Shown here one piece after another: positions 1 through 64,000 of a stretch of 64,000 nucleotides of DNA. Source of the DNA: Anaerolineae bacterium (lineage in GTDB: Bacteria > Chloroflexota > Anaerolineae > Anaerolineales > Anaerolineaceae). A program made the position numbers and the translations under genes. Location of the stretch: positions 62,001-126,000 of the forward strand of contig JABLXK010000003.1 of the NCBI GenBank assembly GCA_013178095.1. Reading direction: 5' to 3'. Below the pieces are notes generated by a model that saw nothing but the letters and a program-made list of their open reading frames with translations, was not told the DNA's origin and ran no database searches. Positions within the stretch are counted from its first letter, which is position 1. The number at the start of each line of letters is the position of its first letter.

Positions 1-471
1 GAAGTTATTTCCAAGCCCACCGAATGGGCAGCGGACAAATTCTCATCCGCCACCCTCGACGTCTTGGGTTCCCGCGATGATGTGGATGGTATCTACATGC
101 ATTCCGATTCCGTCGGCACCACCGTTGTTTTGGCCGCCCTCGAGCAGCTCGGCAAAAAATTCCAGCGCGGCGAAGCAGGCCATGTGTTCCTGTGCGGTGT
201 TGATGGCAGCCCCGATGCTCTGCAGGCGATCCGCGATGGTTGGTCTGATCAGGCATCCAGCCAGCCCATTCCCGATTTCGGCATTATTGCTGATTGGATC
301 GAGAAGAAACTGGCCGGCGAAGATCCAACTGTTGGCGAAGTTGTCCAAGAAGGCGCTCTGTGGTCACCCGCTACGATTGTCGAGACCGAAAGTGGTTTCG
401 TTTGCAACCTGGCCACCACCTCCGTCACCCCCGAAAATGCTGACAGCGATGCTCTGTGGGGCAACAACTGA
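1..471 (+). CDS. ABC sugar transporter periplasmic substrate-binding protein, C-terminal part (5' truncated by window edge)
   Basis: Frame is open from base 1 (EVISKPTEWAADKFSSATLDVLGSRDDVDGIYMHSD...); periplasmic-binding-protein-like C-terminus directly upstream of sugar ABC permease/ATPase genes. Confidence 0.8.
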   Translation, partial: EVISKPTEWAADKFSSATLDVLGSRDDVDGIYMHSDSVGTTVVLAALEQLGKKFQRGEAGHVFLCGVDGSPDALQAIRDGWSDQASSQPIPDFGIIADWIEKKLAGEDPTVGEVVQEGALWSPATIVETESGFVCNLATTSVTPENADSDALWGNN

Positions 472-499
472 TCTAGTTCGTAAATAAGTATATAATGTT

Positions 500-527
500 G
501 AATAAGCCGTAGCGATACGGCTTATTC
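500..527 (+). repeat. 12-bp perfect inverted repeat (GAATAAGCCGTA-GCGA-TACGGCTTATTC), intercistronic hairpin
   Basis: Directly read between SBP stop (471) and permease start (575). Confidence 0.85.
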
Positions 528-574
528 ACTGCAATTATCCGGTATTTAAAATTTTTAGAAAATGAGGTGTCCTC

Positions 575-1645
575 GTGAAAGAAAAAACGAGCAAACTTCT
601 CGGGATCTTATTTGATAACCTCATCTGGTTGCTTGTAGCCGCTGGTTTGGTAATTTTTTCTTCGCTTTCAAAAAGTTTCCGCGCCCCCAACAACCTGATA
701 AGCCTGCTCTATCGCACGTCGGCTTTGGGTTTGCTGGTCCTGGGACAGTCTTTTACCATGATCACCGGTAATTTCGACCTCTCTTCTGAATCGGGGCTGG
801 GATTGACTGCGATGGTGGCGGCATTATTGATGGCTACGGTGGAAAATGGCGGCTTGGGTTTGGAATTATCTCCATTTCTCGCCATCCCTGTAATGTTCGG
901 CGTTGGTGCGTTGATTGGTTTGGTGAACGGATTTTTGATCACCCGTTTGCGCATGAATAACTTGATCGTAACAATCGCCATGCAAATGATCTTGCGCGGC
1001 CTTGTTTATATTATTTCACCTGGTGCCACTGCCAGCTTCTTTCCAAAAGCGTTCAACTGGCTGGGTGGAGGTTCGCTCTATAAAATCCCCCTCGAAAGAG
1101 GTTTCGTTAATATTCCCGTCGCGACTGTATTTGTAATACTGATCTTTGTTATCGCCCACATCATCACCCGTTACACCCAATTCGGCCGCAACATGTACGC
1201 CACTGGGTCCAACGTTGTGGCGGCCAAGGATGCCGGTATCGATACGGACAAAATCATCCGCTGGGTGTATCTGATCGACGGATTGTGCATGGCGTTGGCT
1301 GGCTTGTTGGCAGCAGGCCGCATCGATTCAGCCACCCCCCGCACCGGCTCCGGTATGACTTTCCCAGTGCAAGCCGCCTCCGTTATCGGCGGTATCAGCA
1401 TGGCCGGCGGCCGCGGCAACATGATCGGCGCGCTGGGCGGTTTGATGCTTTGGTCCATTCTTGATAATGGATTGAGCATCATGAAAGTATCTCCTTTCTG
1501 GATCGAGACCAGCCGCGGTTTGATCCTGTTGTTCGCAGTATTTCTGGATGCGATCAAGGTAAGGCGGATGCATAATCGTTCCCTGATTGAATCGTTGCTG
1601 CACACAACAATCGGTCTTAAAGACAAGACCGTCGTGAAAGACTAA
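575..1645 (+). CDS. ABC sugar transporter permease (RbsC/BPD_transp_2 family), GTG start
   Basis: Multi-TM protein with LGQSFTMITGNFDLSSES and VIGGISMAGGRG motifs; operon context. Confidence 0.9.
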   Translation: MKEKTSKLLGILFDNLIWLLVAAGLVIFSSLSKSFRAPNNLISLLYRTSALGLLVLGQSFTMITGNFDLSSESGLGLTAMVAALLMATVENGGLGLELSPFLAIPVMFGVGALIGLVNGFLITRLRMNNLIVTIAMQMILRGLVYIISPGATASFFPKAFNWLGGGSLYKIPLERGFVNIPVATVFVILIFVIAHIITRYTQFGRNMYATGSNVVAAKDAGIDTDKIIRWVYLIDGLCMALAGLLAAGRIDSATPRTGSGMTFPVQAASVIGGISMAGGRGNMIGALGGLMLWSILDNGLSIMKVSPFWIETSRGLILLFAVFLDAIKVRRMHNRSLIESLLHTTIGLKDKTVVKD

Positions 1646-1657
1646 GGAAGTGGTGAG

Positions 1658-3187
1658 ATGAATACAAAACAAGAGATTATGGAAAAAACACCAATCCTTA
1701 AGATGGAAAATGTCAGCAAGGCTTTTCCCGGCGTCCAGGCATTGACGGATGTCAATTTCTCTGTAGAACAGGGCGAAATTCACGGCCTGGTCGGGAAAAA
1801 TGGCGCCGGAAAATCCACCCTGATGGCGATCCTGATGGGTATTTTAGAACCGAACGAAGGCGCCATCACGGTGGGCGATGAAAGATTTGTCGCCATGAGC
1901 CCCAAGGAAGCGATTGCGGCCGGTATTGCTTACGTTCCGCAGCACGTGGCGATGATGGACAGTTTGACTGTGGCTGAAAATATCCTGGCTGGCGAGCTTC
2001 CCAGGAACAAAATGGGTTTGGTTGATTGGAAAAGAGTCAACCAGGAAGCAAAAGAACGCCTCGAAAAACTCGGCCTAGGTTTGGACGTCAATAAAAAAGT
2101 GGAAGGCTTGGGCGTGGCAGAGCAAACCATGCTGGCCATCGCAAAAGCCTTGTTTGGAAACGCCAAATTGATCATCCTCGATGAACCGACAGCTTCGCTT
2201 TCGCGGGCGGATATCAACCGGTTATTCAGCTTCATCCGATCCTTGAAGGATAAAGGCGGTTCATTCATTTATATTTCTCATCATCTGGAGGAAGTGTTCG
2301 AGATTTGCGACCGGGTTACCGTCATTCGCGATGGGCGGGTGGTCGGGACCGAGCGGGTCAAAGATATCGATGTCCCGAAATTGATCGTCATGATGGTGGG
2401 TGAGGATGTTGAGGATTACACGCGTGAATCCACCTGTGTGGAAGAGGTTATCCTCAACCTCAGTGGTTTGGAACGCCGCGGTTATTACGAGGATATCAAC
2501 CTGGAACTCAGAAAAGGCGAGATCCTTGGTTTGACCGGCTTACAGGGCTGCGGCGCGGAGCAATTGGGCAAGGGTTTATTCGGCCTCGAACCGCGCGGTA
2601 TCGGTACGATTACCATCCATGGCGAGGAATTCAAAGCTGTCAAACCGATCGAGTCTTTCAATCAGGGATTGGCATATTTGCCGCAGGATCGCTATCGTTT
2701 TGGTTTGGTCGGTTTGCGCTCCGTCCGCGAAAATGTGACTTACCCGGTGTTGGACAAACTGGTGAGATTGATCAACCTGGTCAATCGCAAAGAAGAAAAG
2801 AAAATTGTCGATCAATACATTACCGAACTGGATATCAAAACACCTTCCACTGAACAACCGGTACGCCTGTTGAGCGGTGGCAATCAACAAAAAGTGGTTT
2901 TTGCCAAAATGGCAACCACCAAACCGGATGTGTTGGTTCTGCACGAGCCCACCCAGGGCGTGGATGTGCGCGCCAAGATGGATATCTTCCGCATTATTGA
3001 TGATATGGCTAAGCAGGGCGTGGCTGTGATCATTATTTCCACTGAAATCCGTGAATTGATGGGTGTATGCGACCGGATCGTGGTGATGAACGATGGCAGG
3101 TTGACAAAAGAATTTAGAAAAGGTTCTAAAGAAATGACACCTGAGAAAATCCTCGCTGCGATTGAAGGAGGAAAGAACAATGAATAA
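1658..3187 (+). CDS. ABC sugar transporter ATP-binding protein with two NBDs (RbsA/MglA family)
   Basis: Walker A GKNGAGKST, LDEPTASLS, second-half LSGGNQQKVV; ~509 aa tandem NBD. Confidence 0.95.
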   Translation: MNTKQEIMEKTPILKMENVSKAFPGVQALTDVNFSVEQGEIHGLVGKNGAGKSTLMAILMGILEPNEGAITVGDERFVAMSPKEAIAAGIAYVPQHVAMMDSLTVAENILAGELPRNKMGLVDWKRVNQEAKERLEKLGLGLDVNKKVEGLGVAEQTMLAIAKALFGNAKLIILDEPTASLSRADINRLFSFIRSLKDKGGSFIYISHHLEEVFEICDRVTVIRDGRVVGTERVKDIDVPKLIVMMVGEDVEDYTRESTCVEEVILNLSGLERRGYYEDINLELRKGEILGLTGLQGCGAEQLGKGLFGLEPRGIGTITIHGEEFKAVKPIESFNQGLAYLPQDRYRFGLVGLRSVRENVTYPVLDKLVRLINLVNRKEEKKIVDQYITELDIKTPSTEQPVRLLSGGNQQKVVFAKMATTKPDVLVLHEPTQGVDVRAKMDIFRIIDDMAKQGVAVIIISTEIRELMGVCDRIVVMNDGRLTKEFRKGSKEMTPEKILAAIEGGKNNE

Positions 3188-4220
3188 AGCTCAGAAAAAA
3201 GACTGGGTGAAGTTGATTCTGGATAATTTTATCTGGATCATCCTGGCCGTTTTGTTTACGTATTTTGCGGTCAATATTCCCAACTTCACCTTAAAATCGA
3301 ACCTGATCAACATCCTGCTGCACGCCAGCGTGCTGGGAATTCTGGCCATCGGCCAAACCATTGTTTTACTAACCGGCAACTTCGACCTGTCGGCTGAGGG
3401 CATGGTCTCACTCTCGACAATTTTTGCCATGTGGCTGATGCTCGAACCCGGTATCAGGGGAGAAGCCCAGGGGTCGGGATTGATGATGAACCCGTTCCTG
3501 GTGATCCCGATCATTCTGCTGCTGGGAACGATTGTCGGTTTTCTGGTTGGCACGATGATCACGCAGTTGAAAATGAATGGTTTCATCGTTACGTTGGCCA
3601 TGCAGTTATCGCTGCGCGGCGCGGCTATGATCCTCAGCAATGGGCAAATCATGACCGGGTCTCCCAAGGCATTCAACTGGCTGGGCAGCGCCAAGGTTGC
3701 CGGATTCCCGGTATCGATCATCGTAACCATTCTCATGTTCTTGTTTGTAAATTACCTGTTGAACAATTCCAAGTTCGGCCGCGAATTGCGGGCAGTCGGC
3801 GCCAATCCGGATGCGGCAGCAGCTTCGGGTTTCAACCCCAAGCGCACGATCACGCTGGCGTACACCATTGGCGGATTCCTGGCGGCTTTTGCCGGTTGGA
3901 TGCTGCTGGGTCGTTTGGAGACATCAATCTCGACACTGGGCGAGGGATACACGCTCGAAACAGTGGCTGCTTCTGTTATCGGCGGCGTCAGTTTGAAAGG
4001 CGGCGTAGGCAGCGTGGGCGGCGCTTTTGCCGGGGTGATGCTGCTATCCCTGATCGACAATGCCTTGAACCTGATGTCAGTCGATTCCTTCTGGGTGGAA
4101 GCTGTACGCGGATTCATTATCCTGATCGCATTGCTGATCGAAGCCCAGAAGTTCCGCTACAAACCGAAGGTGATCCACGAACCTGCCATTGAAAAACCGG
4201 CGGTTTCAGGAACCAAATAA
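3180..4220 (+). CDS. Second ABC sugar transporter permease (RbsC family)
   Basis: LAIGQTIVLLTGNFDLSAEG, VIGGVSLKGGVG; ATG at 3180 overlaps the end of the ATPase gene. Confidence 0.9.
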   Translation: MNKAQKKDWVKLILDNFIWIILAVLFTYFAVNIPNFTLKSNLINILLHASVLGILAIGQTIVLLTGNFDLSAEGMVSLSTIFAMWLMLEPGIRGEAQGSGLMMNPFLVIPIILLLGTIVGFLVGTMITQLKMNGFIVTLAMQLSLRGAAMILSNGQIMTGSPKAFNWLGSAKVAGFPVSIIVTILMFLFVNYLLNNSKFGRELRAVGANPDAAAASGFNPKRTITLAYTIGGFLAAFAGWMLLGRLETSISTLGEGYTLETVAASVIGGVSLKGGVGSVGGAFAGVMLLSLIDNALNLMSVDSFWVEAVRGFIILIALLIEAQKFRYKPKVIHEPAIEKPAVSGTK

Positions 4221-4231
4221 TTTCATGATTA

Positions 4232-4266
4232 CCGGATTGTTCAGAGCGTTTTTCTGAACAATCCGG
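4232..4266 (+). repeat. 14-bp perfect inverted repeat (CCGGATTGTTCAGA-N7-TCTGAACAATCCGG), intercistronic hairpin
   Basis: Directly read between permease and TIM-barrel gene. Confidence 0.85.
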
Positions 4267-4314
4267 ATTCGCATTGAACACATTCTTTGCAGACTATTTA
4301 GAAAAGGAGACAAA

Positions 4315-5328
4315 ATGTCAGAAGGTAAATATGCAGTCATAGTGACCAATTACAATTATCCGACCGACCGCTTCAACAAAGAATACGGAATCAAGGGCGC
4401 GAATAACTTGATCTTGAAGATGATCGAAATCGCGGGTAAGCAGGGCCTGGCGCAGGGGCTGGAATTCAACATGGATGAGTCCGACCCGGATGTCTGCACC
4501 GGTATCAATGAAAAAAACTGGAAAGAGATCCGATCGGCGCTGGACGCCAACGGCCTGGAGATCATCGGCATTGCCTCGAATTTGTGGAGCAGCTACGATT
4601 TCGCCAACGGCACTTTCGGCGCGACCGATCCGAAAGTCCGCAAGCAGGCATTGGACCTGGTGAAACGCACCATGGACGTGGCCGCCAACGTCGGCGCGCC
4701 ATACGTCAATATCTGGCCCGGACAGGACGGCTACGATTATTACCTTACGACCGATTACGTCAAAGCATACGATTGGTGGATCGAGGGCATGCAGGCGGCG
4801 GCCGATCACAATCCGGGTATTAAATTGGGTTTCGAGCCGAAACCCTTTGAACCGCGTTCCTATTCCACCATCGGCAGCGTATCCAAATCGCTGTTGATGA
4901 TCCGCGACGTGAACCGCAAGAATGTCGGTTTGAACATGGATGTTGGCCACATGCTCTTCGAGCATGAAAATTTGGGCGAATGCGTCGCCCTGGCGCAGCG
5001 GGAAGGCGGCAAGTTATTCCACTTGCACATGAATGACAACTACGCCAATTCCGATGCCGATATGATGTTCGCTTCAGTGCATTTCCTGGCTTTCCTGGAA
5101 ATGTTCTTCTGGCTGCGCAAGACCAACTATTCCGGTTGGAAATCGCTGGACTTGTTCAATTACCGCACCGATCCCAAGGAGACAATCGCCGAGGGCATCC
5201 GCTGGATGATGGCGTTCGATGAACTGATCGACCGCATCGGCATGGACAAGCTGGAAGAGATGATCAAAAACGGCAATGCTGTGGAGAACATGGCAATCTA
5301 TAGAAAGTTCATCTTCAACCAAAAATAA
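4315..5328 (+). CDS. Sugar phosphate isomerase/epimerase (xylose-isomerase-like TIM barrel)
   Basis: KLGFEPKPFEPR, NVGLNMDVGHM, HLHMND motifs typical of AP_endonuc_2/rhamnose-isomerase-like barrels. Confidence 0.8.
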   Translation: MSEGKYAVIVTNYNYPTDRFNKEYGIKGANNLILKMIEIAGKQGLAQGLEFNMDESDPDVCTGINEKNWKEIRSALDANGLEIIGIASNLWSSYDFANGTFGATDPKVRKQALDLVKRTMDVAANVGAPYVNIWPGQDGYDYYLTTDYVKAYDWWIEGMQAAADHNPGIKLGFEPKPFEPRSYSTIGSVSKSLLMIRDVNRKNVGLNMDVGHMLFEHENLGECVALAQREGGKLFHLHMNDNYANSDADMMFASVHFLAFLEMFFWLRKTNYSGWKSLDLFNYRTDPKETIAEGIRWMMAFDELIDRIGMDKLEEMIKNGNAVENMAIYRKFIFNQK

Positions 5329-5397
5329 ATAGGTAAAGCAAGAAGAGGAGATGGATCGTTCATTTCCTCTTTTCATTTAAAATGATTATTAACAAAG

Positions 5398-6168
5398 ATG
5401 GGAAAGGATCAAGAAATGGATATCGCGAACAAAGTGGCGATTGTGACCGGCGCAAGCGGCGGAATCGGCCATGAAGTCAGCCTGAAGCTGGCTGCGGCGG
5501 GCGTTCGATTGGCTCTGGTGGCCAAAACCCCTGAAAAATTGATGGCATTAAAAAAGGAAATCGAGAAGAAAGGCGCCCAGGTCATTGTGATACCGACGGA
5601 CATCACCGATGGAAAGTCGGTTGAAGAGATGACCGCCCAGGTGGTCAACCATTACGGCCGACTGGACATTCTGGTAAACTGTGCCTTTTGGGGGCCGCCG
5701 GGAAGTCTTGAGCAGACCACGGAGGAATTCTGGGATCGGACCATCGATACCACCCTGAAAGCGCCATTCCTGTGCGTACGCGCCAGCGTTCCTTATATGC
5801 GGAAAGTGGGCGGCGGACGTATCGTCAATATCGGATCGCGGGCGGGAAAATTCGGCGAAGATAACCGCACGGCGTATTGCGCGGCAAAATTCGGCCTTGA
5901 AGGTTTGAACGCAGCGTTGCGCGAGGAACTGGTGCGCGATAATATCCACGTGCATTTGATCTCGCCGGCGGCAACCAACACGCCTTTCTGGCCATCATCC
6001 GGGGCTAAACTGACGCCGGAAATCCTGGAACGCTTTATCCCACCGGAGACGATAGCCGAAGCGGTGTTATGGGTTATGCAGCAGCCTGACCGGGTAATTA
6101 TCCCGGACGTCCCGGTGTATAACTTCCGCAACCCGTTCGAGGGAAAAAGCTCTCCCTTTGCCGATTAA
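5398..6168 (+). CDS. SDR family oxidoreductase
   Basis: VTGASGGIG cofactor motif, NIGSRAG...YCAAKFG catalytic motif (start may be 5416). Confidence 0.9.
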   Translation: MGKDQEMDIANKVAIVTGASGGIGHEVSLKLAAAGVRLALVAKTPEKLMALKKEIEKKGAQVIVIPTDITDGKSVEEMTAQVVNHYGRLDILVNCAFWGPPGSLEQTTEEFWDRTIDTTLKAPFLCVRASVPYMRKVGGGRIVNIGSRAGKFGEDNRTAYCAAKFGLEGLNAALREELVRDNIHVHLISPAATNTPFWPSSGAKLTPEILERFIPPETIAEAVLWVMQQPDRVIIPDVPVYNFRNPFEGKSSPFAD

Positions 6169-6174
6169 GTAAAA

Positions 6175-6205
6175 CAAAAATACGTTCCAACGGAACGTAT
6201 TTTTG
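6175..6205. terminator. Bidirectional intrinsic terminator between convergent genes
   Basis: CAAAAATACGTTCC-AAC-GGAACGTATTTTTG perfect 14-bp stem with A/T flanks. Confidence 0.85.
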
Positions 6206-6223
6206 TTGGGAGAAACGAAACGA

Positions 6224-7333
6224 CTATCGTTCCAGAATAGCCGGACGTTTATAGGATTGACCCTGGATTTCAACATCGATATAGGGCCATTGGTTGGTTT
6301 GGGTCAGAATCTCGGGGATTGAATCTGTTACCAGGATGGTATCTTCCGATTTCGTGCCCTGAATGGTAGGATTCCAGCCGAACACCTGGTTCTTTTGAAC
6401 GATTTGGGTGGAATCGGAATAGGCAATATATTCGCGCGGCTCATAGCCGGTCAAACCGCCCTGATGATGGTTTTGCCACTCATCCGGATAGCCCTTGAGT
6501 GCGTATGCATCCTTGGCATTGTTCAGAATATGCCCTGCAAGCGCTCCCGGGCGGGTTTGCGAAATAAAAGTTGCGTCCACAAACGCGGCCGCTTCCTGCT
6601 TGTTGATCAGTTCAAGCGGGGTCTTGCCGAAATGAACGCAGCGGGTGAACGTGATCACCAATCCCCAGCGGCGGGCGCACAGGACCAAATGCGCGAACTT
6701 CTCCAATTTTTTTTCAGATGGAATCGGATGGCGATATTTAAAAATCCGGTCATCGGTGGCGATTAACAACACAACCGGGAAGATCTGTTCAGCCAGCAGC
6801 CTGCCGGCCATGAGCGCTTCGATTTCGTGTTCGCTCATCCCGGGTTTGATCTCGCGGGCGACTGCTTCGACGACAGCCGCCGTATGCTGCCCCAGCCAGC
6901 GGTAACGGGAAATTTCATTCTCGGTCATGACAAAACGTAATTCCGCGATTAAATTTTTCTCAAATAACATCCCATCCCAGGGGATATCCGCGCAGATTTT
7001 CATCCCACCTGCCAACTTATTCACGGCATCCGCCGACCCGCGCGGATCATACCAGGCCGGCATTTCGAAGTTGAATAACGGTTCAATCTCACCCAGCGCT
7101 TCATTTTTAAGGCGCGGCATCTCGTTATTGCCCGCAATCAGGGTCAAATTATTCCTGGTGGCAAAGATCATCGCTGAACCGGTTTTTTCAATGATCTCCA
7201 GGTGATCGTCGCCGCCGGCAGTCAACCAACTAAAGTTGGCATTGGTTCCCAGGAGCATCCCATCGAAATGATGCTCTTCGAGAAAATTTTTGATTTGAGC
7301 ATGTTTATGGCGAACTTCTTCAAGACGATTCAT
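6224..7333 (-). CDS. M24 (creatinase/prolidase) fold protein, probably catalytically atypical
   Basis: HHQGGLTGYEPREY and WNPTIQGTKSEDT M24-family motifs; canonical metal-ligand Asp pair not evident. Confidence 0.75.
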   Translation of the reverse strand: MNRLEEVRHKHAQIKNFLEEHHFDGMLLGTNANFSWLTAGGDDHLEIIEKTGSAMIFATRNNLTLIAGNNEMPRLKNEALGEIEPLFNFEMPAWYDPRGSADAVNKLAGGMKICADIPWDGMLFEKNLIAELRFVMTENEISRYRWLGQHTAAVVEAVAREIKPGMSEHEIEALMAGRLLAEQIFPVVLLIATDDRIFKYRHPIPSEKKLEKFAHLVLCARRWGLVITFTRCVHFGKTPLELINKQEAAAFVDATFISQTRPGALAGHILNNAKDAYALKGYPDEWQNHHQGGLTGYEPREYIAYSDSTQIVQKNQVFGWNPTIQGTKSEDTILVTDSIPEILTQTNQWPYIDVEIQGQSYKRPAILER

Positions 7334-7390
7334 GTTTCCTCGAATTCTTCATTACCCGGAGGCTGAATGGAACCGGGCAAATCTTTCCTT

Positions 7391-8230
7391 TTAATAAACG
7401 GTCTGATCGATCTTTGAAATACGGCAAATTTCGCAGACTTCTTCAGCGGTCAAACCGGTGCCGATTTCACCCAGGCTGAGATTCAGGCATTCATATTTCG
7501 CGCCGGTTTCGGCGTATTCGATGCGGTCTGCAGCGCGCTTGACGGAGATGTCCGAAAAAGCCATCACGCCGTGTTTTGCCCAAATCACCAGGTTATGTTC
7601 CCGCAGGGATTTAACGTTACCTTCCATCAAATCGGAAGTTCCGGGAACAGCGAATGGCAGAAAGCCGATACCGGTTGGAAAGTTGGCGATCGATTCCGGC
7701 TGCCAGCGCAGCAGATGGGTGCTGAGGTATTTCTCGTCCTGATAACGGGGAACCTGGCTCAGATAGGTTAAATGAATCGGCTGCGCGTGGATCACGGCCA
7801 GAAAGTTGGAGCCGGAAATGCGCATCTGGTCCTGATGTACGGCCAGGTGAGAGTTGAATTCACTGGTGGGCCGTTGGAACCGGCAGGCGGGCGAGGTGAA
7901 TATCGTTCCGGTTTTGCCATTTTCACCGATCTCGACCGCGGCCAGGTTGGCAGCCGGGTCATCGATGATTTCACGCAGCCTGCGCCCCGAGCCGCTGACG
8001 ATCACGGTTGCCCCTGCCAATCCGGGAACTGCCAGGGGGAGTTCGTATGAATTCGCAATCGGGAAGAAATGGCGCACTTCCACCTGCCAACGCATGCATA
8101 CGGAAATGTTTCCGGCGGCGCCTTCACAGGCTTCAATGGCTGCCAGATGTTTACCGGCCTGGCCGATGTGAGTAATGACTTCGTCTAATTCAGGATAAGG
8201 AACATTGATCATTTCAGATTTCACTTTCAT
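7391..8230 (-). CDS. Class II aldolase/adducin family protein (RhaD-like)
   Basis: SNFLAVIHAQPIHLTYLSQ and NLVIWAKHGVMAFSDI motifs; next to rhamnulokinase. Confidence 0.8.
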   Translation of the reverse strand: MKVKSEMINVPYPELDEVITHIGQAGKHLAAIEACEGAAGNISVCMRWQVEVRHFFPIANSYELPLAVPGLAGATVIVSGSGRRLREIIDDPAANLAAVEIGENGKTGTIFTSPACRFQRPTSEFNSHLAVHQDQMRISGSNFLAVIHAQPIHLTYLSQVPRYQDEKYLSTHLLRWQPESIANFPTGIGFLPFAVPGTSDLMEGNVKSLREHNLVIWAKHGVMAFSDISVKRAADRIEYAETGAKYECLNLSLGEIGTGLTAEEVCEICRISKIDQTVY

Positions 8231-9704
8231 TCTTTAAAAAATTTAATAGTTTTTGGTACGATCGATCCCATTCGTCGCGTTTTCCCGGATTAAAAGACTC
8301 GACTACGAAGGATTTGCGAACCAAATCGCGCGCTTCTGCAATCGAGCCCAAATGGCCCATGGCAATTGCCTGCATCAGGACATTGCCGATCGCGGTGGCT
8401 TCCACCGGACCGGAGACTACCAAGCGACCGGTGCAATCGGCGGTGAATTGATTCAACAGGCGGTTTTGACTGCCGCCGCCGATGATGTGGATCGGGTTCA
8501 ACTGCTTCCTCACCAATTCTTCCAAACGCGTGAACACGAAGCGGTATTTCAAAGCCAGGCTTTCGAAAACGACCCGCAGGATCTCGCCTTTGGTTTGCGG
8601 AACTTGCTGCCCGCTGGATTTACAATATTTTTGGATTTTCCCCGGCATCTCGCCCGGGAAAAGGAATTGCTCAAAATCCGGGTTGATCACTGCCATGAAT
8701 GGCTGCGCTTCGGAAGCCATTTGGGTAAGCTCCTGGTACGAGTAGTCCTCGCCATGTTTCTTCCAATACCGGCGGCATTCCTGAACAATCCACATTCCGA
8801 CCACGTTTTTCAACAGGCGCCATTTTCCAAAGACGCTGCCTTCATTGGCAAAATTGTATGCCAAGGCTTTCTCGGAAAGATCCGGCGCGGAAATTTCAGC
8901 ACCGATGATCGACCAGGTGCCCGAGCTCAGCCAGGCGCAATCCGGGTTCTGCATCGGCACTGCGACCACCGCCGATCCCGTATCATGGCAGGCAGGCGCG
9001 ATGACGGTAACACCCAACAGCCGGGTATCGTTGGCAACCTCGCCGCGCAGCGGCCCCAGAACTGTGCCGGGTTCAATGATTTTTTGAAAAAGCCGGGAAG
9101 GAATATTCATGGCATCCAAAACGTCCTGGTCCCAGGTATGCGTCAGCGGGTTCAAGCATTGCGTGGTGGTAGCGTCGGTGAATTCATTGCCGACCACCCC
9201 GCTCATCCAAAAATTGAACATATCCGGCATGGTCAGGAAGGTTTCGGCAATTTCAAACAGTGGTGATTGATTTATCGACATGGACAGCAATTGATAGAGC
9301 GTGTTGAAACTGGAAAATTGCGCACCGGTTTTCAGGAAGATATCTTTGCGGGGCATTCTTTTGAAAGCTTCTTCAACCATGCCATCCGTGCGCGCGTCGC
9401 GATAATAAAAAGGATTTCCCAACAGCGCATTATTTCTATCAAGCAAGCCAAAATCGACTCCCCAGGTGTCCAACCCGACACTGGAAAACGTGAAGCCGCT
9501 GCCGGCTGCTTTAGCCATCCCGTTTTTGATCTCACTCCACATATGAAGGATGTCCCAATGGAAACCATCGGGCAGGCGCACCGGCAGGTTGATGAAGCGA
9601 TGGATTTCCTGAATTTCCATTCTGTCATCATGCAAGGCTGCGTGCATGGCACGGCCGCTTTCCGCGCCGAGATCAAAAGCCAGATAATTTCTGGGTTGGG
9701 GCAT
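8214..9704 (-). CDS. rhaB: Rhamnulokinase (FGGY family carbohydrate kinase)
   Basis: YLAFDLGAESGRA, GLDTWGVDFGLLD, GGGSQNRLLNQFTAD; start at 9704 (MPQPRN) preferred over the ORF-track start. Confidence 0.85.
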   Translation of the reverse strand: MPQPRNYLAFDLGAESGRAMHAALHDDRMEIQEIHRFINLPVRLPDGFHWDILHMWSEIKNGMAKAAGSGFTFSSVGLDTWGVDFGLLDRNNALLGNPFYYRDARTDGMVEEAFKRMPRKDIFLKTGAQFSSFNTLYQLLSMSINQSPLFEIAETFLTMPDMFNFWMSGVVGNEFTDATTTQCLNPLTHTWDQDVLDAMNIPSRLFQKIIEPGTVLGPLRGEVANDTRLLGVTVIAPACHDTGSAVVAVPMQNPDCAWLSSGTWSIIGAEISAPDLSEKALAYNFANEGSVFGKWRLLKNVVGMWIVQECRRYWKKHGEDYSYQELTQMASEAQPFMAVINPDFEQFLFPGEMPGKIQKYCKSSGQQVPQTKGEILRVVFESLALKYRFVFTRLEELVRKQLNPIHIIGGGSQNRLLNQFTADCTGRLVVSGPVEATAIGNVLMQAIAMGHLGSIAEARDLVRKSFVVESFNPGKRDEWDRSYQKLLNFLKNESEI

Positions 9705-9800
9705 GGTTACTCCGATGAGAATGAATTTTTGATGACCTGATTCAAGATGAATTGTAAAGCAAGGACTAACCTTTGACAATAGAAAATGTCATTTTTCTTT

Positions 9801-9825
9801 TTGATTAACCTATTGGGTAAATCAA
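9801..9825. promoter_or_regulatory. Near-palindromic operator candidate upstream of rhaB operon
   Basis: TTGATTAACC-TATTG-GGTAAATCAA, one mismatch between arms, in divergent intergenic region. Confidence 0.45.
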
Positions 9826-9963
9826 TTTATTATCTAAAAAGTACAATGGATAAAAACGTAACATATGAATGGAAAAAGAATTTGTATGAGAGCAAAAAAA
9901 CCGCGTGATCCTCTTGTCTCCGTAAAAAGGATATAATTTCGAATCTGAATTTGAAGCGAAAGC

Positions 9964-10731
9964 TTGATTGTGGATAAAAAAATGGCAAACCAGACGGAAA
10001 AAAATCGAAAAGATCCACGAATTGAAATTGAGATTGACGGCCCTTATCGCGTATATGGCGAGGTCCCCCTGGTGCATAAAACCCAGGTGGTCTCCGAGTA
10101 TGGCGAACCCTTGACCTGGAAGAAAGAAAGGGTATACGAAACACCAAAATCAAACCAGAGCGATCATTACAGCCTGTGCCGCTGCGGCCACTCAAAGGAC
10201 AAACCCTTCTGTGACGGCTCGCACGCCGAAGAAAACTTTGACGGAAAAGAGACCGCGGCAATCGGCAACACCGCAGAACGCCAATTTGTTCAGGAAGGCG
10301 AAGGATTGGTGGTGAAGCGCGACGGATATCTGTGCATGCTCTCGGGGTATTGCGGAAACCGGAAAACCACCATCGGGCGGATGATGAGCCAAACTGCTGA
10401 GCCAGCTGTGCGCGCCGAGATCATCGCCATGATCGAACGCTGCCCCTCAGGCACGTATACCTATGCCATGAGCCCGGACGAAGCAGACATTGAACCCGAC
10501 CTACCGGTGCAGATCGCGGTCACCACCGAGATCACATCCGATGGACCGATTGAAGGTTCGCTGTGGGTGACCGGCAATATCCCGGTCGAACGTTCGGATG
10601 GCAAACCCTTTGAAACGCGCAACCGAGTGACACTGTGCAATTGCGGGCAATCTTGCCAAAAGCCGCTTTGCGACGGCAGCCACCGCCGCATTCAGCAAGC
10701 CGAGCTGCGCAAGAAAAAAAGCCAATCCTGA
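9964..10731 (+). CDS. Double CDGSH iron-sulfur domain protein
   Basis: Two CDGSH motifs: CRCGHSKDKPFCDGSH and CNCGQSCQKPLCDGSH (start may be 9982). Confidence 0.9.
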   Translation: MIVDKKMANQTEKNRKDPRIEIEIDGPYRVYGEVPLVHKTQVVSEYGEPLTWKKERVYETPKSNQSDHYSLCRCGHSKDKPFCDGSHAEENFDGKETAAIGNTAERQFVQEGEGLVVKRDGYLCMLSGYCGNRKTTIGRMMSQTAEPAVRAEIIAMIERCPSGTYTYAMSPDEADIEPDLPVQIAVTTEITSDGPIEGSLWVTGNIPVERSDGKPFETRNRVTLCNCGQSCQKPLCDGSHRRIQQAELRKKKSQS

Positions 10732-10739
10732 AGACGAAT

Positions 10740-11819
10740 TTACTTCGGGCCGGGTAACTTTGCTTCTACTTCCGAAGCCAGTACTACCTGATTGCGACCA
10801 CGTTCTTTTGCCAGATATAATGCGGCGTCAGCCTGGTCGATCAATGCATGGATGCAATCACCGTGGATGGGGAAAGTTGCAATCCCGATGGAAACAGTGG
10901 TTGATATCTTTTGTTTGTCCTTCACAACGTAAAGCTGGCCGAGCATCCTGCGTATGAATTGCGCTTTCTTAACAGCTTGCTGAGCCGGCATATTCTTGAA
11001 TGACAAGAGAATTTCATCTCCGCCCAGGCGGCAGGAAAAATCATCCGAGCGTGTCAGCGACTTGATGCACATGCCGATTTTTTCCAATATAGCATCCCCC
11101 AGCAGGTGTCCGTAGACATCGTTGATATTTTTGAAATGATCGATATCAATAATAAAGATGCTGCAGGGCAGGTCAAGTTTGCGGCATTGGGCAAGTTGCT
11201 GCGATAGGACTTCTTCCATCATTCTGCGATTGGATAAACCAGTCAACGCGTCGCGGCAGGCCTGCTCTTTGAGCTGGTCGTGCAGGATATTGATTTCCTG
11301 GATCTGTTTTTGCAGCGATTTCGATTGCAGGCGTAGCTTGTCTTCAGCCATCTTGCGATCGGTTATATCGCTTGAAATACCGTAGGTTCCGATGATCTGT
11401 CCGCTTTCGCCATAAAGCGGCATTTTGGTGGTCAACACCCAGGTATCCGGCCGGTTGGGCCAGGTTTCTCTTTCCTCTGTGCTGATGGTTTTACCGGTAC
11501 GCATGATCTTTTGTTCATCACGGAAAGCCCGCCGGGCATGTTCCGGGCTGAAAAAATCGAAATCGGATTTACCGATCGCGGCGGATGGATCATCCAGACC
11601 AAACGCTTCAGCCAGGGATTTCGATATCCGAATGAACCGGCTGTTGCAATCCTTGAAATAAATGTGTTCCGGAAGGTTATTCATTAACGAATTCAAGAGA
11701 TAGCGATCGTTGACGTGCAAGGAATGTTTTTGGTTGAATGATTTATTCCGCGCGGCAGGAATTGCCGATTCGTCGACCGTGATTTCGATTGATTGAGGTT
11801 TAGTTCCAGATTTTTTCAT
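10740..11819 (-). CDS. PAS-GGDEF putative diguanylate cyclase
   Basis: PAS region (GISSDITDRKMAED), GGDEI active site with RSDD I-site five residues upstream. Confidence 0.85.
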   Translation of the reverse strand: MKKSGTKPQSIEITVDESAIPAARNKSFNQKHSLHVNDRYLLNSLMNNLPEHIYFKDCNSRFIRISKSLAEAFGLDDPSAAIGKSDFDFFSPEHARRAFRDEQKIMRTGKTISTEERETWPNRPDTWVLTTKMPLYGESGQIIGTYGISSDITDRKMAEDKLRLQSKSLQKQIQEINILHDQLKEQACRDALTGLSNRRMMEEVLSQQLAQCRKLDLPCSIFIIDIDHFKNINDVYGHLLGDAILEKIGMCIKSLTRSDDFSCRLGGDEILLSFKNMPAQQAVKKAQFIRRMLGQLYVVKDKQKISTTVSIGIATFPIHGDCIHALIDQADAALYLAKERGRNQVVLASEVEAKLPGPK

Positions 11820-11926
11820 ATTTACCCCGATCCAAGAACGATGAAAGCCTCAATGGTTTATTTTTAGATTATTATGACTTCTCCATATCTTTATTACGAA
11901 TAAAAAAAAGAGTGAATCCTTAACCC

Positions 11927-12778
11927 TTACAACTGCGGTGGTTTGGTTTCGATGTATTTCCGCATGACATCCAGCGGCCAGGTTCCCTGCCAGTCGGCCC
12001 CGAAATGGGTCGGGTATAGCTGCACCAGCAGCCAGGTCACTCCGATTTCAGCGTATGCGCTTGCTCGGGCGGCCGCCTGCGCAGGCGGCAAGCTATAGGC
12101 CACGTCGAAAGGCAGAGCCGGGTCGCGCAACGAGCAGGTAAAACTGATGGCTTCCTTTAACTCGCTCATATCGTTATCGATGCCTGGGCTGGTTTGCGGC
12201 ACCATGCCATCCCAGCGCGCCATGCGGCGGAAAGGTGCTTTATGCGGCCAATTGCCCGCGACCCAAACCGGGATGCGCGGCTGCTGCACGGGTTTGGGCA
12301 GAAAATGGCTCGTCTTGATGTGGTAATAATTACCATCAAAGGCAAAGGGTTCTCCGCTCCATAAACCATTAACGATCTCCAACCCTTCATCCAACATGCC
12401 GGCGCGTTTCCTGAGGTTCATCTCTTCCCCGAAGTTATCCCACTCTACTTCCGAACCACCGCTGCTGCCGAGGCCGACGCCCAGAATTAGACGGCCATTG
12501 GAGAGCCGATCAAGCGTGAGCGCTTCGCGCGCTACTTTCCATGGCCGGCGGCGCGGCAGGGGAGTGATCAACGCGCCCAGGCGTATGCGTTCGGTGCGCG
12601 TGGCAACCGCGCTCAATGATACCCAGGCGTCGGCCACGTCTGTGGGCCAGTAGCGTGTGATGTGATCCCAGAGAAAAAAACCGTCCCAGCCGGCTTGCTC
12701 GGCGCTTACTGCCAGGTCGCTCAACAGCCGCGCATCACCATAGGGTCCAAAATTGGGCAGGTAGACCCCAAATTTCAT
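11927..12778 (-). CDS. LLM-class F420/flavin-dependent oxidoreductase
   Basis: MKFGVYLPNFGPYGDARLLSDLAVSAEQAGWDGFFLWDHI; luciferase-like fold; start 12778. Confidence 0.85.
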   Translation of the reverse strand: MKFGVYLPNFGPYGDARLLSDLAVSAEQAGWDGFFLWDHITRYWPTDVADAWVSLSAVATRTERIRLGALITPLPRRRPWKVAREALTLDRLSNGRLILGVGLGSSGGSEVEWDNFGEEMNLRKRAGMLDEGLEIVNGLWSGEPFAFDGNYYHIKTSHFLPKPVQQPRIPVWVAGNWPHKAPFRRMARWDGMVPQTSPGIDNDMSELKEAISFTCSLRDPALPFDVAYSLPPAQAAARASAYAEIGVTWLLVQLYPTHFGADWQGTWPLDVMRKYIETKPPQL

Positions 12779-12940
12779 GGCGAAAAAGTCCTCCTGATTA
12801 CCGCTTTGATTATACCCGACTGGATTCCGGAGCATTATGATCAATCATCCCGATTTTTGCGCCAAGCCGCACCCTTGAGGGAAGATGGCTATGGTATAAA
12901 GAAATAGAATGACTCTTCTCTCGTTGCGGAAAAACGGTGC

Positions 12941-13855
12941 GTGATGAATAGAACGACAGCCGACGAAAAAAAGAAAAAACCGACCGGAACTCTATTGTGG
13001 TTGGTTATCGCGGTATACACCTTTCTGCTGCCGAACGCCCGTTTGGCATACGATGCCATTGTGAATGTATACGGGCAGAATGCCGCCGGCAGAGTGCCCA
13101 TCATCACCGTGTGCATCCTGGGATTGATTTACGCATTGGCGGTTTACCGCGTTCATAAAAGTTTGCGCAACCTGATCTTCCTGATCCCGTGCGGTGTTAT
13201 CGCCTACCTGATCATGCACCTGGAAAAAAATCCGAACAAGCACATTCACATCCCGGAATACGTGCTCATGGCCTGGCTGCTCTTTGCGGCGCTTTCCAAA
13301 GGCTATGCCAGCCGGGATTTGTATTTGCTGATATTTTTATGCACAGCCGCATTGGGGGTGGTGGATGAGCTGGAACAGGGTATTCATCCTGCCCGGTTTT
13401 ACGGATGGAGCGACATGATCGTCAACAGCGCTTCCGGATTGATCGGCATTTTCACGCTTATGGGAATTAAACAAACCCAAAAAGCCGACTGGCAGTGGGC
13501 GAAAATGTTAAAGAAATCGATCGCTCCGACAGGTTTGGTGGTGGCTGGATTGGCCGGCGCGGTGATCATGTGCGTATCCCTTTTTAGAGTTCAGGCTCAA
13601 GGCGTCTTTTGGGGCGTTTACCCGCAATGGCTCTTTTATTGGAATATGCTCTATTTATTACTGGCTGCAATGCTGATAATTTCCGGTCGATACGAAATTC
13701 AAGTTCATAATCGACAACAAGTATTACAAAATGAATCTGCGTTTTCGTATGAAGCAAATATTATCCGTTTATGGATATTGCCTTTGTCAGTAATCATGGC
13801 GTATATGTATGTGTTAGTGATCTATACTGCCGTATCAGGAGTGCCATTTCGTTGA
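12941..13855 (+). CDS. VanZ-like integral membrane protein
   Basis: DELEQGIHPARFYGWSDMIVNSASGLIG VanZ-type signature; multiple TM segments. Confidence 0.65.
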   Translation: MMNRTTADEKKKKPTGTLLWLVIAVYTFLLPNARLAYDAIVNVYGQNAAGRVPIITVCILGLIYALAVYRVHKSLRNLIFLIPCGVIAYLIMHLEKNPNKHIHIPEYVLMAWLLFAALSKGYASRDLYLLIFLCTAALGVVDELEQGIHPARFYGWSDMIVNSASGLIGIFTLMGIKQTQKADWQWAKMLKKSIAPTGLVVAGLAGAVIMCVSLFRVQAQGVFWGVYPQWLFYWNMLYLLLAAMLIISGRYEIQVHNRQQVLQNESAFSYEANIIRLWILPLSVIMAYMYVLVIYTAVSGVPFR

Positions 13856-13879
13856 AAATATACCAAAACCTATTATAAA

Positions 13880-13913
13880 GAACTGACAACTCTGTCCCCG
13901 AAGTTGTCAGTTC
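13880..13913. terminator. Hairpin between convergent genes (12-bp stem)
   Basis: GAACTGACAACT-N10-AGTTGTCAGTTC; weak T-tract. Confidence 0.55.
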
Positions 13914-13938
13914 ATTGTGTAGTTAGTGATTGTCTTGA

Positions 13939-14160
13939 TTATAAACCCAGGTTTTTCAACGCCGCGTAGACCAGGAAGGCCGGCCAGACCAGCGCTTTCA
14001 GAAAACCCAGCACGCCCATCCCGAAGGTAGCCGCGTTTCCAATGAAATACACACAGGCACCGATGAAACCCAACCCGTAAACCGCTCCGCAGGAACCATC
14101 GCGGTGAACCATTTTTACCTTGCGGCAATCATTTTCCTTGACATTTGTTTCCGTTTCCAT
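13939..14160 (-). CDS. Small hypothetical membrane protein
   Basis: 73 aa with two hydrophobic segments; ORF in gap between genes. Confidence 0.5.
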   Translation of the reverse strand: METETNVKENDCRKVKMVHRDGSCGAVYGLGFIGACVYFIGNAATFGMGVLGFLKALVWPAFLVYAALKNLGL

Positions 14161-14419
14161 TTTTACTCCTTTTCATTTTCCAATGATATATACGCAATTG
14201 CTTGTTCAGGGTTTTGCAGGAGGGGAAGAATTCGAAACGGGACGTCAAGACCACCGAAGAGACTCTTCGATGGTCTTGGAAGTATTGATTAGAACTCCAC
14301 GTTTGATAAAGAAGTTGGTTTTACTTTTTGAATTTGTATCATCCAATGCAATTTATGAAGATTCTGATATGCAGGATGATCCTTCCGATAGGAATTCGAG
14401 AGGTTTGATTAATTCCTGA

Positions 14420-14824
14420 TTATTTAATCTCGAGAGGAGCGCCCCGGGTTGATAGAGAATTCTTCACTAACCGTTCGATGTGCCCCAATAGGCGATCGAT
14501 ATCCAACGGTTTGATTAACGTTACCAATGCCCCATTGCGGATTCCCTGAATGATCAAATCATCGTCTGAATATGCGGTCATCAGGATGAACGGAGCATCC
14601 GGTTGAATCGATTTCAACGCGCAGAGCAGGTCGATGCCATTCATACGCTCCATCTTGATATCGGAAAGCACGCAACTGTAAACATTGCTGCGGGCAAATT
14701 CCAGAGCGCCAAAACCGGATTGGGCGACATCCACCTGGTAACCCTTTGACGTGAAGATATCCGCCAAAGTCTTTCCGTTCAGCGGGTCGTCGTCAACGAT
14801 TAATAAGCGCGGTTTATTCATCAT
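14420..14824 (-). CDS. Stand-alone receiver-domain response regulator
   Basis: LLIVDDDPLNGKTLADIF, CVLSDIKMERMNG, TLIKPLD. Confidence 0.9.
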   Translation of the reverse strand: MMNKPRLLIVDDDPLNGKTLADIFTSKGYQVDVAQSGFGALEFARSNVYSCVLSDIKMERMNGIDLLCALKSIQPDAPFILMTAYSDDDLIIQGIRNGALVTLIKPLDIDRLLGHIERLVKNSLSTRGAPLEIK

Positions 14825-16478
14825 TCAAACTCAGAGGAAGAATTATGGTGAAAGTACTTCCCTTACCCGGTGTGCTGGCGACTTTGATTTTTCCGCCATT
14901 CGCTTCGATGAATTTTTTGGATACTGCCAATCCAAGCCCGATCCCGCGCGCTTTTGTGGTGAACAGGGGCGTAAACAACTTGCGTTTGTCACTGGCGCTG
15001 ATCCCGGTGCCGTTATCTGCGATTGAGATATGCGCTTCTTTTTTCGATTGTGTGCAATTTATTTTAACTCTGCCTCCCTGCGGTAAGGCTTGATAGGCAT
15101 TGCCGAGGATGTTGATCACAGCCTGCATGATTTGGTTTTGGTCGACGTTGATTTTTCCAATTTCATCGATGCCGGTAACTTCCACCTGAACGTTTTCAGG
15201 CGGCGGGCATTGTTCGAGTGAAGCCTTAATTAATTCCGCGACACTGGTCTTAGATTTGTCCAGCATAGGTTCTTTGGCGAAATTCAACAAATCCGTGATG
15301 ATTTTGTTCGAGCGCTTGACTTGTGATGATATCAAGTCGATATATTCTTTGGTCTTTTCATTTTCTCCGGACACGCTTGATTTCAAAATATAAATTGCGT
15401 TGCTGATCACCCCCAGCGGATTGCGCAATTCATGACCGACACTGCCGGCCAACTGCCCAAGGGTGGCCAATTTCTCTTTGGCAAGCAATTCCTTGTGGGC
15501 TTTTTCCAGTTCCCGGGAGCGCTCGGCGACCAGCTCTTCCAGGTGATTGGAATATTTTTCCAGTTCCAGTTCGGCTTCTTTGCGTTTGGTGATATCTTCT
15601 ACAATCCCGATTACCCGCGCAGCTTCGTTCTTCTCATCTTTCTCTGTGATCGCCCCGACATCCCTGAACCATTTATAGCTTCCTGAGACGGTTTTGATGC
15701 GGTATTCCACCTCATAAGTCTCCGCTCTCCCTTCCAGGTGGTCGCGCATGGCTTGCATGGCTTTGGGATAATCGTCAGGATGCAGCAGCCGGGTAAAATC
15801 CTCATACGTCTGGAACATCTCGGGAGGGAAGCCGATCAGATCCACTTTGCGCTTGTCGAATGACACCCTGCCGGACGGCAGCTGCATTTCCCACCAGGCC
15901 AGGTTACCGGCACGTAAACCGGCTTCGATGCGGTAAGTCAATTCCTTGCTGGTTTGGACCATCTCGGAAAGTTTCTGATTGGTTTTTTCCAACTCCAGCA
16001 GCTTGTCTTCCATCTTGCGGATGAGGGCTTCGTTATATTTCTTGAGAAACACCTCTTCCCCATTCAGATTATCCACGGATTTCACCAGAACTCCACGCTG
16101 GTATTCCTCCAGGACGTCTCGAATGATTTCGATGAACCGGGAGGGTTCGGCGGGTTTGCGAATGAAACGGGCTGCACCCAGACTGAGAGAAAATTCTTCA
16201 TCCTTGAGATCGGTGTAGGTTGCGGTGTAAAAAATGAAGGGTATGCTTTTTAATATTTCATTTGACTTCCATTGGCGGCATAGGGCAAATCCATCCATTC
16301 CGGGCATGAGAATATCCGAGATAACCAAATCCGGTGGGTTGGCAATGGCAATTTCCAGCGCCTCATTTCCACTTTTTGCTTGAAGAGATCGATACCCGTT
16401 TCCCTCCAACAGGACCTGAAGCAAATAAAGGTTCTGTTCATTGTCATCCACTATCAGGATGTTCTTTTTCTCAGCCAT
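14814..16478 (-). CDS. REC-PAS-HisKA-HATPase hybrid histidine kinase
   Basis: N-terminal ILIVDDNEQNLYLLQ...LVISDILMPGMDG; PAS; GSVGHELRNPLGVISN; GLGLAVSKKFIE. Confidence 0.92.
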   Translation of the reverse strand: MAEKKNILIVDDNEQNLYLLQVLLEGNGYRSLQAKSGNEALEIAIANPPDLVISDILMPGMDGFALCRQWKSNEILKSIPFIFYTATYTDLKDEEFSLSLGAARFIRKPAEPSRFIEIIRDVLEEYQRGVLVKSVDNLNGEEVFLKKYNEALIRKMEDKLLELEKTNQKLSEMVQTSKELTYRIEAGLRAGNLAWWEMQLPSGRVSFDKRKVDLIGFPPEMFQTYEDFTRLLHPDDYPKAMQAMRDHLEGRAETYEVEYRIKTVSGSYKWFRDVGAITEKDEKNEAARVIGIVEDITKRKEAELELEKYSNHLEELVAERSRELEKAHKELLAKEKLATLGQLAGSVGHELRNPLGVISNAIYILKSSVSGENEKTKEYIDLISSQVKRSNKIITDLLNFAKEPMLDKSKTSVAELIKASLEQCPPPENVQVEVTGIDEIGKINVDQNQIMQAVINILGNAYQALPQGGRVKINCTQSKKEAHISIADNGTGISASDKRKLFTPLFTTKARGIGLGLAVSKKFIEANGGKIKVASTPGKGSTFTIILPLSLNDE

Positions 16479-16491
16479 TTGTTTCCCCTTT

Positions 16492-16866
16492 TTAATTTTG
16501 CTTTATTAAAAACGATTCGATATATGGAATGATTGTTTCGGGATTGATCGGTTTGGTTACATAACCCGTACATCCGGCTGCGAGCGCTTTTTCCTTGTCA
16601 CCCACCATGGCATACGACGTTACAGCAATAATGGGTATTTTTTGACCGCCATACATCTCCCGCAGTTTTTCGGCAACCTGATATCCATTCATGCCCGGCA
16701 GTTGAATATCCAAAAGGATGAGATCAGGACTCACCTGGTTAACGAGATCAATGCCTGATTGACCATCATGCGCCGGGAAAACCTGATATCCGTGTTTTTC
16801 CAGGATGAATGTGATCAGGTAAAGGTTCTGCTCGTTATCTTCAATAACTAATACTTTTTTGCTCAT
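16492..16866 (-). CDS. Stand-alone receiver-domain response regulator
   Basis: KVLVIEDNEQNLYLITFIL, LILLDIQLPGMNGYQ, GYVTKPINPE; start 16866 overlaps upstream HK stop. Confidence 0.9.
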   Translation of the reverse strand: MSKKVLVIEDNEQNLYLITFILEKHGYQVFPAHDGQSGIDLVNQVSPDLILLDIQLPGMNGYQVAEKLREMYGGQKIPIIAVTSYAMVGDKEKALAAGCTGYVTKPINPETIIPYIESFLIKQN

Positions 16867-19769
16867 TGCATGACTCCTGGTGTTTTGAGTGGAAGCGTGA
16901 ATGTAAACGTGCTGCCTTTCCCCCAACGGCTTTTCAACCAGATCTTGCCCCCCAATTTTTCAACCAGGCGCTTGCAAATCGAGAGGCCCAAACCGGTTCC
17001 TTCATATTTGCGGGATAGACCGCTGTCGATTTGCTGGAAAGGTTTGAACAGTCTTTCCTGATCGTTCTCTTTGATCCCGATACCGGTATCGATTATGCTG
17101 ATAACAATCTTCTTTTTCTTAATTGTACATTCAAGACGAACTTCGCCCTCATTGGTGAACTTTACGGCATTATTCAGCAGGTTCAACAAGATCTGTTCCA
17201 CGCGGCGTTGATCGCTGACGATTATCCCAACCTCAGGCTGGATGTCTGCTGTCACGGTTAACGCTTTCATTTCAGCCAGGGGGGTAATGGTTTGGATCGC
17301 TTTTTCAATGCTATCCTTCAAATTGAATGCATCGCTGCTGATTACCAATTGCCCGGCCTCGATCTTGGAGATGTCTAGAATATCATTAATCAGATTCAAT
17401 AGATGATTAGCGCTGTTCTGAACCATGTGCAGCTGTTTGGTTTGTTCATCATTCAGCGAACCGACCAGCCCCTGCAATAGAATGCCGGTGAACCCAATGA
17501 TAGAGTTCAACGGCGTGCGCAACTCGTGCGACATGCTTGCCAGAAAAGCGGATTTCAACCGGTCTGCTTCCTGGGCTTTCTCGTAAAGGCTGGCATTTTG
17601 AATGGCGATTGAGGCTTGATCGGCGAGCATCATGATTCGATTGAGGTCGCCGGATTGGAACGTCCTTTTTCCTTTTCCATTGATGACGGACAAGGTTCCG
17701 ATCATGGTGTCCGCGATTTTCAGCGGGGCTGCGGCAATGGATTGATCCTGCATGCGTTTGGAATGGGATAGGGCAAGCCCGCTGTGCCGCTCATCCTTCA
17801 GCACATTCCGCGAAAGCACCGGTTTTTTCTCCCTGAATACCCAGCCATTGACGCTCTGGCTGAATTCTTCATAGCTGAATTCCTGCAGTTCTCCCTGTGT
17901 GAAACCGCTGCCGACGATGTTCCTGAAATCATCACTTCCTTCATCAGCAAGGAAAAGGATGCACCTGTCGGCGTCGGTGATATTTCTGGCAGCATCCGTG
18001 ATGATCTGCAGGGTGGCCTTTAAATCCAGCGTTGAGGTGATCTCTTTTCCGACTTTATAGAGCGTTTCCAACTCATTTGCTTTTCTTTGAATTTCCCGAG
18101 TTGCGAGATTGATCTGTTCAACCAAATCAGCCGCATGACGCTGGATTTTCTGATGCATCCTGGCGTTATCGATTGCGATGGCGGCATAATCCGCGAAAGT
18201 TTTTAATGTTTCCAAATGCACCGGGGTGAAGAATCCGGGTTCTGCGCTATCCACATTCAGGAAACCGATCACTTGATCTCTGACAATAATCGGTGAACCC
18301 GCATACGAATGCAGGAAATCCTGGCCTTCCAGGGTTATCCAATTCTTGTATTTTGCGGTATCCCGCACGATGATCGGTTTTTTCTTTTCAAGCATCTGAC
18401 GCAGAGTGAAGACATCCTCAATGTTTAAGCTGGCCTTCGCCATGGCATCCTGCAAGCCGAATTTTTCATAACCGCGCGATCGGCAAATATAAGCCTTACC
18501 CTTTTCAAGCAGCATGATATTGGCTGAATCATTCGGAACAACCTGGCTGACCTGTTCCAAAATGAAATCGAGAACCGTGTCGAAATCGAGCGTCTTAATC
18601 ATGACCGCGATTGATTGAGTCAAAGCTTGGGCCAGGTCGCGTTCCTGCTTCAAGTCATTTTCGATTTCCATGCGCGCGGCTATCATCCGGTTATAAACCG
18701 AACTTAATTGACCGATCTCATCTTTTGACCTTACCTGCGCCAGTTGGTACTGTTCTTTTGTTAGTGCGTTTTGTTGGGTGACACGACTCAATTCGATCAG
18801 CGGTTTGGAGATAAATATATCCAACCCATAAATCGACAATATCCCAAAGAGCAGGATTGTAATGAGAAGGCTGATCAATGGCGGGTTTATGGCCGATTTT
18901 TGCACTTCCTGGTTGACAACCGACACCGGTATGACAGCGATGATTTTCCAGCCCAATTTTGGGGATGTATGGAAGAAATAGTAGTATTCACCAAAGCTGA
19001 AGGTACCCTGTTCCTGGGTCAACAGAAGTGCGGTATTTTCCGGCAGGATTGTTGAAATGTTCTGAAACAGATGATCCGGATTTTTTGAAGCCAGGATGAC
19101 CCCGTTGGGATCAAGGATCATGGGTTGGCCATCGTACCCGATTTTAAAATCGGAGATATAGTTGGTCAGGTTAACCAGCGTGATATCCGCGCCAATTACA
19201 GCGAACATCTCATTATCCTGATTGAACAAGGCTTTAACAATTCCAATGTTTACATCCGGGGCAGTGAGGGATGAATATGGTTCAGTCATCATGATTTTTC
19301 CTGGATTCTCTTTTGCCAGGGTATACCACGGCCGAGAACGCGGGTCATATTGCGTGGGAGCACTTCGCGGGTGCGAGCGCACAAAATCACCGTTTTCATA
19401 ACCGATGTAAACGGAATTCACATAGGTGCGGCTGGTACGGTAAGCGTTCAGAACGTTAATAATGCTCTGTTCCAGTACGCCTATATGGTATTCAAAAGTA
19501 GCTTCATCCGCATTAAGGAAGTTGGTGAATTGGTTTCCCCCGCTGGAACGGATCAGATCGTTTTCGGAGAGCGCCTGGATGTCATTCTCGGCTTCATTGA
19601 CAAAACTCGTCAACGCGAAATCGAACAGTTCAAGTTGTTTTTGGACATTCCCGCCGATATCGAGAATTTTTATTTTACGAAATTCATAGTAAGTCCACGC
19701 TCCCATCACGAGCAGGACAATCAATCCGGTCAGGGAATACATTACCAACAATTTCTTGCGCAGGGTCAT
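16863..19769 (-). CDS. Cache-HAMP-GAF-GAF-HisKA-HATPase sensor histidine kinase
   Basis: dCache-like extracytoplasmic region, HAMP-like linker, two GAF regions, SMSHELRTPLNSIIGFT, GTGLGLSICKRLVEKLGG. Confidence 0.92.
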   Translation of the reverse strand: MTLRKKLLVMYSLTGLIVLLVMGAWTYYEFRKIKILDIGGNVQKQLELFDFALTSFVNEAENDIQALSENDLIRSSGGNQFTNFLNADEATFEYHIGVLEQSIINVLNAYRTSRTYVNSVYIGYENGDFVRSHPRSAPTQYDPRSRPWYTLAKENPGKIMMTEPYSSLTAPDVNIGIVKALFNQDNEMFAVIGADITLVNLTNYISDFKIGYDGQPMILDPNGVILASKNPDHLFQNISTILPENTALLLTQEQGTFSFGEYYYFFHTSPKLGWKIIAVIPVSVVNQEVQKSAINPPLISLLITILLFGILSIYGLDIFISKPLIELSRVTQQNALTKEQYQLAQVRSKDEIGQLSSVYNRMIAARMEIENDLKQERDLAQALTQSIAVMIKTLDFDTVLDFILEQVSQVVPNDSANIMLLEKGKAYICRSRGYEKFGLQDAMAKASLNIEDVFTLRQMLEKKKPIIVRDTAKYKNWITLEGQDFLHSYAGSPIIVRDQVIGFLNVDSAEPGFFTPVHLETLKTFADYAAIAIDNARMHQKIQRHAADLVEQINLATREIQRKANELETLYKVGKEITSTLDLKATLQIITDAARNITDADRCILFLADEGSDDFRNIVGSGFTQGELQEFSYEEFSQSVNGWVFREKKPVLSRNVLKDERHSGLALSHSKRMQDQSIAAAPLKIADTMIGTLSVINGKGKRTFQSGDLNRIMMLADQASIAIQNASLYEKAQEADRLKSAFLASMSHELRTPLNSIIGFTGILLQGLVGSLNDEQTKQLHMVQNSANHLLNLINDILDISKIEAGQLVISSDAFNLKDSIEKAIQTITPLAEMKALTVTADIQPEVGIIVSDQRRVEQILLNLLNNAVKFTNEGEVRLECTIKKKKIVISIIDTGIGIKENDQERLFKPFQQIDSGLSRKYEGTGLGLSICKRLVEKLGGKIWLKSRWGKGSTFTFTLPLKTPGVMQ

Positions 19770-19929
19770 TGTCTTCTCAACTTTCCCTTGCTTTGGTTCA
19801 AAAATTCAGACCGTCAGGGTAATGCTATATAAAATAATAATCCTTCGTCATTATATAACAGAGGAAATCGTACAGAAAATAAGGTTTTTATAAAGGGGGA
19901 GGGCCTCGAATGAGAAAAGATTTGGATAA

Positions 19930-20730
19930 TTAGATTCCCGCGCCCCTTTCCAGAGCAGAAACTAAATCATCCACAAACTTAAGCGCGGGCATGCCGTCGA
20001 TGACGTCGTGATCGAAAGCAAGCGTGAGATGCAGGATGCTGCGCTTTTCGATTTTTCCAGCGATGAGCGCTTCTTTTTTATTAATTGTCCCGATCCCAAT
20101 GCTCAAGGGATGCATGCTGGTGGGGATGATCCAGCCGGAAATTTGCCCAAATGTTCCCAGCGAGGTCACCATGACCGAACCCATCATATCATTCACGCGT
20201 TTAGGATGGTTCAGAATAAACTTGCGCATGATGAACAGGCGCAGTCCTTGCGGTATGGCGGCACCGAGTTTGAGCAGCAGCCGGTTGGCGCCGCTGCCGA
20301 GCACATAATTGCCTTCGTGTTCTACCGGCTGTGCGACAGCCGCCTGTATTTCGTCGTTGAGTTGGACGGGCGATTTACGGTTGGCTTCTCTCAACACAAG
20401 CGGCAGGGGAACGGGCATGTTGTCGATGACCTTCTCGGCCACCGTGGAAACGTCCACGCTGCGCGGAACCCATATTGAATTGCGTCCTTTACGGATGCCA
20501 TTGATGGGCGGGTGTTGCGCCACCGTATCCGCGGTGACTTTGATGAACCAGGCCAGGAAAGATGTTTTCCGGCCGGGCACGCGCATCTGCTTGAGTTTTT
20601 GCAGCGCATCCGTCACGTCCACTTCCAATAGCGATCGGACGTAGTGTTTTTCCATGCTGATGCGGCCGGTATCAGCGGTGAAGACCCGCACGGCGGGATA
20701 ATGGATCTTTGTGAATTCTTCGTTGTTCAT
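19930..20730 (-). CDS. Stand-alone 2-oxoacid dehydrogenase acyltransferase catalytic domain (E2-like)
   Basis: C-terminal FDHDVIDGMPALKFVDDL (HxxxDG active site); no lipoyl or E3-binding domain. Confidence 0.8.
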   Translation of the reverse strand: MNNEEFTKIHYPAVRVFTADTGRISMEKHYVRSLLEVDVTDALQKLKQMRVPGRKTSFLAWFIKVTADTVAQHPPINGIRKGRNSIWVPRSVDVSTVAEKVIDNMPVPLPLVLREANRKSPVQLNDEIQAAVAQPVEHEGNYVLGSGANRLLLKLGAAIPQGLRLFIMRKFILNHPKRVNDMMGSVMVTSLGTFGQISGWIIPTSMHPLSIGIGTINKKEALIAGKIEKRSILHLTLAFDHDVIDGMPALKFVDDLVSALERGAGI

Positions 20731-20833
20731 TAAGATACTACACCCTGATTATCTTTTGCAGCAGTAATGCTTGCCATTTCTTTACAGATAGCATTCAGGT
20801 TTCAAATTCGGGGATGACAATTATTTTATTGGT

Positions 20834-21040
20834 TCAATCTTTTAAGACGAAGGTGATCTTCATGGTGACGCGATACTCGGCGATGTTACACTGCTCATCC
20901 ACAAGCACTTCCATATCTTGCACCCAGGCAGAACGCACGTTCTCGATTGTTTTATTCGCGCGCGCAACCCCCTCTTTTATTGCCTCGTCAAAACTTTTGG
21001 GAGAAGATGCCTTGATTTCGCTGATTTTGGCTACTGACAT
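20834..21040 (-). CDS. Dodecin family flavin-binding protein
   Basis: 68 aa; KISEIKASSPKSFDEAIKEGVARANKTIENVRSAWVQDMEVLVD...YRVTMKITF. Confidence 0.85.
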   Translation of the reverse strand: MSVAKISEIKASSPKSFDEAIKEGVARANKTIENVRSAWVQDMEVLVDEQCNIAEYRVTMKITFVLKD

Positions 21041-21236
21041 GCTAAACCTCCTTTGTTAATTTCGGTATATCTCATTATATAAATTTGACGGGATTTTTAC
21101 TACCAAAAAGCCATCCGAATTGCTCAGAGAGCAAGAATAAGAACTACTTAACTTTGAATTTACCGGATTGTATTAATAATTTCAAAGTTATACAATACGA
21201 TAAGTAATGAAACTATTTCCTCGGGAGGGATTGGTG

Positions 21237-21701
21237 ATGGAGAATCTCAATTGGATCATTGTTACTGCGCTTTTTCTGAGTGGTTTGTTTTTTATCCTGA
21301 TGGCAGCCTTAAGATCACGGAAAGCAAAGCTGGCCGCGGAGAGTTGGCCGACAGCGGCAGGCGGCATTCTAAGTTCTGAGGTCGTCATCCATCGCAGCCA
21401 TAATACTCAGGGTCATACGAGCGTTAACTATGTGCCCAAAGTGACCTATGAATACCAGGTGAACGGGCAAAAATATACGGGCGATGGAATCGGATTTGGC
21501 ACAGCTACTTTCGGCAAGAAAAAGGCGGATGAGATTGCCGCAAAATATCCGCAGGGCGCGCCGGTAACGGTGTATTATGACCCGGCTAATCCTTCCAAAG
21601 CGGTGCTTGAAACCCGATCGGTAGGAGGCGGTAATTTCATTGCAATGGGAATTATCCTGATTGCCACGGGTTTCATGTATCTTTACGTTATTTCATCGTG
21701 A
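21237..21701 (+). CDS. DUF3592-like membrane protein
   Basis: N- and C-terminal TMs, SWPTAAGGILSSEV...YEYQVNGQKYTGD...VTVYYDPANPSKAVLE (alternative start 21207). Confidence 0.7.
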   Translation: MENLNWIIVTALFLSGLFFILMAALRSRKAKLAAESWPTAAGGILSSEVVIHRSHNTQGHTSVNYVPKVTYEYQVNGQKYTGDGIGFGTATFGKKKADEIAAKYPQGAPVTVYYDPANPSKAVLETRSVGGGNFIAMGIILIATGFMYLYVISS

Positions 21702-21743
21702 ACTATTGAACTTCTGAATCTCTACGTACCGATCGATACCGCT

Positions 21744-22316
21744 TCAGCCCAAAGGAAAATTCTGGTAAGGATGCATCGGGGCCGGGCTGGTTGTGGGGAC
21801 CGGGTTTATTGCCAGATTCCTGGCAGGCGAGTTTTTCCCTCGCCGGGCGATTAACCTGCGCATGCGCGGCCGGTTGAAACGCTGCATGATGATGGGTACG
21901 AGGTTATTCAAAACGGCGTAGAGCACCATCAACCAACCGACAAAGACGTCGTTCCAAAGAAAGAAGAGAAAACCGGGAACGATCATTGCCCAATGGCAGA
22001 GTTCGGCGCGGATGCTTTCTCTGAGCCAGCTGATCAAATACTCCGGATCGTTGGTGGATAGGTGCTTGATGGAAAATGATCCGTGATACATCCTGGATCC
22101 GTCCGGTACGAGATCTTTCCAGGCCCGCACATGGAACAGCTTTTCGTAAATCTCACCGTTCTTTTCCCAGGCATACGACATGAAGAACCTTAAGTTCGGA
22201 TTCATCCATGCGTGCGGAATTTTGGTGCTGAGAAAGCCGATACTCAAATGGAAAAAAATCCAGGAAATGACGTCCATCAGGAAAGTTTGCGTAGGGGTGA
22301 GAAATAATTTTTGCAT
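21744..22316 (-). CDS. CrtO-like (glycosyl-diaponeurosporenoate) acyltransferase family membrane protein
   Basis: FFMSYAWEKNGEIYEKLFHVRAWKDLVPDGSRMYHGSFSIKHL resembles this family. Confidence 0.55.
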   Translation of the reverse strand: MQKLFLTPTQTFLMDVISWIFFHLSIGFLSTKIPHAWMNPNLRFFMSYAWEKNGEIYEKLFHVRAWKDLVPDGSRMYHGSFSIKHLSTNDPEYLISWLRESIRAELCHWAMIVPGFLFFLWNDVFVGWLMVLYAVLNNLVPIIMQRFNRPRMRRLIARRGKNSPARNLAINPVPTTSPAPMHPYQNFPLG

Positions 22317-22583
22317 GGTAAGTATCCGTTGCTTTGAAATCAGCTTGAGGATATAACTCTGGCATGGGTTTGTCATGCACCCAAAGTATTATGCAGGTAT
22401 TAATAGTCAGGTTTCGTATAAACACATGAAGAATCTCACCTTCCGGAAAAGCCGGGAAGTCATTTATAATTTTTCCGCAAGTTCAGCCTCGTAAATAATA
22501 AATCGGGCATCACCACTAGCACCTTTCTTGCGAAAGATTTCTTAAAACTGACTTAATAAAAAAATAGCAATTGAAGGAAGAAA

Positions 22584-23387
22584 ATGAAAAGAGTATTGAT
22601 TATTTTGGCAATAATAGCAGTAATTATTTTGGTCATGTGGCTGGGATTCCAAGTCAAACCGCAGCATTTCAAAGCCCTGGCCCAGCCGCAACCCGAAATG
22701 GAAACGATGGAAATACCGCAGGGGCTGCCCAAGCCGGTGGAGAATTTTTATCGATCCGTGTATGGAGAAAAAGCCTCCATCATCAATAGCGTGGTGATCA
22801 TCGGCCATGGGCGTGTGCGCCAATTCGGCATTTGGCTGCCGACCCGTTTCGCCATGATCCACAACGCGGGAAAAGATTACCGCCATTATTTCGAGGCGAC
22901 TTTTTTTGGTATTCCCGTATTGAAAATCAACGAAGGGTATATCGACGGGCAGAGTTTCTTTGAAAGCCCCATGGGGACGTATTATAACGATGCCAATTCG
23001 AACCAGGGAGCGAACCTGGCGTTGTGGGCGGAGGGCGCCTGGTTCCCGTCCTTGTGGATCAGCGACCCGCGCGCGCATTGGCAGGCCATTGACGACACCA
23101 CCACCGCGTTATTTGTTCCTTATGAAAAGAGTGAGGAGAATTTTATTGTGCGTTTCAATCCGCAAAGCGGGCTGATTGATTTAATGGAGGTCATGCGCTA
23201 CCGCTCCCCCGGCGATACCGATAAGGTCCTGTGGCTGACCAACGAGGTCAAATTGGCGGATGGCAGTGCCGTTTCTTACGCCACCTGGCTGGACGACGGC
23301 AAGCCCTGGGCGGAATTCGTGATTGACGACGTGCGTTTCAACCTGGACGTCAGCGACCTCATCCGCGCGCGCGGCTGGCAGGAATAA
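22584..23387 (+). CDS. Hypothetical membrane-anchored protein (DUF6544-like)
   Basis: N-terminal TM then soluble domain (PVENFYRSVYG...GHGRVRQFGIWLP...); family from memory. Confidence 0.5.
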   Translation: MKRVLIILAIIAVIILVMWLGFQVKPQHFKALAQPQPEMETMEIPQGLPKPVENFYRSVYGEKASIINSVVIIGHGRVRQFGIWLPTRFAMIHNAGKDYRHYFEATFFGIPVLKINEGYIDGQSFFESPMGTYYNDANSNQGANLALWAEGAWFPSLWISDPRAHWQAIDDTTTALFVPYEKSEENFIVRFNPQSGLIDLMEVMRYRSPGDTDKVLWLTNEVKLADGSAVSYATWLDDGKPWAEFVIDDVRFNLDVSDLIRARGWQE

Positions 23388-23522
23388 GCCTGTGCCATAA
23401 ATGCCGCTATTGGGTTAGCTGTTCGAATAAGAATCCTCGTATAAAAATCACAAATCCCCAGGCAGATCGAGTGCTCCTGGGAATTTCTATATTCAATATT
23501 TGCGTATTACAATCTTCTCACA

Positions 23523-23960
23523 TGAAAACACGCTACGCGCACACCAACCTGATCAGCCGGGATTGGAGAAAACTCTCCCAATTTTATATTGAAGTATTCG
23601 ACTGCCGCCCGGTGCCGCCGGGACGCGACCTGGCGGGCGAGTGGCTGGAGCAGGCCACACCTGACCGGCCAGCATTTGCGCCTGCCGAGTTACGGCGATG
23701 ATGGACCCACCCTGAAAATCTTTCAGTACGATGAGATGCTGGAAAAACCCCAGCCGCCCAGCGCCAACCACCTGGAATTAGGTCATCTGGCGTTCGAGGT
23801 CGGAAGCGTCGAAGCCGCCCTGCAGGAATTGAAACGCCGCGGCGGTGGGGAACTTGGCAAGGACATCACGAAGAAAATCGCCGGCGCGGGTACGATCACT
23901 TTCACTTACGCAACTGACCCGGAAGGCAACATCCTGGAGATCCAAAGTTGGCGTAAATAG
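23523..23960 (+). pseudogene. VOC/glyoxalase-family gene with an apparent frameshift near 23655-23661
   Basis: N-terminal half (MKTRYAHTNLISRDWRKLSQFYIEVFDC...GEWLEQAT) and C-terminal half (LTGQHLRLPSYGDDGPTLKIFQYDE...GNILEIQSW) lie in different frames. Confidence 0.75.
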
Positions 23961-24120
23961 TAGACAATAGCGGCTGCGTTTAAGATTTTCCGTTTATTTA
24001 TCGGCGCAAGTGGATTGGAAAACGATCATACTGTTTTCGCGGAAGGGCATATCCAGCAGGCAATCCACCAGCGGAATGCGGCGCGTACCATCTCCGCTTG
24101 CCGGATTGGGTACCATCCAG

Positions 24121-26313
24121 TCATTCAATCTGCTTCTCGCGCAGGAACCGTTCCGGGGTAATCGGCAAGCTGTCGATCCACAGGCCGCAGGCGTCGTGCA
24201 CGGCGGAGGCCAGGGCAGGGGCAAAGGTCACCAGGGGCATTTCGCCCATGCCGCGCGCGCCGTACGGGCCATTCGGATCGGCTTCCTCAAGGATCAGCGT
24301 CTCCATTTTTTCCGGGATGTCCATGATGGTGGGAATCATGTAGGTAGTCAGGCTGCGGGTGCGCAGGCGGCACTGCTCGTATTTCAGGTCTTCCATCAGG
24401 GCGTAACCGGCGCCTTGAATGGTGGCGCCTTCGATCTGCCCCTTCACCTGGATGGGATTGATCGCTTTGCCTACGTCATCCGCGCAGATCACTTCCAGCA
24501 GCTCGATCTTGCCGGTAACCTCGTCGATTCTTACCTTAACCGCTTCGGCGGTATAACCATAACCGAAGTTGGGATGGGCGGGTTGGCCGCTGCCGGTGCG
24601 GTTGGGGATCTCGGGGGAATGATATTGGACCCGGCCTATCGCCGGGCGTTCCTCCTTATCCCAGGCCGCCTGCGCAAGGTTGACGGCCGCCAGGATGGCG
24701 TTGCCGGACATGAAGGTCAGGCGCGAAGCGGAGGCGCTGCCCGCGTCCCCGGTTTGATCAGTGTCGGCGTTGATAATTTCAACTTTATCCAGCGGGATGT
24801 GCAGGGCGCTGGCGGCGAATTGGGCATATACGGTCTGCGCGCCCTGGCCCATGTCCGCGCCGGCAAAGCGCACCACAGCTTTGTCGACGGCTTCTGCGCC
24901 ATACATCTCCACGGTTGCCCAGCAGGTATCCGGCGGGATGCCGAAGCACTTGAAACCTGCCGAGAATCCCAGTCCGACCTGCTTGTCGGGACCTCCCTTC
25001 GGGCGCTGCCAACCGGTATCGGTTTCCCGCCAGCCGGCTTTGGTAGCGCAGGCACGTATAACCTTCTCTATACTGATCCCCTGCGGGAGCGGCGAATCCA
25101 CCGCGGAAAGCTCGCCTTCATGAATGACGTTGCGCATGCGCATTTCGACCGGATCGAGCCCGAGTTTTTCGGCGAGTTTGTCTATCTGCATTTCGGCTGC
25201 AAAGGTTACCTGCGGCGAGCCGAAACCGCGGAAAGCCCCGCTGGGGATGTGGTTGGTATAAACGGCGCAGGCGTCGATTTTCACGTTGGGGATGAAGTAC
25301 GGCCCGGCGGCCAGGGTGGCGGCGCTGCCGAGCACCGCTGCGGAGGAGGAAGCATAGGCGCCTCCGTCGGCGATGATATCGATCTGCGCGGCGGTAAGCC
25401 TGCCGGTCTCTTCCGCGCCCCATTTGGCGCGGATGATGAACGGGTGGCGCTTATGGTGCGCAATAAAGGATTCCTCGCGATTCCAGACGATCTTGACCGG
25501 CCGCGCATGGCCGGCGCGATGCAGGTGCAGCGCAGCCAGCGCCAGCGCGATCTGGACGGAGATATCCTCTTTCCCGCCGAAAGCGCCGCCGATAGCCGCG
25601 TAAGAAACCTGTACGTTCTCCAGAGGAATTTGCAGGGCATGCGCGATCTGGTTTTGGTCGTTGTGCGCCCACTGCCCGGATGTGATCACGTGCACGCGGC
25701 CGCCATCGTCCACGTACGAAACGCCGGCCTCGGGCTGCAGGAAGGCGTGTTCCTGCGCGGGAGTGCGGTATTCTGTGGTGACGATCACATCCGCCTTTTC
25801 AAACGCGGCTTCTACGTCGCCTTTGCGGATGTGGTCTTCAAAAAATATGTTCGAGCGGGTTTGAGGATGCAACAGAGGCGCACCCGGCTGCATGGCAGTC
25901 AGGGGATCATCGAGAACGGGCAGGTCTTCGTAGTCGATGCGGATCAGCCGGCAGGCGGCTTCGGCAATGGCTTCATCCTCGGCCACGACCAGGGCGATCT
26001 TGTCGCCGGCAAAACGCACGCGGTCGGTGAAGGGCTTGACAGACCCCGGCCCGCACAGCACCGGCTGGTCCCGGCTGATGATGCCGTACTCGTTGCAGGG
26101 CACGTCGCGCGCGGTCAACACGGCCAGCACGCCGGGAAGGGCTTGCGCCGCCGAGGTATCGAGGCTGCGGATGAGAGCGTGGGCATGGCTGGAAAAAACC
26201 ATTTTCATCGTTGCCTGATGGGGAAAATTGATATCGCCCGGGTACCGTGCTTTGCCGGTCACCTTAGCGGCAGCGTCGATGCGGTTGACTGATTTACCGA
26301 TAAAATCCAGCAT
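24121..26313 (-). CDS. Xanthine dehydrogenase/CO-dehydrogenase-family molybdopterin-binding subunit
   Basis: RIDAAAKVTGKARYPGDI, GGAFGGKEDI, PSGAFRGFGSPQ, DMGQGAQTV, GARGMGEMPLVTFAPAL. Confidence 0.92.
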   Translation of the reverse strand: MLDFIGKSVNRIDAAAKVTGKARYPGDINFPHQATMKMVFSSHAHALIRSLDTSAAQALPGVLAVLTARDVPCNEYGIISRDQPVLCGPGSVKPFTDRVRFAGDKIALVVAEDEAIAEAACRLIRIDYEDLPVLDDPLTAMQPGAPLLHPQTRSNIFFEDHIRKGDVEAAFEKADVIVTTEYRTPAQEHAFLQPEAGVSYVDDGGRVHVITSGQWAHNDQNQIAHALQIPLENVQVSYAAIGGAFGGKEDISVQIALALAALHLHRAGHARPVKIVWNREESFIAHHKRHPFIIRAKWGAEETGRLTAAQIDIIADGGAYASSSAAVLGSAATLAAGPYFIPNVKIDACAVYTNHIPSGAFRGFGSPQVTFAAEMQIDKLAEKLGLDPVEMRMRNVIHEGELSAVDSPLPQGISIEKVIRACATKAGWRETDTGWQRPKGGPDKQVGLGFSAGFKCFGIPPDTCWATVEMYGAEAVDKAVVRFAGADMGQGAQTVYAQFAASALHIPLDKVEIINADTDQTGDAGSASASRLTFMSGNAILAAVNLAQAAWDKEERPAIGRVQYHSPEIPNRTGSGQPAHPNFGYGYTAEAVKVRIDEVTGKIELLEVICADDVGKAINPIQVKGQIEGATIQGAGYALMEDLKYEQCRLRTRSLTTYMIPTIMDIPEKMETLILEEADPNGPYGARGMGEMPLVTFAPALASAVHDACGLWIDSLPITPERFLREKQIE

Positions 26314-26508
26314 GAAGAGGTCCTTAAAGAAAAATTATTAAAGATAATCGAAATATTCGCAATTATTAATTCTTAATCGAGTAAATACTTCTTTATCTTA
26401 TATTTCAAGAAGAAATCGCCAAGAAAGGTATATTGATTTGTGTAATATACAGATCAAGATTTTTCATTAAAAAGGTCCTCAATAAATATCTCGAATATAT
26501 AATTCCTG

Positions 26509-27579
26509 TCAGATCAATCCAAGCGCTTTGCGTTGTCTTTCATTAAAAAAACTTGCATAATCTTCAATGAAATAACACTTCCTGGAAAATTCACCGGATT
26601 CATCTACTGATTTAAATAGATCGGCCAGATACAAGCTGGAATCGCGGTCAATCGGCGTCCAGGTAATTAAATGAAACCCATCGGTATTTGCGATTATTGT
26701 ACTCAATTCCATCATCCAGAGAAGCGTACCGTCATTGCGGAAAAAAGGTACGGGGAAACCGATGGAGTTGCCGATATGTTGGTGTTCCTGTTGGATGGAA
26801 AGCTCCCAGATTTTTTGAAATTCAGGCGTTTCATTCAATAAATCGAGAATGGTCACCAATCTCTCATCTTCATTCACCAGTAGATTGGATACAGATGAAC
26901 GGAAGCGGATCATCTGCTTGATGTAGTATTCCTGAGCGTAGGGACCGCGGGTGCGGCTCATAGGGCTGTTTTGTATATGTTTTGGGATCCCGCCCATGCT
27001 GGAGTTCAATCTTTGCCAGCAGCCCCAATCTTTCAAATCGCTCTCTTTGTAACCAGCAAATGCCAGTTCGTAATGAGTAGTCGCGCGTAAACACCAGTAG
27101 CGGTCCATGACGAAGGCGCATAAAGGTTCCCGGCATAACTGATTCTTCCAGTCCGGATTGCTGGGAAGCCTGGTTTCGAGTTCACCATTGGCAACCTGCA
27201 GGTCGTGCAGGATCCTTTTCAATTGCAAACGGTTCTTGATGGGAATTTCGTTGTAAAGCTGAATGATCTTTTCAAGCTCGGAAGTTTCAATGATGCGGTG
27301 TTTACGATGGAGATGTTCTTTGAAAAACCATTGGACGACTGCAACCACCCGCTTGCCGGTTTCATCGTAAGTCTTGGCGCTGATCATCTTGGCTGATTCA
27401 TTGGCCGAGGTCCACTGTTGAAATGTTTTAGGCCCGATTTCCTCGACCAGACCTTCGGTTTGATTGATTTCATCCAATGCCGTCCTGCGCGAGATGCCGG
27501 ATTTTGTCAGCCAGTTATATAAAATTTCACCACTAACTTCGTCGTCAAAAATGAAAGCAGTCTTTCCATCCTTATCCAT
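26509..27579 (-). CDS. MmyB-like ligand-binding-domain protein, putative regulator
   Basis: Residues such as AFVMDRYWCLRATTHYELAFAGY and LNETPEFQKIWELSIQQEH resemble MmyB-type PAS ligand-binding regions; clear HTH not recognised. Confidence 0.4.
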   Translation of the reverse strand: MDKDGKTAFIFDDEVSGEILYNWLTKSGISRRTALDEINQTEGLVEEIGPKTFQQWTSANESAKMISAKTYDETGKRVVAVVQWFFKEHLHRKHRIIETSELEKIIQLYNEIPIKNRLQLKRILHDLQVANGELETRLPSNPDWKNQLCREPLCAFVMDRYWCLRATTHYELAFAGYKESDLKDWGCWQRLNSSMGGIPKHIQNSPMSRTRGPYAQEYYIKQMIRFRSSVSNLLVNEDERLVTILDLLNETPEFQKIWELSIQQEHQHIGNSIGFPVPFFRNDGTLLWMMELSTIIANTDGFHLITWTPIDRDSSLYLADLFKSVDESGEFSRKCYFIEDYASFFNERQRKALGLI

Positions 27580-27786
27580 GGTTCAATTCCTTTTCTAAAG
27601 AAGCTCCGCTACACAGAATAAATATTGACGATTTCTACCTGAAATTACTATATTAAGTATAGCAGAAATACCTAAATTAGGAATATTGAATAAAAATAGT
27701 TTCCGAAAGGAAGGTGATGTTATTCTATAACGATTTTGCCAATACTTCAATCTAAATAACCTGTAATATTAAAAAAGGAGCGAATC

Positions 27787-29343
27787 ATGAAAAAAATTGC
27801 TGTAATAGGGAGTAGCGGAGGACATTTGTTTGTTCTTGGAGGAAATAATCCCCAGGCGCTGCTGGAAGAAATTATTAATCAAGCCAAAGCGGCTTCGATC
27901 GAAGTCAGCCACATTGCATTCATTGCGGCTTCCACCAGCATGGACCATGTAACCGAGCAAACTGTCGGCACTTTATGGACCAAAGGCAAGGATGGCTTGC
28001 TGCCGAAATTTGAAGATAGATTGGAGAAAACGAACGACGAGGCAATAACAGAATGCAAGTTAATCGCGGACGCCATTCGCAAAGGCGAAGTGGATGGGTT
28101 GGTCATGGTCTCCGCTGATCCGAAAGGTATCAACGCTGAAGTACTGAAAGCTGCTACGGAAATGAAAATTCCGGTGGCTGGCACGGGTGGTAGTTCGATG
28201 GCGGCCGCTCGTTCGCTGGGTGCGAACGTGATCTCCTCTTCGGGCACGACCGGTTCAACCAACCGAACCAGGGCAGTCGGGTACGTTTCCGCGTTTGCTT
28301 CGGAATGGAAACAAAAATATACCCCGGTAATCGGAAAAACCGCGGAAGTGGATAGTGGGAATATCCTGAAAAGGATCCACTTGCGCAGCATCATGATGTC
28401 ATCGCTACCTGCTTTCATCGCCATGGCCTTGACCCTTGCGGTTGGCAATATCCCCTTCCTGAAGGAATCGGTCGGGCCGCTCTTTGACACATTGGTTGGT
28501 GCGCTGCCTATTGTTGTCGCGGTTGTAGCTGCCAAGCAGGTCTCCGGATTGGACGAAGTCGGTATTGTCGCCGGGGTTGTGGCTGGCGTTCTTTCGGTGA
28601 ATGGCGGCATTCTCGGCGGAATCGTAGGTGGTGTGGTTGCTGGAATTTTGGCCAGCTATTTGCTGCAATGGTCTTTCCGCATGCGCTTTCCGGCAACAAC
28701 CTCGAGCTTGGTGGCTGGCGCTTTTGGCGGTTTGGCTGGCGGTTTGTTGGTTTATTTCCTGCTGGCTCCGATCACTTTATGGGCCGGCAACTCGATTCGC
28801 CAATTGATCCAGGTTGCCCTTGATTTCAATGCCATCCTTGCCGGCGCCATTGCCGGATTGCTAATCTGGCCGGCGATCATTGGCGGCGTGTATCACGCAG
28901 CGATCCTTCCGATTGTCTTGCTTGAAATGGAGACTCAAGGGAACAGCTTCCTGGGCGCAGTGGATATGGTCGGTTTAGTGATGGTTTCCGCTGGGATCAC
29001 GCTGGCGAATATCATTGCTCCCAAGGTGAAAAGCGAAGCCTCAGTGGCTGCCCCTGGCTTTTTCGTGAACATGGTCTTCGGGACTTTCGTGGAAGCTGCC
29101 TACCCCTTCATGTTTTCGGATAAATGGGTATTCGCCCTGGCGCTCTTTTCCGCTATGGTCGGCGGAGCTTTCGTGGGATTCTTCAACGCTCGCGGTATGG
29201 GTTATCTACCAACTTTCGTTGCCCCAACCGTTTCTAATAATCCTTTCGGTTTTGCCGCATCCATGGTGATCGCATTGGTACTCTCCTGCGTCCTGACTAT
29301 CATCGTTAATAAGATGGCAAAGAAAAAAGAGACTGAAGCCTAG
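27787..29343 (+). CDS. PTS EIIC-like membrane transporter with a ~190-aa soluble N-terminal domain
   Basis: N-term MKKIAVIGSSGGHLFVLGG...VSADPKGIN...GTGGSSMAAARSLGANVISSSGTTGSTN; C-term multi-TM with GGILGGIVGGVVAGIL and SNNPFGFAASMVIALVLS, alignable by eye to the fructose EIIC at 39925. Confidence 0.65.
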   Translation: MKKIAVIGSSGGHLFVLGGNNPQALLEEIINQAKAASIEVSHIAFIAASTSMDHVTEQTVGTLWTKGKDGLLPKFEDRLEKTNDEAITECKLIADAIRKGEVDGLVMVSADPKGINAEVLKAATEMKIPVAGTGGSSMAAARSLGANVISSSGTTGSTNRTRAVGYVSAFASEWKQKYTPVIGKTAEVDSGNILKRIHLRSIMMSSLPAFIAMALTLAVGNIPFLKESVGPLFDTLVGALPIVVAVVAAKQVSGLDEVGIVAGVVAGVLSVNGGILGGIVGGVVAGILASYLLQWSFRMRFPATTSSLVAGAFGGLAGGLLVYFLLAPITLWAGNSIRQLIQVALDFNAILAGAIAGLLIWPAIIGGVYHAAILPIVLLEMETQGNSFLGAVDMVGLVMVSAGITLANIIAPKVKSEASVAAPGFFVNMVFGTFVEAAYPFMFSDKWVFALALFSAMVGGAFVGFFNARGMGYLPTFVAPTVSNNPFGFAASMVIALVLSCVLTIIVNKMAKKKETEA

Positions 29344-29379
29344 TCTCGCGTCAAAGAAACAAAAAGAAAAGAGGTAAAA

Positions 29380-30219
29380 ATGATCATCGGCGATATGAAA
29401 CAAAAAATGGAATTGGCCAGGAAAAAGGTTTTGAATGCCATTGAAGAACACCAAGGGACCACACTTCTAGCTACGGGTGTAACCGGCGACGATGCACGTC
29501 TTGCGCTTGCGGCAGTGCAAGCTGGGGCTCGCATGGTTGAACCTAATCACCCGGCGCTGGCATTGGCGCGCGGGTATAAAGGCGTGACTTCCATGCACGC
29601 CGCAGAGGAATTGCGCCATGAGATCACCATGGAGCAGATGGCGGAAGCCACCCGCGGCGTTCGCAACGTCGTCGGAAAAGATATTTACATCACCGTTGGC
29701 GCGCCGGGGACTTTTGCCGAAGTGATGCCGACCCCTCTCACTGAAGAGGGCGTTGTTTTGCTGGCAAAAGCAGGGGCGGACGGGTTGCATACCCATAAAG
29801 CTACGCTTGAGGATTTGAAAGATGTGGTCGACATTGCACACCGCAATGGATTGTTGGTTGATGCTTATATTGCCCATCCGGCGGATCGCCACTTGTTTGG
29901 CATCCCGTGCGCTACACCTATAGAAGTAGGCGATACAGCCAAGCGCATGCAGGATATCGGTGTCGACTTTGTCGGCCTGATGACCGGTATGAGTTATGAA
30001 GGGGTCAAAGCCGGGGAGATTGCCGATCCGGTGAAAGAACGCATCGAAGCATTGGTGAAATCCGTGACTGTACCTACCTTGGCCGAGGGCGGGATCAACC
30101 TGGATAATTTCAAGGCTTTCATGGGGACAGGCGTAAAAATCATTGTAGTTGGGACAGCTATCGATGATGTCGCCCGCAAAGCGGTCGATCAAGTAATTAA
30201 AACGCTGTTGCAGCACTAG
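29380..30219 (+). CDS. TIM-barrel (phosphate-binding type) protein of unknown specificity
   Basis: ADGLHTHKATLEDLKDVVDIA, DFVGLMTGMSYEGV, TLAEGGINLDN...IIVVGTAIDD barrel-like pattern; separated by 36 nt from the EIIC-like gene. Confidence 0.65.
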   Translation: MIIGDMKQKMELARKKVLNAIEEHQGTTLLATGVTGDDARLALAAVQAGARMVEPNHPALALARGYKGVTSMHAAEELRHEITMEQMAEATRGVRNVVGKDIYITVGAPGTFAEVMPTPLTEEGVVLLAKAGADGLHTHKATLEDLKDVVDIAHRNGLLVDAYIAHPADRHLFGIPCATPIEVGDTAKRMQDIGVDFVGLMTGMSYEGVKAGEIADPVKERIEALVKSVTVPTLAEGGINLDNFKAFMGTGVKIIVVGTAIDDVARKAVDQVIKTLLQH

Positions 30220-30235
30220 AAAAGATCAGCACGAA

Positions 30236-30271
30236 AAAAGAAGGAGGTTGGCTTTTCAACCTCCTTCTTTT
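30236..30271. terminator. Bidirectional intrinsic terminator
   Basis: AAAAGAAGGAGGTTG-GCTTTT-CAACCTCCTTCTTTT perfect 15-bp stem with A/T tails. Confidence 0.9.
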
Positions 30272-30323
30272 AATAATTCGTATTCATCAATAAATACATC
30301 CTGATTTTTGACCTGCCGGTAAA

Positions 30324-31253
30324 TCAATACTCATCCTCGATATTGTGATCAGGGGTGAAGGAAAACTCACCAAATTGCTCAATGTATTTAAAGCCCTTTT
30401 GCACGTCGCGGGTGACCACCAGATGGCCTTTTTTATTGGGGACAATGTGCCAGCGGATCAAGGCGATCCGGCCTTTCTCAATTTCGATACAGGTGATCCA
30501 GCGCGGGTGCACGCAGGAACCGATGTTGAAATAGGGCGGTTTTCCTTTTTTAGGGAAATGCGCGCGGTGCGTGTGCCCGGCGATGATGGGTTGGTGGTGT
30601 TCCTCGGCCCACTTGATCAACACTTCTTCGACTCTTTGAACCTTGTTGATATCCTGCGAGGCGCTGCTGGGATCCTGCAAACCCAGCAATTGCAGCGGCC
30701 GCCATAACAGGCGCAGCAGGATACCGTTCAACCAGATCATGCGGTGGAAGGTGGTATCCGCCTGATGGCCGTGCACCGCAAAAAACTCCAGGCCGCTTTC
30801 CTTGTGTTTAAAAACCAAGCCCTCGTGCGCGGTGAAATCATTAAAAAGGACTTCCTTTTCTTCAGTAACCCGATTGAAGATGTGATTCAATTTGCGATGC
30901 ACTAATTCTGGATTGCGGTATTCATTGTCGTGGTTCCCGAAAATGTAATACAGGCGCTGTTTACGGTGCAATTTTTGCAGCAGGCGGTAAACTTCCTCGT
31001 GCGCAAGCCGGATGGGCTCGATATATTTGAACTTGAGCAGCTCGTCGCCATCCCCGACTTCGACGTAGGTGAAATGGTTGTCGTAATAATAATTGAGCGC
31101 GCACAGGTAAATGGTTTCGTTGTGCGCAAAGCCATCCGCCCAGGTGTTGTTGCCGCGATGCACGTCGCTGAAGAAGACCAACCGGTCGCGATTGGTGAAC
31201 TCGATCCGTTGGGCGGATTCAAAAATTCGGGTCAGTATCTTGTGATTACCCAT
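30324..31253 (-). CDS. Calcineurin-like metallophosphoesterase
   Basis: LVFFSDVHRGNN, GDGDELL, GNHDNEY, GHTHRAHFP. Confidence 0.9.
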   Translation of the reverse strand: MGNHKILTRIFESAQRIEFTNRDRLVFFSDVHRGNNTWADGFAHNETIYLCALNYYYDNHFTYVEVGDGDELLKFKYIEPIRLAHEEVYRLLQKLHRKQRLYYIFGNHDNEYRNPELVHRKLNHIFNRVTEEKEVLFNDFTAHEGLVFKHKESGLEFFAVHGHQADTTFHRMIWLNGILLRLLWRPLQLLGLQDPSSASQDINKVQRVEEVLIKWAEEHHQPIIAGHTHRAHFPKKGKPPYFNIGSCVHPRWITCIEIEKGRIALIRWHIVPNKKGHLVVTRDVQKGFKYIEQFGEFSFTPDHNIEDEY

Positions 31254-31459
31254 AATGCCATGCTTTTATAGAAATTTTCGATTGTTAAGATACCATCGGG
31301 TTTTCAAAGCGTCAATCAAGCGGATGTAAAGGATTGGTTAAGGTTTAAAAGGCTGTTTCAAGGGTGATTTCCGGTATTGCGACGTATCCTCCCTTCGACC
31401 CGGGGGTTTCCTAAGCTAAATATGCATCCTTATTTACGTTAAACCAAGGAGGTCTCGTA

Positions 31460-34036
31460 ATGAAAATTCGCCGCATTCTATTAATAAGTATTCTGACCAT
31501 TGTAATCCTGGCTTTGCTGGCAGGAACAGGCGTGGTTTTATATTTCAATTCCTATTTACCGGGTAAAGTAGCCGCGCGCTCATTCCCGCAGACGAATGGC
31601 AGCCTGCAGGTCGCCGGTTTGAAGGATCCGGTGGATGTGTACCGCGATCAAGCGGGCGTGGCGCACATTTATGCCGGAAATGCGCACGATCTGTTTTTTG
31701 CCCAGGGTTACGTGCACGCCCAGGAACGTTTCTGGCAGATGGACGTCTGGCGCCACATCGGCTCGGGCACTTTATCGGAAATGTTCGGCAAGGATCAAGT
31801 GGAGACCGACGCGTTTTTGCATACGCTGGGATGGAAGCAGACGGCGGAAGCCGAGTGGGAGGGGCTGGGGCCGGAATCGCGCGCCATCCTGCAGGCGTAT
31901 GCCGATGGCGTGAATGCCTACCTGAAAGACCACAGCGGCGATGCGCTCAGCCTGGAGTACTCGGTCCTGAAGCTCATCAACTCCAACTATCAGCTGGCGC
32001 CCTGGACGCCGGTCAACAGCCTGACCTGGGGCAAAGCCATGGCTTGGGATTTGCGCGGCAATATCGATGAAGAAATTGAGCGCGCCGTGCTGCTGAAAAC
32101 GCTGACGCAAGCACAGGTGGATGAGCTTTACCCGGAATACCCGGCGGATCATCCAGTCATCGTCAATGCCATTGGCGTGGAGCAGCCCAACCCCGCTGCT
32201 TCCACAGCTGCTGCGACTAATTTCAGCGATGCGCAAATGCTCACGCAGGTGGCGCAGAATTTCGCGCGGCTGGATACCCTGCTCGGCCCGATGGGCGACG
32301 GTATCGGCTCCAATTCATGGGTGATCTCCGGCAAGCTCACCGCCAGCGGCAGCCCGCTGCTGGCCAACGACCCGCACCTCACCATCCAGATGCCTTCCAT
32401 CTGGTACCAGATCGATCTGCACTGCACCCCAAAATCGGATGCCTGCCCGTACGAAGTTGCCGGGTTCTCTTTCGCCGGGGTTCCGGGGGTGGTGATCGGC
32501 CACAACGACCGTATCGCCTGGGGATTCACCAACGCCGGGCCGGACGTGATGGATTTATATATAGAAAAAGTAAACCCGGATAATCCTAACCAATACGAAG
32601 TAAACGACCAATGGGTGGATTTCGATACTCGCACGGAGGCCATTGCGGTGGCCGGCGGTGACCCGGTCGAAATGACCGTACGCAGCACCCGCCACGGACC
32701 GGTGGTCTCGGATGCCTATGGCGACCTGATGGACGAGAACAAATTCAACGACCCGGAATTCAAAGCTTTCCGCGAGCAAGCCGGGATCGAATTGCCGGAA
32801 AATTACGTCATCGCTTTGCACTGGACGGCACTCTTGCCTTCCACGCCTTTCGAGGCGGTGTGGGGGTTAGATGGGGCCGGCAATTGGGAAGAGTTCCGCG
32901 CGGCGGCCGCCAAGTTCCACGTGTCATCCCAAAATCTGATCTACGCGGATGTAGACGGCAACATCGGTTACCAGATGCCGGGCGACGTTCCCATACGGGC
33001 GGCTGGCGACGGGCGCGTGCCGGTGCCGGGTTGGACGGATGAGCATGAATGGCAGGGTTTCATCCCATTTGAAGAGTTACCATATACCTTCAATCCTGAA
33101 GAAGGATATATCGTCACGGCCAATAACCGTATTCCGCCGGCTGATTATCCCTATCTGATCACAAGCGATTGGGATTACGGATTCCGCGCCAATCGTATCG
33201 TCGAAATGATCACCGGCGCACAAGTGCCCATCGACAGCGCATCTATCGAGCAGATGCAGAGCGACTCTTTCGACGCCAACGGGCAGTTGCTTGTGGCGCA
33301 GTTGGCACAGGCGCTGGAGAGCGAGAAAGCCGGCGAGTTGAGCGGTGATGAACAAGCAGCCTGGGATGTGTTAAAGGAGTGGGACTACCAGGCCAAAGCG
33401 GATTCGGCCGGCGCGGCGATTTTCGAAACCTTCTGGAGCCGGTTGCTGCAGGATGTATTTGCCGATAACCTGCCCGAAGATTTTCAGCCAGAGGGTGGTT
33501 CGCGCTGGCTGGAAGTCATGCGCAATCTGGCAGAGGACAGCTCCTGGTGGGATAACGTTTCTACATCGGACATGGTGGAAAGCCGCGCGGATATCATGAG
33601 GCAGGCATTCGCGGAGACAGTGACCCAATTGCGCGAGGAGCAGGGCAAGCATCCTGCCGACTGGCAATGGGGCATACTGCACACTGCCACTTTTAAGAAC
33701 CAGACCCTGGGGGAATCCGGCATCGGGCTGATTGAGAGCCTGTTCAACCGCGGGCCATTCAACGTGAGCGGCAACGAAGCCGCGGTAAATGCCACCGGCT
33801 GGACAGCTACCGAAGGCTTCGAAGTTGATTGGCTGCCGTCCATGCGCATGATCGTCGACCTGGGCGATTGGAACAATTCGTTAAGCGTGCATACCACCGG
33901 TCAATCCGGCCACGCCTACCATGCGCATTACGATGACCTGATCTCCCTGTGGGCGGCCGGTGAGTATTATCCGATGCTATGGGATGCGGATTCCGTCAGT
34001 CAGGCGGCCGAAAGCCGCCTGACCCTGACGCCCTGA
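31460..34036 (+). CDS. Penicillin acylase family protein (Ntn hydrolase)
   Basis: N-terminal TM/signal, FAQGYVHAQERFWQMD, GIGSNSWVISG with candidate Ser nucleophile, ANDPHL. Confidence 0.92.
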   Translation: MKIRRILLISILTIVILALLAGTGVVLYFNSYLPGKVAARSFPQTNGSLQVAGLKDPVDVYRDQAGVAHIYAGNAHDLFFAQGYVHAQERFWQMDVWRHIGSGTLSEMFGKDQVETDAFLHTLGWKQTAEAEWEGLGPESRAILQAYADGVNAYLKDHSGDALSLEYSVLKLINSNYQLAPWTPVNSLTWGKAMAWDLRGNIDEEIERAVLLKTLTQAQVDELYPEYPADHPVIVNAIGVEQPNPAASTAAATNFSDAQMLTQVAQNFARLDTLLGPMGDGIGSNSWVISGKLTASGSPLLANDPHLTIQMPSIWYQIDLHCTPKSDACPYEVAGFSFAGVPGVVIGHNDRIAWGFTNAGPDVMDLYIEKVNPDNPNQYEVNDQWVDFDTRTEAIAVAGGDPVEMTVRSTRHGPVVSDAYGDLMDENKFNDPEFKAFREQAGIELPENYVIALHWTALLPSTPFEAVWGLDGAGNWEEFRAAAAKFHVSSQNLIYADVDGNIGYQMPGDVPIRAAGDGRVPVPGWTDEHEWQGFIPFEELPYTFNPEEGYIVTANNRIPPADYPYLITSDWDYGFRANRIVEMITGAQVPIDSASIEQMQSDSFDANGQLLVAQLAQALESEKAGELSGDEQAAWDVLKEWDYQAKADSAGAAIFETFWSRLLQDVFADNLPEDFQPEGGSRWLEVMRNLAEDSSWWDNVSTSDMVESRADIMRQAFAETVTQLREEQGKHPADWQWGILHTATFKNQTLGESGIGLIESLFNRGPFNVSGNEAAVNATGWTATEGFEVDWLPSMRMIVDLGDWNNSLSVHTTGQSGHAYHAHYDDLISLWAAGEYYPMLWDADSVSQAAESRLTLTP

Positions 34037-34051
34037 TAGATGTTCGGACTT

Positions 34052-34085
34052 AAAAAACGCCCGCTGAGCCAGCGGGCGTTTTTTT
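34052..34085 (+). terminator. Intrinsic terminator
   Basis: AAAAAACGCCCGCTG-AGC-CAGCGGGCGTTTTTT. Confidence 0.93.
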
Positions 34086-34112
34086 ACGAAGGATGGAGGA
34101 ATTAAAACGCGG

Positions 34113-34916
34113 TCATCCCGGTAGATGGAGAGGCGCTTGTTCTTGGGTGAAGGAATTTTCCACCTTCGAGATTATGTTAATGAAACCATCAACGTTCCAG
34201 GCGGAGCGGCCGATGAACAAACCGTCGATGCTGGGTTTGTTGATCAACGGAAGCGCATTCTGAGGGTTGACGCTGCCGCCGTAGATGACCGGTATGGATC
34301 CGCCGGCTTGCTCGCCGAAAACTTCGCGCAGGACCCCATGAATTTTTTCGTGGATTTCGTCTGCATATTCGGGGGTGGCCGGCGAGCCGGATTCGCCGAT
34401 AGCCCAAACCGGTTCATAGGCCACCAGGATGTGTCCGGCATGTTCGGGGCCGACTTCATGGAAGGCGATCTTGATTTGATTGGCCAATCTTTCGAACGTG
34501 ACCCCTAATTCTTTATCCTGCGCGGTTTCTCCAATGCACACCAGCGCATCCAGACCGTTTTTTAGGGTGGCAATTACTTTGGCGTTGACGGTCAGGTCGG
34601 TTTCCGCGAACATGCTGCGCCTCTCGGAGTGCCCGATTTCGATCATACCGGCGCCGGTATCTTTGACCATCAGCGGTGAGATCTCGCCGGTTGCAGCACC
34701 GCGCTCCAGCCAGTGGACATTTTGCGAAGCAACCCGCACAGGTGTATCTTTTAATTTTTGCGCAACTGCGTAAAGCACGGTAAACGGAACGCAGATAAAA
34801 ATATTGCTGGAAGGTTTCTGCGTGAGGCAAAACTCCCTGAGCTGATCGCTATACTGCATCGCGTCGCTCATCAGGTGGTTCATTTTCCAGCCGGTTCCGA
34901 TCCATTTATTTTTCAT
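34113..34916 (-). CDS. Triosephosphate-isomerase-family protein, probable tetrulose-phosphate isomerase (LerI/EryH-like)
   Basis: IGTGWKMN, GHSERRSMFAETD, AYEPVWAIGESGSPATPEYA, IYGGSVNPQNA; diverges from canonical GNWKMN and IGTGKTA. Confidence 0.8.
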   Translation of the reverse strand: MKNKWIGTGWKMNHLMSDAMQYSDQLREFCLTQKPSSNIFICVPFTVLYAVAQKLKDTPVRVASQNVHWLERGAATGEISPLMVKDTGAGMIEIGHSERRSMFAETDLTVNAKVIATLKNGLDALVCIGETAQDKELGVTFERLANQIKIAFHEVGPEHAGHILVAYEPVWAIGESGSPATPEYADEIHEKIHGVLREVFGEQAGGSIPVIYGGSVNPQNALPLINKPSIDGLFIGRSAWNVDGFINIISKVENSFTQEQAPLHLPG

Positions 34917-34951
34917 AGCAATGGTTTTCCTAACGTTAAGAAATGTCGGTT

Positions 34952-35425
34952 TTATTTTCTAAATTGCTGATCGATGGCGTTGATCTTGTCCACTTTGCGA
35001 GCTGACCGGCCGCCGGCGAAATCGCACTTCAGCCAAATACCCACGAGGTATTTGGCGGTTTCCATGCCCATGGTGAGCGCGCCCATGGTCATGATCTGGG
35101 CGTCGTTGCTCTTGCGCGACCTTTCAGCGGAATAAGGATCGTAAACCTGGGCAGCGCGTATACCGGGGAATTTGTTGGCGGCGATGGCCATGCCGATGCC
35201 GGTGCCGCAGACCAAAATACCCCGATCGCATTCGCCGCTCATAATACTCCTGGCTACCTTTTCAGCGATATCGGGGTAGTCTACCGACTCGCCGGAGTTT
35301 ACCCCGATATCCTTGATACTTTCGATATTCACTTCGGTCTGTTCCTGAAGGAATTTTTTTATTGTTTCCTTCATTTCGAAGGCGAGTTCGTCGCTGCCGA
35401 TGGCAATTCTCATGTTCTGCTCCAT
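34952..35425 (-). CDS. rpiB: RpiB/LacA/LacB-family sugar-phosphate isomerase (EryI-like)
   Basis: MRIAIGSDELAFEMKETI, RGILVCGTGIGMAIAANKFPGIRAAQVYDPYSAERSRKSNDAQIMTMG. Confidence 0.9.
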   Translation of the reverse strand: MEQNMRIAIGSDELAFEMKETIKKFLQEQTEVNIESIKDIGVNSGESVDYPDIAEKVARSIMSGECDRGILVCGTGIGMAIAANKFPGIRAAQVYDPYSAERSRKSNDAQIMTMGALTMGMETAKYLVGIWLKCDFAGGRSARKVDKINAIDQQFRK

Positions 35426-35453
35426 AAAATGGTATTTTTGTAATTTCCGAAAA

Positions 35454-36095
35454 TCAGGCCATCTGTTTCAGATAGTCGCTGAAGAATTTGAAGATCAGGG
35501 TGATCGAAATGGAACCCGGATCCGCGAACCCCAGGGTGCGCTCGCCCAACGTTTTGGCCTTACCAATCCTGGCGGTAAAGGTCTTGGTTCGCTGCATGCC
35601 GGCTTCGGCGGCGATGTAGACTTGCAGGGAGAGTTCGCCCAGGGAATTTCCGTTATAAGCCATGGCAGCCTGGACGGCCGGCTCGAGCGCGTCCACCATG
35701 GTTTTATCCCCGATGTTTGCCCCGCCGCGTTTCTTCACCATTTCCAGGCCGGCTGCCAGGGCGTTTTTAAATCCAGGAGCGTCCAGTTCAATGCAGCCTT
35801 TTACGCCTTTGGCAGCGCCCATAAAAAAGGAGCCGAAAATGGCGCCGGAAGCGCCGCCGATGGAGGAAAGCAGGCTGGTTCCGGTTGAGAAAAATACTTC
35901 TTCGATTTGGGCGAAATTCTTTTCCGACAGCATGGCCTTGACAGCTTCAAAGCCGCGCGCCATGCCGATGCCGTGGTCGCCATCGCCGATCGCCTGGTCA
36001 GCCTGGGTGAGCAGATCCTTGCTGGCGATCATGCCATCCGCAATTGCCAGCATTGCACCTTTAAATTCAGACAGGGATAGTTTTTCAACAGTCAT
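35454..36095 (-). CDS. dhaL: Dihydroxyacetone-kinase-family L subunit (DhaL-like)
   Basis: AIGDGDHGIGMARGF, SSIGGASGAIFGSFF, GDKTMVDALEPA. Confidence 0.92.
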   Translation of the reverse strand: MTVEKLSLSEFKGAMLAIADGMIASKDLLTQADQAIGDGDHGIGMARGFEAVKAMLSEKNFAQIEEVFFSTGTSLLSSIGGASGAIFGSFFMGAAKGVKGCIELDAPGFKNALAAGLEMVKKRGGANIGDKTMVDALEPAVQAAMAYNGNSLGELSLQVYIAAEAGMQRTKTFTARIGKAKTLGERTLGFADPGSISITLIFKFFSDYLKQMA

Positions 36096-36102
36096 GATTG
36101 AT

Positions 36103-37101
36103 TTATCCCTTCGTGAATGCGAAAGATTTCGCCGGCAGGTCGTAATATTGCTTCAGTTCGCCATCCAGTTTCAGCAAAGAAATGGAAAAACCGGCCATTT
36201 CCTGAGAGGTGCAATAGGATCCAATCAGCGTGTCGTGAACAGTGATTTGCTTTTCCGCCAGCAAGGCGCGCACTTTGCGGTTGACGATCAGCAATTCCAT
36301 CATGGTAGTGGCGCCCAGGTTGTTGATCAACAGACAGACTTCATCGCCGGATTTAAAGGGCAGATCTTTGAGGATCAAGTCTGTCATGCGGCTGACCAAT
36401 TCGTCAGCCGGCATCATTTTTTCGCGGGATACACCCGCTTCGCCGTGCAATCCCATGCCGATCTCGATCTCGCCTTCGCCGATTGTGAAGGTAGGCTGAC
36501 CGGTTTCGGGTATGGAACCGGGGGCCAGCGCAACGCCCATTGAACGGGTGAGATCACGCGCTTTGGCAGCGACCCGATAGACTTCTTCCAGGCTGTCCAG
36601 TTTTGCCGCGGCTCCTCCGGCGATCTTGATCACAAACAGATCCCCGGCTATCCCGCGCCGATCGGTGATGCGTTCAAGCGGGGCGGAAGCCACATCGTCG
36701 TAAATCCGCACGGTTTTGGTGGCGATTCCTTCGCTTTCAGCCAATTCGGCGGCGATGTCGAAATTCATATTGTCGCCGGCATAATTTCCATATAAATACA
36801 GCACGCCCTTGCCCTGATCGAGCGCTTTCGTGGCTGCCAGGATTTGGTCGGGGGCAGGCGCCGCGAAGACGTTGCCGCTGACCGCGCCATCCGCCAGATT
36901 TTCGCCCACGAAACCGGCAAACAGCGGTTCGTGACCACTGCCGCCGCCGACCAGCAAACAAACCTTGCCGGGGCGGATTTCTGTTCGTTTAATCGCATTG
37001 CTGTTTTCAATTTTTTTTACATCCCCGTGGTATGCCAGGATCAAACCATCCGCGGTTTCAACGACAACATCTTTGGGATTATTTATGACCTTTTTTATCA
37101 T
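36103..37101 (-). CDS. dhaK: Dihydroxyacetone-kinase-family K subunit (DhaK-like)
   Basis: MIKKVINNPKDVV, LLVGGGSGHEPLFAGFVG, GMGLHGEAG (substrate-binding His); start 37101 preferred. Confidence 0.92.
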   Translation of the reverse strand: MIKKVINNPKDVVVETADGLILAYHGDVKKIENSNAIKRTEIRPGKVCLLVGGGSGHEPLFAGFVGENLADGAVSGNVFAAPAPDQILAATKALDQGKGVLYLYGNYAGDNMNFDIAAELAESEGIATKTVRIYDDVASAPLERITDRRGIAGDLFVIKIAGGAAAKLDSLEEVYRVAAKARDLTRSMGVALAPGSIPETGQPTFTIGEGEIEIGMGLHGEAGVSREKMMPADELVSRMTDLILKDLPFKSGDEVCLLINNLGATTMMELLIVNRKVRALLAEKQITVHDTLIGSYCTSQEMAGFSISLLKLDGELKQYYDLPAKSFAFTKG

Positions 37102-37130
37102 GGCGCGCGTTTCCTTTTTTGAGGGTAATT

Positions 37131-37964
37131 CTAACATTCCGCGACGATCACCCGCGGCCCTTTTTGCTCGATCTGTGCAATGAAATCCCTGGGGGCGCCG
37201 GAATCGGTGACCAGGATGTCCATGGCATCGATGGGTGCGACCGGCATCAGGCAGATACGGTTCAGTTTCGAGTGATCGGCAACGATGATGAGCTGGTCGC
37301 TGACCTCGATCATCTTACGTTTGACAGTCGAGACCGCTGGAACAGATGGGTTGGCAGCCGTCAGCCCCTTATCCAGTGATATGCCATCGATCCCCAGGAT
37401 GGTCTTTTGAGGATGGAATTGGGCCACGAACTCGTCGGTCATATATCCAACGCACACCCCATGATCTTTCTGCGCCAACCCGCCCAGCGAATACAAGTTG
37501 ATGTTGGGGTTATACAGAAAGTCAGGGATCAGGATGATCGAATTGGTGATGACCGTCAGGTTTTTTTTGTCGGCCAGATATTTGGCCACCATCTTGGTGG
37601 TGCTGCCGCCGTCGATCATGATGGTGTCGCCATCATTAATCAGGGAGGCCGTTTTACGGGCGATGGCATCTTTCTCTTTCTGGAGGTGGGTGATGCGATC
37701 GTTAATGGAATCCAGGTCGATCACGACTTTATTGTCCGTGATCTCGTCTTTCAGGATGGCGCCCCCGTGCGTGCGCAAAATCAGGTTGCGCGTCTCGAGC
37801 TCAGCCAGGTCCAGGCGGACGCTGGATTCAGAAATATTGAATTGTTCAGCAAGATCAACGACGAATACTTTATGTTTTTCCTGGATGATGCGGTACATCA
37901 TTGCCAGGCGTTCTTCCCTGAATATTTTCTTTGAATCATCCATTTTTGAATCCTCGTCAATCAT
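37131..37964 (-). CDS. DeoR/GlpR family transcriptional regulator
   Basis: FNISESSVRLDLAELETRNLILRTHGGAIL, DGGSTTKMVAKYL. Confidence 0.92.
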   Translation of the reverse strand: MIDEDSKMDDSKKIFREERLAMMYRIIQEKHKVFVVDLAEQFNISESSVRLDLAELETRNLILRTHGGAILKDEITDNKVVIDLDSINDRITHLQKEKDAIARKTASLINDGDTIMIDGGSTTKMVAKYLADKKNLTVITNSIILIPDFLYNPNINLYSLGGLAQKDHGVCVGYMTDEFVAQFHPQKTILGIDGISLDKGLTAANPSVPAVSTVKRKMIEVSDQLIIVADHSKLNRICLMPVAPIDAMDILVTDSGAPRDFIAQIEQKGPRVIVAEC

Positions 37965-38044
37965 TTAATGCTTGTTTTGACTATCCTATTGAATTCTACA
38001 GAAATTTTTATCATTAAACAATAAGAATTACCTATTAAAACGTA

Positions 38045-38066
38045 CGATTATTATAACATATAATCG
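38045..38066. promoter_or_regulatory. Palindromic operator candidate in divergent promoter region
   Basis: CGATTAT-N8-ATAATCG. Confidence 0.45.
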
Positions 38067-38095
38067 CAAATAGCAACTAATGCTCAATAAAACTA

Positions 38096-38124
38096 TTGAC
38101 ATTTATTCGCATTTATTGTAATAT
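38096..38124 (+). promoter_or_regulatory. Sigma70-type promoter for aldolase-PTS operon
   Basis: TTGACA - 17 nt - TAATAT. Confidence 0.7.
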
Positions 38125-38166
38125 GTGATTGATTTGACCAATTTATTATCTCAGGAGAAATTCGCA

Positions 38167-38958
38167 ATGTCTCACATAGGAAAACAGGTACGCTTAAAAA
38201 GAATGTTGAACCCGAAAAGCAATAATGCAATCGTGGTTGCGATGGATCATGCGGCTGTGCTCGGGCCGATACCCGGCATTATCAACCCGGTTGAAACCGT
38301 TAAAACGCTGGCAAGCCACCATCCGGACACGTTTTTCATGCCCAACGGCGTGATCAAGCAGACTTATACCCATTTCGTAGAAAACGATATTCCGTTCATG
38401 GTTTCAATTGACACCTGCGTTGAAATGGGACCGGAACCGGATTATTTCATGCTGTCTGACAGCGTTATGCACGCAGTCCAATTGGGTGCTTCCGGTGTTT
38501 CCATGCACGTAATGGTGGGCGCTAAAAAGACCAGCGACATGCTGAAAGGCCTGGCAAAGGTGGCGGAAGACTGCGATAATTTGGGCATGCCTTTGATGGC
38601 GATCATGTACCCATCCGGTTTCGACAACAACCATGATGTGAAACACGTCAAATGGGCGGCCCGCATCGGCGCTGAATTGGGCGCGGATATCGTTAAGACC
38701 TATTTCACTGGCTCCGTTGAAACCTTCAAAGAAGTTGTGGATTCCTGCCCCATCCCGGTGATGTTGTCAGGCGGCCAGTTAACGGACGACCCCAGAGATT
38801 TCCTGACGGTACTGAAAGCGGTGGTGGATGCCGGCGGGCGCGGCTGCGCGGTCGGACGCAATTTGTGGCAATACAAGGAACCTGTCAAGATGCTGGAAGC
38901 CATCAAATTAATCATGCACGAAAAAGCTTCAGTTGATCAGGCATTAAAAGCTCTCTAG
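38167..38958 (+). CDS. DhnA/LacD-like class I aldolase
   Basis: IVVAMDHAAVLGPIPG, GADIVKTYFTGS (Schiff-base Lys region), AVGRNLWQY; start 38167 with AGGAG RBS. Confidence 0.82.
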   Translation: MSHIGKQVRLKRMLNPKSNNAIVVAMDHAAVLGPIPGIINPVETVKTLASHHPDTFFMPNGVIKQTYTHFVENDIPFMVSIDTCVEMGPEPDYFMLSDSVMHAVQLGASGVSMHVMVGAKKTSDMLKGLAKVAEDCDNLGMPLMAIMYPSGFDNNHDVKHVKWAARIGAELGADIVKTYFTGSVETFKEVVDSCPIPVMLSGGQLTDDPRDFLTVLKAVVDAGGRGCAVGRNLWQYKEPVKMLEAIKLIMHEKASVDQALKAL

Positions 38959-38982
38959 CCGAAACGATTTGCCCAGAAGATC

Positions 38983-39468
38983 ATGGAAGACCAATTTGTG
39001 ATTTCTCAGGTAATTCGAGCGGATACTGTTGATCTGTATCTGAAAGGGATCAGGGATAAACGGCATCTCCTGGACACATTGATTGAAAAATTCTATGCTG
39101 CTGGCGTGATTGAATCTCGTGAGGAATTTTTAAAGGCGATCTACGAACGTGAGGCATTAGGCCCTACCTACATGGACAACTTCATCGCTATTCCCCATGG
39201 GAAGAGTAAAACCGTAAAGACCCCTGCTGTCGCTTTTGGACGCTGCGAAGAAGGGGTCTATTATGATACCCAATTGGGCGGCGGAATTGTTAAATTGGTT
39301 TTTATGCTGGCGATCCCCGGGGAAATGAGCGCGGAGCAATACATCCGTGTACTCTCCCGTCTGGCGAGATTGTTGATCTATGAAGATTTCATCCATGATC
39401 TACATCAGGCGCAGTCTTACGCGGATGTACTGGCTGCGATCAAAGAAGGTGAAAAGAAATTATCCTGA
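38983..39468 (+). CDS. PTS fructose/mannitol-type EIIA
   Basis: MDNFIAIPHGKSKTVKTPAVAFGR with phospho-His. Confidence 0.9.
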   Translation: MEDQFVISQVIRADTVDLYLKGIRDKRHLLDTLIEKFYAAGVIESREEFLKAIYEREALGPTYMDNFIAIPHGKSKTVKTPAVAFGRCEEGVYYDTQLGGGIVKLVFMLAIPGEMSAEQYIRVLSRLARLLIYEDFIHDLHQAQSYADVLAAIKEGEKKLS

Positions 39469-39514
39469 AACTACAGGGTTGATTGATTTATCTTTCTAAA
39501 CAGGAGTTGATCTT

Positions 39515-39826
39515 ATGAAAATAGTAGCAGTAACATCTTGCGCGACTGGAATTGCCCATTCCTATATGGCAGCCGAAGCGTTAAAAAAAGCTGTCAAGGA
39601 TACCGGGGATGAAATCAAAGTAGAAATCCAGGGCGCCATGGGCATCGAAAACCGCCTTACTGAAGAAGAAATTGCTGAGGCGGACCTGGTGATCTGGGCG
39701 GTAGACGTGGGTGTACGCGAGAAAGACCGCTTCCAAAATAAGAACGTCATCCAGTTTGGCCCGTACGAGACGATCTGGGACGCAAAGAAAACTATCATAG
39801 AAGCCAAGCAGAAAGCAGGCTTATAG
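39515..39826 (+). CDS. PTS fructose-type EIIB
   Basis: MKIVAVTSCATGIAHSYMAAEAL with phospho-Cys. Confidence 0.93.
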   Translation: MKIVAVTSCATGIAHSYMAAEALKKAVKDTGDEIKVEIQGAMGIENRLTEEEIAEADLVIWAVDVGVREKDRFQNKNVIQFGPYETIWDAKKTIIEAKQKAGL

Positions 39827-39924
39827 AAATTCAGCTTACGTGGATTCAAAAGAAAGGAGACAGACTGTTATCGAAAAATCTTGTTATCGGTTGTTTTAAT
39901 TCATTTTGAAAAAGGAGAAATGAA

Positions 39925-40962
39925 ATGGCAAATAAAGAGTCTTTCTTTGGTGATGTCCGGAAGCACCTGATGACCGGTGTTTCCTACATGATCCCGTTTG
40001 TCGTTCCTGGCGGTATCCTCATCGCGGTTGCCTTTGCGATGGGCGGTATCTATGTGTTCAATACTCCCGGTTTTGCAGCTGACATGTTCGGCTGGGGCAA
40101 GGTCGCTTTCGGCCTGATGGTGCCCGCGCTGGCTGGTTTCATTGCCTACTCAATCGCGGATCGCCCCGGTATCGCCCTGGGCTTCGTGGCTGGTATGCTG
40201 GCCAATAACCAGGGATCGGGCTTCCTGGGCGGCATGATCGGCGGTTTGTTCGCCGGTTACGTTGCCAAAGCCATCAAGCAGATCAAACTGCCCGCCTCGA
40301 TGGTATCCTTGATGCCCGTTCTGGTGATTCCTTTATTTGGCACCTTTATCGTTGGTTTGGGCATGACCTACGTTCTCGGCGGCCCGGTTACCTGGTTGAA
40401 TCAGGCCATGACCACTGCTCTGAACAATTTGAGCAGCGGCGGCAAGATCATCCTGGGCCTGGTGCAGGGCGCCATGCTGGCCTTCGATATGGGCGGCCCG
40501 GTTAACAAGGCAGCCTATGCGTTCGCGCTGGCTTCCGCGGATGCCAACAACTGGGGTCCGATGGCGGCTAACTTCGTCGCTTCCATGTGCCCGCCGGCCG
40601 GTATCGCCCTGGCTTTGGTCCTCTTCAAAGACAGATGGACCAAGGTCGAGCGTGAAGGCGTCAGCGGCTGCGTGATTGGCGGCCTGGCGATGATCACGGA
40701 ATTCGCCATCCCCTACGCTGCTGCGGATCCGCTGCACGTGCTGCCCGCGACCATGGTTGGCTCGGCTGTCGGCGCTGCGTTGTCGTATGTCTTCGATCTG
40801 ACCCTGACAGCTCCTCACGGCGGCCTGTTCGTGATCATGCTGGCCAACAAACCCCTGGTTTGGATGCTGGTCTTCGCGGTCGCGATCGTGGTCACCGCTG
40901 CCATGTTATTCGTTCTGAAACCAAAAGTCACGGAAAGCGAAGAAAAAGCTTTATCCCTGTAA
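39925..40962 (+). CDS. PTS fructose-type EIIC
   Basis: Multi-TM; GSGFLGGMIGGLFAGYV, FDMGGPVNKAAYAF, ITEFAIPYAAADP. Confidence 0.93.
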   Translation: MANKESFFGDVRKHLMTGVSYMIPFVVPGGILIAVAFAMGGIYVFNTPGFAADMFGWGKVAFGLMVPALAGFIAYSIADRPGIALGFVAGMLANNQGSGFLGGMIGGLFAGYVAKAIKQIKLPASMVSLMPVLVIPLFGTFIVGLGMTYVLGGPVTWLNQAMTTALNNLSSGGKIILGLVQGAMLAFDMGGPVNKAAYAFALASADANNWGPMAANFVASMCPPAGIALALVLFKDRWTKVEREGVSGCVIGGLAMITEFAIPYAAADPLHVLPATMVGSAVGAALSYVFDLTLTAPHGGLFVIMLANKPLVWMLVFAVAIVVTAAMLFVLKPKVTESEEKALSL

Positions 40963-41000
40963 AACAGTCTGGTTAGTAGAATCCACGTAGTTTAAAAAGC

Positions 41001-41069
41001 AGGGCTAATTGCAAAGCGATGTGCAGTACCGGTGGTTCGATATGTACAAACATCCTCGCAATTAGCCCT
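41001..41069 (+). terminator. Long multi-helix hairpin downstream of EIIC gene (terminator or structured RNA)
   Basis: AGGGCTAATTGC ... GCAATTAGCCCT, inner GATGT/ACATC and GTAC/GTAC; followed by T-rich CATTTATTTTAT. Confidence 0.6.
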
Positions 41070-41126
41070 CATTTATTTTATATGAAAAACTAAAAATGTA
41101 GTGATGAGTATGAGGAGACATGAATC

Positions 41127-42047
41127 ATGACACAAGTGAATGAGGTGATGGGAAAACTGCCTTTTCCCCCCGGTCAATTGAAACCCAAACATATCCGCAA
41201 AGAAGAATACATCGATAGCATTTACCCACCAGCATCCCCAGCCCTGAGCGACTTGACCCGCTTCATTGTCAGCACGGACAAGATGTTCGTGGGCACCTAC
41301 CAATTAGGCCCCGGCGGATCGTTCAATCCACCTGACCTGCATCCCGGCGATGAGACTTATTACATCCTGAACGGTACGCTGACCCAGCAAAACGCGATCA
41401 ACGGCCAGGTCATCCGCGCTTACGAAGGCGAATCCATCTGGATGCCGCGTGAAGCCTGGCACAAGGCTTTCAATTTCGAAGGTCAAATCCTGCGCATCCT
41501 GTTCTTTATTGCTCCCAAAGCCTGGGACGAAAAAATCCCGCCGGATGATTATCCGGATGGCGACGATATCAAGGCCTACAAGGGCAAAAACAACGGAAAG
41601 TACGCCGTGCTGCCTTCGTTGGACAAGCCATACAAAATCGGTACGACTGACGATATCGGCCGCTGGCCGGTTCCCGGTCCGGAGGGCAGAAAAGATCCGA
41701 TGCTTTTCTACCGCATCCGCGAAGAGGACAAGCTGCTGAATATTTACGGGCATGACGATACCATGCTGATTAAGTTCTTTGTTTCCAACGACATCATGCA
41801 CATGGGTGAATTCATCCTGCCTGCCGGCGGTAAAGGTCCCAGGCTCTCCCCGGTGGACAGCCATAAAGGCGACTGCGCTCTGTTTGTGGTCGACGGACCG
41901 GTGACGGTTTACCTGCCTGAAACGCAGGAAGCTTTCATTGTGAATGAGGAAGATACCATGTTCATACCGGAGGGTGTTGCCTACCGCTTGATGAATTTCA
42001 CTGCCAAGCCGATCAAAGCTATTTTCATGATCGCACCGGATTTATAG
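41127..42047 (+). CDS. Bicupin-type cupin domain protein
   Basis: Two cupin-like halves: DLHPGDETYYILNGTL...AWHKAFNF and DSHKGDCALFVVDGPV...MFIPEGVAYRLMNF. Confidence 0.75.
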   Translation: MTQVNEVMGKLPFPPGQLKPKHIRKEEYIDSIYPPASPALSDLTRFIVSTDKMFVGTYQLGPGGSFNPPDLHPGDETYYILNGTLTQQNAINGQVIRAYEGESIWMPREAWHKAFNFEGQILRILFFIAPKAWDEKIPPDDYPDGDDIKAYKGKNNGKYAVLPSLDKPYKIGTTDDIGRWPVPGPEGRKDPMLFYRIREEDKLLNIYGHDDTMLIKFFVSNDIMHMGEFILPAGGKGPRLSPVDSHKGDCALFVVDGPVTVYLPETQEAFIVNEEDTMFIPEGVAYRLMNFTAKPIKAIFMIAPDL

Positions 42048-42202
42048 AACGGCGGTTGTTCACAGGTACAATAATCTGCAACCATGCAAGATACACACTG
42101 CGAAGGGTGAGATCCCGGCAGGTTGGAACAATCCCGGGATTTCAACCCTCGCTTAAAACCAAAACCGATCGGAAAAGCATTTTGATTACAGGAATTTGAC
42201 GA

Positions 42203-42736
42203 ATGAAAGATAAAAAAGGTGTTTTGCTGCAGTGCCCTTATGATGGCGGATTTGTCCAACCGAAAATCTGTTTTTCCTGCGGAAATCCGGCAGGCGAAAA
42301 AAGGTGGCAGGTCACTTCGACCAACCGCTTGAAGAACCGCAAATTCATGATCCATTTTCCCATTTGCGATGACTGCGCCGATGCGAAAAACCAATATATC
42401 AACATTGTCCCCATAAACATTATTGCCTTTTTCGTAGTCCTTCTTTCCATTTTCTCAATTCTGAATCCCTCAACGACAATTCCGGTTGTCCTTTTTTATG
42501 CAGGCGGCGCGATTTGGATCGCGGGCGTGTTGGCATACGTCTTTTGGATGAACCGCAAAGCGAAAATTCAGAACAGCGAGGAAGTTAAAACTCGTGTTGA
42601 TGACCTGCAACACGCGGTGGTATTTGAAAAAATCGTTTTGCCTCGCAAGCAGGCGAGCGGGGAAGTGCTCGTCCGTTTTCACAATCCGAAATTCGCCCGG
42701 GAATTCAAGAAATTGAATAAAGGCCGCGAAATTTAA
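42203..42736 (+). CDS. Hypothetical membrane protein with CxxC pairs
   Basis: CFSCGNPAG...CDDC plus two TM segments. Confidence 0.55.
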   Translation: MKDKKGVLLQCPYDGGFVQPKICFSCGNPAGEKRWQVTSTNRLKNRKFMIHFPICDDCADAKNQYINIVPINIIAFFVVLLSIFSILNPSTTIPVVLFYAGGAIWIAGVLAYVFWMNRKAKIQNSEEVKTRVDDLQHAVVFEKIVLPRKQASGEVLVRFHNPKFAREFKKLNKGREI

Positions 42737-42857
42737 TAAATGGTATTCCTATCAGGAATATCTGGAACAGATATGTAAAGAACAACCAAATCCATATCTC
42801 TTGGTATGATGAAATCAGGACCTATAAATTCAGATCGACAACACAAATCTGAATTAT

Positions 42858-43838
42858 TTATTTTTGAATCTTATTCCTACCGCTATTTTTTGCCAAATAT
42901 AGGTTTTGATCCGCGATTTCAATCAAGTTGTCGCTATTTCCACCTATATATTCAGCAACTCCACCACTGATCGTCAACTTAAGAGAAAGAGAAAAATCGA
43001 ATCCGGCTACGCCGGCGCGAATCCTCTCGGCGACATTGACTGCTTCCTTGGCAGGACAATCCGGCAGGATGACCAGGAATTCTTCTCCGCCGTAACGCCC
43101 GACGATATCAATCTCCCGCACAGTTTTTCTGAGCAGGTCCGCCACCTGGACGAGCACCTGATCCCCCACCTGGTGGCCGTGCGTATCATTCACCTGCTTG
43201 AAATGGTCCAGATCCAGCATCACCACCGACAGCGAGGTTTTCGTGCGGTTCCGGCGTTTGATCTCAAAATCCAGTTTTTCCATCAATGCACGACGATTAT
43301 ACAGATCCGTGAGGTAATCGCGCCTGCTCATTTCTTCCAAACGGCGGTTTTTCGCTTCCAGTAATTCTTCCATGCGTTTCTGTTCGGAAACGTCGAAGAC
43401 GATACCCGAAACCAACTCCGGTTTGCCGTTTTTGTCGCGTTTGGTCACTTTCCCGCGATCATAAAACCAAAGCCAATGGGCATTCCTGGTTTTGATGCGA
43501 TAAGTGGTTTCATAGGCTGGGGTTTCGCCATATAGATGCCGGCGCATGTTATCCATCACGCGCTCATAATCATCACGATGAATTTTTTCGGTGAAAAATT
43601 CAAAACCTACTTCAGAGGGAATTTCGTCTTTTGAATACCCCAAGGCCAACACTTTAGCGTCGTTAAACACGACCCGGTTGCTTTTCACGTACCAATGCCA
43701 GTTGCCCAAATTGCCAACCCAGGGAAACTGCAGCAATTCATGATTTTCTTTTTCTTTTTTAATAGTTTCGAGGAGAACTTCCAATTCATTGAGTTTGTCG
43801 ATCAGCTCCTGCCTGGAAAGCCCGTCCAGTCTGGCCAT
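42858..43838 (-). CDS. PAS-GGDEF diguanylate cyclase
   Basis: PAS-like region; REIDIVGRYGGEEFLVILPD with I-site and active site. Confidence 0.92.
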   Translation of the reverse strand: MARLDGLSRQELIDKLNELEVLLETIKKEKENHELLQFPWVGNLGNWHWYVKSNRVVFNDAKVLALGYSKDEIPSEVGFEFFTEKIHRDDYERVMDNMRRHLYGETPAYETTYRIKTRNAHWLWFYDRGKVTKRDKNGKPELVSGIVFDVSEQKRMEELLEAKNRRLEEMSRRDYLTDLYNRRALMEKLDFEIKRRNRTKTSLSVVMLDLDHFKQVNDTHGHQVGDQVLVQVADLLRKTVREIDIVGRYGGEEFLVILPDCPAKEAVNVAERIRAGVAGFDFSLSLKLTISGGVAEYIGGNSDNLIEIADQNLYLAKNSGRNKIQK

Positions 43839-44053
43839 ACGCCCTCGTTTCTTTTATTTGTTTTTTCCCTTTCCTCCATTTTAGATAAGAATCCTTTGAT
43901 TTTCAATACATAGGCAGGCAGGATGTATGCTTTAGACAAGCATTTTTTATTTTCCACTTCGCGATCATATCGTCGAATAATCGAGATGGTGAGATTGATA
44001 TAAACGAAAGCAGAAAACCAACTATAAAAGACTCCCCGCAGGGAGCTCTTGTG

Positions 44054-44896
44054 CTATCGTTCGAATTCCACTTGCCAGTCCGGGCCGAAATCCACCCGGT
44101 ATTGCCGGCAGAAGCTGCCCTGGTTGACCGCCAGTCCGATGTGCATCAATTCGTTGTTGTAGATGATCGGCTCACCTTTCTGCGCGTAGCCGAAAGACTG
44201 GTGAAAAAGAACTTTCTGATCGAAGATTACCTTGCCCGTATGGCGGATGACCGTGCGCAGGTGATCGCCGTAATTGAAGCCTGCCTGCGCGAACAGTTCG
44301 CGCGGGATGTTGGTCCACAAGTTGCCGAAATTGGGATCGTTGATCTCGAAGATGCCCGCCACTTTGCCATCCGCCAGGGCCGGTTCGAGGATGGGAAAGG
44401 CCACAATTTCGCTGACCGGATATTCCGGACCGACCTGCTCATAGGTGATGATGCCGCTGGCCAGGCGCGCCGCGCAGTAACCAAACAAATCGCGCCCGTG
44501 GAACACGCTGACGCCTTCGGTGTTCTTCCCGCCCAGGCGGTTGACGCTTTGATCAATCTCGCGCACCTGGCGGATGCCGACCCACTGCTTGAGGTGGGTA
44601 AGCGAGCCGTTATCCGGACTGACCACGGTGTAACCATCGGCGGTCAGCGCCACGCAAGGCTTGCGCTCCGTGCCAACGCCCGGATCGACCACCGACACGA
44701 AGATGGTGCCGGCCGGCCAGAAGCGCATGGACTGGTATAAGCGATAGGACGCGCTCCAGATATCGTACTGGGGAATTTCGTGCGTGCCATCCATGATTTC
44801 CAGCTCGCGGTCCACGCTCTTGACCACGCCGTACATGGCGCATACTGCGCCTTCTTTGTATGTGAAATCGGTTTGAAAAACCAGGATTGGTTTCAT
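44054..44896 (-). CDS. SAM hydroxide adenosyltransferase / SAM hydrolase (DUF62 family)
   Basis: VFQTDFTYKEGAVCAMYGVV, FVSVVDPGVGTERKPC, VSPDNGSLTHL, FHGRDLFGYCAARL. Confidence 0.85.
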   Translation of the reverse strand: MKPILVFQTDFTYKEGAVCAMYGVVKSVDRELEIMDGTHEIPQYDIWSASYRLYQSMRFWPAGTIFVSVVDPGVGTERKPCVALTADGYTVVSPDNGSLTHLKQWVGIRQVREIDQSVNRLGGKNTEGVSVFHGRDLFGYCAARLASGIITYEQVGPEYPVSEIVAFPILEPALADGKVAGIFEINDPNFGNLWTNIPRELFAQAGFNYGDHLRTVIRHTGKVIFDQKVLFHQSFGYAQKGEPIIYNNELMHIGLAVNQGSFCRQYRVDFGPDWQVEFER

Positions 44897-44906
44897 AGAG
44901 GCACTC

Positions 44907-45746
44907 CTAAAGGAACGGATTGTAGAATCGGCTGTGATTGATGAAGGCGGATACCGCCAGCGACCCGGCGAAGATCAGGGCTGAGAGAATGAGGGCTACA
45001 TAATCGGCGCGGTTGAGCGCTTTGCAGGTATACCAAGTGCGGGTTTTACTCTTGCCAAAGCCGCGCAGGTCCATGGCGTTGCTAATCAACTCGATCCTGT
45101 CGAGCGAACTGAAGATCAGCGGAATGATGATCAACAGGGCGTTCTTGAAACGATCCATGAATTTGGCCTTGTGCGAAAGGTCGAGGCCGCGCGCCTGCTG
45201 CGCCTGGCTGATGTCGTGATATTCGCGCTGGATGTCCGGGAAGTAGCGCAGGGTGAGGGATACGGCAAAGGCGGCTTTGTAGTTGACGCGGATGCCGTTC
45301 AGCGAGGAGGCGAATTCACTGGGATTGGTGGTGAGCAGGAAGATCATGCCCAGCGGGATGACCGAGATGTATTTGAAGAACTTGGTGACCTGATAGAGCA
45401 CCTGTTCCCAGGTCAGGCTGATACTGCCCACCAGTTTGGTGATCACATGGCGCGTACCGTACAATTCCACGCCCATTTCCGGCGAGAAGAGGAAAGTGAT
45501 CACCAGGTTGGTCAGCACGAAGACCATCACGTAAAGCACCATGGTGCGAATCTGGGAATACTGCACGCGCGAGACGCGCAGGATGTAAACTGAAAATGCC
45601 ATGATCAACAAGATCACGCGGATATCATACGAGTACATGACCGCAAAGGAAAGGAACAGGAAACAGATCAGCTTGGTCAAACCGGAAAGCTGGTGGATGG
45701 GAGTGTCGACCGTATTGTATGAGAAAAGCTTCATCTTGGTGTTCAT
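44907..45746 (-). CDS. ecfT: ECF transporter transmembrane T component
   Basis: CbiQ/EcfT-type: QAQQARGLDLSHKAKF...IELISNAMDLRGFGKSKTRTWY. Confidence 0.9.
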   Translation of the reverse strand: MNTKMKLFSYNTVDTPIHQLSGLTKLICFLFLSFAVMYSYDIRVILLIMAFSVYILRVSRVQYSQIRTMVLYVMVFVLTNLVITFLFSPEMGVELYGTRHVITKLVGSISLTWEQVLYQVTKFFKYISVIPLGMIFLLTTNPSEFASSLNGIRVNYKAAFAVSLTLRYFPDIQREYHDISQAQQARGLDLSHKAKFMDRFKNALLIIIPLIFSSLDRIELISNAMDLRGFGKSKTRTWYTCKALNRADYVALILSALIFAGSLAVSAFINHSRFYNPFL

Positions 45747-47452
45747 CGGTTCTTCAATCTCCTCTCATAATCGATAAACCCTTGCACGAAGTGCGTGCCG
45801 TCGGGGATGCCGGCCAGCTCGGCCAGGTGGTACAGGGAAGTTTCCTTCAGATTAGCCTTCTCGATGACTTCCTGGTTGGTCAGGATAAAGGAAGCGGCGG
45901 TGTCGGCGATCATGCGCCCGCCGGAAAGCACAATGGCGCGCGGGGTGTATTCCAGCATCAGATGCATGTCGTGCGTAATCAGGATGATGGTCACGCCCAA
46001 ACGGTTCAGCTCCACCAGAAATTCCATGATATCGGTGTAATGGCGGTAATCCTGCCCGGCGGTGGGCTCGTCGAGGATGAGGATTTTGGGATCGAGCACC
46101 AGGATGGAAGCGATGGTCACGCGTTTCTTTTGCCCGTAGCTCAGTGCGGCGATAGGCCAATCGATGAAAGGCGCCAGCCCGCAGATCTTCAGCACCTTTT
46201 CAACGCGCGGTTTGATCTCCTCTTCAGAAACTCCCCTCAGGCGCAGCCCCAGGGCCACCTCGTCGTAGATCAGGGCTTTGGAGATCATTTGGTTGGGGTT
46301 CTGCATCACCAGGCCGATGATCTCGGCGCGTTCCTTGATAGTTTTGTCTTTGATGTCCTCGCCGCGATAGCGGATAACGCCTTTATCCACCTTTTCGAAT
46401 CCGCACAGCAGCTTGGAGAGGGTCGATTTTCCGGCGCCGTTCTTGCCAACCAGCGAGATCATCTCGCCTTCGTGCAGGTCAAAGTGGATGTCCTGCAGGA
46501 TGGGGCGGGCGCCATCGTAAGAAAAAGAGACCGCTTCCATTTGCAGTACGCAGGGATTTTCGCTGTGGGGCGTTTCGGGGGGAATGGCTTTAAACCAGGA
46601 TTTGACCGTACCTTTGGCGCTGCCGATTTCCAGCGTTTCGATGTAACCGGGGTGCATGTCACAGGTCACCTCAACGCCGGCGTATTTCAGGGCGGTGATG
46701 TAGAGCGGTTCGCGGATGCCGGTTTCGGTGAGAATATTCGAGCAGACCAGTTCGTGCGCGTCCATATCCGCCACGATGCGCCCGTCGTTCAGCACGATCA
46801 CGCGCGAGACTTCGCGATGCAGCACGTCTTCCAGGCGATGCTCGATGATGACGACTGTCTTATCGGAATCTTTGTGAATGTCGTCGATGATCTCGATGGC
46901 GGTCTTGCCGGTAGCGGGATCGAGGTTGGCGAGCGGTTCGTCGAACAACAGGATTTCGACGTTGTCGATCATCACGCCCGCCAGGGAGGTGCGCTGCTTC
47001 TGCCCGCCGGAGAGTTCAAATGGCGAAGAGTTCAGCAATTGATCCATTTCCACCATCTCGGCCACCTGTTTCACGCGCGATTGCATGGCATCGTGGGGCA
47101 CGTTGTCGTTTTCCAGCGCAAAGGCGATGTCCTCGCCGGCGGTTAAACCCACAAACTGGCCATCGGAATCCTGCAGGACGGTGCCGACAATTTTGGACAG
47201 CTCGAAGATGCTCTTTTCGCGGGTGTCCTGGCCTTTGATAGCCAGGCTGCCGCTGATTTCACCCTTATATGCAAAAGGGATCAATCCGTTGATGCAGTGG
47301 CCCAGCGTGCTCTTGCCGCTGCCGCTCGGCCCGACGATCAGGACCTTTTCGCCCTTGTAAATCGTCAGGTTGATATCGTGCAGGGTGGGCGCGGATTGGC
47401 TGTAATACTGGAATGAAAAATTCTTAAATTCAATAATGGCTTGTTTTTCCAT
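45743..47452 (-). CDS. ECF transporter double-ATPase A component
   Basis: Two NBDs: GPSGSGKSTL...LSGGQKQR and GKNGAGKSTL...LSYGQKKR. Confidence 0.92.
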   Translation of the reverse strand: MEKQAIIEFKNFSFQYYSQSAPTLHDINLTIYKGEKVLIVGPSGSGKSTLGHCINGLIPFAYKGEISGSLAIKGQDTREKSIFELSKIVGTVLQDSDGQFVGLTAGEDIAFALENDNVPHDAMQSRVKQVAEMVEMDQLLNSSPFELSGGQKQRTSLAGVMIDNVEILLFDEPLANLDPATGKTAIEIIDDIHKDSDKTVVIIEHRLEDVLHREVSRVIVLNDGRIVADMDAHELVCSNILTETGIREPLYITALKYAGVEVTCDMHPGYIETLEIGSAKGTVKSWFKAIPPETPHSENPCVLQMEAVSFSYDGARPILQDIHFDLHEGEMISLVGKNGAGKSTLSKLLCGFEKVDKGVIRYRGEDIKDKTIKERAEIIGLVMQNPNQMISKALIYDEVALGLRLRGVSEEEIKPRVEKVLKICGLAPFIDWPIAALSYGQKKRVTIASILVLDPKILILDEPTAGQDYRHYTDIMEFLVELNRLGVTIILITHDMHLMLEYTPRAIVLSGGRMIADTAASFILTNQEVIEKANLKETSLYHLAELAGIPDGTHFVQGFIDYERRLKNR

Positions 47453-47589
47453 AGAACGGGCTGAGGCCTCACACAGCTTTGGGCGCCATCCTTTCGTTAA
47501 TCAATGCTTGACCTACTTTTACCATATTATGAGCGGATTGAGAAAGCCTTTCAGGGTTTGGCTGCCTGTACCTGAGGTGAAAAAAATAA

Positions 47590-47620
47590 TGCGGCTGTCA
47601 CTGATTTGGTGACAGCCGCA
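47590..47620 (-). terminator. Intrinsic terminator/attenuator between ECF S gene and A gene
   Basis: TGCGGCTGTCAC-N7-GTGACAGCCGCA; on minus strand followed by TTATTTTTTT. Confidence 0.75.
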
Positions 47621-47650
47621 ATTTTTCAACCAATTTTGCCAGCCTGCAGC

Positions 47651-48211
47651 TTATTTCTTGGCCAGGCTGCCTTTCTTGGTGCGGGTGGCGGCATAAGCAA
47701 CCAGCAGCAGGGTGCCGATCACGCCGGCGCTGACAATGTTCATGATCGCCGCGGTGAAACCCTGGGTGAAGACCAGGTTGACGGGTTCCTGGTAGATCAA
47801 GATATCCAGCACGGGGGCGACCACGACCCAGGCCACCAGGTTGCCGATAATCTGGATGACGTTGAAGGTCAGGATGTCCTTGCCTTTGAATTCACCCTCT
47901 TCGACTTTGGTGCGTTTGAAAGCGAAACCGAAGATGAAACCGGAAACGCCGCTGGCGATCACCCAGCTCCACCAGGGTGAGCCGTACTGCACGGCGTCAC
48001 TGAGCGCATGTCCGATGAACGAGATCAAAGCGCCCGCGATGGGGCCGAACAGGGTGGCGAAGAAAGCGCTCAGGCCGTAAGCGGTCTGGAAGCTGGTTTC
48101 GGGGACGGGTGAGGGTACTTTAACGTACATGAATAACAGCATAAAGATGGCGGCGCCGATGCCGGTGGCAACGATGGTTTTGGTGGTGACTTTGAATAGA
48201 TCTTTTTTCAT
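47651..48211 (-). CDS. ECF transporter S (substrate-binding) component
   Basis: ~186 aa, ~6 TM, ALISFIGHALSDAVQYGSPWWSWVIASG typical of ECF S components; operon with A and T. Confidence 0.8.
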   Translation of the reverse strand: MKKDLFKVTTKTIVATGIGAAIFMLLFMYVKVPSPVPETSFQTAYGLSAFFATLFGPIAGALISFIGHALSDAVQYGSPWWSWVIASGVSGFIFGFAFKRTKVEEGEFKGKDILTFNVIQIIGNLVAWVVVAPVLDILIYQEPVNLVFTQGFTAAIMNIVSAGVIGTLLLVAYAATRTKKGSLAKK

Positions 48212-48276
48212 TTGAACCTCTCCTTGTTTGATAATTAGATTATTTCTAAAAATAAGTGGAAATCGGATTTATAAGA

Positions 48277-48381
48277 TTAATGGGATTTTCCTGTTTGCAG
48301 CAGACCGAAAACGTCTCGCCTTTGAAATTTGCTATAGTCTTTCGCGCCGCTGCAGAAAAAGAATCCAGCTTTTGTATGCAT
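48277..48381 (-). CDS. Putative 34-aa leader ORF upstream of ECF S component
   Basis: AAGGAGGTG immediately before ATG; MHTKAGFFFCSGAKDYSKFQRRDVFGLLQTGKSH*. Confidence 0.35.
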   Translation of the reverse strand: MHTKAGFFFCSGAKDYSKFQRRDVFGLLQTGKSH

Positions 48382-48542
48382 CACCTCCTTATTAGTGAGT
48401 TGAGCTTCTATAGAGAGGACACTCACTTACTTAACATGATTTTATAGTAAACGTTACGCAAAGGCAAGAATCAGTAATACCTCCTCGCGCTGGATATTGT
48501 ATAAATGAATTTGCTAAATAATGGGGTTAAATAGATTCTTGT

Positions 48543-49613
48543 TTACCGCAGCACGGTCAGGTAGCGCTGGGCTACCTCGAAAATGACTATGTCCGGCTGT
48601 TCCCGCTCGATCAAATCGAAGTCGAGATTGAACGAGCGGCTGTAGACCGCGCGCGAGAAATGTTCGGATAAATAGGGCTTGAGCGCGTCCGCAAAGGAAT
48701 CGCAGAAAATCACCGCGCGGGGTAAGTCGCTGCCGGCGATGGACGAGACGGCGGTTCCGCCCGAGCCTTCTTCGAAGACTACGGCGGAGGGCTGCAGCGG
48801 GACGAGGAAAGCCTCGCGCTCGACGAAGCGCGCATCGCGCGGCAGGAAACCGGCCAGGTCGCCGCTATGCTCCCTGATTTCGCGGGTATATTCTTCCGCT
48901 GAAGGAACTCCCAGGTCCGGGAAATCTTTTTGGATGCGCGCCAGGATGGTTTGAGCGGCGACCAGCGCGCCGGTGGAATTCCAGTGCGTGTCAGTGCGGT
49001 GGTAAACCTGCGCGGTTTGGGCAGCGCGCTGCAGCGGGCTGCGCAAGTCCAGCACGTTCAGCGGCGCATCTTGAAGTTCCGCCAATACCTGGTCGATACG
49101 ACAGGCGCGCACGCCTGCTTGCACCCGGTCGGGCAGGTATTGGGGATAGATGCTTTCCTTGTTGGGGGCGATCACCACGTAAAAGCGGATGCCGCGCTGC
49201 TGCAAGCGTTCGTTCCAGGCCAACAGGCGTTCGCGGATGGCGGCGAGCTCGGCTTTAGTGAAGGGCATGGTGCACTCGTAATCCTGGATGTTGTTTTCCC
49301 CGGTATAGTACAACCAATCTTCTTTCCCGATCAGCACATTGGGGAAAGTCTTTTCGTTCAACAGGTAAAGGCGCGCGGATTCCAGAAGATGCACTTCCTG
49401 TTGATGCAGGCGGTAATGGTCGGAGAAATACGTATTAAAGGTAGAAGGAATCTTAACCCAGGCTTTCAACCAGCAGGCCAGCGGCAGCCCGGTTTGCGTG
49501 GTGCAATCCGCCTGCCAGAGTTGGGCTGGCGCGGGCAGCGGGGGGATTAACGGGAGTGAAACGATCAGCATGAATGCCAGGATCATCAGCAGGTGGGGGA
49601 GTTTTCGAGACAT
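48543..49613 (-). CDS. AlgJ/AlgX (SGNH-like) O-acetyltransferase-associated protein
   Basis: YYTGENNIQDYECTMPFT, RFYVVIAPNKESIYPQYLPDRV, YHRTDTHWNSTGALVAAQ; ATG overlaps MBOAT stop. Confidence 0.82.
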   Translation of the reverse strand: MSRKLPHLLMILAFMLIVSLPLIPPLPAPAQLWQADCTTQTGLPLACWLKAWVKIPSTFNTYFSDHYRLHQQEVHLLESARLYLLNEKTFPNVLIGKEDWLYYTGENNIQDYECTMPFTKAELAAIRERLLAWNERLQQRGIRFYVVIAPNKESIYPQYLPDRVQAGVRACRIDQVLAELQDAPLNVLDLRSPLQRAAQTAQVYHRTDTHWNSTGALVAAQTILARIQKDFPDLGVPSAEEYTREIREHSGDLAGFLPRDARFVEREAFLVPLQPSAVVFEEGSGGTAVSSIAGSDLPRAVIFCDSFADALKPYLSEHFSRAVYSRSFNLDFDLIEREQPDIVIFEVAQRYLTVLR

Positions 49614-51070
49614 CAAAATTCTCCGTAAATGAATGGCTGATAGTTGGTGCCCGCCTGGACCACGATCGCAAGGAGAAATAAGGCCAGCGCCAAACCATAC
49701 TTCACCCAAATCCAGCTGCGGTTTTCCCGATCCACCTTTGACAGGCAGCTTTCCGTTATTTTATTTAAAGGAAGTGATAACAGGATGCCGGCGCCAAAGG
49801 CGATCCAGGTCAGCGTTGAGATGGGCGGAAAGACCGAGTAAGGCAAGGGCTTAACCGGGCTGAAAACATTGCCCAGCGCTTTCAGGAACTGGAAAGCGTA
49901 TGCCAGACTGGGGGAACGGAAGAAGACCCAGCCGAACAGAATGACCAGCAGCGCGTAAAGGTGCTGCAGCGGCGGCCACAGGCGGCGCAGCCGGCGGCCG
50001 AAACTGCCGTTTTCCAGCGCCACAGCTGCTCCCTGGATCAAGCCCCAGACGATGAAGGGCGGGGTGATGCCGTGCCACAGGCCGGTCAGCAGGAACACGA
50101 TCAGAAGGTTCAGGGATTGGCTGCCCTTTTTTGACCGCGCACGCTTCTTTTCCAGGGGATAAAAAACGTAATCGCGGAACCAAGCCGATAGGGTCATGTG
50201 CCAGCGGCGCCAGAAATCCGTGATGGAAACCGACCAGTAGGGGTGGTTGAAGTTTTCCTGGAACTTGAACCCCAACACCTGGCCCAGACCGATGGCCATG
50301 TCGCTGTAGGCGGCGAAATCGAAATAGATCTGCAAGGCGTAACACAGGATTGCGATCCAGGCGCTCTCGGCCGGGATGCGAGCCGGCGCCTGGTTGAAGA
50401 TTCCGCTGTTGGCGACCAGCGCCAGTTGGTCGGCGATCAGGGCTTTTTTGGCGAAACCCAACATGAAGCGCCGCAGCCCGGCAGCAGCTTGTTCCAGGGA
50501 GAATTGCTGTTCGCTGACTTGCTGGCGGAACTGGTCAAAACGCACCAGCGGGCCGGAGATGGCCTTGGGGAACAGCAGCAGGTGCAGCGAGGCCGGCAGG
50601 AGCAGTCTCCCGTTGTTCGCGGTTTTGTAAGGCGCGTCCAGCAGCAGGCTGACAGCCTGAAAAACGAGAAAAGAAAGCCCCAGCGGCAGGCGCGCGATTT
50701 GCGGCAGGTACACGCTGATCCAAGAAGGAAGGTAGATACCGGCTTGGACGGCAGCGGCGAGAATGGACGTGCCGTAAGCCGCCAGGACTTTGAAGCAAAG
50801 CAGGCTGATCAAATTGATTGCCACCCCGGCGGTCCTCAAGCGTTTCACCTTGCAGATATCCGCTGCATTCTTCTGAATCCCGGCCAGGAATGCAGCGGTG
50901 AGAAGCGTCAAGCCGAAAATGAGCGGGAAGTAAAGCGGATCGCCCCAAATCAAAAAAGCCGCGCTGGAAACCAGCAGGAGGACATTACGCGCGCGTGCGG
51001 GACAGGCAGAATAAAAGACCAGGAAAACGGGCAAAAAAATGAATAAAAAAACGGGCGAATTTAATTCCAT
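49613..51070 (-). CDS. MBOAT family O-acyltransferase (AlgI-like)
   Basis: VSITDFWRRWHMTLSAWFRDYVFYPLEKKR...LLTGLWHG. Confidence 0.93.
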   Translation of the reverse strand: MELNSPVFLFIFLPVFLVFYSACPARARNVLLLVSSAAFLIWGDPLYFPLIFGLTLLTAAFLAGIQKNAADICKVKRLRTAGVAINLISLLCFKVLAAYGTSILAAAVQAGIYLPSWISVYLPQIARLPLGLSFLVFQAVSLLLDAPYKTANNGRLLLPASLHLLLFPKAISGPLVRFDQFRQQVSEQQFSLEQAAAGLRRFMLGFAKKALIADQLALVANSGIFNQAPARIPAESAWIAILCYALQIYFDFAAYSDMAIGLGQVLGFKFQENFNHPYWSVSITDFWRRWHMTLSAWFRDYVFYPLEKKRARSKKGSQSLNLLIVFLLTGLWHGITPPFIVWGLIQGAAVALENGSFGRRLRRLWPPLQHLYALLVILFGWVFFRSPSLAYAFQFLKALGNVFSPVKPLPYSVFPPISTLTWIAFGAGILLSLPLNKITESCLSKVDRENRSWIWVKYGLALALFLLAIVVQAGTNYQPFIYGEF

Positions 51071-51188
51071 GGATTTATGGGATTATGCTTAGAACGATTC
51101 TCGTCTTCCTGAATTTGCCCCAATTATAGTCAGTATTGAGCGACATCAGTTAGAATGGGTATTCGGGTTGCTTAACGTTTTGTAATGG

Positions 51189-52964
51189 ATGGAGGTTTTT
51201 CCGTTGAAATCATTTCGCTTTGTGTTTAGATATCTGCGCAAATATGCCGCTGTTTTGAGCGTAACGATTCTCAGTATGCTGTTGCTGGTTGGCGTGCAAT
51301 TGCTGGCGCCCTGGCTGATCAAGCAAATGATCGCCATCGTGACCAACCCGGCGCTGGAAAAGGCAGACATGCAGCAGATCACCAACCTGGCGCTGCTGGC
51401 CCTGGGCGCTTACGTCTTCCGCATCGGGCTGCAGTACCTGCGCAGTTACATGGCGCATATCGCCGGCTGGGGTGTGGTGGCGGACGTGCGGTCGCAGCTT
51501 TACGAACACGTGCAGCGGCTTTCCCTGCGTTTCTACGAGAACAAGCAAACCGGCCAATTGATGTCGCAATTGGTCAACGACACTGATCTGCTGGAGAGCC
51601 TGATCGCGCACGCCATACCGGATCTGATCGCCAACCTGCTCACCCTGATCGGCGTGCTGGTCATTCTGTTCGGCATCAACGCCCCGCTGGCCTTGCTGGG
51701 CATGCTCCCGATACCGCTGATCATCCTGACCATGCAGGCTTACGACAAATTCGTACGTCCAGCGTTCCGCGCACGCCAGCGCAAGCTGGGCGAACTGAAC
51801 GCCACGCTGAACGACAACCTGTCGGGCGTGCGCGAGATCATGGCCTTCACACGCGAGGAAGCGGAATCGTTGAAGGTGGCCGACTATATCAACGATTACC
51901 GGCTGACCAACCTGCACGCCTTGCGGCTGATGGCGACTTTCCATCCTCTGGTGCAATTTGCCTCTTCGCTGGGCAGCATCATCCTGATCTACTTCGGCGG
52001 TAAATTCGTATTGGGCCAAACGCTGGGAGTTGATTCCCTGGTGGCGTTTTTCCTCTATCTCGAAACGCTCTATCAGCCCATCCGCGAGTTAAGCAATATT
52101 TGGGAGAACGTCGAAACGGCGCTGGCCGGCGCCGAGCGGGTCAATGCCCTGTTCGCGGAAGCGCCCAACATCGTCGAAAAAGCGGATGCCGTGCAATTGC
52201 CGAAGGACACGCGCGGCGAGATTGAATTTCACAACGTATCTTTCCAATACGACGCGAACATCCCGGTGCTGGAAAACATCGACCTGACTATCCCGGCCGG
52301 CAAGGTGACGGCGCTGGTGGGGCCGACCGGCGTGGGCAAGACCACCCTGGCCAACCTGGTCCCGCGCTTCTATGACGTATGCGGCGGCGCCATCACTATC
52401 GATGGTTACGACGTGCGCGACCTGACCCTCAAGAGCCTGCGTGAACAGATCAGCATCGTACTGCAGAACGTGTTCCTGTTCCATGGCAGCGTGCGCGACA
52501 ATATCCTGTTCGGCAAACAGGACGCGAGTGAGGAAGAGATTGTGCGCGCAGCAAAAATCGCCAACGCCCACGATTTCATCCTGCAGCTTCCGGATGGCTA
52601 CGATACGCTCATCGGCGAGCGCGGCGTGAAGCTTTCAGGCGGGCAGCGCCAGCGCATTGCCATTGCGCGCACCGTGCTGAAGGACGCGCCCATCCTCATT
52701 CTGGACGAAGCGACTTCCTCAGTGGACACCGAAACGGAAATGCTGATCCAGCAGGCGCTGGAGAAGATGATGGTCGGCAAGACCGTGATCGTGATCGCGC
52801 ACCGCCTATCCACCATCCGCAATGCCGACAAGATCGTGGTGCTGGAAGGCAGCCGTGTGATCGAGGAGGGCAGCCATCAGCAACTGATGAAGGAGAAGGG
52901 GCTATACCGGCGCCTGGTGAGCGTGCAAATCGAGAACGACCTGGCGGCCAAGCCACTGGAATAA
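51189..52964 (+). CDS. ABC transporter, fused permease/ATPase (MsbA/multidrug type)
   Basis: TMD with RLSLRFYENKQTGQLMSQLVNDT; GPTGVGKTTL; LSGGQRQRIAIAR; LDEATSSVD. Confidence 0.93.
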   Translation: MEVFPLKSFRFVFRYLRKYAAVLSVTILSMLLLVGVQLLAPWLIKQMIAIVTNPALEKADMQQITNLALLALGAYVFRIGLQYLRSYMAHIAGWGVVADVRSQLYEHVQRLSLRFYENKQTGQLMSQLVNDTDLLESLIAHAIPDLIANLLTLIGVLVILFGINAPLALLGMLPIPLIILTMQAYDKFVRPAFRARQRKLGELNATLNDNLSGVREIMAFTREEAESLKVADYINDYRLTNLHALRLMATFHPLVQFASSLGSIILIYFGGKFVLGQTLGVDSLVAFFLYLETLYQPIRELSNIWENVETALAGAERVNALFAEAPNIVEKADAVQLPKDTRGEIEFHNVSFQYDANIPVLENIDLTIPAGKVTALVGPTGVGKTTLANLVPRFYDVCGGAITIDGYDVRDLTLKSLREQISIVLQNVFLFHGSVRDNILFGKQDASEEEIVRAAKIANAHDFILQLPDGYDTLIGERGVKLSGGQRQRIAIARTVLKDAPILILDEATSSVDTETEMLIQQALEKMMVGKTVIVIAHRLSTIRNADKIVVLEGSRVIEEGSHQQLMKEKGLYRRLVSVQIENDLAAKPLE

Positions 52965-52987
52965 GCTATTTTTGCGAAATAAGGGAG

Positions 52988-53017
52988 AATCCCCCGGACT
53001 GCAAGCGGGGGATTTTT
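52988..53017 (+). terminator. Intrinsic terminator
   Basis: AATCCCCCG-N9-CGGGGGATTTTT. Confidence 0.88.
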
Positions 53018-53025
53018 AGTACCGG

Positions 53026-53054
53026 TTGACAGAATATGGAATCCTCACTATAAT
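53026..53054 (+). promoter_or_regulatory. Consensus sigma70-type promoter
   Basis: TTGACA - 17 nt - TATAAT upstream of DeoR-MFS-HAD operon. Confidence 0.85.
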
Positions 53055-53098
53055 GCAAAATACCGCAAAAACACGCAAATAAACGCAAGGACAAGCAC
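53055..53098 (+). promoter_or_regulatory. 10-bp-phased GCAA direct repeats (candidate DeoR operator array)
   Basis: GCAA at 53055, 53065, 53075, 53085 and GCAC at 53095, between -10 and start codon. Confidence 0.6.
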
Positions 53099-53869
53099 AT
53101 GCAGACCATCGATTTATGCCAGGAACGGCGCGAACTAATCCTGGAAGAATTGCGCCGCAACGGCAAAGTGGTGGCCGCCGAATTGAGCGCGCGCTATAGC
53201 GTATCAGAAGATACCATCCGGCGCGACCTGAGTGAACTGGCCGCCGCCAAATTATTGAAGCGCGTGCACGGCGGGGCGCTGCCGCTCACGCCCAGCCGCG
53301 GCCCGTATTACGAACGCGATAAGCAGCACCTGGAGGTGAAACCCGGTTTGTCGCTGGCTGCCAGTCGGCTGGTGAAAGACGGCCAATTGATCCTGTTCGG
53401 CGGCGGGACGATGAACGCGGAAATCGCCAGAAATTTGCCGCTGGATCTGCGCGCCACGGCAGTGACTACCAGCCCGCTGATCGCTTTGTACCTGCTGGAA
53501 TACACGCACGTGGAAGTCGTCATGGTGGGCGGGCACATGAACCGGCGCGAACTGGTGACCTGCGGGGCGGAGGCGACCGAGAAGATTAGGGGTTTCCAGG
53601 CGGACATCTGTTTCCTGGGAGTGTGCGGCGTGCATCCCGAAGTGGGCATCACCAGCACGTTATACGAAGAAGTGGAGTTGGTGCGGGCTTTAATCGAACA
53701 ATCCGGCGAGGTGATCGCTACGCTGACCGCGGATAAACTGGGCGCTATTGCGCCGTTCTTCGTGGCTTCCGCAGATAATATCACCCATATCGTAACTGAA
53801 AAATCCGTACCGGAGGAGCAATTGGCTCCCTATCGTACGCTGGGAATCCAGATCGTACGGGCGGAATAA
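53099..53869 (+). CDS. DeoR/GlpR family transcriptional regulator
   Basis: RYSVSEDTIRRDLSELAAAKLLKRVHGGALP; FGGGTMNAEIARNL. Confidence 0.93.
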   Translation: MQTIDLCQERRELILEELRRNGKVVAAELSARYSVSEDTIRRDLSELAAAKLLKRVHGGALPLTPSRGPYYERDKQHLEVKPGLSLAASRLVKDGQLILFGGGTMNAEIARNLPLDLRATAVTTSPLIALYLLEYTHVEVVMVGGHMNRRELVTCGAEATEKIRGFQADICFLGVCGVHPEVGITSTLYEEVELVRALIEQSGEVIATLTADKLGAIAPFFVASADNITHIVTEKSVPEEQLAPYRTLGIQIVRAE

Positions 53870-53895
53870 AAAATCGCAATTTCGTTGAGGAAAAA

Positions 53896-55086
53896 ATGAA
53901 CAAAATCTTTCCAGAGGGTAAACCTCAGGCTGCCGTGCTGGCGGCATTCTTCGCCTGCGGGGCTTTGATGGCCACCTGGGTGGCGCGCATCCCGGCCGTG
54001 CAGACCAAGTTGAATTTAAGCGAGGGCGGCCTGGGCCTGGTCCTGCTGGGTTTGTCCATCGGCGTATTGACGGCGCTCTCGCTGAGCGGCGGGCTGGTGG
54101 CGCGCTACGGCAGCCGCAAGGTGACCCTGATCGGCGGCCTGGGCATGTGCGCAGCGCTGCCATTGCTGGCGCTAGCGCCTCACCCCGCCCTGCTGTTTCC
54201 CGGGTTGACGCTCTTCGGCGCTGCCATGAGCAGCATGGACGTGGCCATGAATGAACAGGCGGTGCTGGTGGAGCGCAAGGCCGGGTACGCATTGATGTCT
54301 TCCTTCCACGCCAGCTACAGCGTGGGAGCGCTGTTCGGAGCGCTGACCAGCGCCGGTATGGCGTCCATCCGCGCCATGCCCCTGGCGCTCCATTTTCTGC
54401 TGGCTTCCATTTTCTTTACCGCCATCTTGGTTTTCATGTACCCGCATCTGCTACCCACCACTTCCGGATCGAAGGAAAAGAAAATTACCTTCCAGTTTCC
54501 CAAGCGGCCGTTGTGGGCATTGGGCGCGATCGCCTTTTGTTCAGCCATGAACGAAATCGCCATGGCAGATTGGAGCGGCGTCTACCTCACGCGCGTATTG
54601 CAGACCAACGCCGCTTTTGCCGCGCTGGGTTATGCCGCCTTTTCCCTGACCATGACGCTCGGGCGCATGTTCGGCGATTGGATAAGCAAGAAGATCCAAC
54701 CCGCCGACATGGTGCGATTTGGCGGGCTGCTGACCGCGGCGGGTTTGGTGATCCTGATCCTCACGGACCATCCTGCCCTGGCTATTGCTGGCTTCGCGGC
54801 GGTCGGCCTGGGGCTTTCCAATATCATCCCGCTGGTGTACAGCGCGGCCGGCAATATCCCCGGTATCGCGCCCGGCACCGGCATCGCGGGTGTAGCAAAT
54901 ATCGGCTACATGGGCTCGCTGGTTGGACCGACGACCATCGGGCTGATCGCAAACGCGACTTCATTGCGGGTTTCATTCGGGATGATCGCCGGCCTGGCTG
55001 TCATTTTGGTGTTGATGGCGGGCAGGGTGGCTGCGGCGCACGCGCCAGTGCAAGAGGCTTGCGTGATTGAGGAGACCCGGTCATGA
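53896..55086 (+). CDS. MFS transporter (YbjJ/FucP-like)
   Basis: ~12 TM; VARIPAVQTKLNLSEGGLGLVLLGL. Confidence 0.88.
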   Translation: MNKIFPEGKPQAAVLAAFFACGALMATWVARIPAVQTKLNLSEGGLGLVLLGLSIGVLTALSLSGGLVARYGSRKVTLIGGLGMCAALPLLALAPHPALLFPGLTLFGAAMSSMDVAMNEQAVLVERKAGYALMSSFHASYSVGALFGALTSAGMASIRAMPLALHFLLASIFFTAILVFMYPHLLPTTSGSKEKKITFQFPKRPLWALGAIAFCSAMNEIAMADWSGVYLTRVLQTNAAFAALGYAAFSLTMTLGRMFGDWISKKIQPADMVRFGGLLTAAGLVILILTDHPALAIAGFAAVGLGLSNIIPLVYSAAGNIPGIAPGTGIAGVANIGYMGSLVGPTTIGLIANATSLRVSFGMIAGLAVILVLMAGRVAAAHAPVQEACVIEETRS

Positions 55087-55712
55087 TGAACGAAAATTCG
55101 CGGAAAAACCCGGCCATCATCTTCGACCTGGGCGGGGTCTTGCTGGACTGGAATCCGCGCTACCTTTACCGCAAAATTTTCAACGGCGACGAGGACAAGG
55201 TGGAATTCTTTTTGAAGGAAATCTGCCCGCAATCGTGGAACATGCGCCAGGATACGGGTTACCCGACTGCCAAAGCAATCGAGGAGCGCTGCCAACTATT
55301 CCCCGAATATTCCGACGCCATTCACGCCTATTACGAGCGCTACCCGGAAACGGTCAAAGGAGAGATCGCCGGCACGGTGGCGATCCTGGGGGAATTGCGG
55401 GAAGCCGGATATGCGTTGTGCGCGCTGAGCAACTGGTCGGCGGAGACTTTCAACATAGTGCGCGGAAAATTCACCTTCCTGAAGTGGTTCGACCAGATGA
55501 TCATTTCCGGTGAAGTGGGGCTGGCCAAGCCGGATAAAGCCATCTTCATGCTGGCCGCGCAGCGCGTGGGGCGCACGCCGGCGGATTGCCTGTTCATCGA
55601 CGATTTGCCAGTCAATATCGACGCGGCGCGCGAATACGGTTTTCAAACCATCCAGTTCATTTCACCCAAGAATCTACGGGATGAAATGGTGAAAAAGAAA
55701 ATTCTTGCATAA
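55083..55712 (+). CDS. HAD-IA family hydrolase (YihX-like)
   Basis: AIIFDLGGVLLDWNPRYLY, ALSNWSAETF, GLAKPDKAIF, FIDDLPVNIDAA. Confidence 0.92.
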   Translation: MMNENSRKNPAIIFDLGGVLLDWNPRYLYRKIFNGDEDKVEFFLKEICPQSWNMRQDTGYPTAKAIEERCQLFPEYSDAIHAYYERYPETVKGEIAGTVAILGELREAGYALCALSNWSAETFNIVRGKFTFLKWFDQMIISGEVGLAKPDKAIFMLAAQRVGRTPADCLFIDDLPVNIDAAREYGFQTIQFISPKNLRDEMVKKKILA

Positions 55713-55745
55713 AACAGATACCGCGCATCGCGCGGAATCTGTTTA
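55711..55745. terminator. Hairpin terminator between convergent genes
   Basis: AAACAGATaCCGCGC-ATC-GCGCGGaATCTGTTT. Confidence 0.8.
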
Positions 55746-55781
55746 TAAAAATTAGGTTTATGAGATTGAGTGTGCAGCTCG

Positions 55782-56804
55782 TCAATATGCCGGGTTGCGA
55801 ATCTCGCGCACGATTTTCCTGATCACCTCAATCAGGTTCCCGAAGATGCTCAATCCCAGGATGACAGCCAGGGCGGTGTTGGCGGTAGCGTTCCAGCGGT
55901 TCAAATCGCTGACCTGGAAAATGGATTGAAAATAATCCAGCGTGACGAGGGGCAGCGCGCCAAGCATGAACCCGCTTAGCACCATGCTGCCAGCCTTGAG
56001 GGCGATATCCCACCAGTTGGTGATCGAACTATGCCGCGCCTGCACCAGCAGGGTGACGTTGCGCGCCACTTCCAGGCCGGTCAATCCCAAAATCACGGGA
56101 ATGAAACCGAGGTAATGATCCGTAAAGACGCGCGCCATGTGCATCTGTGTGTTCGGGTTCAATATAACCGGCAAGGCTCCGCCGGTGCCGCGGATATAGG
56201 AGAAGAATGCCAATCCCAACACACCCAGAGCCGCTTCAATTGAAATCCCAACCAGACTGAACGGTTTTTCTTCCTCCGGCAATTCCGGCAGTTCATCGAT
56301 TTTCAATTCTTTCAATTCCTCGATTTCCTCCAAGCGCTTGCCTTCAGTGGCGCGTTCAATAATGGCGAACACGATTGTGATGGAAGCGGCCGCCGAAAGA
56401 ATACCGTCAAAAATGGTGGATAAGAATTCCACGAAGGTTTTTATAAGATCAGCGGGCGGGTTGATGCTGGATGCGATTACCAGCGATAAGGTCAATGCGC
56501 CGGCTACCACTGCCGCCACGATACGCAGCACCAGCCAGTAAACCGGGAACAGGCGCGGGCCGATCAGGTAGCGCTGCGGGGAATACTGGCCGGCGACCTT
56601 CCGCGGCGAGCCCATCTCTTTCAGGATGGTTTCCAGTTCTTCCCGGCCGATTTCCCGGTCTCCGGGATGGCGTTCTTCCAACAGATCATAGATATAGCTT
56701 TCGATCTCGGCGGCGATATCGTCGCGTTCGCGGCCGCCCAATTCGCGTTTCACACCCAGCATGTAGCGATTCAATAATTCAGTTGCAGATTTATTCAGTT
56801 TCAT
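55782..56804 (-). CDS. HAAS-domain (DUF1700-like) membrane protein
   Basis: LNRYMLGVKRELGGRERDDIAAEIESYIYDLLEE...ILKEMGSPRKVAGQY, then TM segments; follows PadR gene. Confidence 0.75.
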   Translation of the reverse strand: MKLNKSATELLNRYMLGVKRELGGRERDDIAAEIESYIYDLLEERHPGDREIGREELETILKEMGSPRKVAGQYSPQRYLIGPRLFPVYWLVLRIVAAVVAGALTLSLVIASSINPPADLIKTFVEFLSTIFDGILSAAASITIVFAIIERATEGKRLEEIEELKELKIDELPELPEEEKPFSLVGISIEAALGVLGLAFFSYIRGTGGALPVILNPNTQMHMARVFTDHYLGFIPVILGLTGLEVARNVTLLVQARHSSITNWWDIALKAGSMVLSGFMLGALPLVTLDYFQSIFQVSDLNRWNATANTALAVILGLSIFGNLIEVIRKIVREIRNPAY

Positions 56805-57138
56805 TGATTAATCTCCTTAATACTTCCTCCTGCTGCCGCCACTCGGCGGTCAACAGCGCCAGCACTTCACGGCCGGCGTCATTCAGGCGGTAATAGCGGC
56901 GCGGGCGCGGATCTTCCACGCGCCATTGGCTTTCCAGCAAGCCTTGCTGTTCCAGCCTGCGCAGCATGGGGTAGAGCGTATCCTGGCCGATCTCGAAACC
57001 CCGCTCGTTGAGGTTGTTGATCAGCGAGTATCCGTATTGCTCCTCCCTGAGCTGGCTCATCACCGCCAATACAATGGCGCCCCGGCGCATTTCCAGCTTA
57101 AGCTTTTCGAATTCGTCATTCTGTTTGATGTTCATCAT
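56791..57138 (-). CDS. PadR family transcriptional regulator
   Basis: AIVLAVMSQLREEQYGYSLINNLNERGFEIGQDTLYPMLRRLEQQGLLESQW...PRRYYRLNDAGREVL. Confidence 0.9.
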   Translation of the reverse strand: MMNIKQNDEFEKLKLEMRRGAIVLAVMSQLREEQYGYSLINNLNERGFEIGQDTLYPMLRRLEQQGLLESQWRVEDPRPRRYYRLNDAGREVLALLTAEWRQQEEVLRRLINETE

Positions 57139-57147
57139 GACAGCATT

Positions 57148-57168
57148 ATACTGTATAAAACACAGTAT
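57148..57168. promoter_or_regulatory. Palindromic operator within the PadR promoter spacer
   Basis: ATACTGT-N7-ACAGTAT, overlapping minus-strand TTGACA-N18-TATAAT. Confidence 0.7.
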
Positions 57169-57233
57169 TGTCAATAGCAAATATAGTTAATCCACATTAT
57201 TGTTGCGTACTTCAACTAACTGAAAAAATGTGC

Positions 57234-57261
57234 TTGACAAATGTAAAATATTTTCTATAAT
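57234..57261 (+). promoter_or_regulatory. Sigma70-type promoter for mannose-family PTS operon
   Basis: TTGACA - 16 nt - TATAAT upstream of EIIB start at 57296. Confidence 0.78.
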
Positions 57262-57295
57262 AGATTTATTCCGGTTCTTCAGTGAGGGTTGTTCT

Positions 57296-57766
57296 ATGGG
57301 TAAAGTTTCATTAATCCGCATCGATGACCGCCTGATTCATGGGCAGGTCACCACAGCCTGGTTAAGGGTTTACGACGCCGACAAGATCATTATTGCCAAT
57401 GAGCGCGTAGCCACCAGCCCGGTATACAAAAGCATCTTCTCCGTGGCGCAGGTACCCGGCAAAGAAATCCTGCTCCTGGCGCCTGCGGCGGCGGCGGAAT
57501 ATATCCAAAAATCGGACCCCAAAGAAAAATATTTCGTGATCACGCCAACTCCTGTGGACGTGGTCACTTTAATGGACGGTGGATTGCAGGTTGAAAAAAT
57601 TAACGTGGGCGGGCTGCAGGGCAGACCGAACACGAAAAAACTGGCAAAAGTGGTGTATGCCACACCTGACGAAGAAAAAGCATTCATTGAACTTAAATCC
57701 CGCGGGGTAGAAATGGAGGTGCAGATGGTTCCAACCGATCGAATAGCGTATCTCGACCTTAAATAA
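57296..57766 (+). CDS. PTS mannose/sorbose-family EIIB
   Basis: MGKVSLIRIDDRLIHGQVTTAWLR with phospho-His. Confidence 0.93.
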   Translation: MGKVSLIRIDDRLIHGQVTTAWLRVYDADKIIIANERVATSPVYKSIFSVAQVPGKEILLLAPAAAAEYIQKSDPKEKYFVITPTPVDVVTLMDGGLQVEKINVGGLQGRPNTKKLAKVVYATPDEEKAFIELKSRGVEMEVQMVPTDRIAYLDLK

Positions 57767-57794
57767 ACCTATCAATAATCAGGAGAAATACATT

Positions 57795-58616
57795 ATGTGG
57801 AAAGAAGCTTTTTTGGTTGCTTTGGTAGCCGGCGGATGGTCGATATTCCTGAAGACTATCCCCGAAATTATCGTTATTCTCTCCAAGAAAGAGAGTAAAT
57901 TTGCTGCCTGGTGGATCACGATCATGCGCGGCATCGCGGACGCTGGCAGTTACGCCTACATCATTCCGGCTGCCATTACTGGTCTGGTGCTGGGCGACTT
58001 GAAGACCGGCTTATATGTGGGCGGCACCGTCCAGTTGATGTTCCTGGGCGTGTTCATTGTCGGCGCGTCCATTCCCCCGAGCCCGTTCCTGGCATCGATC
58101 CTGACCACCGCATTGATCATCCTCACCAAAGCCAATATCGGCGAGGCGCTTGCGCTGGTCGTCCCGCTCTCGGTTGCCAGCCAATTGCTCACCCTGGCTT
58201 TCATGAGCCTGAACGTGTTTTTTGTGCACTGGGCTGACAGGATGGCGGAGAATGAAAACACTGTCGGCCTGGACCTGCTCAATACGTTGTGCGGCACCGG
58301 CTGGCATTTGGTCAACGTCATCCCGGCATTCCTGGGCGTGGGGTTGGGCGTGGAAGCGGCGGCAAAACTGTTATCCGTAATCCCCGATTGGTTGTCCAAC
58401 GGCCTCGGCTCGACCGGCGGTATTCTGCCCGCCCTCGGCTTTGGCATGCTGCTGCTGATCATCGCTTCGAATGAAGTATGGCCGTTCTTCTTCATCGGTT
58501 TCCTGGCGGCTGCTTACATGAAGGTCAACGCTTTAGCTGGTGCCATTCTGGGTGTGTGCATGGCATTGGTCTACGTCCGCCTGAAATTCGCGAATTCTGA
58601 GAAATCCGCAAAATAG
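57795..58616 (+). CDS. PTS mannose/sorbose-family EIIC
   Basis: GDLKTGLYVGGTVQLMFLGVFIVGASIPP. Confidence 0.92.
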   Translation: MWKEAFLVALVAGGWSIFLKTIPEIIVILSKKESKFAAWWITIMRGIADAGSYAYIIPAAITGLVLGDLKTGLYVGGTVQLMFLGVFIVGASIPPSPFLASILTTALIILTKANIGEALALVVPLSVASQLLTLAFMSLNVFFVHWADRMAENENTVGLDLLNTLCGTGWHLVNVIPAFLGVGLGVEAAAKLLSVIPDWLSNGLGSTGGILPALGFGMLLLIIASNEVWPFFFIGFLAAAYMKVNALAGAILGVCMALVYVRLKFANSEKSAK

Positions 58617-58625
58617 TGAAGGAGC

Positions 58626-59450
58626 ATGAAAATGGCCGAACAAAAGAAAATTGACGAGCTCGCGTTATACGGTGCTTTTTGGCGCAATAACAACTTTGCG
58701 GGCAACTATAACTTCGAGCGTTTGATGGCGCTGGGCATGACCCAGGTCATGATCCCCATTTTCCGTTCGCTGGGATATACCGGGGATAAATTGAAGGATG
58801 GTTACAAACGCCACCTGGTGTTCTATAACACACACCCCTATTTTGGTTCCCTGATCATGGGCGTTATGGCTGCGATGGAAGAAGCCAAAGCGAACGACGA
58901 TTCAATCACCACCGAAGTCATCAACGACTTCAAAGTCGCCATGATGGGACCTTTCGCCGGCGTAGGCGATTCCTTCTTCTGGGGCACTGTTCATCCCATT
59001 ATCCTGGCGATTGCCGCCAACCTGGCGATCGAGGGCAGTTTCATGGGCGTGGTTGTGGCGATGCTGATCGGTGTGCTGGCAGTGGTCGGCACTTACTATC
59101 CCTTCTTCTGGGGATATAAAGGCGGTATCGGCATTGTCGAGCAGATCCGCTCCAGCCAGCTTCTGGAAAAATTCGTGCTGGGCGCCAAAGTGGTTGCCAT
59201 GACTGTGGCCGGCGTAATGGTGGCGTCATTGATCAGCCTCTCCACCCCGGTCGTGCTGTTCCAGACTGAAGCCGAAGGCAGCGGCGTGGCATTACAGGGC
59301 GTCCTGGATTCCATTCTGCCCAAGGCGCTGCCGCTGGGTTTGCTGTTCCTGGTTTACTTCCTGCTGAAGAAGAAAGTCTCGCCCATCCTGGTTATGCTGA
59401 TCCTGATGGCGATGACGGTGGTTTTGAAGGTCCTCGGCTGGATAGCCTAA
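58626..59450 (+). CDS. PTS mannose/sorbose-family EIID
   Basis: NNFAGNYNFERLMALGMTQVMIPI; HLVFYNTHPYFGSLIMGVMAAMEE; MMGPFAGVGDSFFWGT. Confidence 0.93.
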   Translation: MKMAEQKKIDELALYGAFWRNNNFAGNYNFERLMALGMTQVMIPIFRSLGYTGDKLKDGYKRHLVFYNTHPYFGSLIMGVMAAMEEAKANDDSITTEVINDFKVAMMGPFAGVGDSFFWGTVHPIILAIAANLAIEGSFMGVVVAMLIGVLAVVGTYYPFFWGYKGGIGIVEQIRSSQLLEKFVLGAKVVAMTVAGVMVASLISLSTPVVLFQTEAEGSGVALQGVLDSILPKALPLGLLFLVYFLLKKKVSPILVMLILMAMTVVLKVLGWIA

Positions 59451-59524
59451 TACCCAATTTTATTTGTTGAAGGGTAATCGTCAGCCAAACCAACCTGACG
59501 ATTACCCAAAAAAAGGAGTTTAGA

Positions 59525-60544
59525 TTGAAAGCAGCAGTTTTCACCGCTCCCAATATGATAGCGTATCAGGAAAATTATCCTGATCCCAAACCTGGCGACG
59601 GTTTTCTATTGCGCATACGGGCGAGCGGAATTTGCGGAACGGATATCAAAGCTCTGGCCGGAAACCGGCCGGGCATGCAGCCGCCCATGATCCTGGGCCA
59701 CGAAATGGCCGGCGAGGTGATCGATTCGGCCATGCCGGAATTTCAAACCGGGGAGAGAGTCTCAGTAGCGCCTTATGCGGGCTGCGGTATTTGCAAGTTC
59801 TGCCTGGAAGAACGCGAAGATCAATGCAAACACAAAACCTTCCCGTCCGATGGCGCGTTTGCGGAAAAAGTGTCCGTGCCGAAGTTGCTGGCACAGAAAA
59901 CCGCTTGGAAAATACCCGCCTCGATTTCTTTTGAGGAAGCCTCCATGGCGGAACCGCTGGCCTGCGTGGTATTTTCAATGAAATCCTGCCGCTGGGAACC
60001 AGGGTGGAGCATTCTGGTGGTTGGCGCGGGTTTCATGGGTATGCTGCACGTTTTGCTGGCCTCAGCCTGGGGCGCATCCAAAATTCTGGTGAGCGAACCC
60101 AATCCGGTGCGGCGCGCCCTGGCTCAACAACTGGGCGCCATAACGCACGATCCGGCGGCGGATGGCGACATCGCCAAGTGGGCAGCCGCCCAAACCAACG
60201 GCAGCGGCCCGCACGTTGTCATCACGGCCATCGCGATCCCGGAAGTAGTTGAATCGGTGATCGACGCCGCGCGGCCGGGCGGGGTGGTACATCTATTTGG
60301 AGGTTTGCCCAAGGACAAGACCATTTCCGTGCCTTCCTATGCCATTCACTACAAATCCATTTCCCTGGTTGGCACTTCCGGTTTCCGCACACGCGATTAC
60401 ATGCTGGCTGCCGATATGATTGCCAACGGCACAATTGACCTCAAACCGCTCATTTCCAATCGCTTTCCCCTGGCAAATGCCCAGCAGGGATTCGAAATGG
60501 CAAAATCGGGCGAGGCCATGAAAGTACTGCTATTAAACGAGTGA
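59525..60544 (+). CDS. Zinc-dependent alcohol/polyol dehydrogenase (MDR family), TTG start
   Basis: ASGICGTDIKAL, ILGHEMAGEV, YAGCGICKFCLEEREDQCKH. Confidence 0.9.
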   Translation: MKAAVFTAPNMIAYQENYPDPKPGDGFLLRIRASGICGTDIKALAGNRPGMQPPMILGHEMAGEVIDSAMPEFQTGERVSVAPYAGCGICKFCLEEREDQCKHKTFPSDGAFAEKVSVPKLLAQKTAWKIPASISFEEASMAEPLACVVFSMKSCRWEPGWSILVVGAGFMGMLHVLLASAWGASKILVSEPNPVRRALAQQLGAITHDPAADGDIAKWAAAQTNGSGPHVVITAIAIPEVVESVIDAARPGGVVHLFGGLPKDKTISVPSYAIHYKSISLVGTSGFRTRDYMLAADMIANGTIDLKPLISNRFPLANAQQGFEMAKSGEAMKVLLLNE

Positions 60545-60551
60545 GGAAGCT

Positions 60552-60950
60552 TTGGAATTGTTACCGATTTTTGTCATTGGCCACGGAGAATTGCCGGTCG
60601 CTTTGATCAACAGCGCGAAAATGCTGATGGGCGAACGTGACGGCATCTATCCGCTATGTTTGCACGAAGGGGACGGTTTGGAAAACTTCATCCAGAAGAC
60701 CGGCGAGTTAATCAATTCAATCGGGAAAAATGTCCCCTTGCTGGTATTCGTCGACATTCAGGGCGGCACACCCTGGAATTCGGTTTTGGGAGTGAATGAT
60801 CCGCGCGTGCGGTTGGTGACGGGGATCAACCTGCCCATGCTTTTAGAAGTGCTCAATCTACGCGACCATTGCGAAAATATCGACGAACTGGTGGCGTGCG
60901 CGCTGGAAACGGCGCGCATCAGCGTGGTTTCAAGGAAGTTCCCAATATAA
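60552..60950 (+). CDS. PTS mannose-family EIIA, TTG start
   Basis: PIFVIGHGELPVALINSAKMLMGE; LLVFVDIQGGTPWNSV. Confidence 0.9.
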   Translation: MELLPIFVIGHGELPVALINSAKMLMGERDGIYPLCLHEGDGLENFIQKTGELINSIGKNVPLLVFVDIQGGTPWNSVLGVNDPRVRLVTGINLPMLLEVLNLRDHCENIDELVACALETARISVVSRKFPI

Positions 60951-60966
60951 CAAGGAGTATGTACCC

Positions 60967-61746
60967 ATGCATGAGGGTAAGAAACGAAGATTGGAACGTG
61001 TTTTCGGGGCAGACGGAAAAATCCTGGTGGTCGCGATGGACCATGCCGCTTATATGCCGGACGCGGTCATCGGGCTGGAAAATCCGGGCAGCATCATTGC
61101 CAAGACCATGCCGGCCGGCGCGGATGCGCTGCTGACCACCCTGGGCACGCTGCGCAAGGCCGGCCGCGAGATCGGCACCTCGGCAGTGATCATGAGCGTG
61201 GAAAGCTATCCGCAAAACCTGGAAGAGGTGATCATCCAGGCGCTGCGCTACGACGTGGATATGATCAAGGTGATGGTTTATCCTTTCGCGGAGACCGACC
61301 CGAATAATGTGTGGAATTTTCAAAAACTGGCGACGCTGGCGGACAAGTGGAACCTGCCGATCATGGCGGAGGTTTTCCCGGGCGGATATCCCGCGAAGAA
61401 GGAAGACCTGACCATCAACCGTCTTTCGGCGGCTTTACGCATTGCCGCAGAAGCGGGCGCCGATGTGATTAAGACCTTCTTTATCGAGGAGGAAGGCCAC
61501 CCCAAGGGCTACCGCGCGGTGGTCGAAAATGCGCAGATCCCGGTGGTGGTGCTGGGCGGCGAAAAATCGGACGATTCGCGGCCGCTGTTGGAGAAAGTCA
61601 AACGCGGCATGGATAGCGGCGCAGTCGGTGTGGCGATCGGCCGCAACATCTGGGGCCATCCCCGGCCGGAAGCGATCACAGCCGCAGTGGCGGCCGTCGT
61701 TCACCGCGACGCAACGATCGATGCTGCCGTCAAAATGCTGCAATGA
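60967..61746 (+). CDS. DhnA/LacD-like class I aldolase
   Basis: ILVVAMDHAAYMPD, GADVIKTFFIEE (Schiff-base Lys region), VAIGRNIWGHPRPEA. Confidence 0.85.
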   Translation: MHEGKKRRLERVFGADGKILVVAMDHAAYMPDAVIGLENPGSIIAKTMPAGADALLTTLGTLRKAGREIGTSAVIMSVESYPQNLEEVIIQALRYDVDMIKVMVYPFAETDPNNVWNFQKLATLADKWNLPIMAEVFPGGYPAKKEDLTINRLSAALRIAAEAGADVIKTFFIEEEGHPKGYRAVVENAQIPVVVLGGEKSDDSRPLLEKVKRGMDSGAVGVAIGRNIWGHPRPEAITAAVAAVVHRDATIDAAVKMLQ

Positions 61747-61840
61747 AACCTTATAGGGGCATGGTATGCCTGACGGAACCTGCGGCAAGATACAGCGCGT
61801 CGGACTGATCCGGTTCGGAATGCCAATCCATACACTAGCG

Positions 61841-61873
61841 AGCGTTTCCACTTCGTCAAATAGTGGAAACGCT
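61841..61873. repeat. 12-bp perfect inverted repeat between aldolase and SorC-type regulator
   Basis: AGCGTTTCCACT-N9-AGTGGAAACGCT; no T-tract. Confidence 0.85.
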
Positions 61874-62054
61874 CTGATGTTGAAAAGCAGCAATCCAGTC
61901 AATCCCCCGGCATGCAGCCGGATGGATCCTTTATAAAACGAAATGCCGCCTGGTTGGGAATGACTGAACTCCCTTGCGAGCAGGGATTGAATACCGTAGA
62001 ATTAGCCTGATTGTTCAGGCGGATAAATAAAATAAAGAGGTCTAAAAAAATATT

Positions 62055-63020
62055 ATGACGCGCATTGACGAAATCGGAAAATTGGTCCAGATCGCCCGGC
62101 AATATTATGAGCAGAATCTCACCCAGGATGAGATTGCCGCCAATTTCGGGCTATCGCGGCCCACGGTTTCGCGCATGCTTAAAAGAGCACTCGAAGAAAA
62201 AATTGTCTTTATCAACATCATCGACCCCTTCAGCCGCAGCACGGATTATTCCGAGAAATTAAAAGACGCCTTGCAGCTCAAGCGCTGCATCGTCATTTCC
62301 GGGCAGGTTGCCGAAGTGGGCGTTGCACGGCGGAACATTGCCCTGGCGGCCGCCGGGTATTTATACGAAATCATCCAACCCGGCGACGTGGTCGGAATCG
62401 GCTGGGGGCGAACACTTTATGAGCTGGCCAATAATATCGAACCGCAGCCTGCGCGGGATGTGCTGTTCGTGCCCATGCTGGGCGGGATCGGGCAGATCAA
62501 GCCCAGCCTGCAGGTGCACAGCATCATCCAAAAGATCAGCGATGCTTTCGGCGGGCGCTGGATGCAATATCACGTTCCGGGCATATTGGATAACAAAACC
62601 CTGCGCGAGCAATTGCTGCAAACCAACGATGTACAGGAAATGCAGCAATTATGGAAAAAGATGAACAAGGCGGTGGTCGGTATCGGCGAATCGCCCAGCA
62701 GCAGCGAGATCATCTTCCAGGATAACGTGGACGATACCGAGAAAATCGGATTAATGGAACAAGGCGCAGTCGGCGACATCTGCATGCGCTTTTTCAACAA
62801 AGACGGATATCCGGTATCCTACATCAAGCAGGATATCATGAGCATCGAGCTGGAGGATCTGGCGCGCGTGCCGGACGTGATCGCTGTTGCGGCCGGCGAG
62901 CAGAAGGTGGCGGCTATCATCGGCGCCTGCCGCGCGAAATACGTCAACACGCTCATCACCGACGAGATGACCGCCGTGCGTGTGCTGGAAAAATTGGCGG
63001 GCGAAAGCCCCGCGCGTTAA
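62055..63020 (+). CDS. SorC/DeoR family sugar-binding transcriptional regulator
   Basis: YYEQNLTQDEIAANFGLSRPTVSRMLKRA; VVGIGWGRTLYELANNI. Confidence 0.92.
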   Translation: MTRIDEIGKLVQIARQYYEQNLTQDEIAANFGLSRPTVSRMLKRALEEKIVFINIIDPFSRSTDYSEKLKDALQLKRCIVISGQVAEVGVARRNIALAAAGYLYEIIQPGDVVGIGWGRTLYELANNIEPQPARDVLFVPMLGGIGQIKPSLQVHSIIQKISDAFGGRWMQYHVPGILDNKTLREQLLQTNDVQEMQQLWKKMNKAVVGIGESPSSSEIIFQDNVDDTEKIGLMEQGAVGDICMRFFNKDGYPVSYIKQDIMSIELEDLARVPDVIAVAAGEQKVAAIIGACRAKYVNTLITDEMTAVRVLEKLAGESPAR

Positions 63021-64000
63021 TCCCGACCAAGTTCCAGAATAGCTCCCCAATGCGCGTCCACCGCGTCCACGCGCAGATGCCCCCTCTCAATCGGCCAGCG
63101 CTTATTCCCATTCAATACATCCACCGCTTCAACTGTATTTTCCGGTAATTGCAGGTCAAAAGCCGCGGGTTGTCCGGCGGCGTTGGAAAGCACCACCACA
63201 TACTGGTCAGCGGTGAAACGCGCGAAAGCCAGTTGCTCGTGGCTGACGAATAATTGCCGGTAAGCGCCGTGGCGCAGGGCGGGCAGGGCGGCGCGCAGCG
63301 CGGCCAGGCGCTGGATGAACTGCGGCAGATCCGGCTGTGGCGCGCTGCGTTCCATTTCAGCCAACTCCAGGCAGGGGCGCAGGGCAGAATCGTCCTGCGG
63401 CGTGCGGCTGCCGGCCAGGCCCCATTCACTGCCATAGTAGATGGAGGGCACGCCGGGCATAGTGAACAGCAGCAGATACAACGGGCGCAGCAGGGCGGGA
63501 TTGCTGAATCTGCCAGCCACGCGGTCCACGTCGTGATTGTCCACGAAATTGTACAAGGGAATATCTTTATAAATACCTTCCGGGCCAAACTCGCGGTTAA
63601 GCGAGTAAGCGATCTCGAAGTAATTCTTGTCCACCAGGCTGGAATACAGGCCTTTAAAAGCTTCGTAATTGGTGACCGAATCCAGGGTCTGCGGGTTGGC
63701 CCATTGTGCATAATCCCCGTGCACCACTTCGCCCAGCAGCCAAAAATCCGCTTTCAGCGCGCGGCAGAAAGCTGCCAGCTCGCGCAGAAAATCCATATCC
63801 AGGCAATACGCCACATCCAGGCGCAGCCCATCGATGGCAAACTTGTTCACCCAGGTGCGCACTGCTTCGAAAATGTGCTCCCGCACCTGCGGATTGCGCA
63901 GATTGAGCTGCACCAGGTCATAGTGGCCTTCCCAGGGCTGGTAAGTAAAAGCATCGCCGTAGGGGCTTTGCGCATCGAAACGCACGCCCTCGAACCAGCC
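63017..64000 (-). CDS. GH13 alpha-amylase-family enzyme, C-terminal part (truncated by window edge)
   Basis: DGLRLDVAY, FWLLGEVVHGDY, NFVDNHDVDR, GVPSIYYGSEWGLAG; frame open to base 64000 (GWFEGVRFDAQ). Confidence 0.9.
   Translation of the reverse strand, partial: GWFEGVRFDAQSPYGDAFTYQPWEGHYDLVQLNLRNPQVREHIFEAVRTWVNKFAIDGLRLDVAYCLDMDFLRELAAFCRALKADFWLLGEVVHGDYAQWANPQTLDSVTNYEAFKGLYSSLVDKNYFEIAYSLNREFGPEGIYKDIPLYNFVDNHDVDRVAGRFSNPALLRPLYLLLFTMPGVPSIYYGSEWGLAGSRTPQDDSALRPCLELAEMERSAPQPDLPQFIQRLAALRAALPALRHGAYRQLFVSHEQLAFARFTADQYVVVLSNAAGQPAAFDLQLPENTVEAVDVLNGNKRWPIERGHLRVDAVDAHWGAILELGRD

Follow-up and report, generated by a model that had tools for sequence, protein, structure and literature searches.

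EIIC proteins are known as components of the PEP phosphorelay (PTS), and the locus described here raises the question of whether a protein of this type can work outside that relay. The locus lies in a 64,000-nucleotide stretch of DNA (the window) from an Anaerolineae bacterium with a genome of 2.94 Mb, and it encodes an EIIC-type membrane protein with a soluble N-terminal domain (T), a TIM-barrel protein (B), and a divergently transcribed protein (R). An earlier note on this DNA had placed the three reading frames exactly where we find them (Table 1) and had proposed that T and B form a compact import-and-process system. Pfam scans of T and its neighbors in the window (R, B, a metallophosphoesterase gene, and a xanthine-dehydrogenase-like gene) revealed no EIIA or EIIB adjoining T, in agreement with the note. 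The strong terminator that it had placed after B is readable as a hairpin (GAAGGAGGTTG-GCTTTT-CAACCTCCTTC-TTTT). A sigma70-like promoter in the R-T intergenic region is shared, and ATTGAC followed by a TATA-like box occurs again 5' of T in related genomes; no clear operator was found in this intergenic region.

Table 1. Features of the T-B locus, in window coordinates.
Feature	Position	Strand	Basis
T, EIIC-type membrane protein (518 aa) with an N-terminal soluble domain	27787..29343	+	ORF, homology, model
T soluble N-domain, residues 1-185, Rossmann/flavodoxin-like alpha/beta with beta-hairpin insertion	27787..28341	+	model, conservation
T EIIC-like membrane domain, residues ~197-518	28375..29340	+	conservation, model, profile matches
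B, TIM-barrel protein (279 aa) related to PDB 4ml9	29380..30219	+	homology
R, 356-aa divergent protein, unrecognized family, candidate regulator	26509..27579	-	ORF, linkage to T-B
Predicted sigma70-like promoter of T-B, TTGACG-N18-TATATT	27625..27654	+	sequence
Predicted intrinsic terminator 3' of B, 11-bp stem, 6-nt loop, T4	30240..30271	+	sequence

A genome-wide scan for T yielded 171 relatives, 80 of which were kept; its nearest named relatives belong to the Anaerolineaceae, and no relative was found on plasmids. T is 51-79% identical across 78 relatives and B is 56-71% identical across 28. Because both proteins are conserved and the gene order is constant where both occur, R, T, and B are genuine genes and not chance ORFs. 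No Pfam or NCBIfam family is reached at its cut-off by either T or B; other collections may file T under a name of its own.

By sequence comparison, the membrane half of T is homologous to PTS EIIC of the glucose/beta-glucoside/fructose type. Profile-profile alignment (hhalign) with three fructose-type EIICs of the same genome, including the one in the window, spanned 298 columns at a probability of 96.7% (E 4.1e-10) and brought the motif pairs GGVYHAA/GGPVNKAA and VEAAYPF/ITEFAIPY into register. The AlphaFold2 model of full-length T (pLDDT 86.5) matched Escherichia coli PtsG (E 1.6e-6) and the Vibrio cholerae glucose IIC (E 4.7e-4) in Foldseek searches. Together, the two comparisons confirm an EIIC alignment that the earlier note had made by eye. 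Three residues of the membrane domain are invariant in 78 sequences: H370, located within GGVYHAAILP, E380, and E436, located within FGTFVEAAYPFMF and aligned with the glutamate of the fructose EIIC ITE motif. Pfam detected nothing in the T protein of the window, PTS_EIIC (PF02378) included; across the family, this model matched 22 of 79 members (best E 1.3e-6), and its gathering cut-off was not reached. Among NCBIfam EIIC models, those for beta-glucoside (TIGR01995), sucrose, and glucose transporters matched 55, 51, and 22 of the 79 members, respectively (best E 5.3e-18), and the fructose model matched fewer. The weak Pfam and NCBIfam matches lie below curated cut-offs and were used only in aggregate, in which sense the C-terminal half does match EIIC families across its relatives. 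The likeness to fructose EIIC that had been noted is thus real as an alignment, but the family as a whole stands nearest to the beta-glucoside, sucrose, and glucose models.

T therefore shares with PTS EIIC (TIGR01995, TIGR01996, TIGR00852, PF02378, and the PtsG structures) the membrane fold, profile homology over the whole length, and two motifs, GG..(H/K)AA and the conserved Glu motif that lines up with ITE. Unlike PTS EIIC, it stays below the Pfam PTS_EIIC cut-off, carries an N-domain of its own, and occurs in genomes that are free of Enzyme I and HPr. It has the EIIC-type membrane domain of an Enzyme II complex, but no EIIA or EIIB with a phosphorylatable His or Cys is fused to it or encoded alongside.

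The N-terminal part of T had been described as a soluble, Rossmann-like domain of about 190 residues, and structure prediction bears this out. When modeled in isolation, the domain (pLDDT 93.7, pTM 0.91) folds into five parallel strands that alternate with helices, strand 2 being followed by a beta-hairpin. Its invariant positions are GSSGG (8-12), D53, S109/D111/N116, GTGG (132-135), SGTTG (152-156), and R162, together with L14, G18, G19, Q32, N83, and G145. Most of these residues (of the GSSGG and SGTTG motifs, S9-G12 and S152-T155), the latter six being the exceptions, come directly after the C-terminal end of a strand in the model, and this edge of the sheet is the usual ligand edge of such alpha/beta folds. 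No Cys or His is conserved in the domain among 78 sequences (Cys columns <32% and His columns <37% of members), and hence a PTS phosphoryl acceptor is absent. A PDB fold search found nothing close, the best matches being type II dehydroquinases (E 1.4e-3, TM ~0.45). The domain is accordingly not a standard EIIA or EIIB, as the note had anticipated. Peripla_BP_4 (PF13407) matched it in 22 of 79 members (best E 1.5e-6), over at most ~80 residues, and the best score seen was 28.4 bits (residues 68-147 only) versus a cut-off of 35.1. T also has no signal peptide, the modeled chain beginning at strand 1, and a true periplasmic binding protein could likewise be ruled out. The Peripla_BP_4 lobe, the type II dehydroquinases, and the RpiB-like flavodoxin folds share with the N-domain their general three-layer alpha/beta topology but differ from it in the respects just given. 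In a search of 546 genomes (399 Bacillota and 147 of the Anaerolineaceae family), all 15 N-domain matches lay in frames of EIIC length or in frames truncated at a contig end or by a frameshift; as far as searched, the domain is private to the T family.

These features bear on what the domain may do. It may, as the earlier note had suggested, replace PTS phosphorylation, and two readings of the domain can be compared. In one, the domain is catalytic (kinase- or isomerase-like) and modifies the entering solute, making T a one-protein group-translocation system. The invariant polar loops at one sheet edge would suit such a role, as would the weak matches of phosphofructokinase models to single members and the combination of a partner, B, that looks phosphosugar-specific with a cassette that has no kinase. 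The domain has, however, neither a conserved Lys nor a typical nucleotide-binding motif in the 78 sequences, and its fold matches are generic, so we regard a catalytic N-domain as quite unlikely. We favor a ligand-binding domain, in which the cytosolic N-domain would hold or sense the solute, or a ligand derived from it, at the C-terminal edge of the beta-sheet and thereby act as a trap, a gate, or a modifying device.

The dependence of T on the PTS was assessed by surveying Enzyme I and HPr in T-bearing genomes. Enzyme I was found above its curated cut-off in 43 of 49 such genomes but not in the other six; HPr was likewise missing from five of these six, and matches were obtained in the positive control and in close relatives. 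None of the five genomes without Enzyme I and HPr encodes a protein at the PTS_EIIC cut-off. The sub-threshold PTS_EIIC matches in three of the five fall in frames of T length (528-549 aa), and the T proteins of Enzyme I-less genomes score 23-27 bits versus the cut-off of 30.7. The clearest case is Longilinea arvoryzae KOME-1 (G425/G490), an isolate assembled in two contigs and 97% complete, which is free of Enzyme I and HPr and encodes R, T, and B, its T being 74% identical to that of the window. The absence of Enzyme I was also confirmed in a second T genome (G985, 94% complete). The remaining Enzyme I-negative T genomes are drafts, in which single absences weigh less. The occurrence of T in genomes without both proteins supports the earlier guess of PTS independence. 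Most T genomes, including that of the window, do have Enzyme I and HPr, so a link to the PTS may exist there.

The same survey allows us to weigh the possibility that T works as a PTS EIIC with borrowed EIIA and EIIB proteins from other loci of the genome, its N-domain serving as an accessory docking domain. The retention of the EIIC His/Glu motifs and the prevalence of Enzyme I among T genomes are compatible with borrowing, as is the presence in the window of a genuine fructose EIIA (38983) and EIIC (39925), situated ~10 kb from T. Yet L. arvoryzae keeps T along with R and B where there is no Enzyme I, HPr, or PTS_EIIC-level protein to cooperate with, and the other Enzyme I-less T genomes agree with it. 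We consider borrowing unlikely. The fructose genes are part of an ordinary PTS-type cluster (36103-40962) that also encodes a Dak1-domain kinase, a DeoR regulator, and a DeoC/LacD-family aldolase.

B proved to be a full-length homologue of PDB entry 4ml9 (phmmer E 1.5e-111, profile E 7.2e-147), which is named 'Uncharacterized protein' and which we take to be a structural-genomics protein of Sebaldella termitidis. The C-terminal phosphate-site motif of B reads AEGGIN...VVGTAID, and weak matches to ThiE, HPS, NanE, HisA, and class II FBP-aldolase models fall mainly in this region, within the C-terminal third of the protein. B resembles 3-hexulose-6-P synthase, NanE, ThiE, and HisA/HisF where the barrel forms its C-terminal phosphate site, but it is far below the family cut-offs (28.7 bits versus 189 for the NanE model and 23.0 versus 200 for HPS) and has invariant motifs of its own (EPNHPA, GLMTGMSYEG, and H.HK). 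The assignment of B as an aldolase of the KDGP/DgaF type, as known in the glucosaminate operon, was rejected since B has no such Pfam match. The natural inference from the phosphate site is that the substrate of B would be phosphorylated; no kinase for such a ligand is visibly encoded in the cassette.

T-B pairs are spread over at least five phyla, with examples from Chloroflexota, Bacillota, Spirochaetota, Mycoplasmatota, and Yersinia. Of the 79 T loci, 39 have B directly 3' of T and 40 have no B. A search for B anywhere in the genome found none in 23 T-only genomes; this search was run without a positive control of its own, and in a separate run the B profile matched in three T-B genomes. 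When B was used as the query, it was detected in six of 101 relatives and three of 399 Bacillota genomes, with T adjacent in all nine loci. Given that B adjoins T in nine of nine independent loci while T is often free of B, B depends on T and not vice versa, and with half of the T loci lacking B the function of T is not defined by its partner. On the T tree, the presence of B changes ~12 times, at least nine of these changes being forced by well-supported branches. The compact pair proposed earlier is therefore conserved across phyla, but it is not obligate.

Regulators adjoin T in 34 of the 39 B-containing loci (GntR/UTRA in 15, DeoR in 10, and R in nine) versus none of the 40 B-free loci. 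R itself was detected in four of 61 genomes (that of the window and 60 relatives), once in each and always beside T-B, and it was found only in Anaerolineaceae. It matches nothing in Pfam and nothing significantly in the PDB, and it could not be assigned to a known regulator family; a suspected likeness to an MmyB-like ligand domain found no confirmation. We call R a candidate regulator because of its position and because regulators take its place elsewhere. The divergent gene, a possible ligand-sensing regulator in the earlier note, is strictly linked to T-B; a DNA-binding or ligand domain was not recognized in it. In Pelolinea submarina MO-CFX1 (L012:6859-8408 / L025:8001-9550), T is frameshifted near residues 420-440 and B and R are intact, which reflects either recent decay or a sequencing error.

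The loci in which T stands alone with varied neighbors could also be read as those of a sensor, that is, an EIIC-like receptor that signals through its N-domain and is not a transporter; the partial resemblance of the Rossmann-like domain to sugar-binding receptors, given by the sub-threshold Peripla_BP_4 matches, points in the same direction. Against this, T has no output or DNA-binding domain and is repeatedly paired with an enzyme and catabolic-type regulators, and we think a sensor very improbable. Among T-only loci, T adjoins paired DUF711 and ACT-domain genes in Saliterribacillus, Gracilibacillus, and Aerococcus (L031, L061, and L072), and two of these three loci also have a HAD phosphatase gene nearby. 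In Spirochaetaceae MAGs (L028, L029, L030, L034, and L036), T is followed by a gene that by eye resembles FemX/FemAB-type transferases.

Another set of neighbors provides a lead on the substrate of T that is suggestive only. The hisB gene (IGPD, PF00475) is close to T in seven loci. A Lachnospiraceae MAG (L055, 5851-12954) has the order hisG-hisD-T-B-GntR-hisB-hisA/I, related arrangements occur in L043, L066, and L088, T-B-GntR-hisB is seen in L038 and L058 with other his genes not in view, and a Treponema MAG (L076) has hisG-hisB-T-hisA/I. T thus lies within or beside histidine-biosynthesis genes in at least two T lineages, and linkage to hisB changes ~4 times on the T tree, at least three of these changes being forced. 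Most T loci have no link to histidine genes.

From what can be read in the sequences (EIIC homology, no phosphoryl-acceptor residues, occurrence without Enzyme I and HPr, T-B adjacency, and dedicated regulators), we consider it reasonably probable that T is a PTS-independent EIIC-type permease with a ligand-binding N-domain, that B acts on a phosphorylated derivative of its substrate, and that R, GntR/UTRA, or DeoR proteins exert control. The EIIC-type domain would carry a sugar-like solute inward without the aid of Enzyme I, HPr, EIIA, or EIIB. B, as a TIM-barrel isomerase, epimerase, or aldolase, would then act on a phosphorylated compound derived from that solute, and the pair would be controlled by R in Anaerolineaceae and by GntR/UTRA or DeoR elsewhere. 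With the pair present even in bacteria that have no PTS, uptake through the T-B system would probably follow a route so far undescribed. In the open-access literature, nothing relevant was found on 4ml9, on orphan EIICs, or on EIIC in Longilinea. More tentatively, T may descend from EIIC as a self-contained protein free of the PTS, its new N-domain linking the entry of a sugar to capture or chemical modification, with T-B forming an import-and-process module of several phyla that sometimes sits within histidine-biosynthesis clusters.

If this reading is correct, a relay-free EIIC lineage would mean that the EIIC fold also serves as a carrier, either of the ordinary kind or with a different coupling, and T would be a natural system in which transport is separated from phosphorylation in EIIC. 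A function would likewise become attached to the orphan solved structure 4ml9 through its constant partner T. Where T is named generically as a 'PTS sugar transporter', the name would be misleading in metabolic models of organisms that have no PTS.
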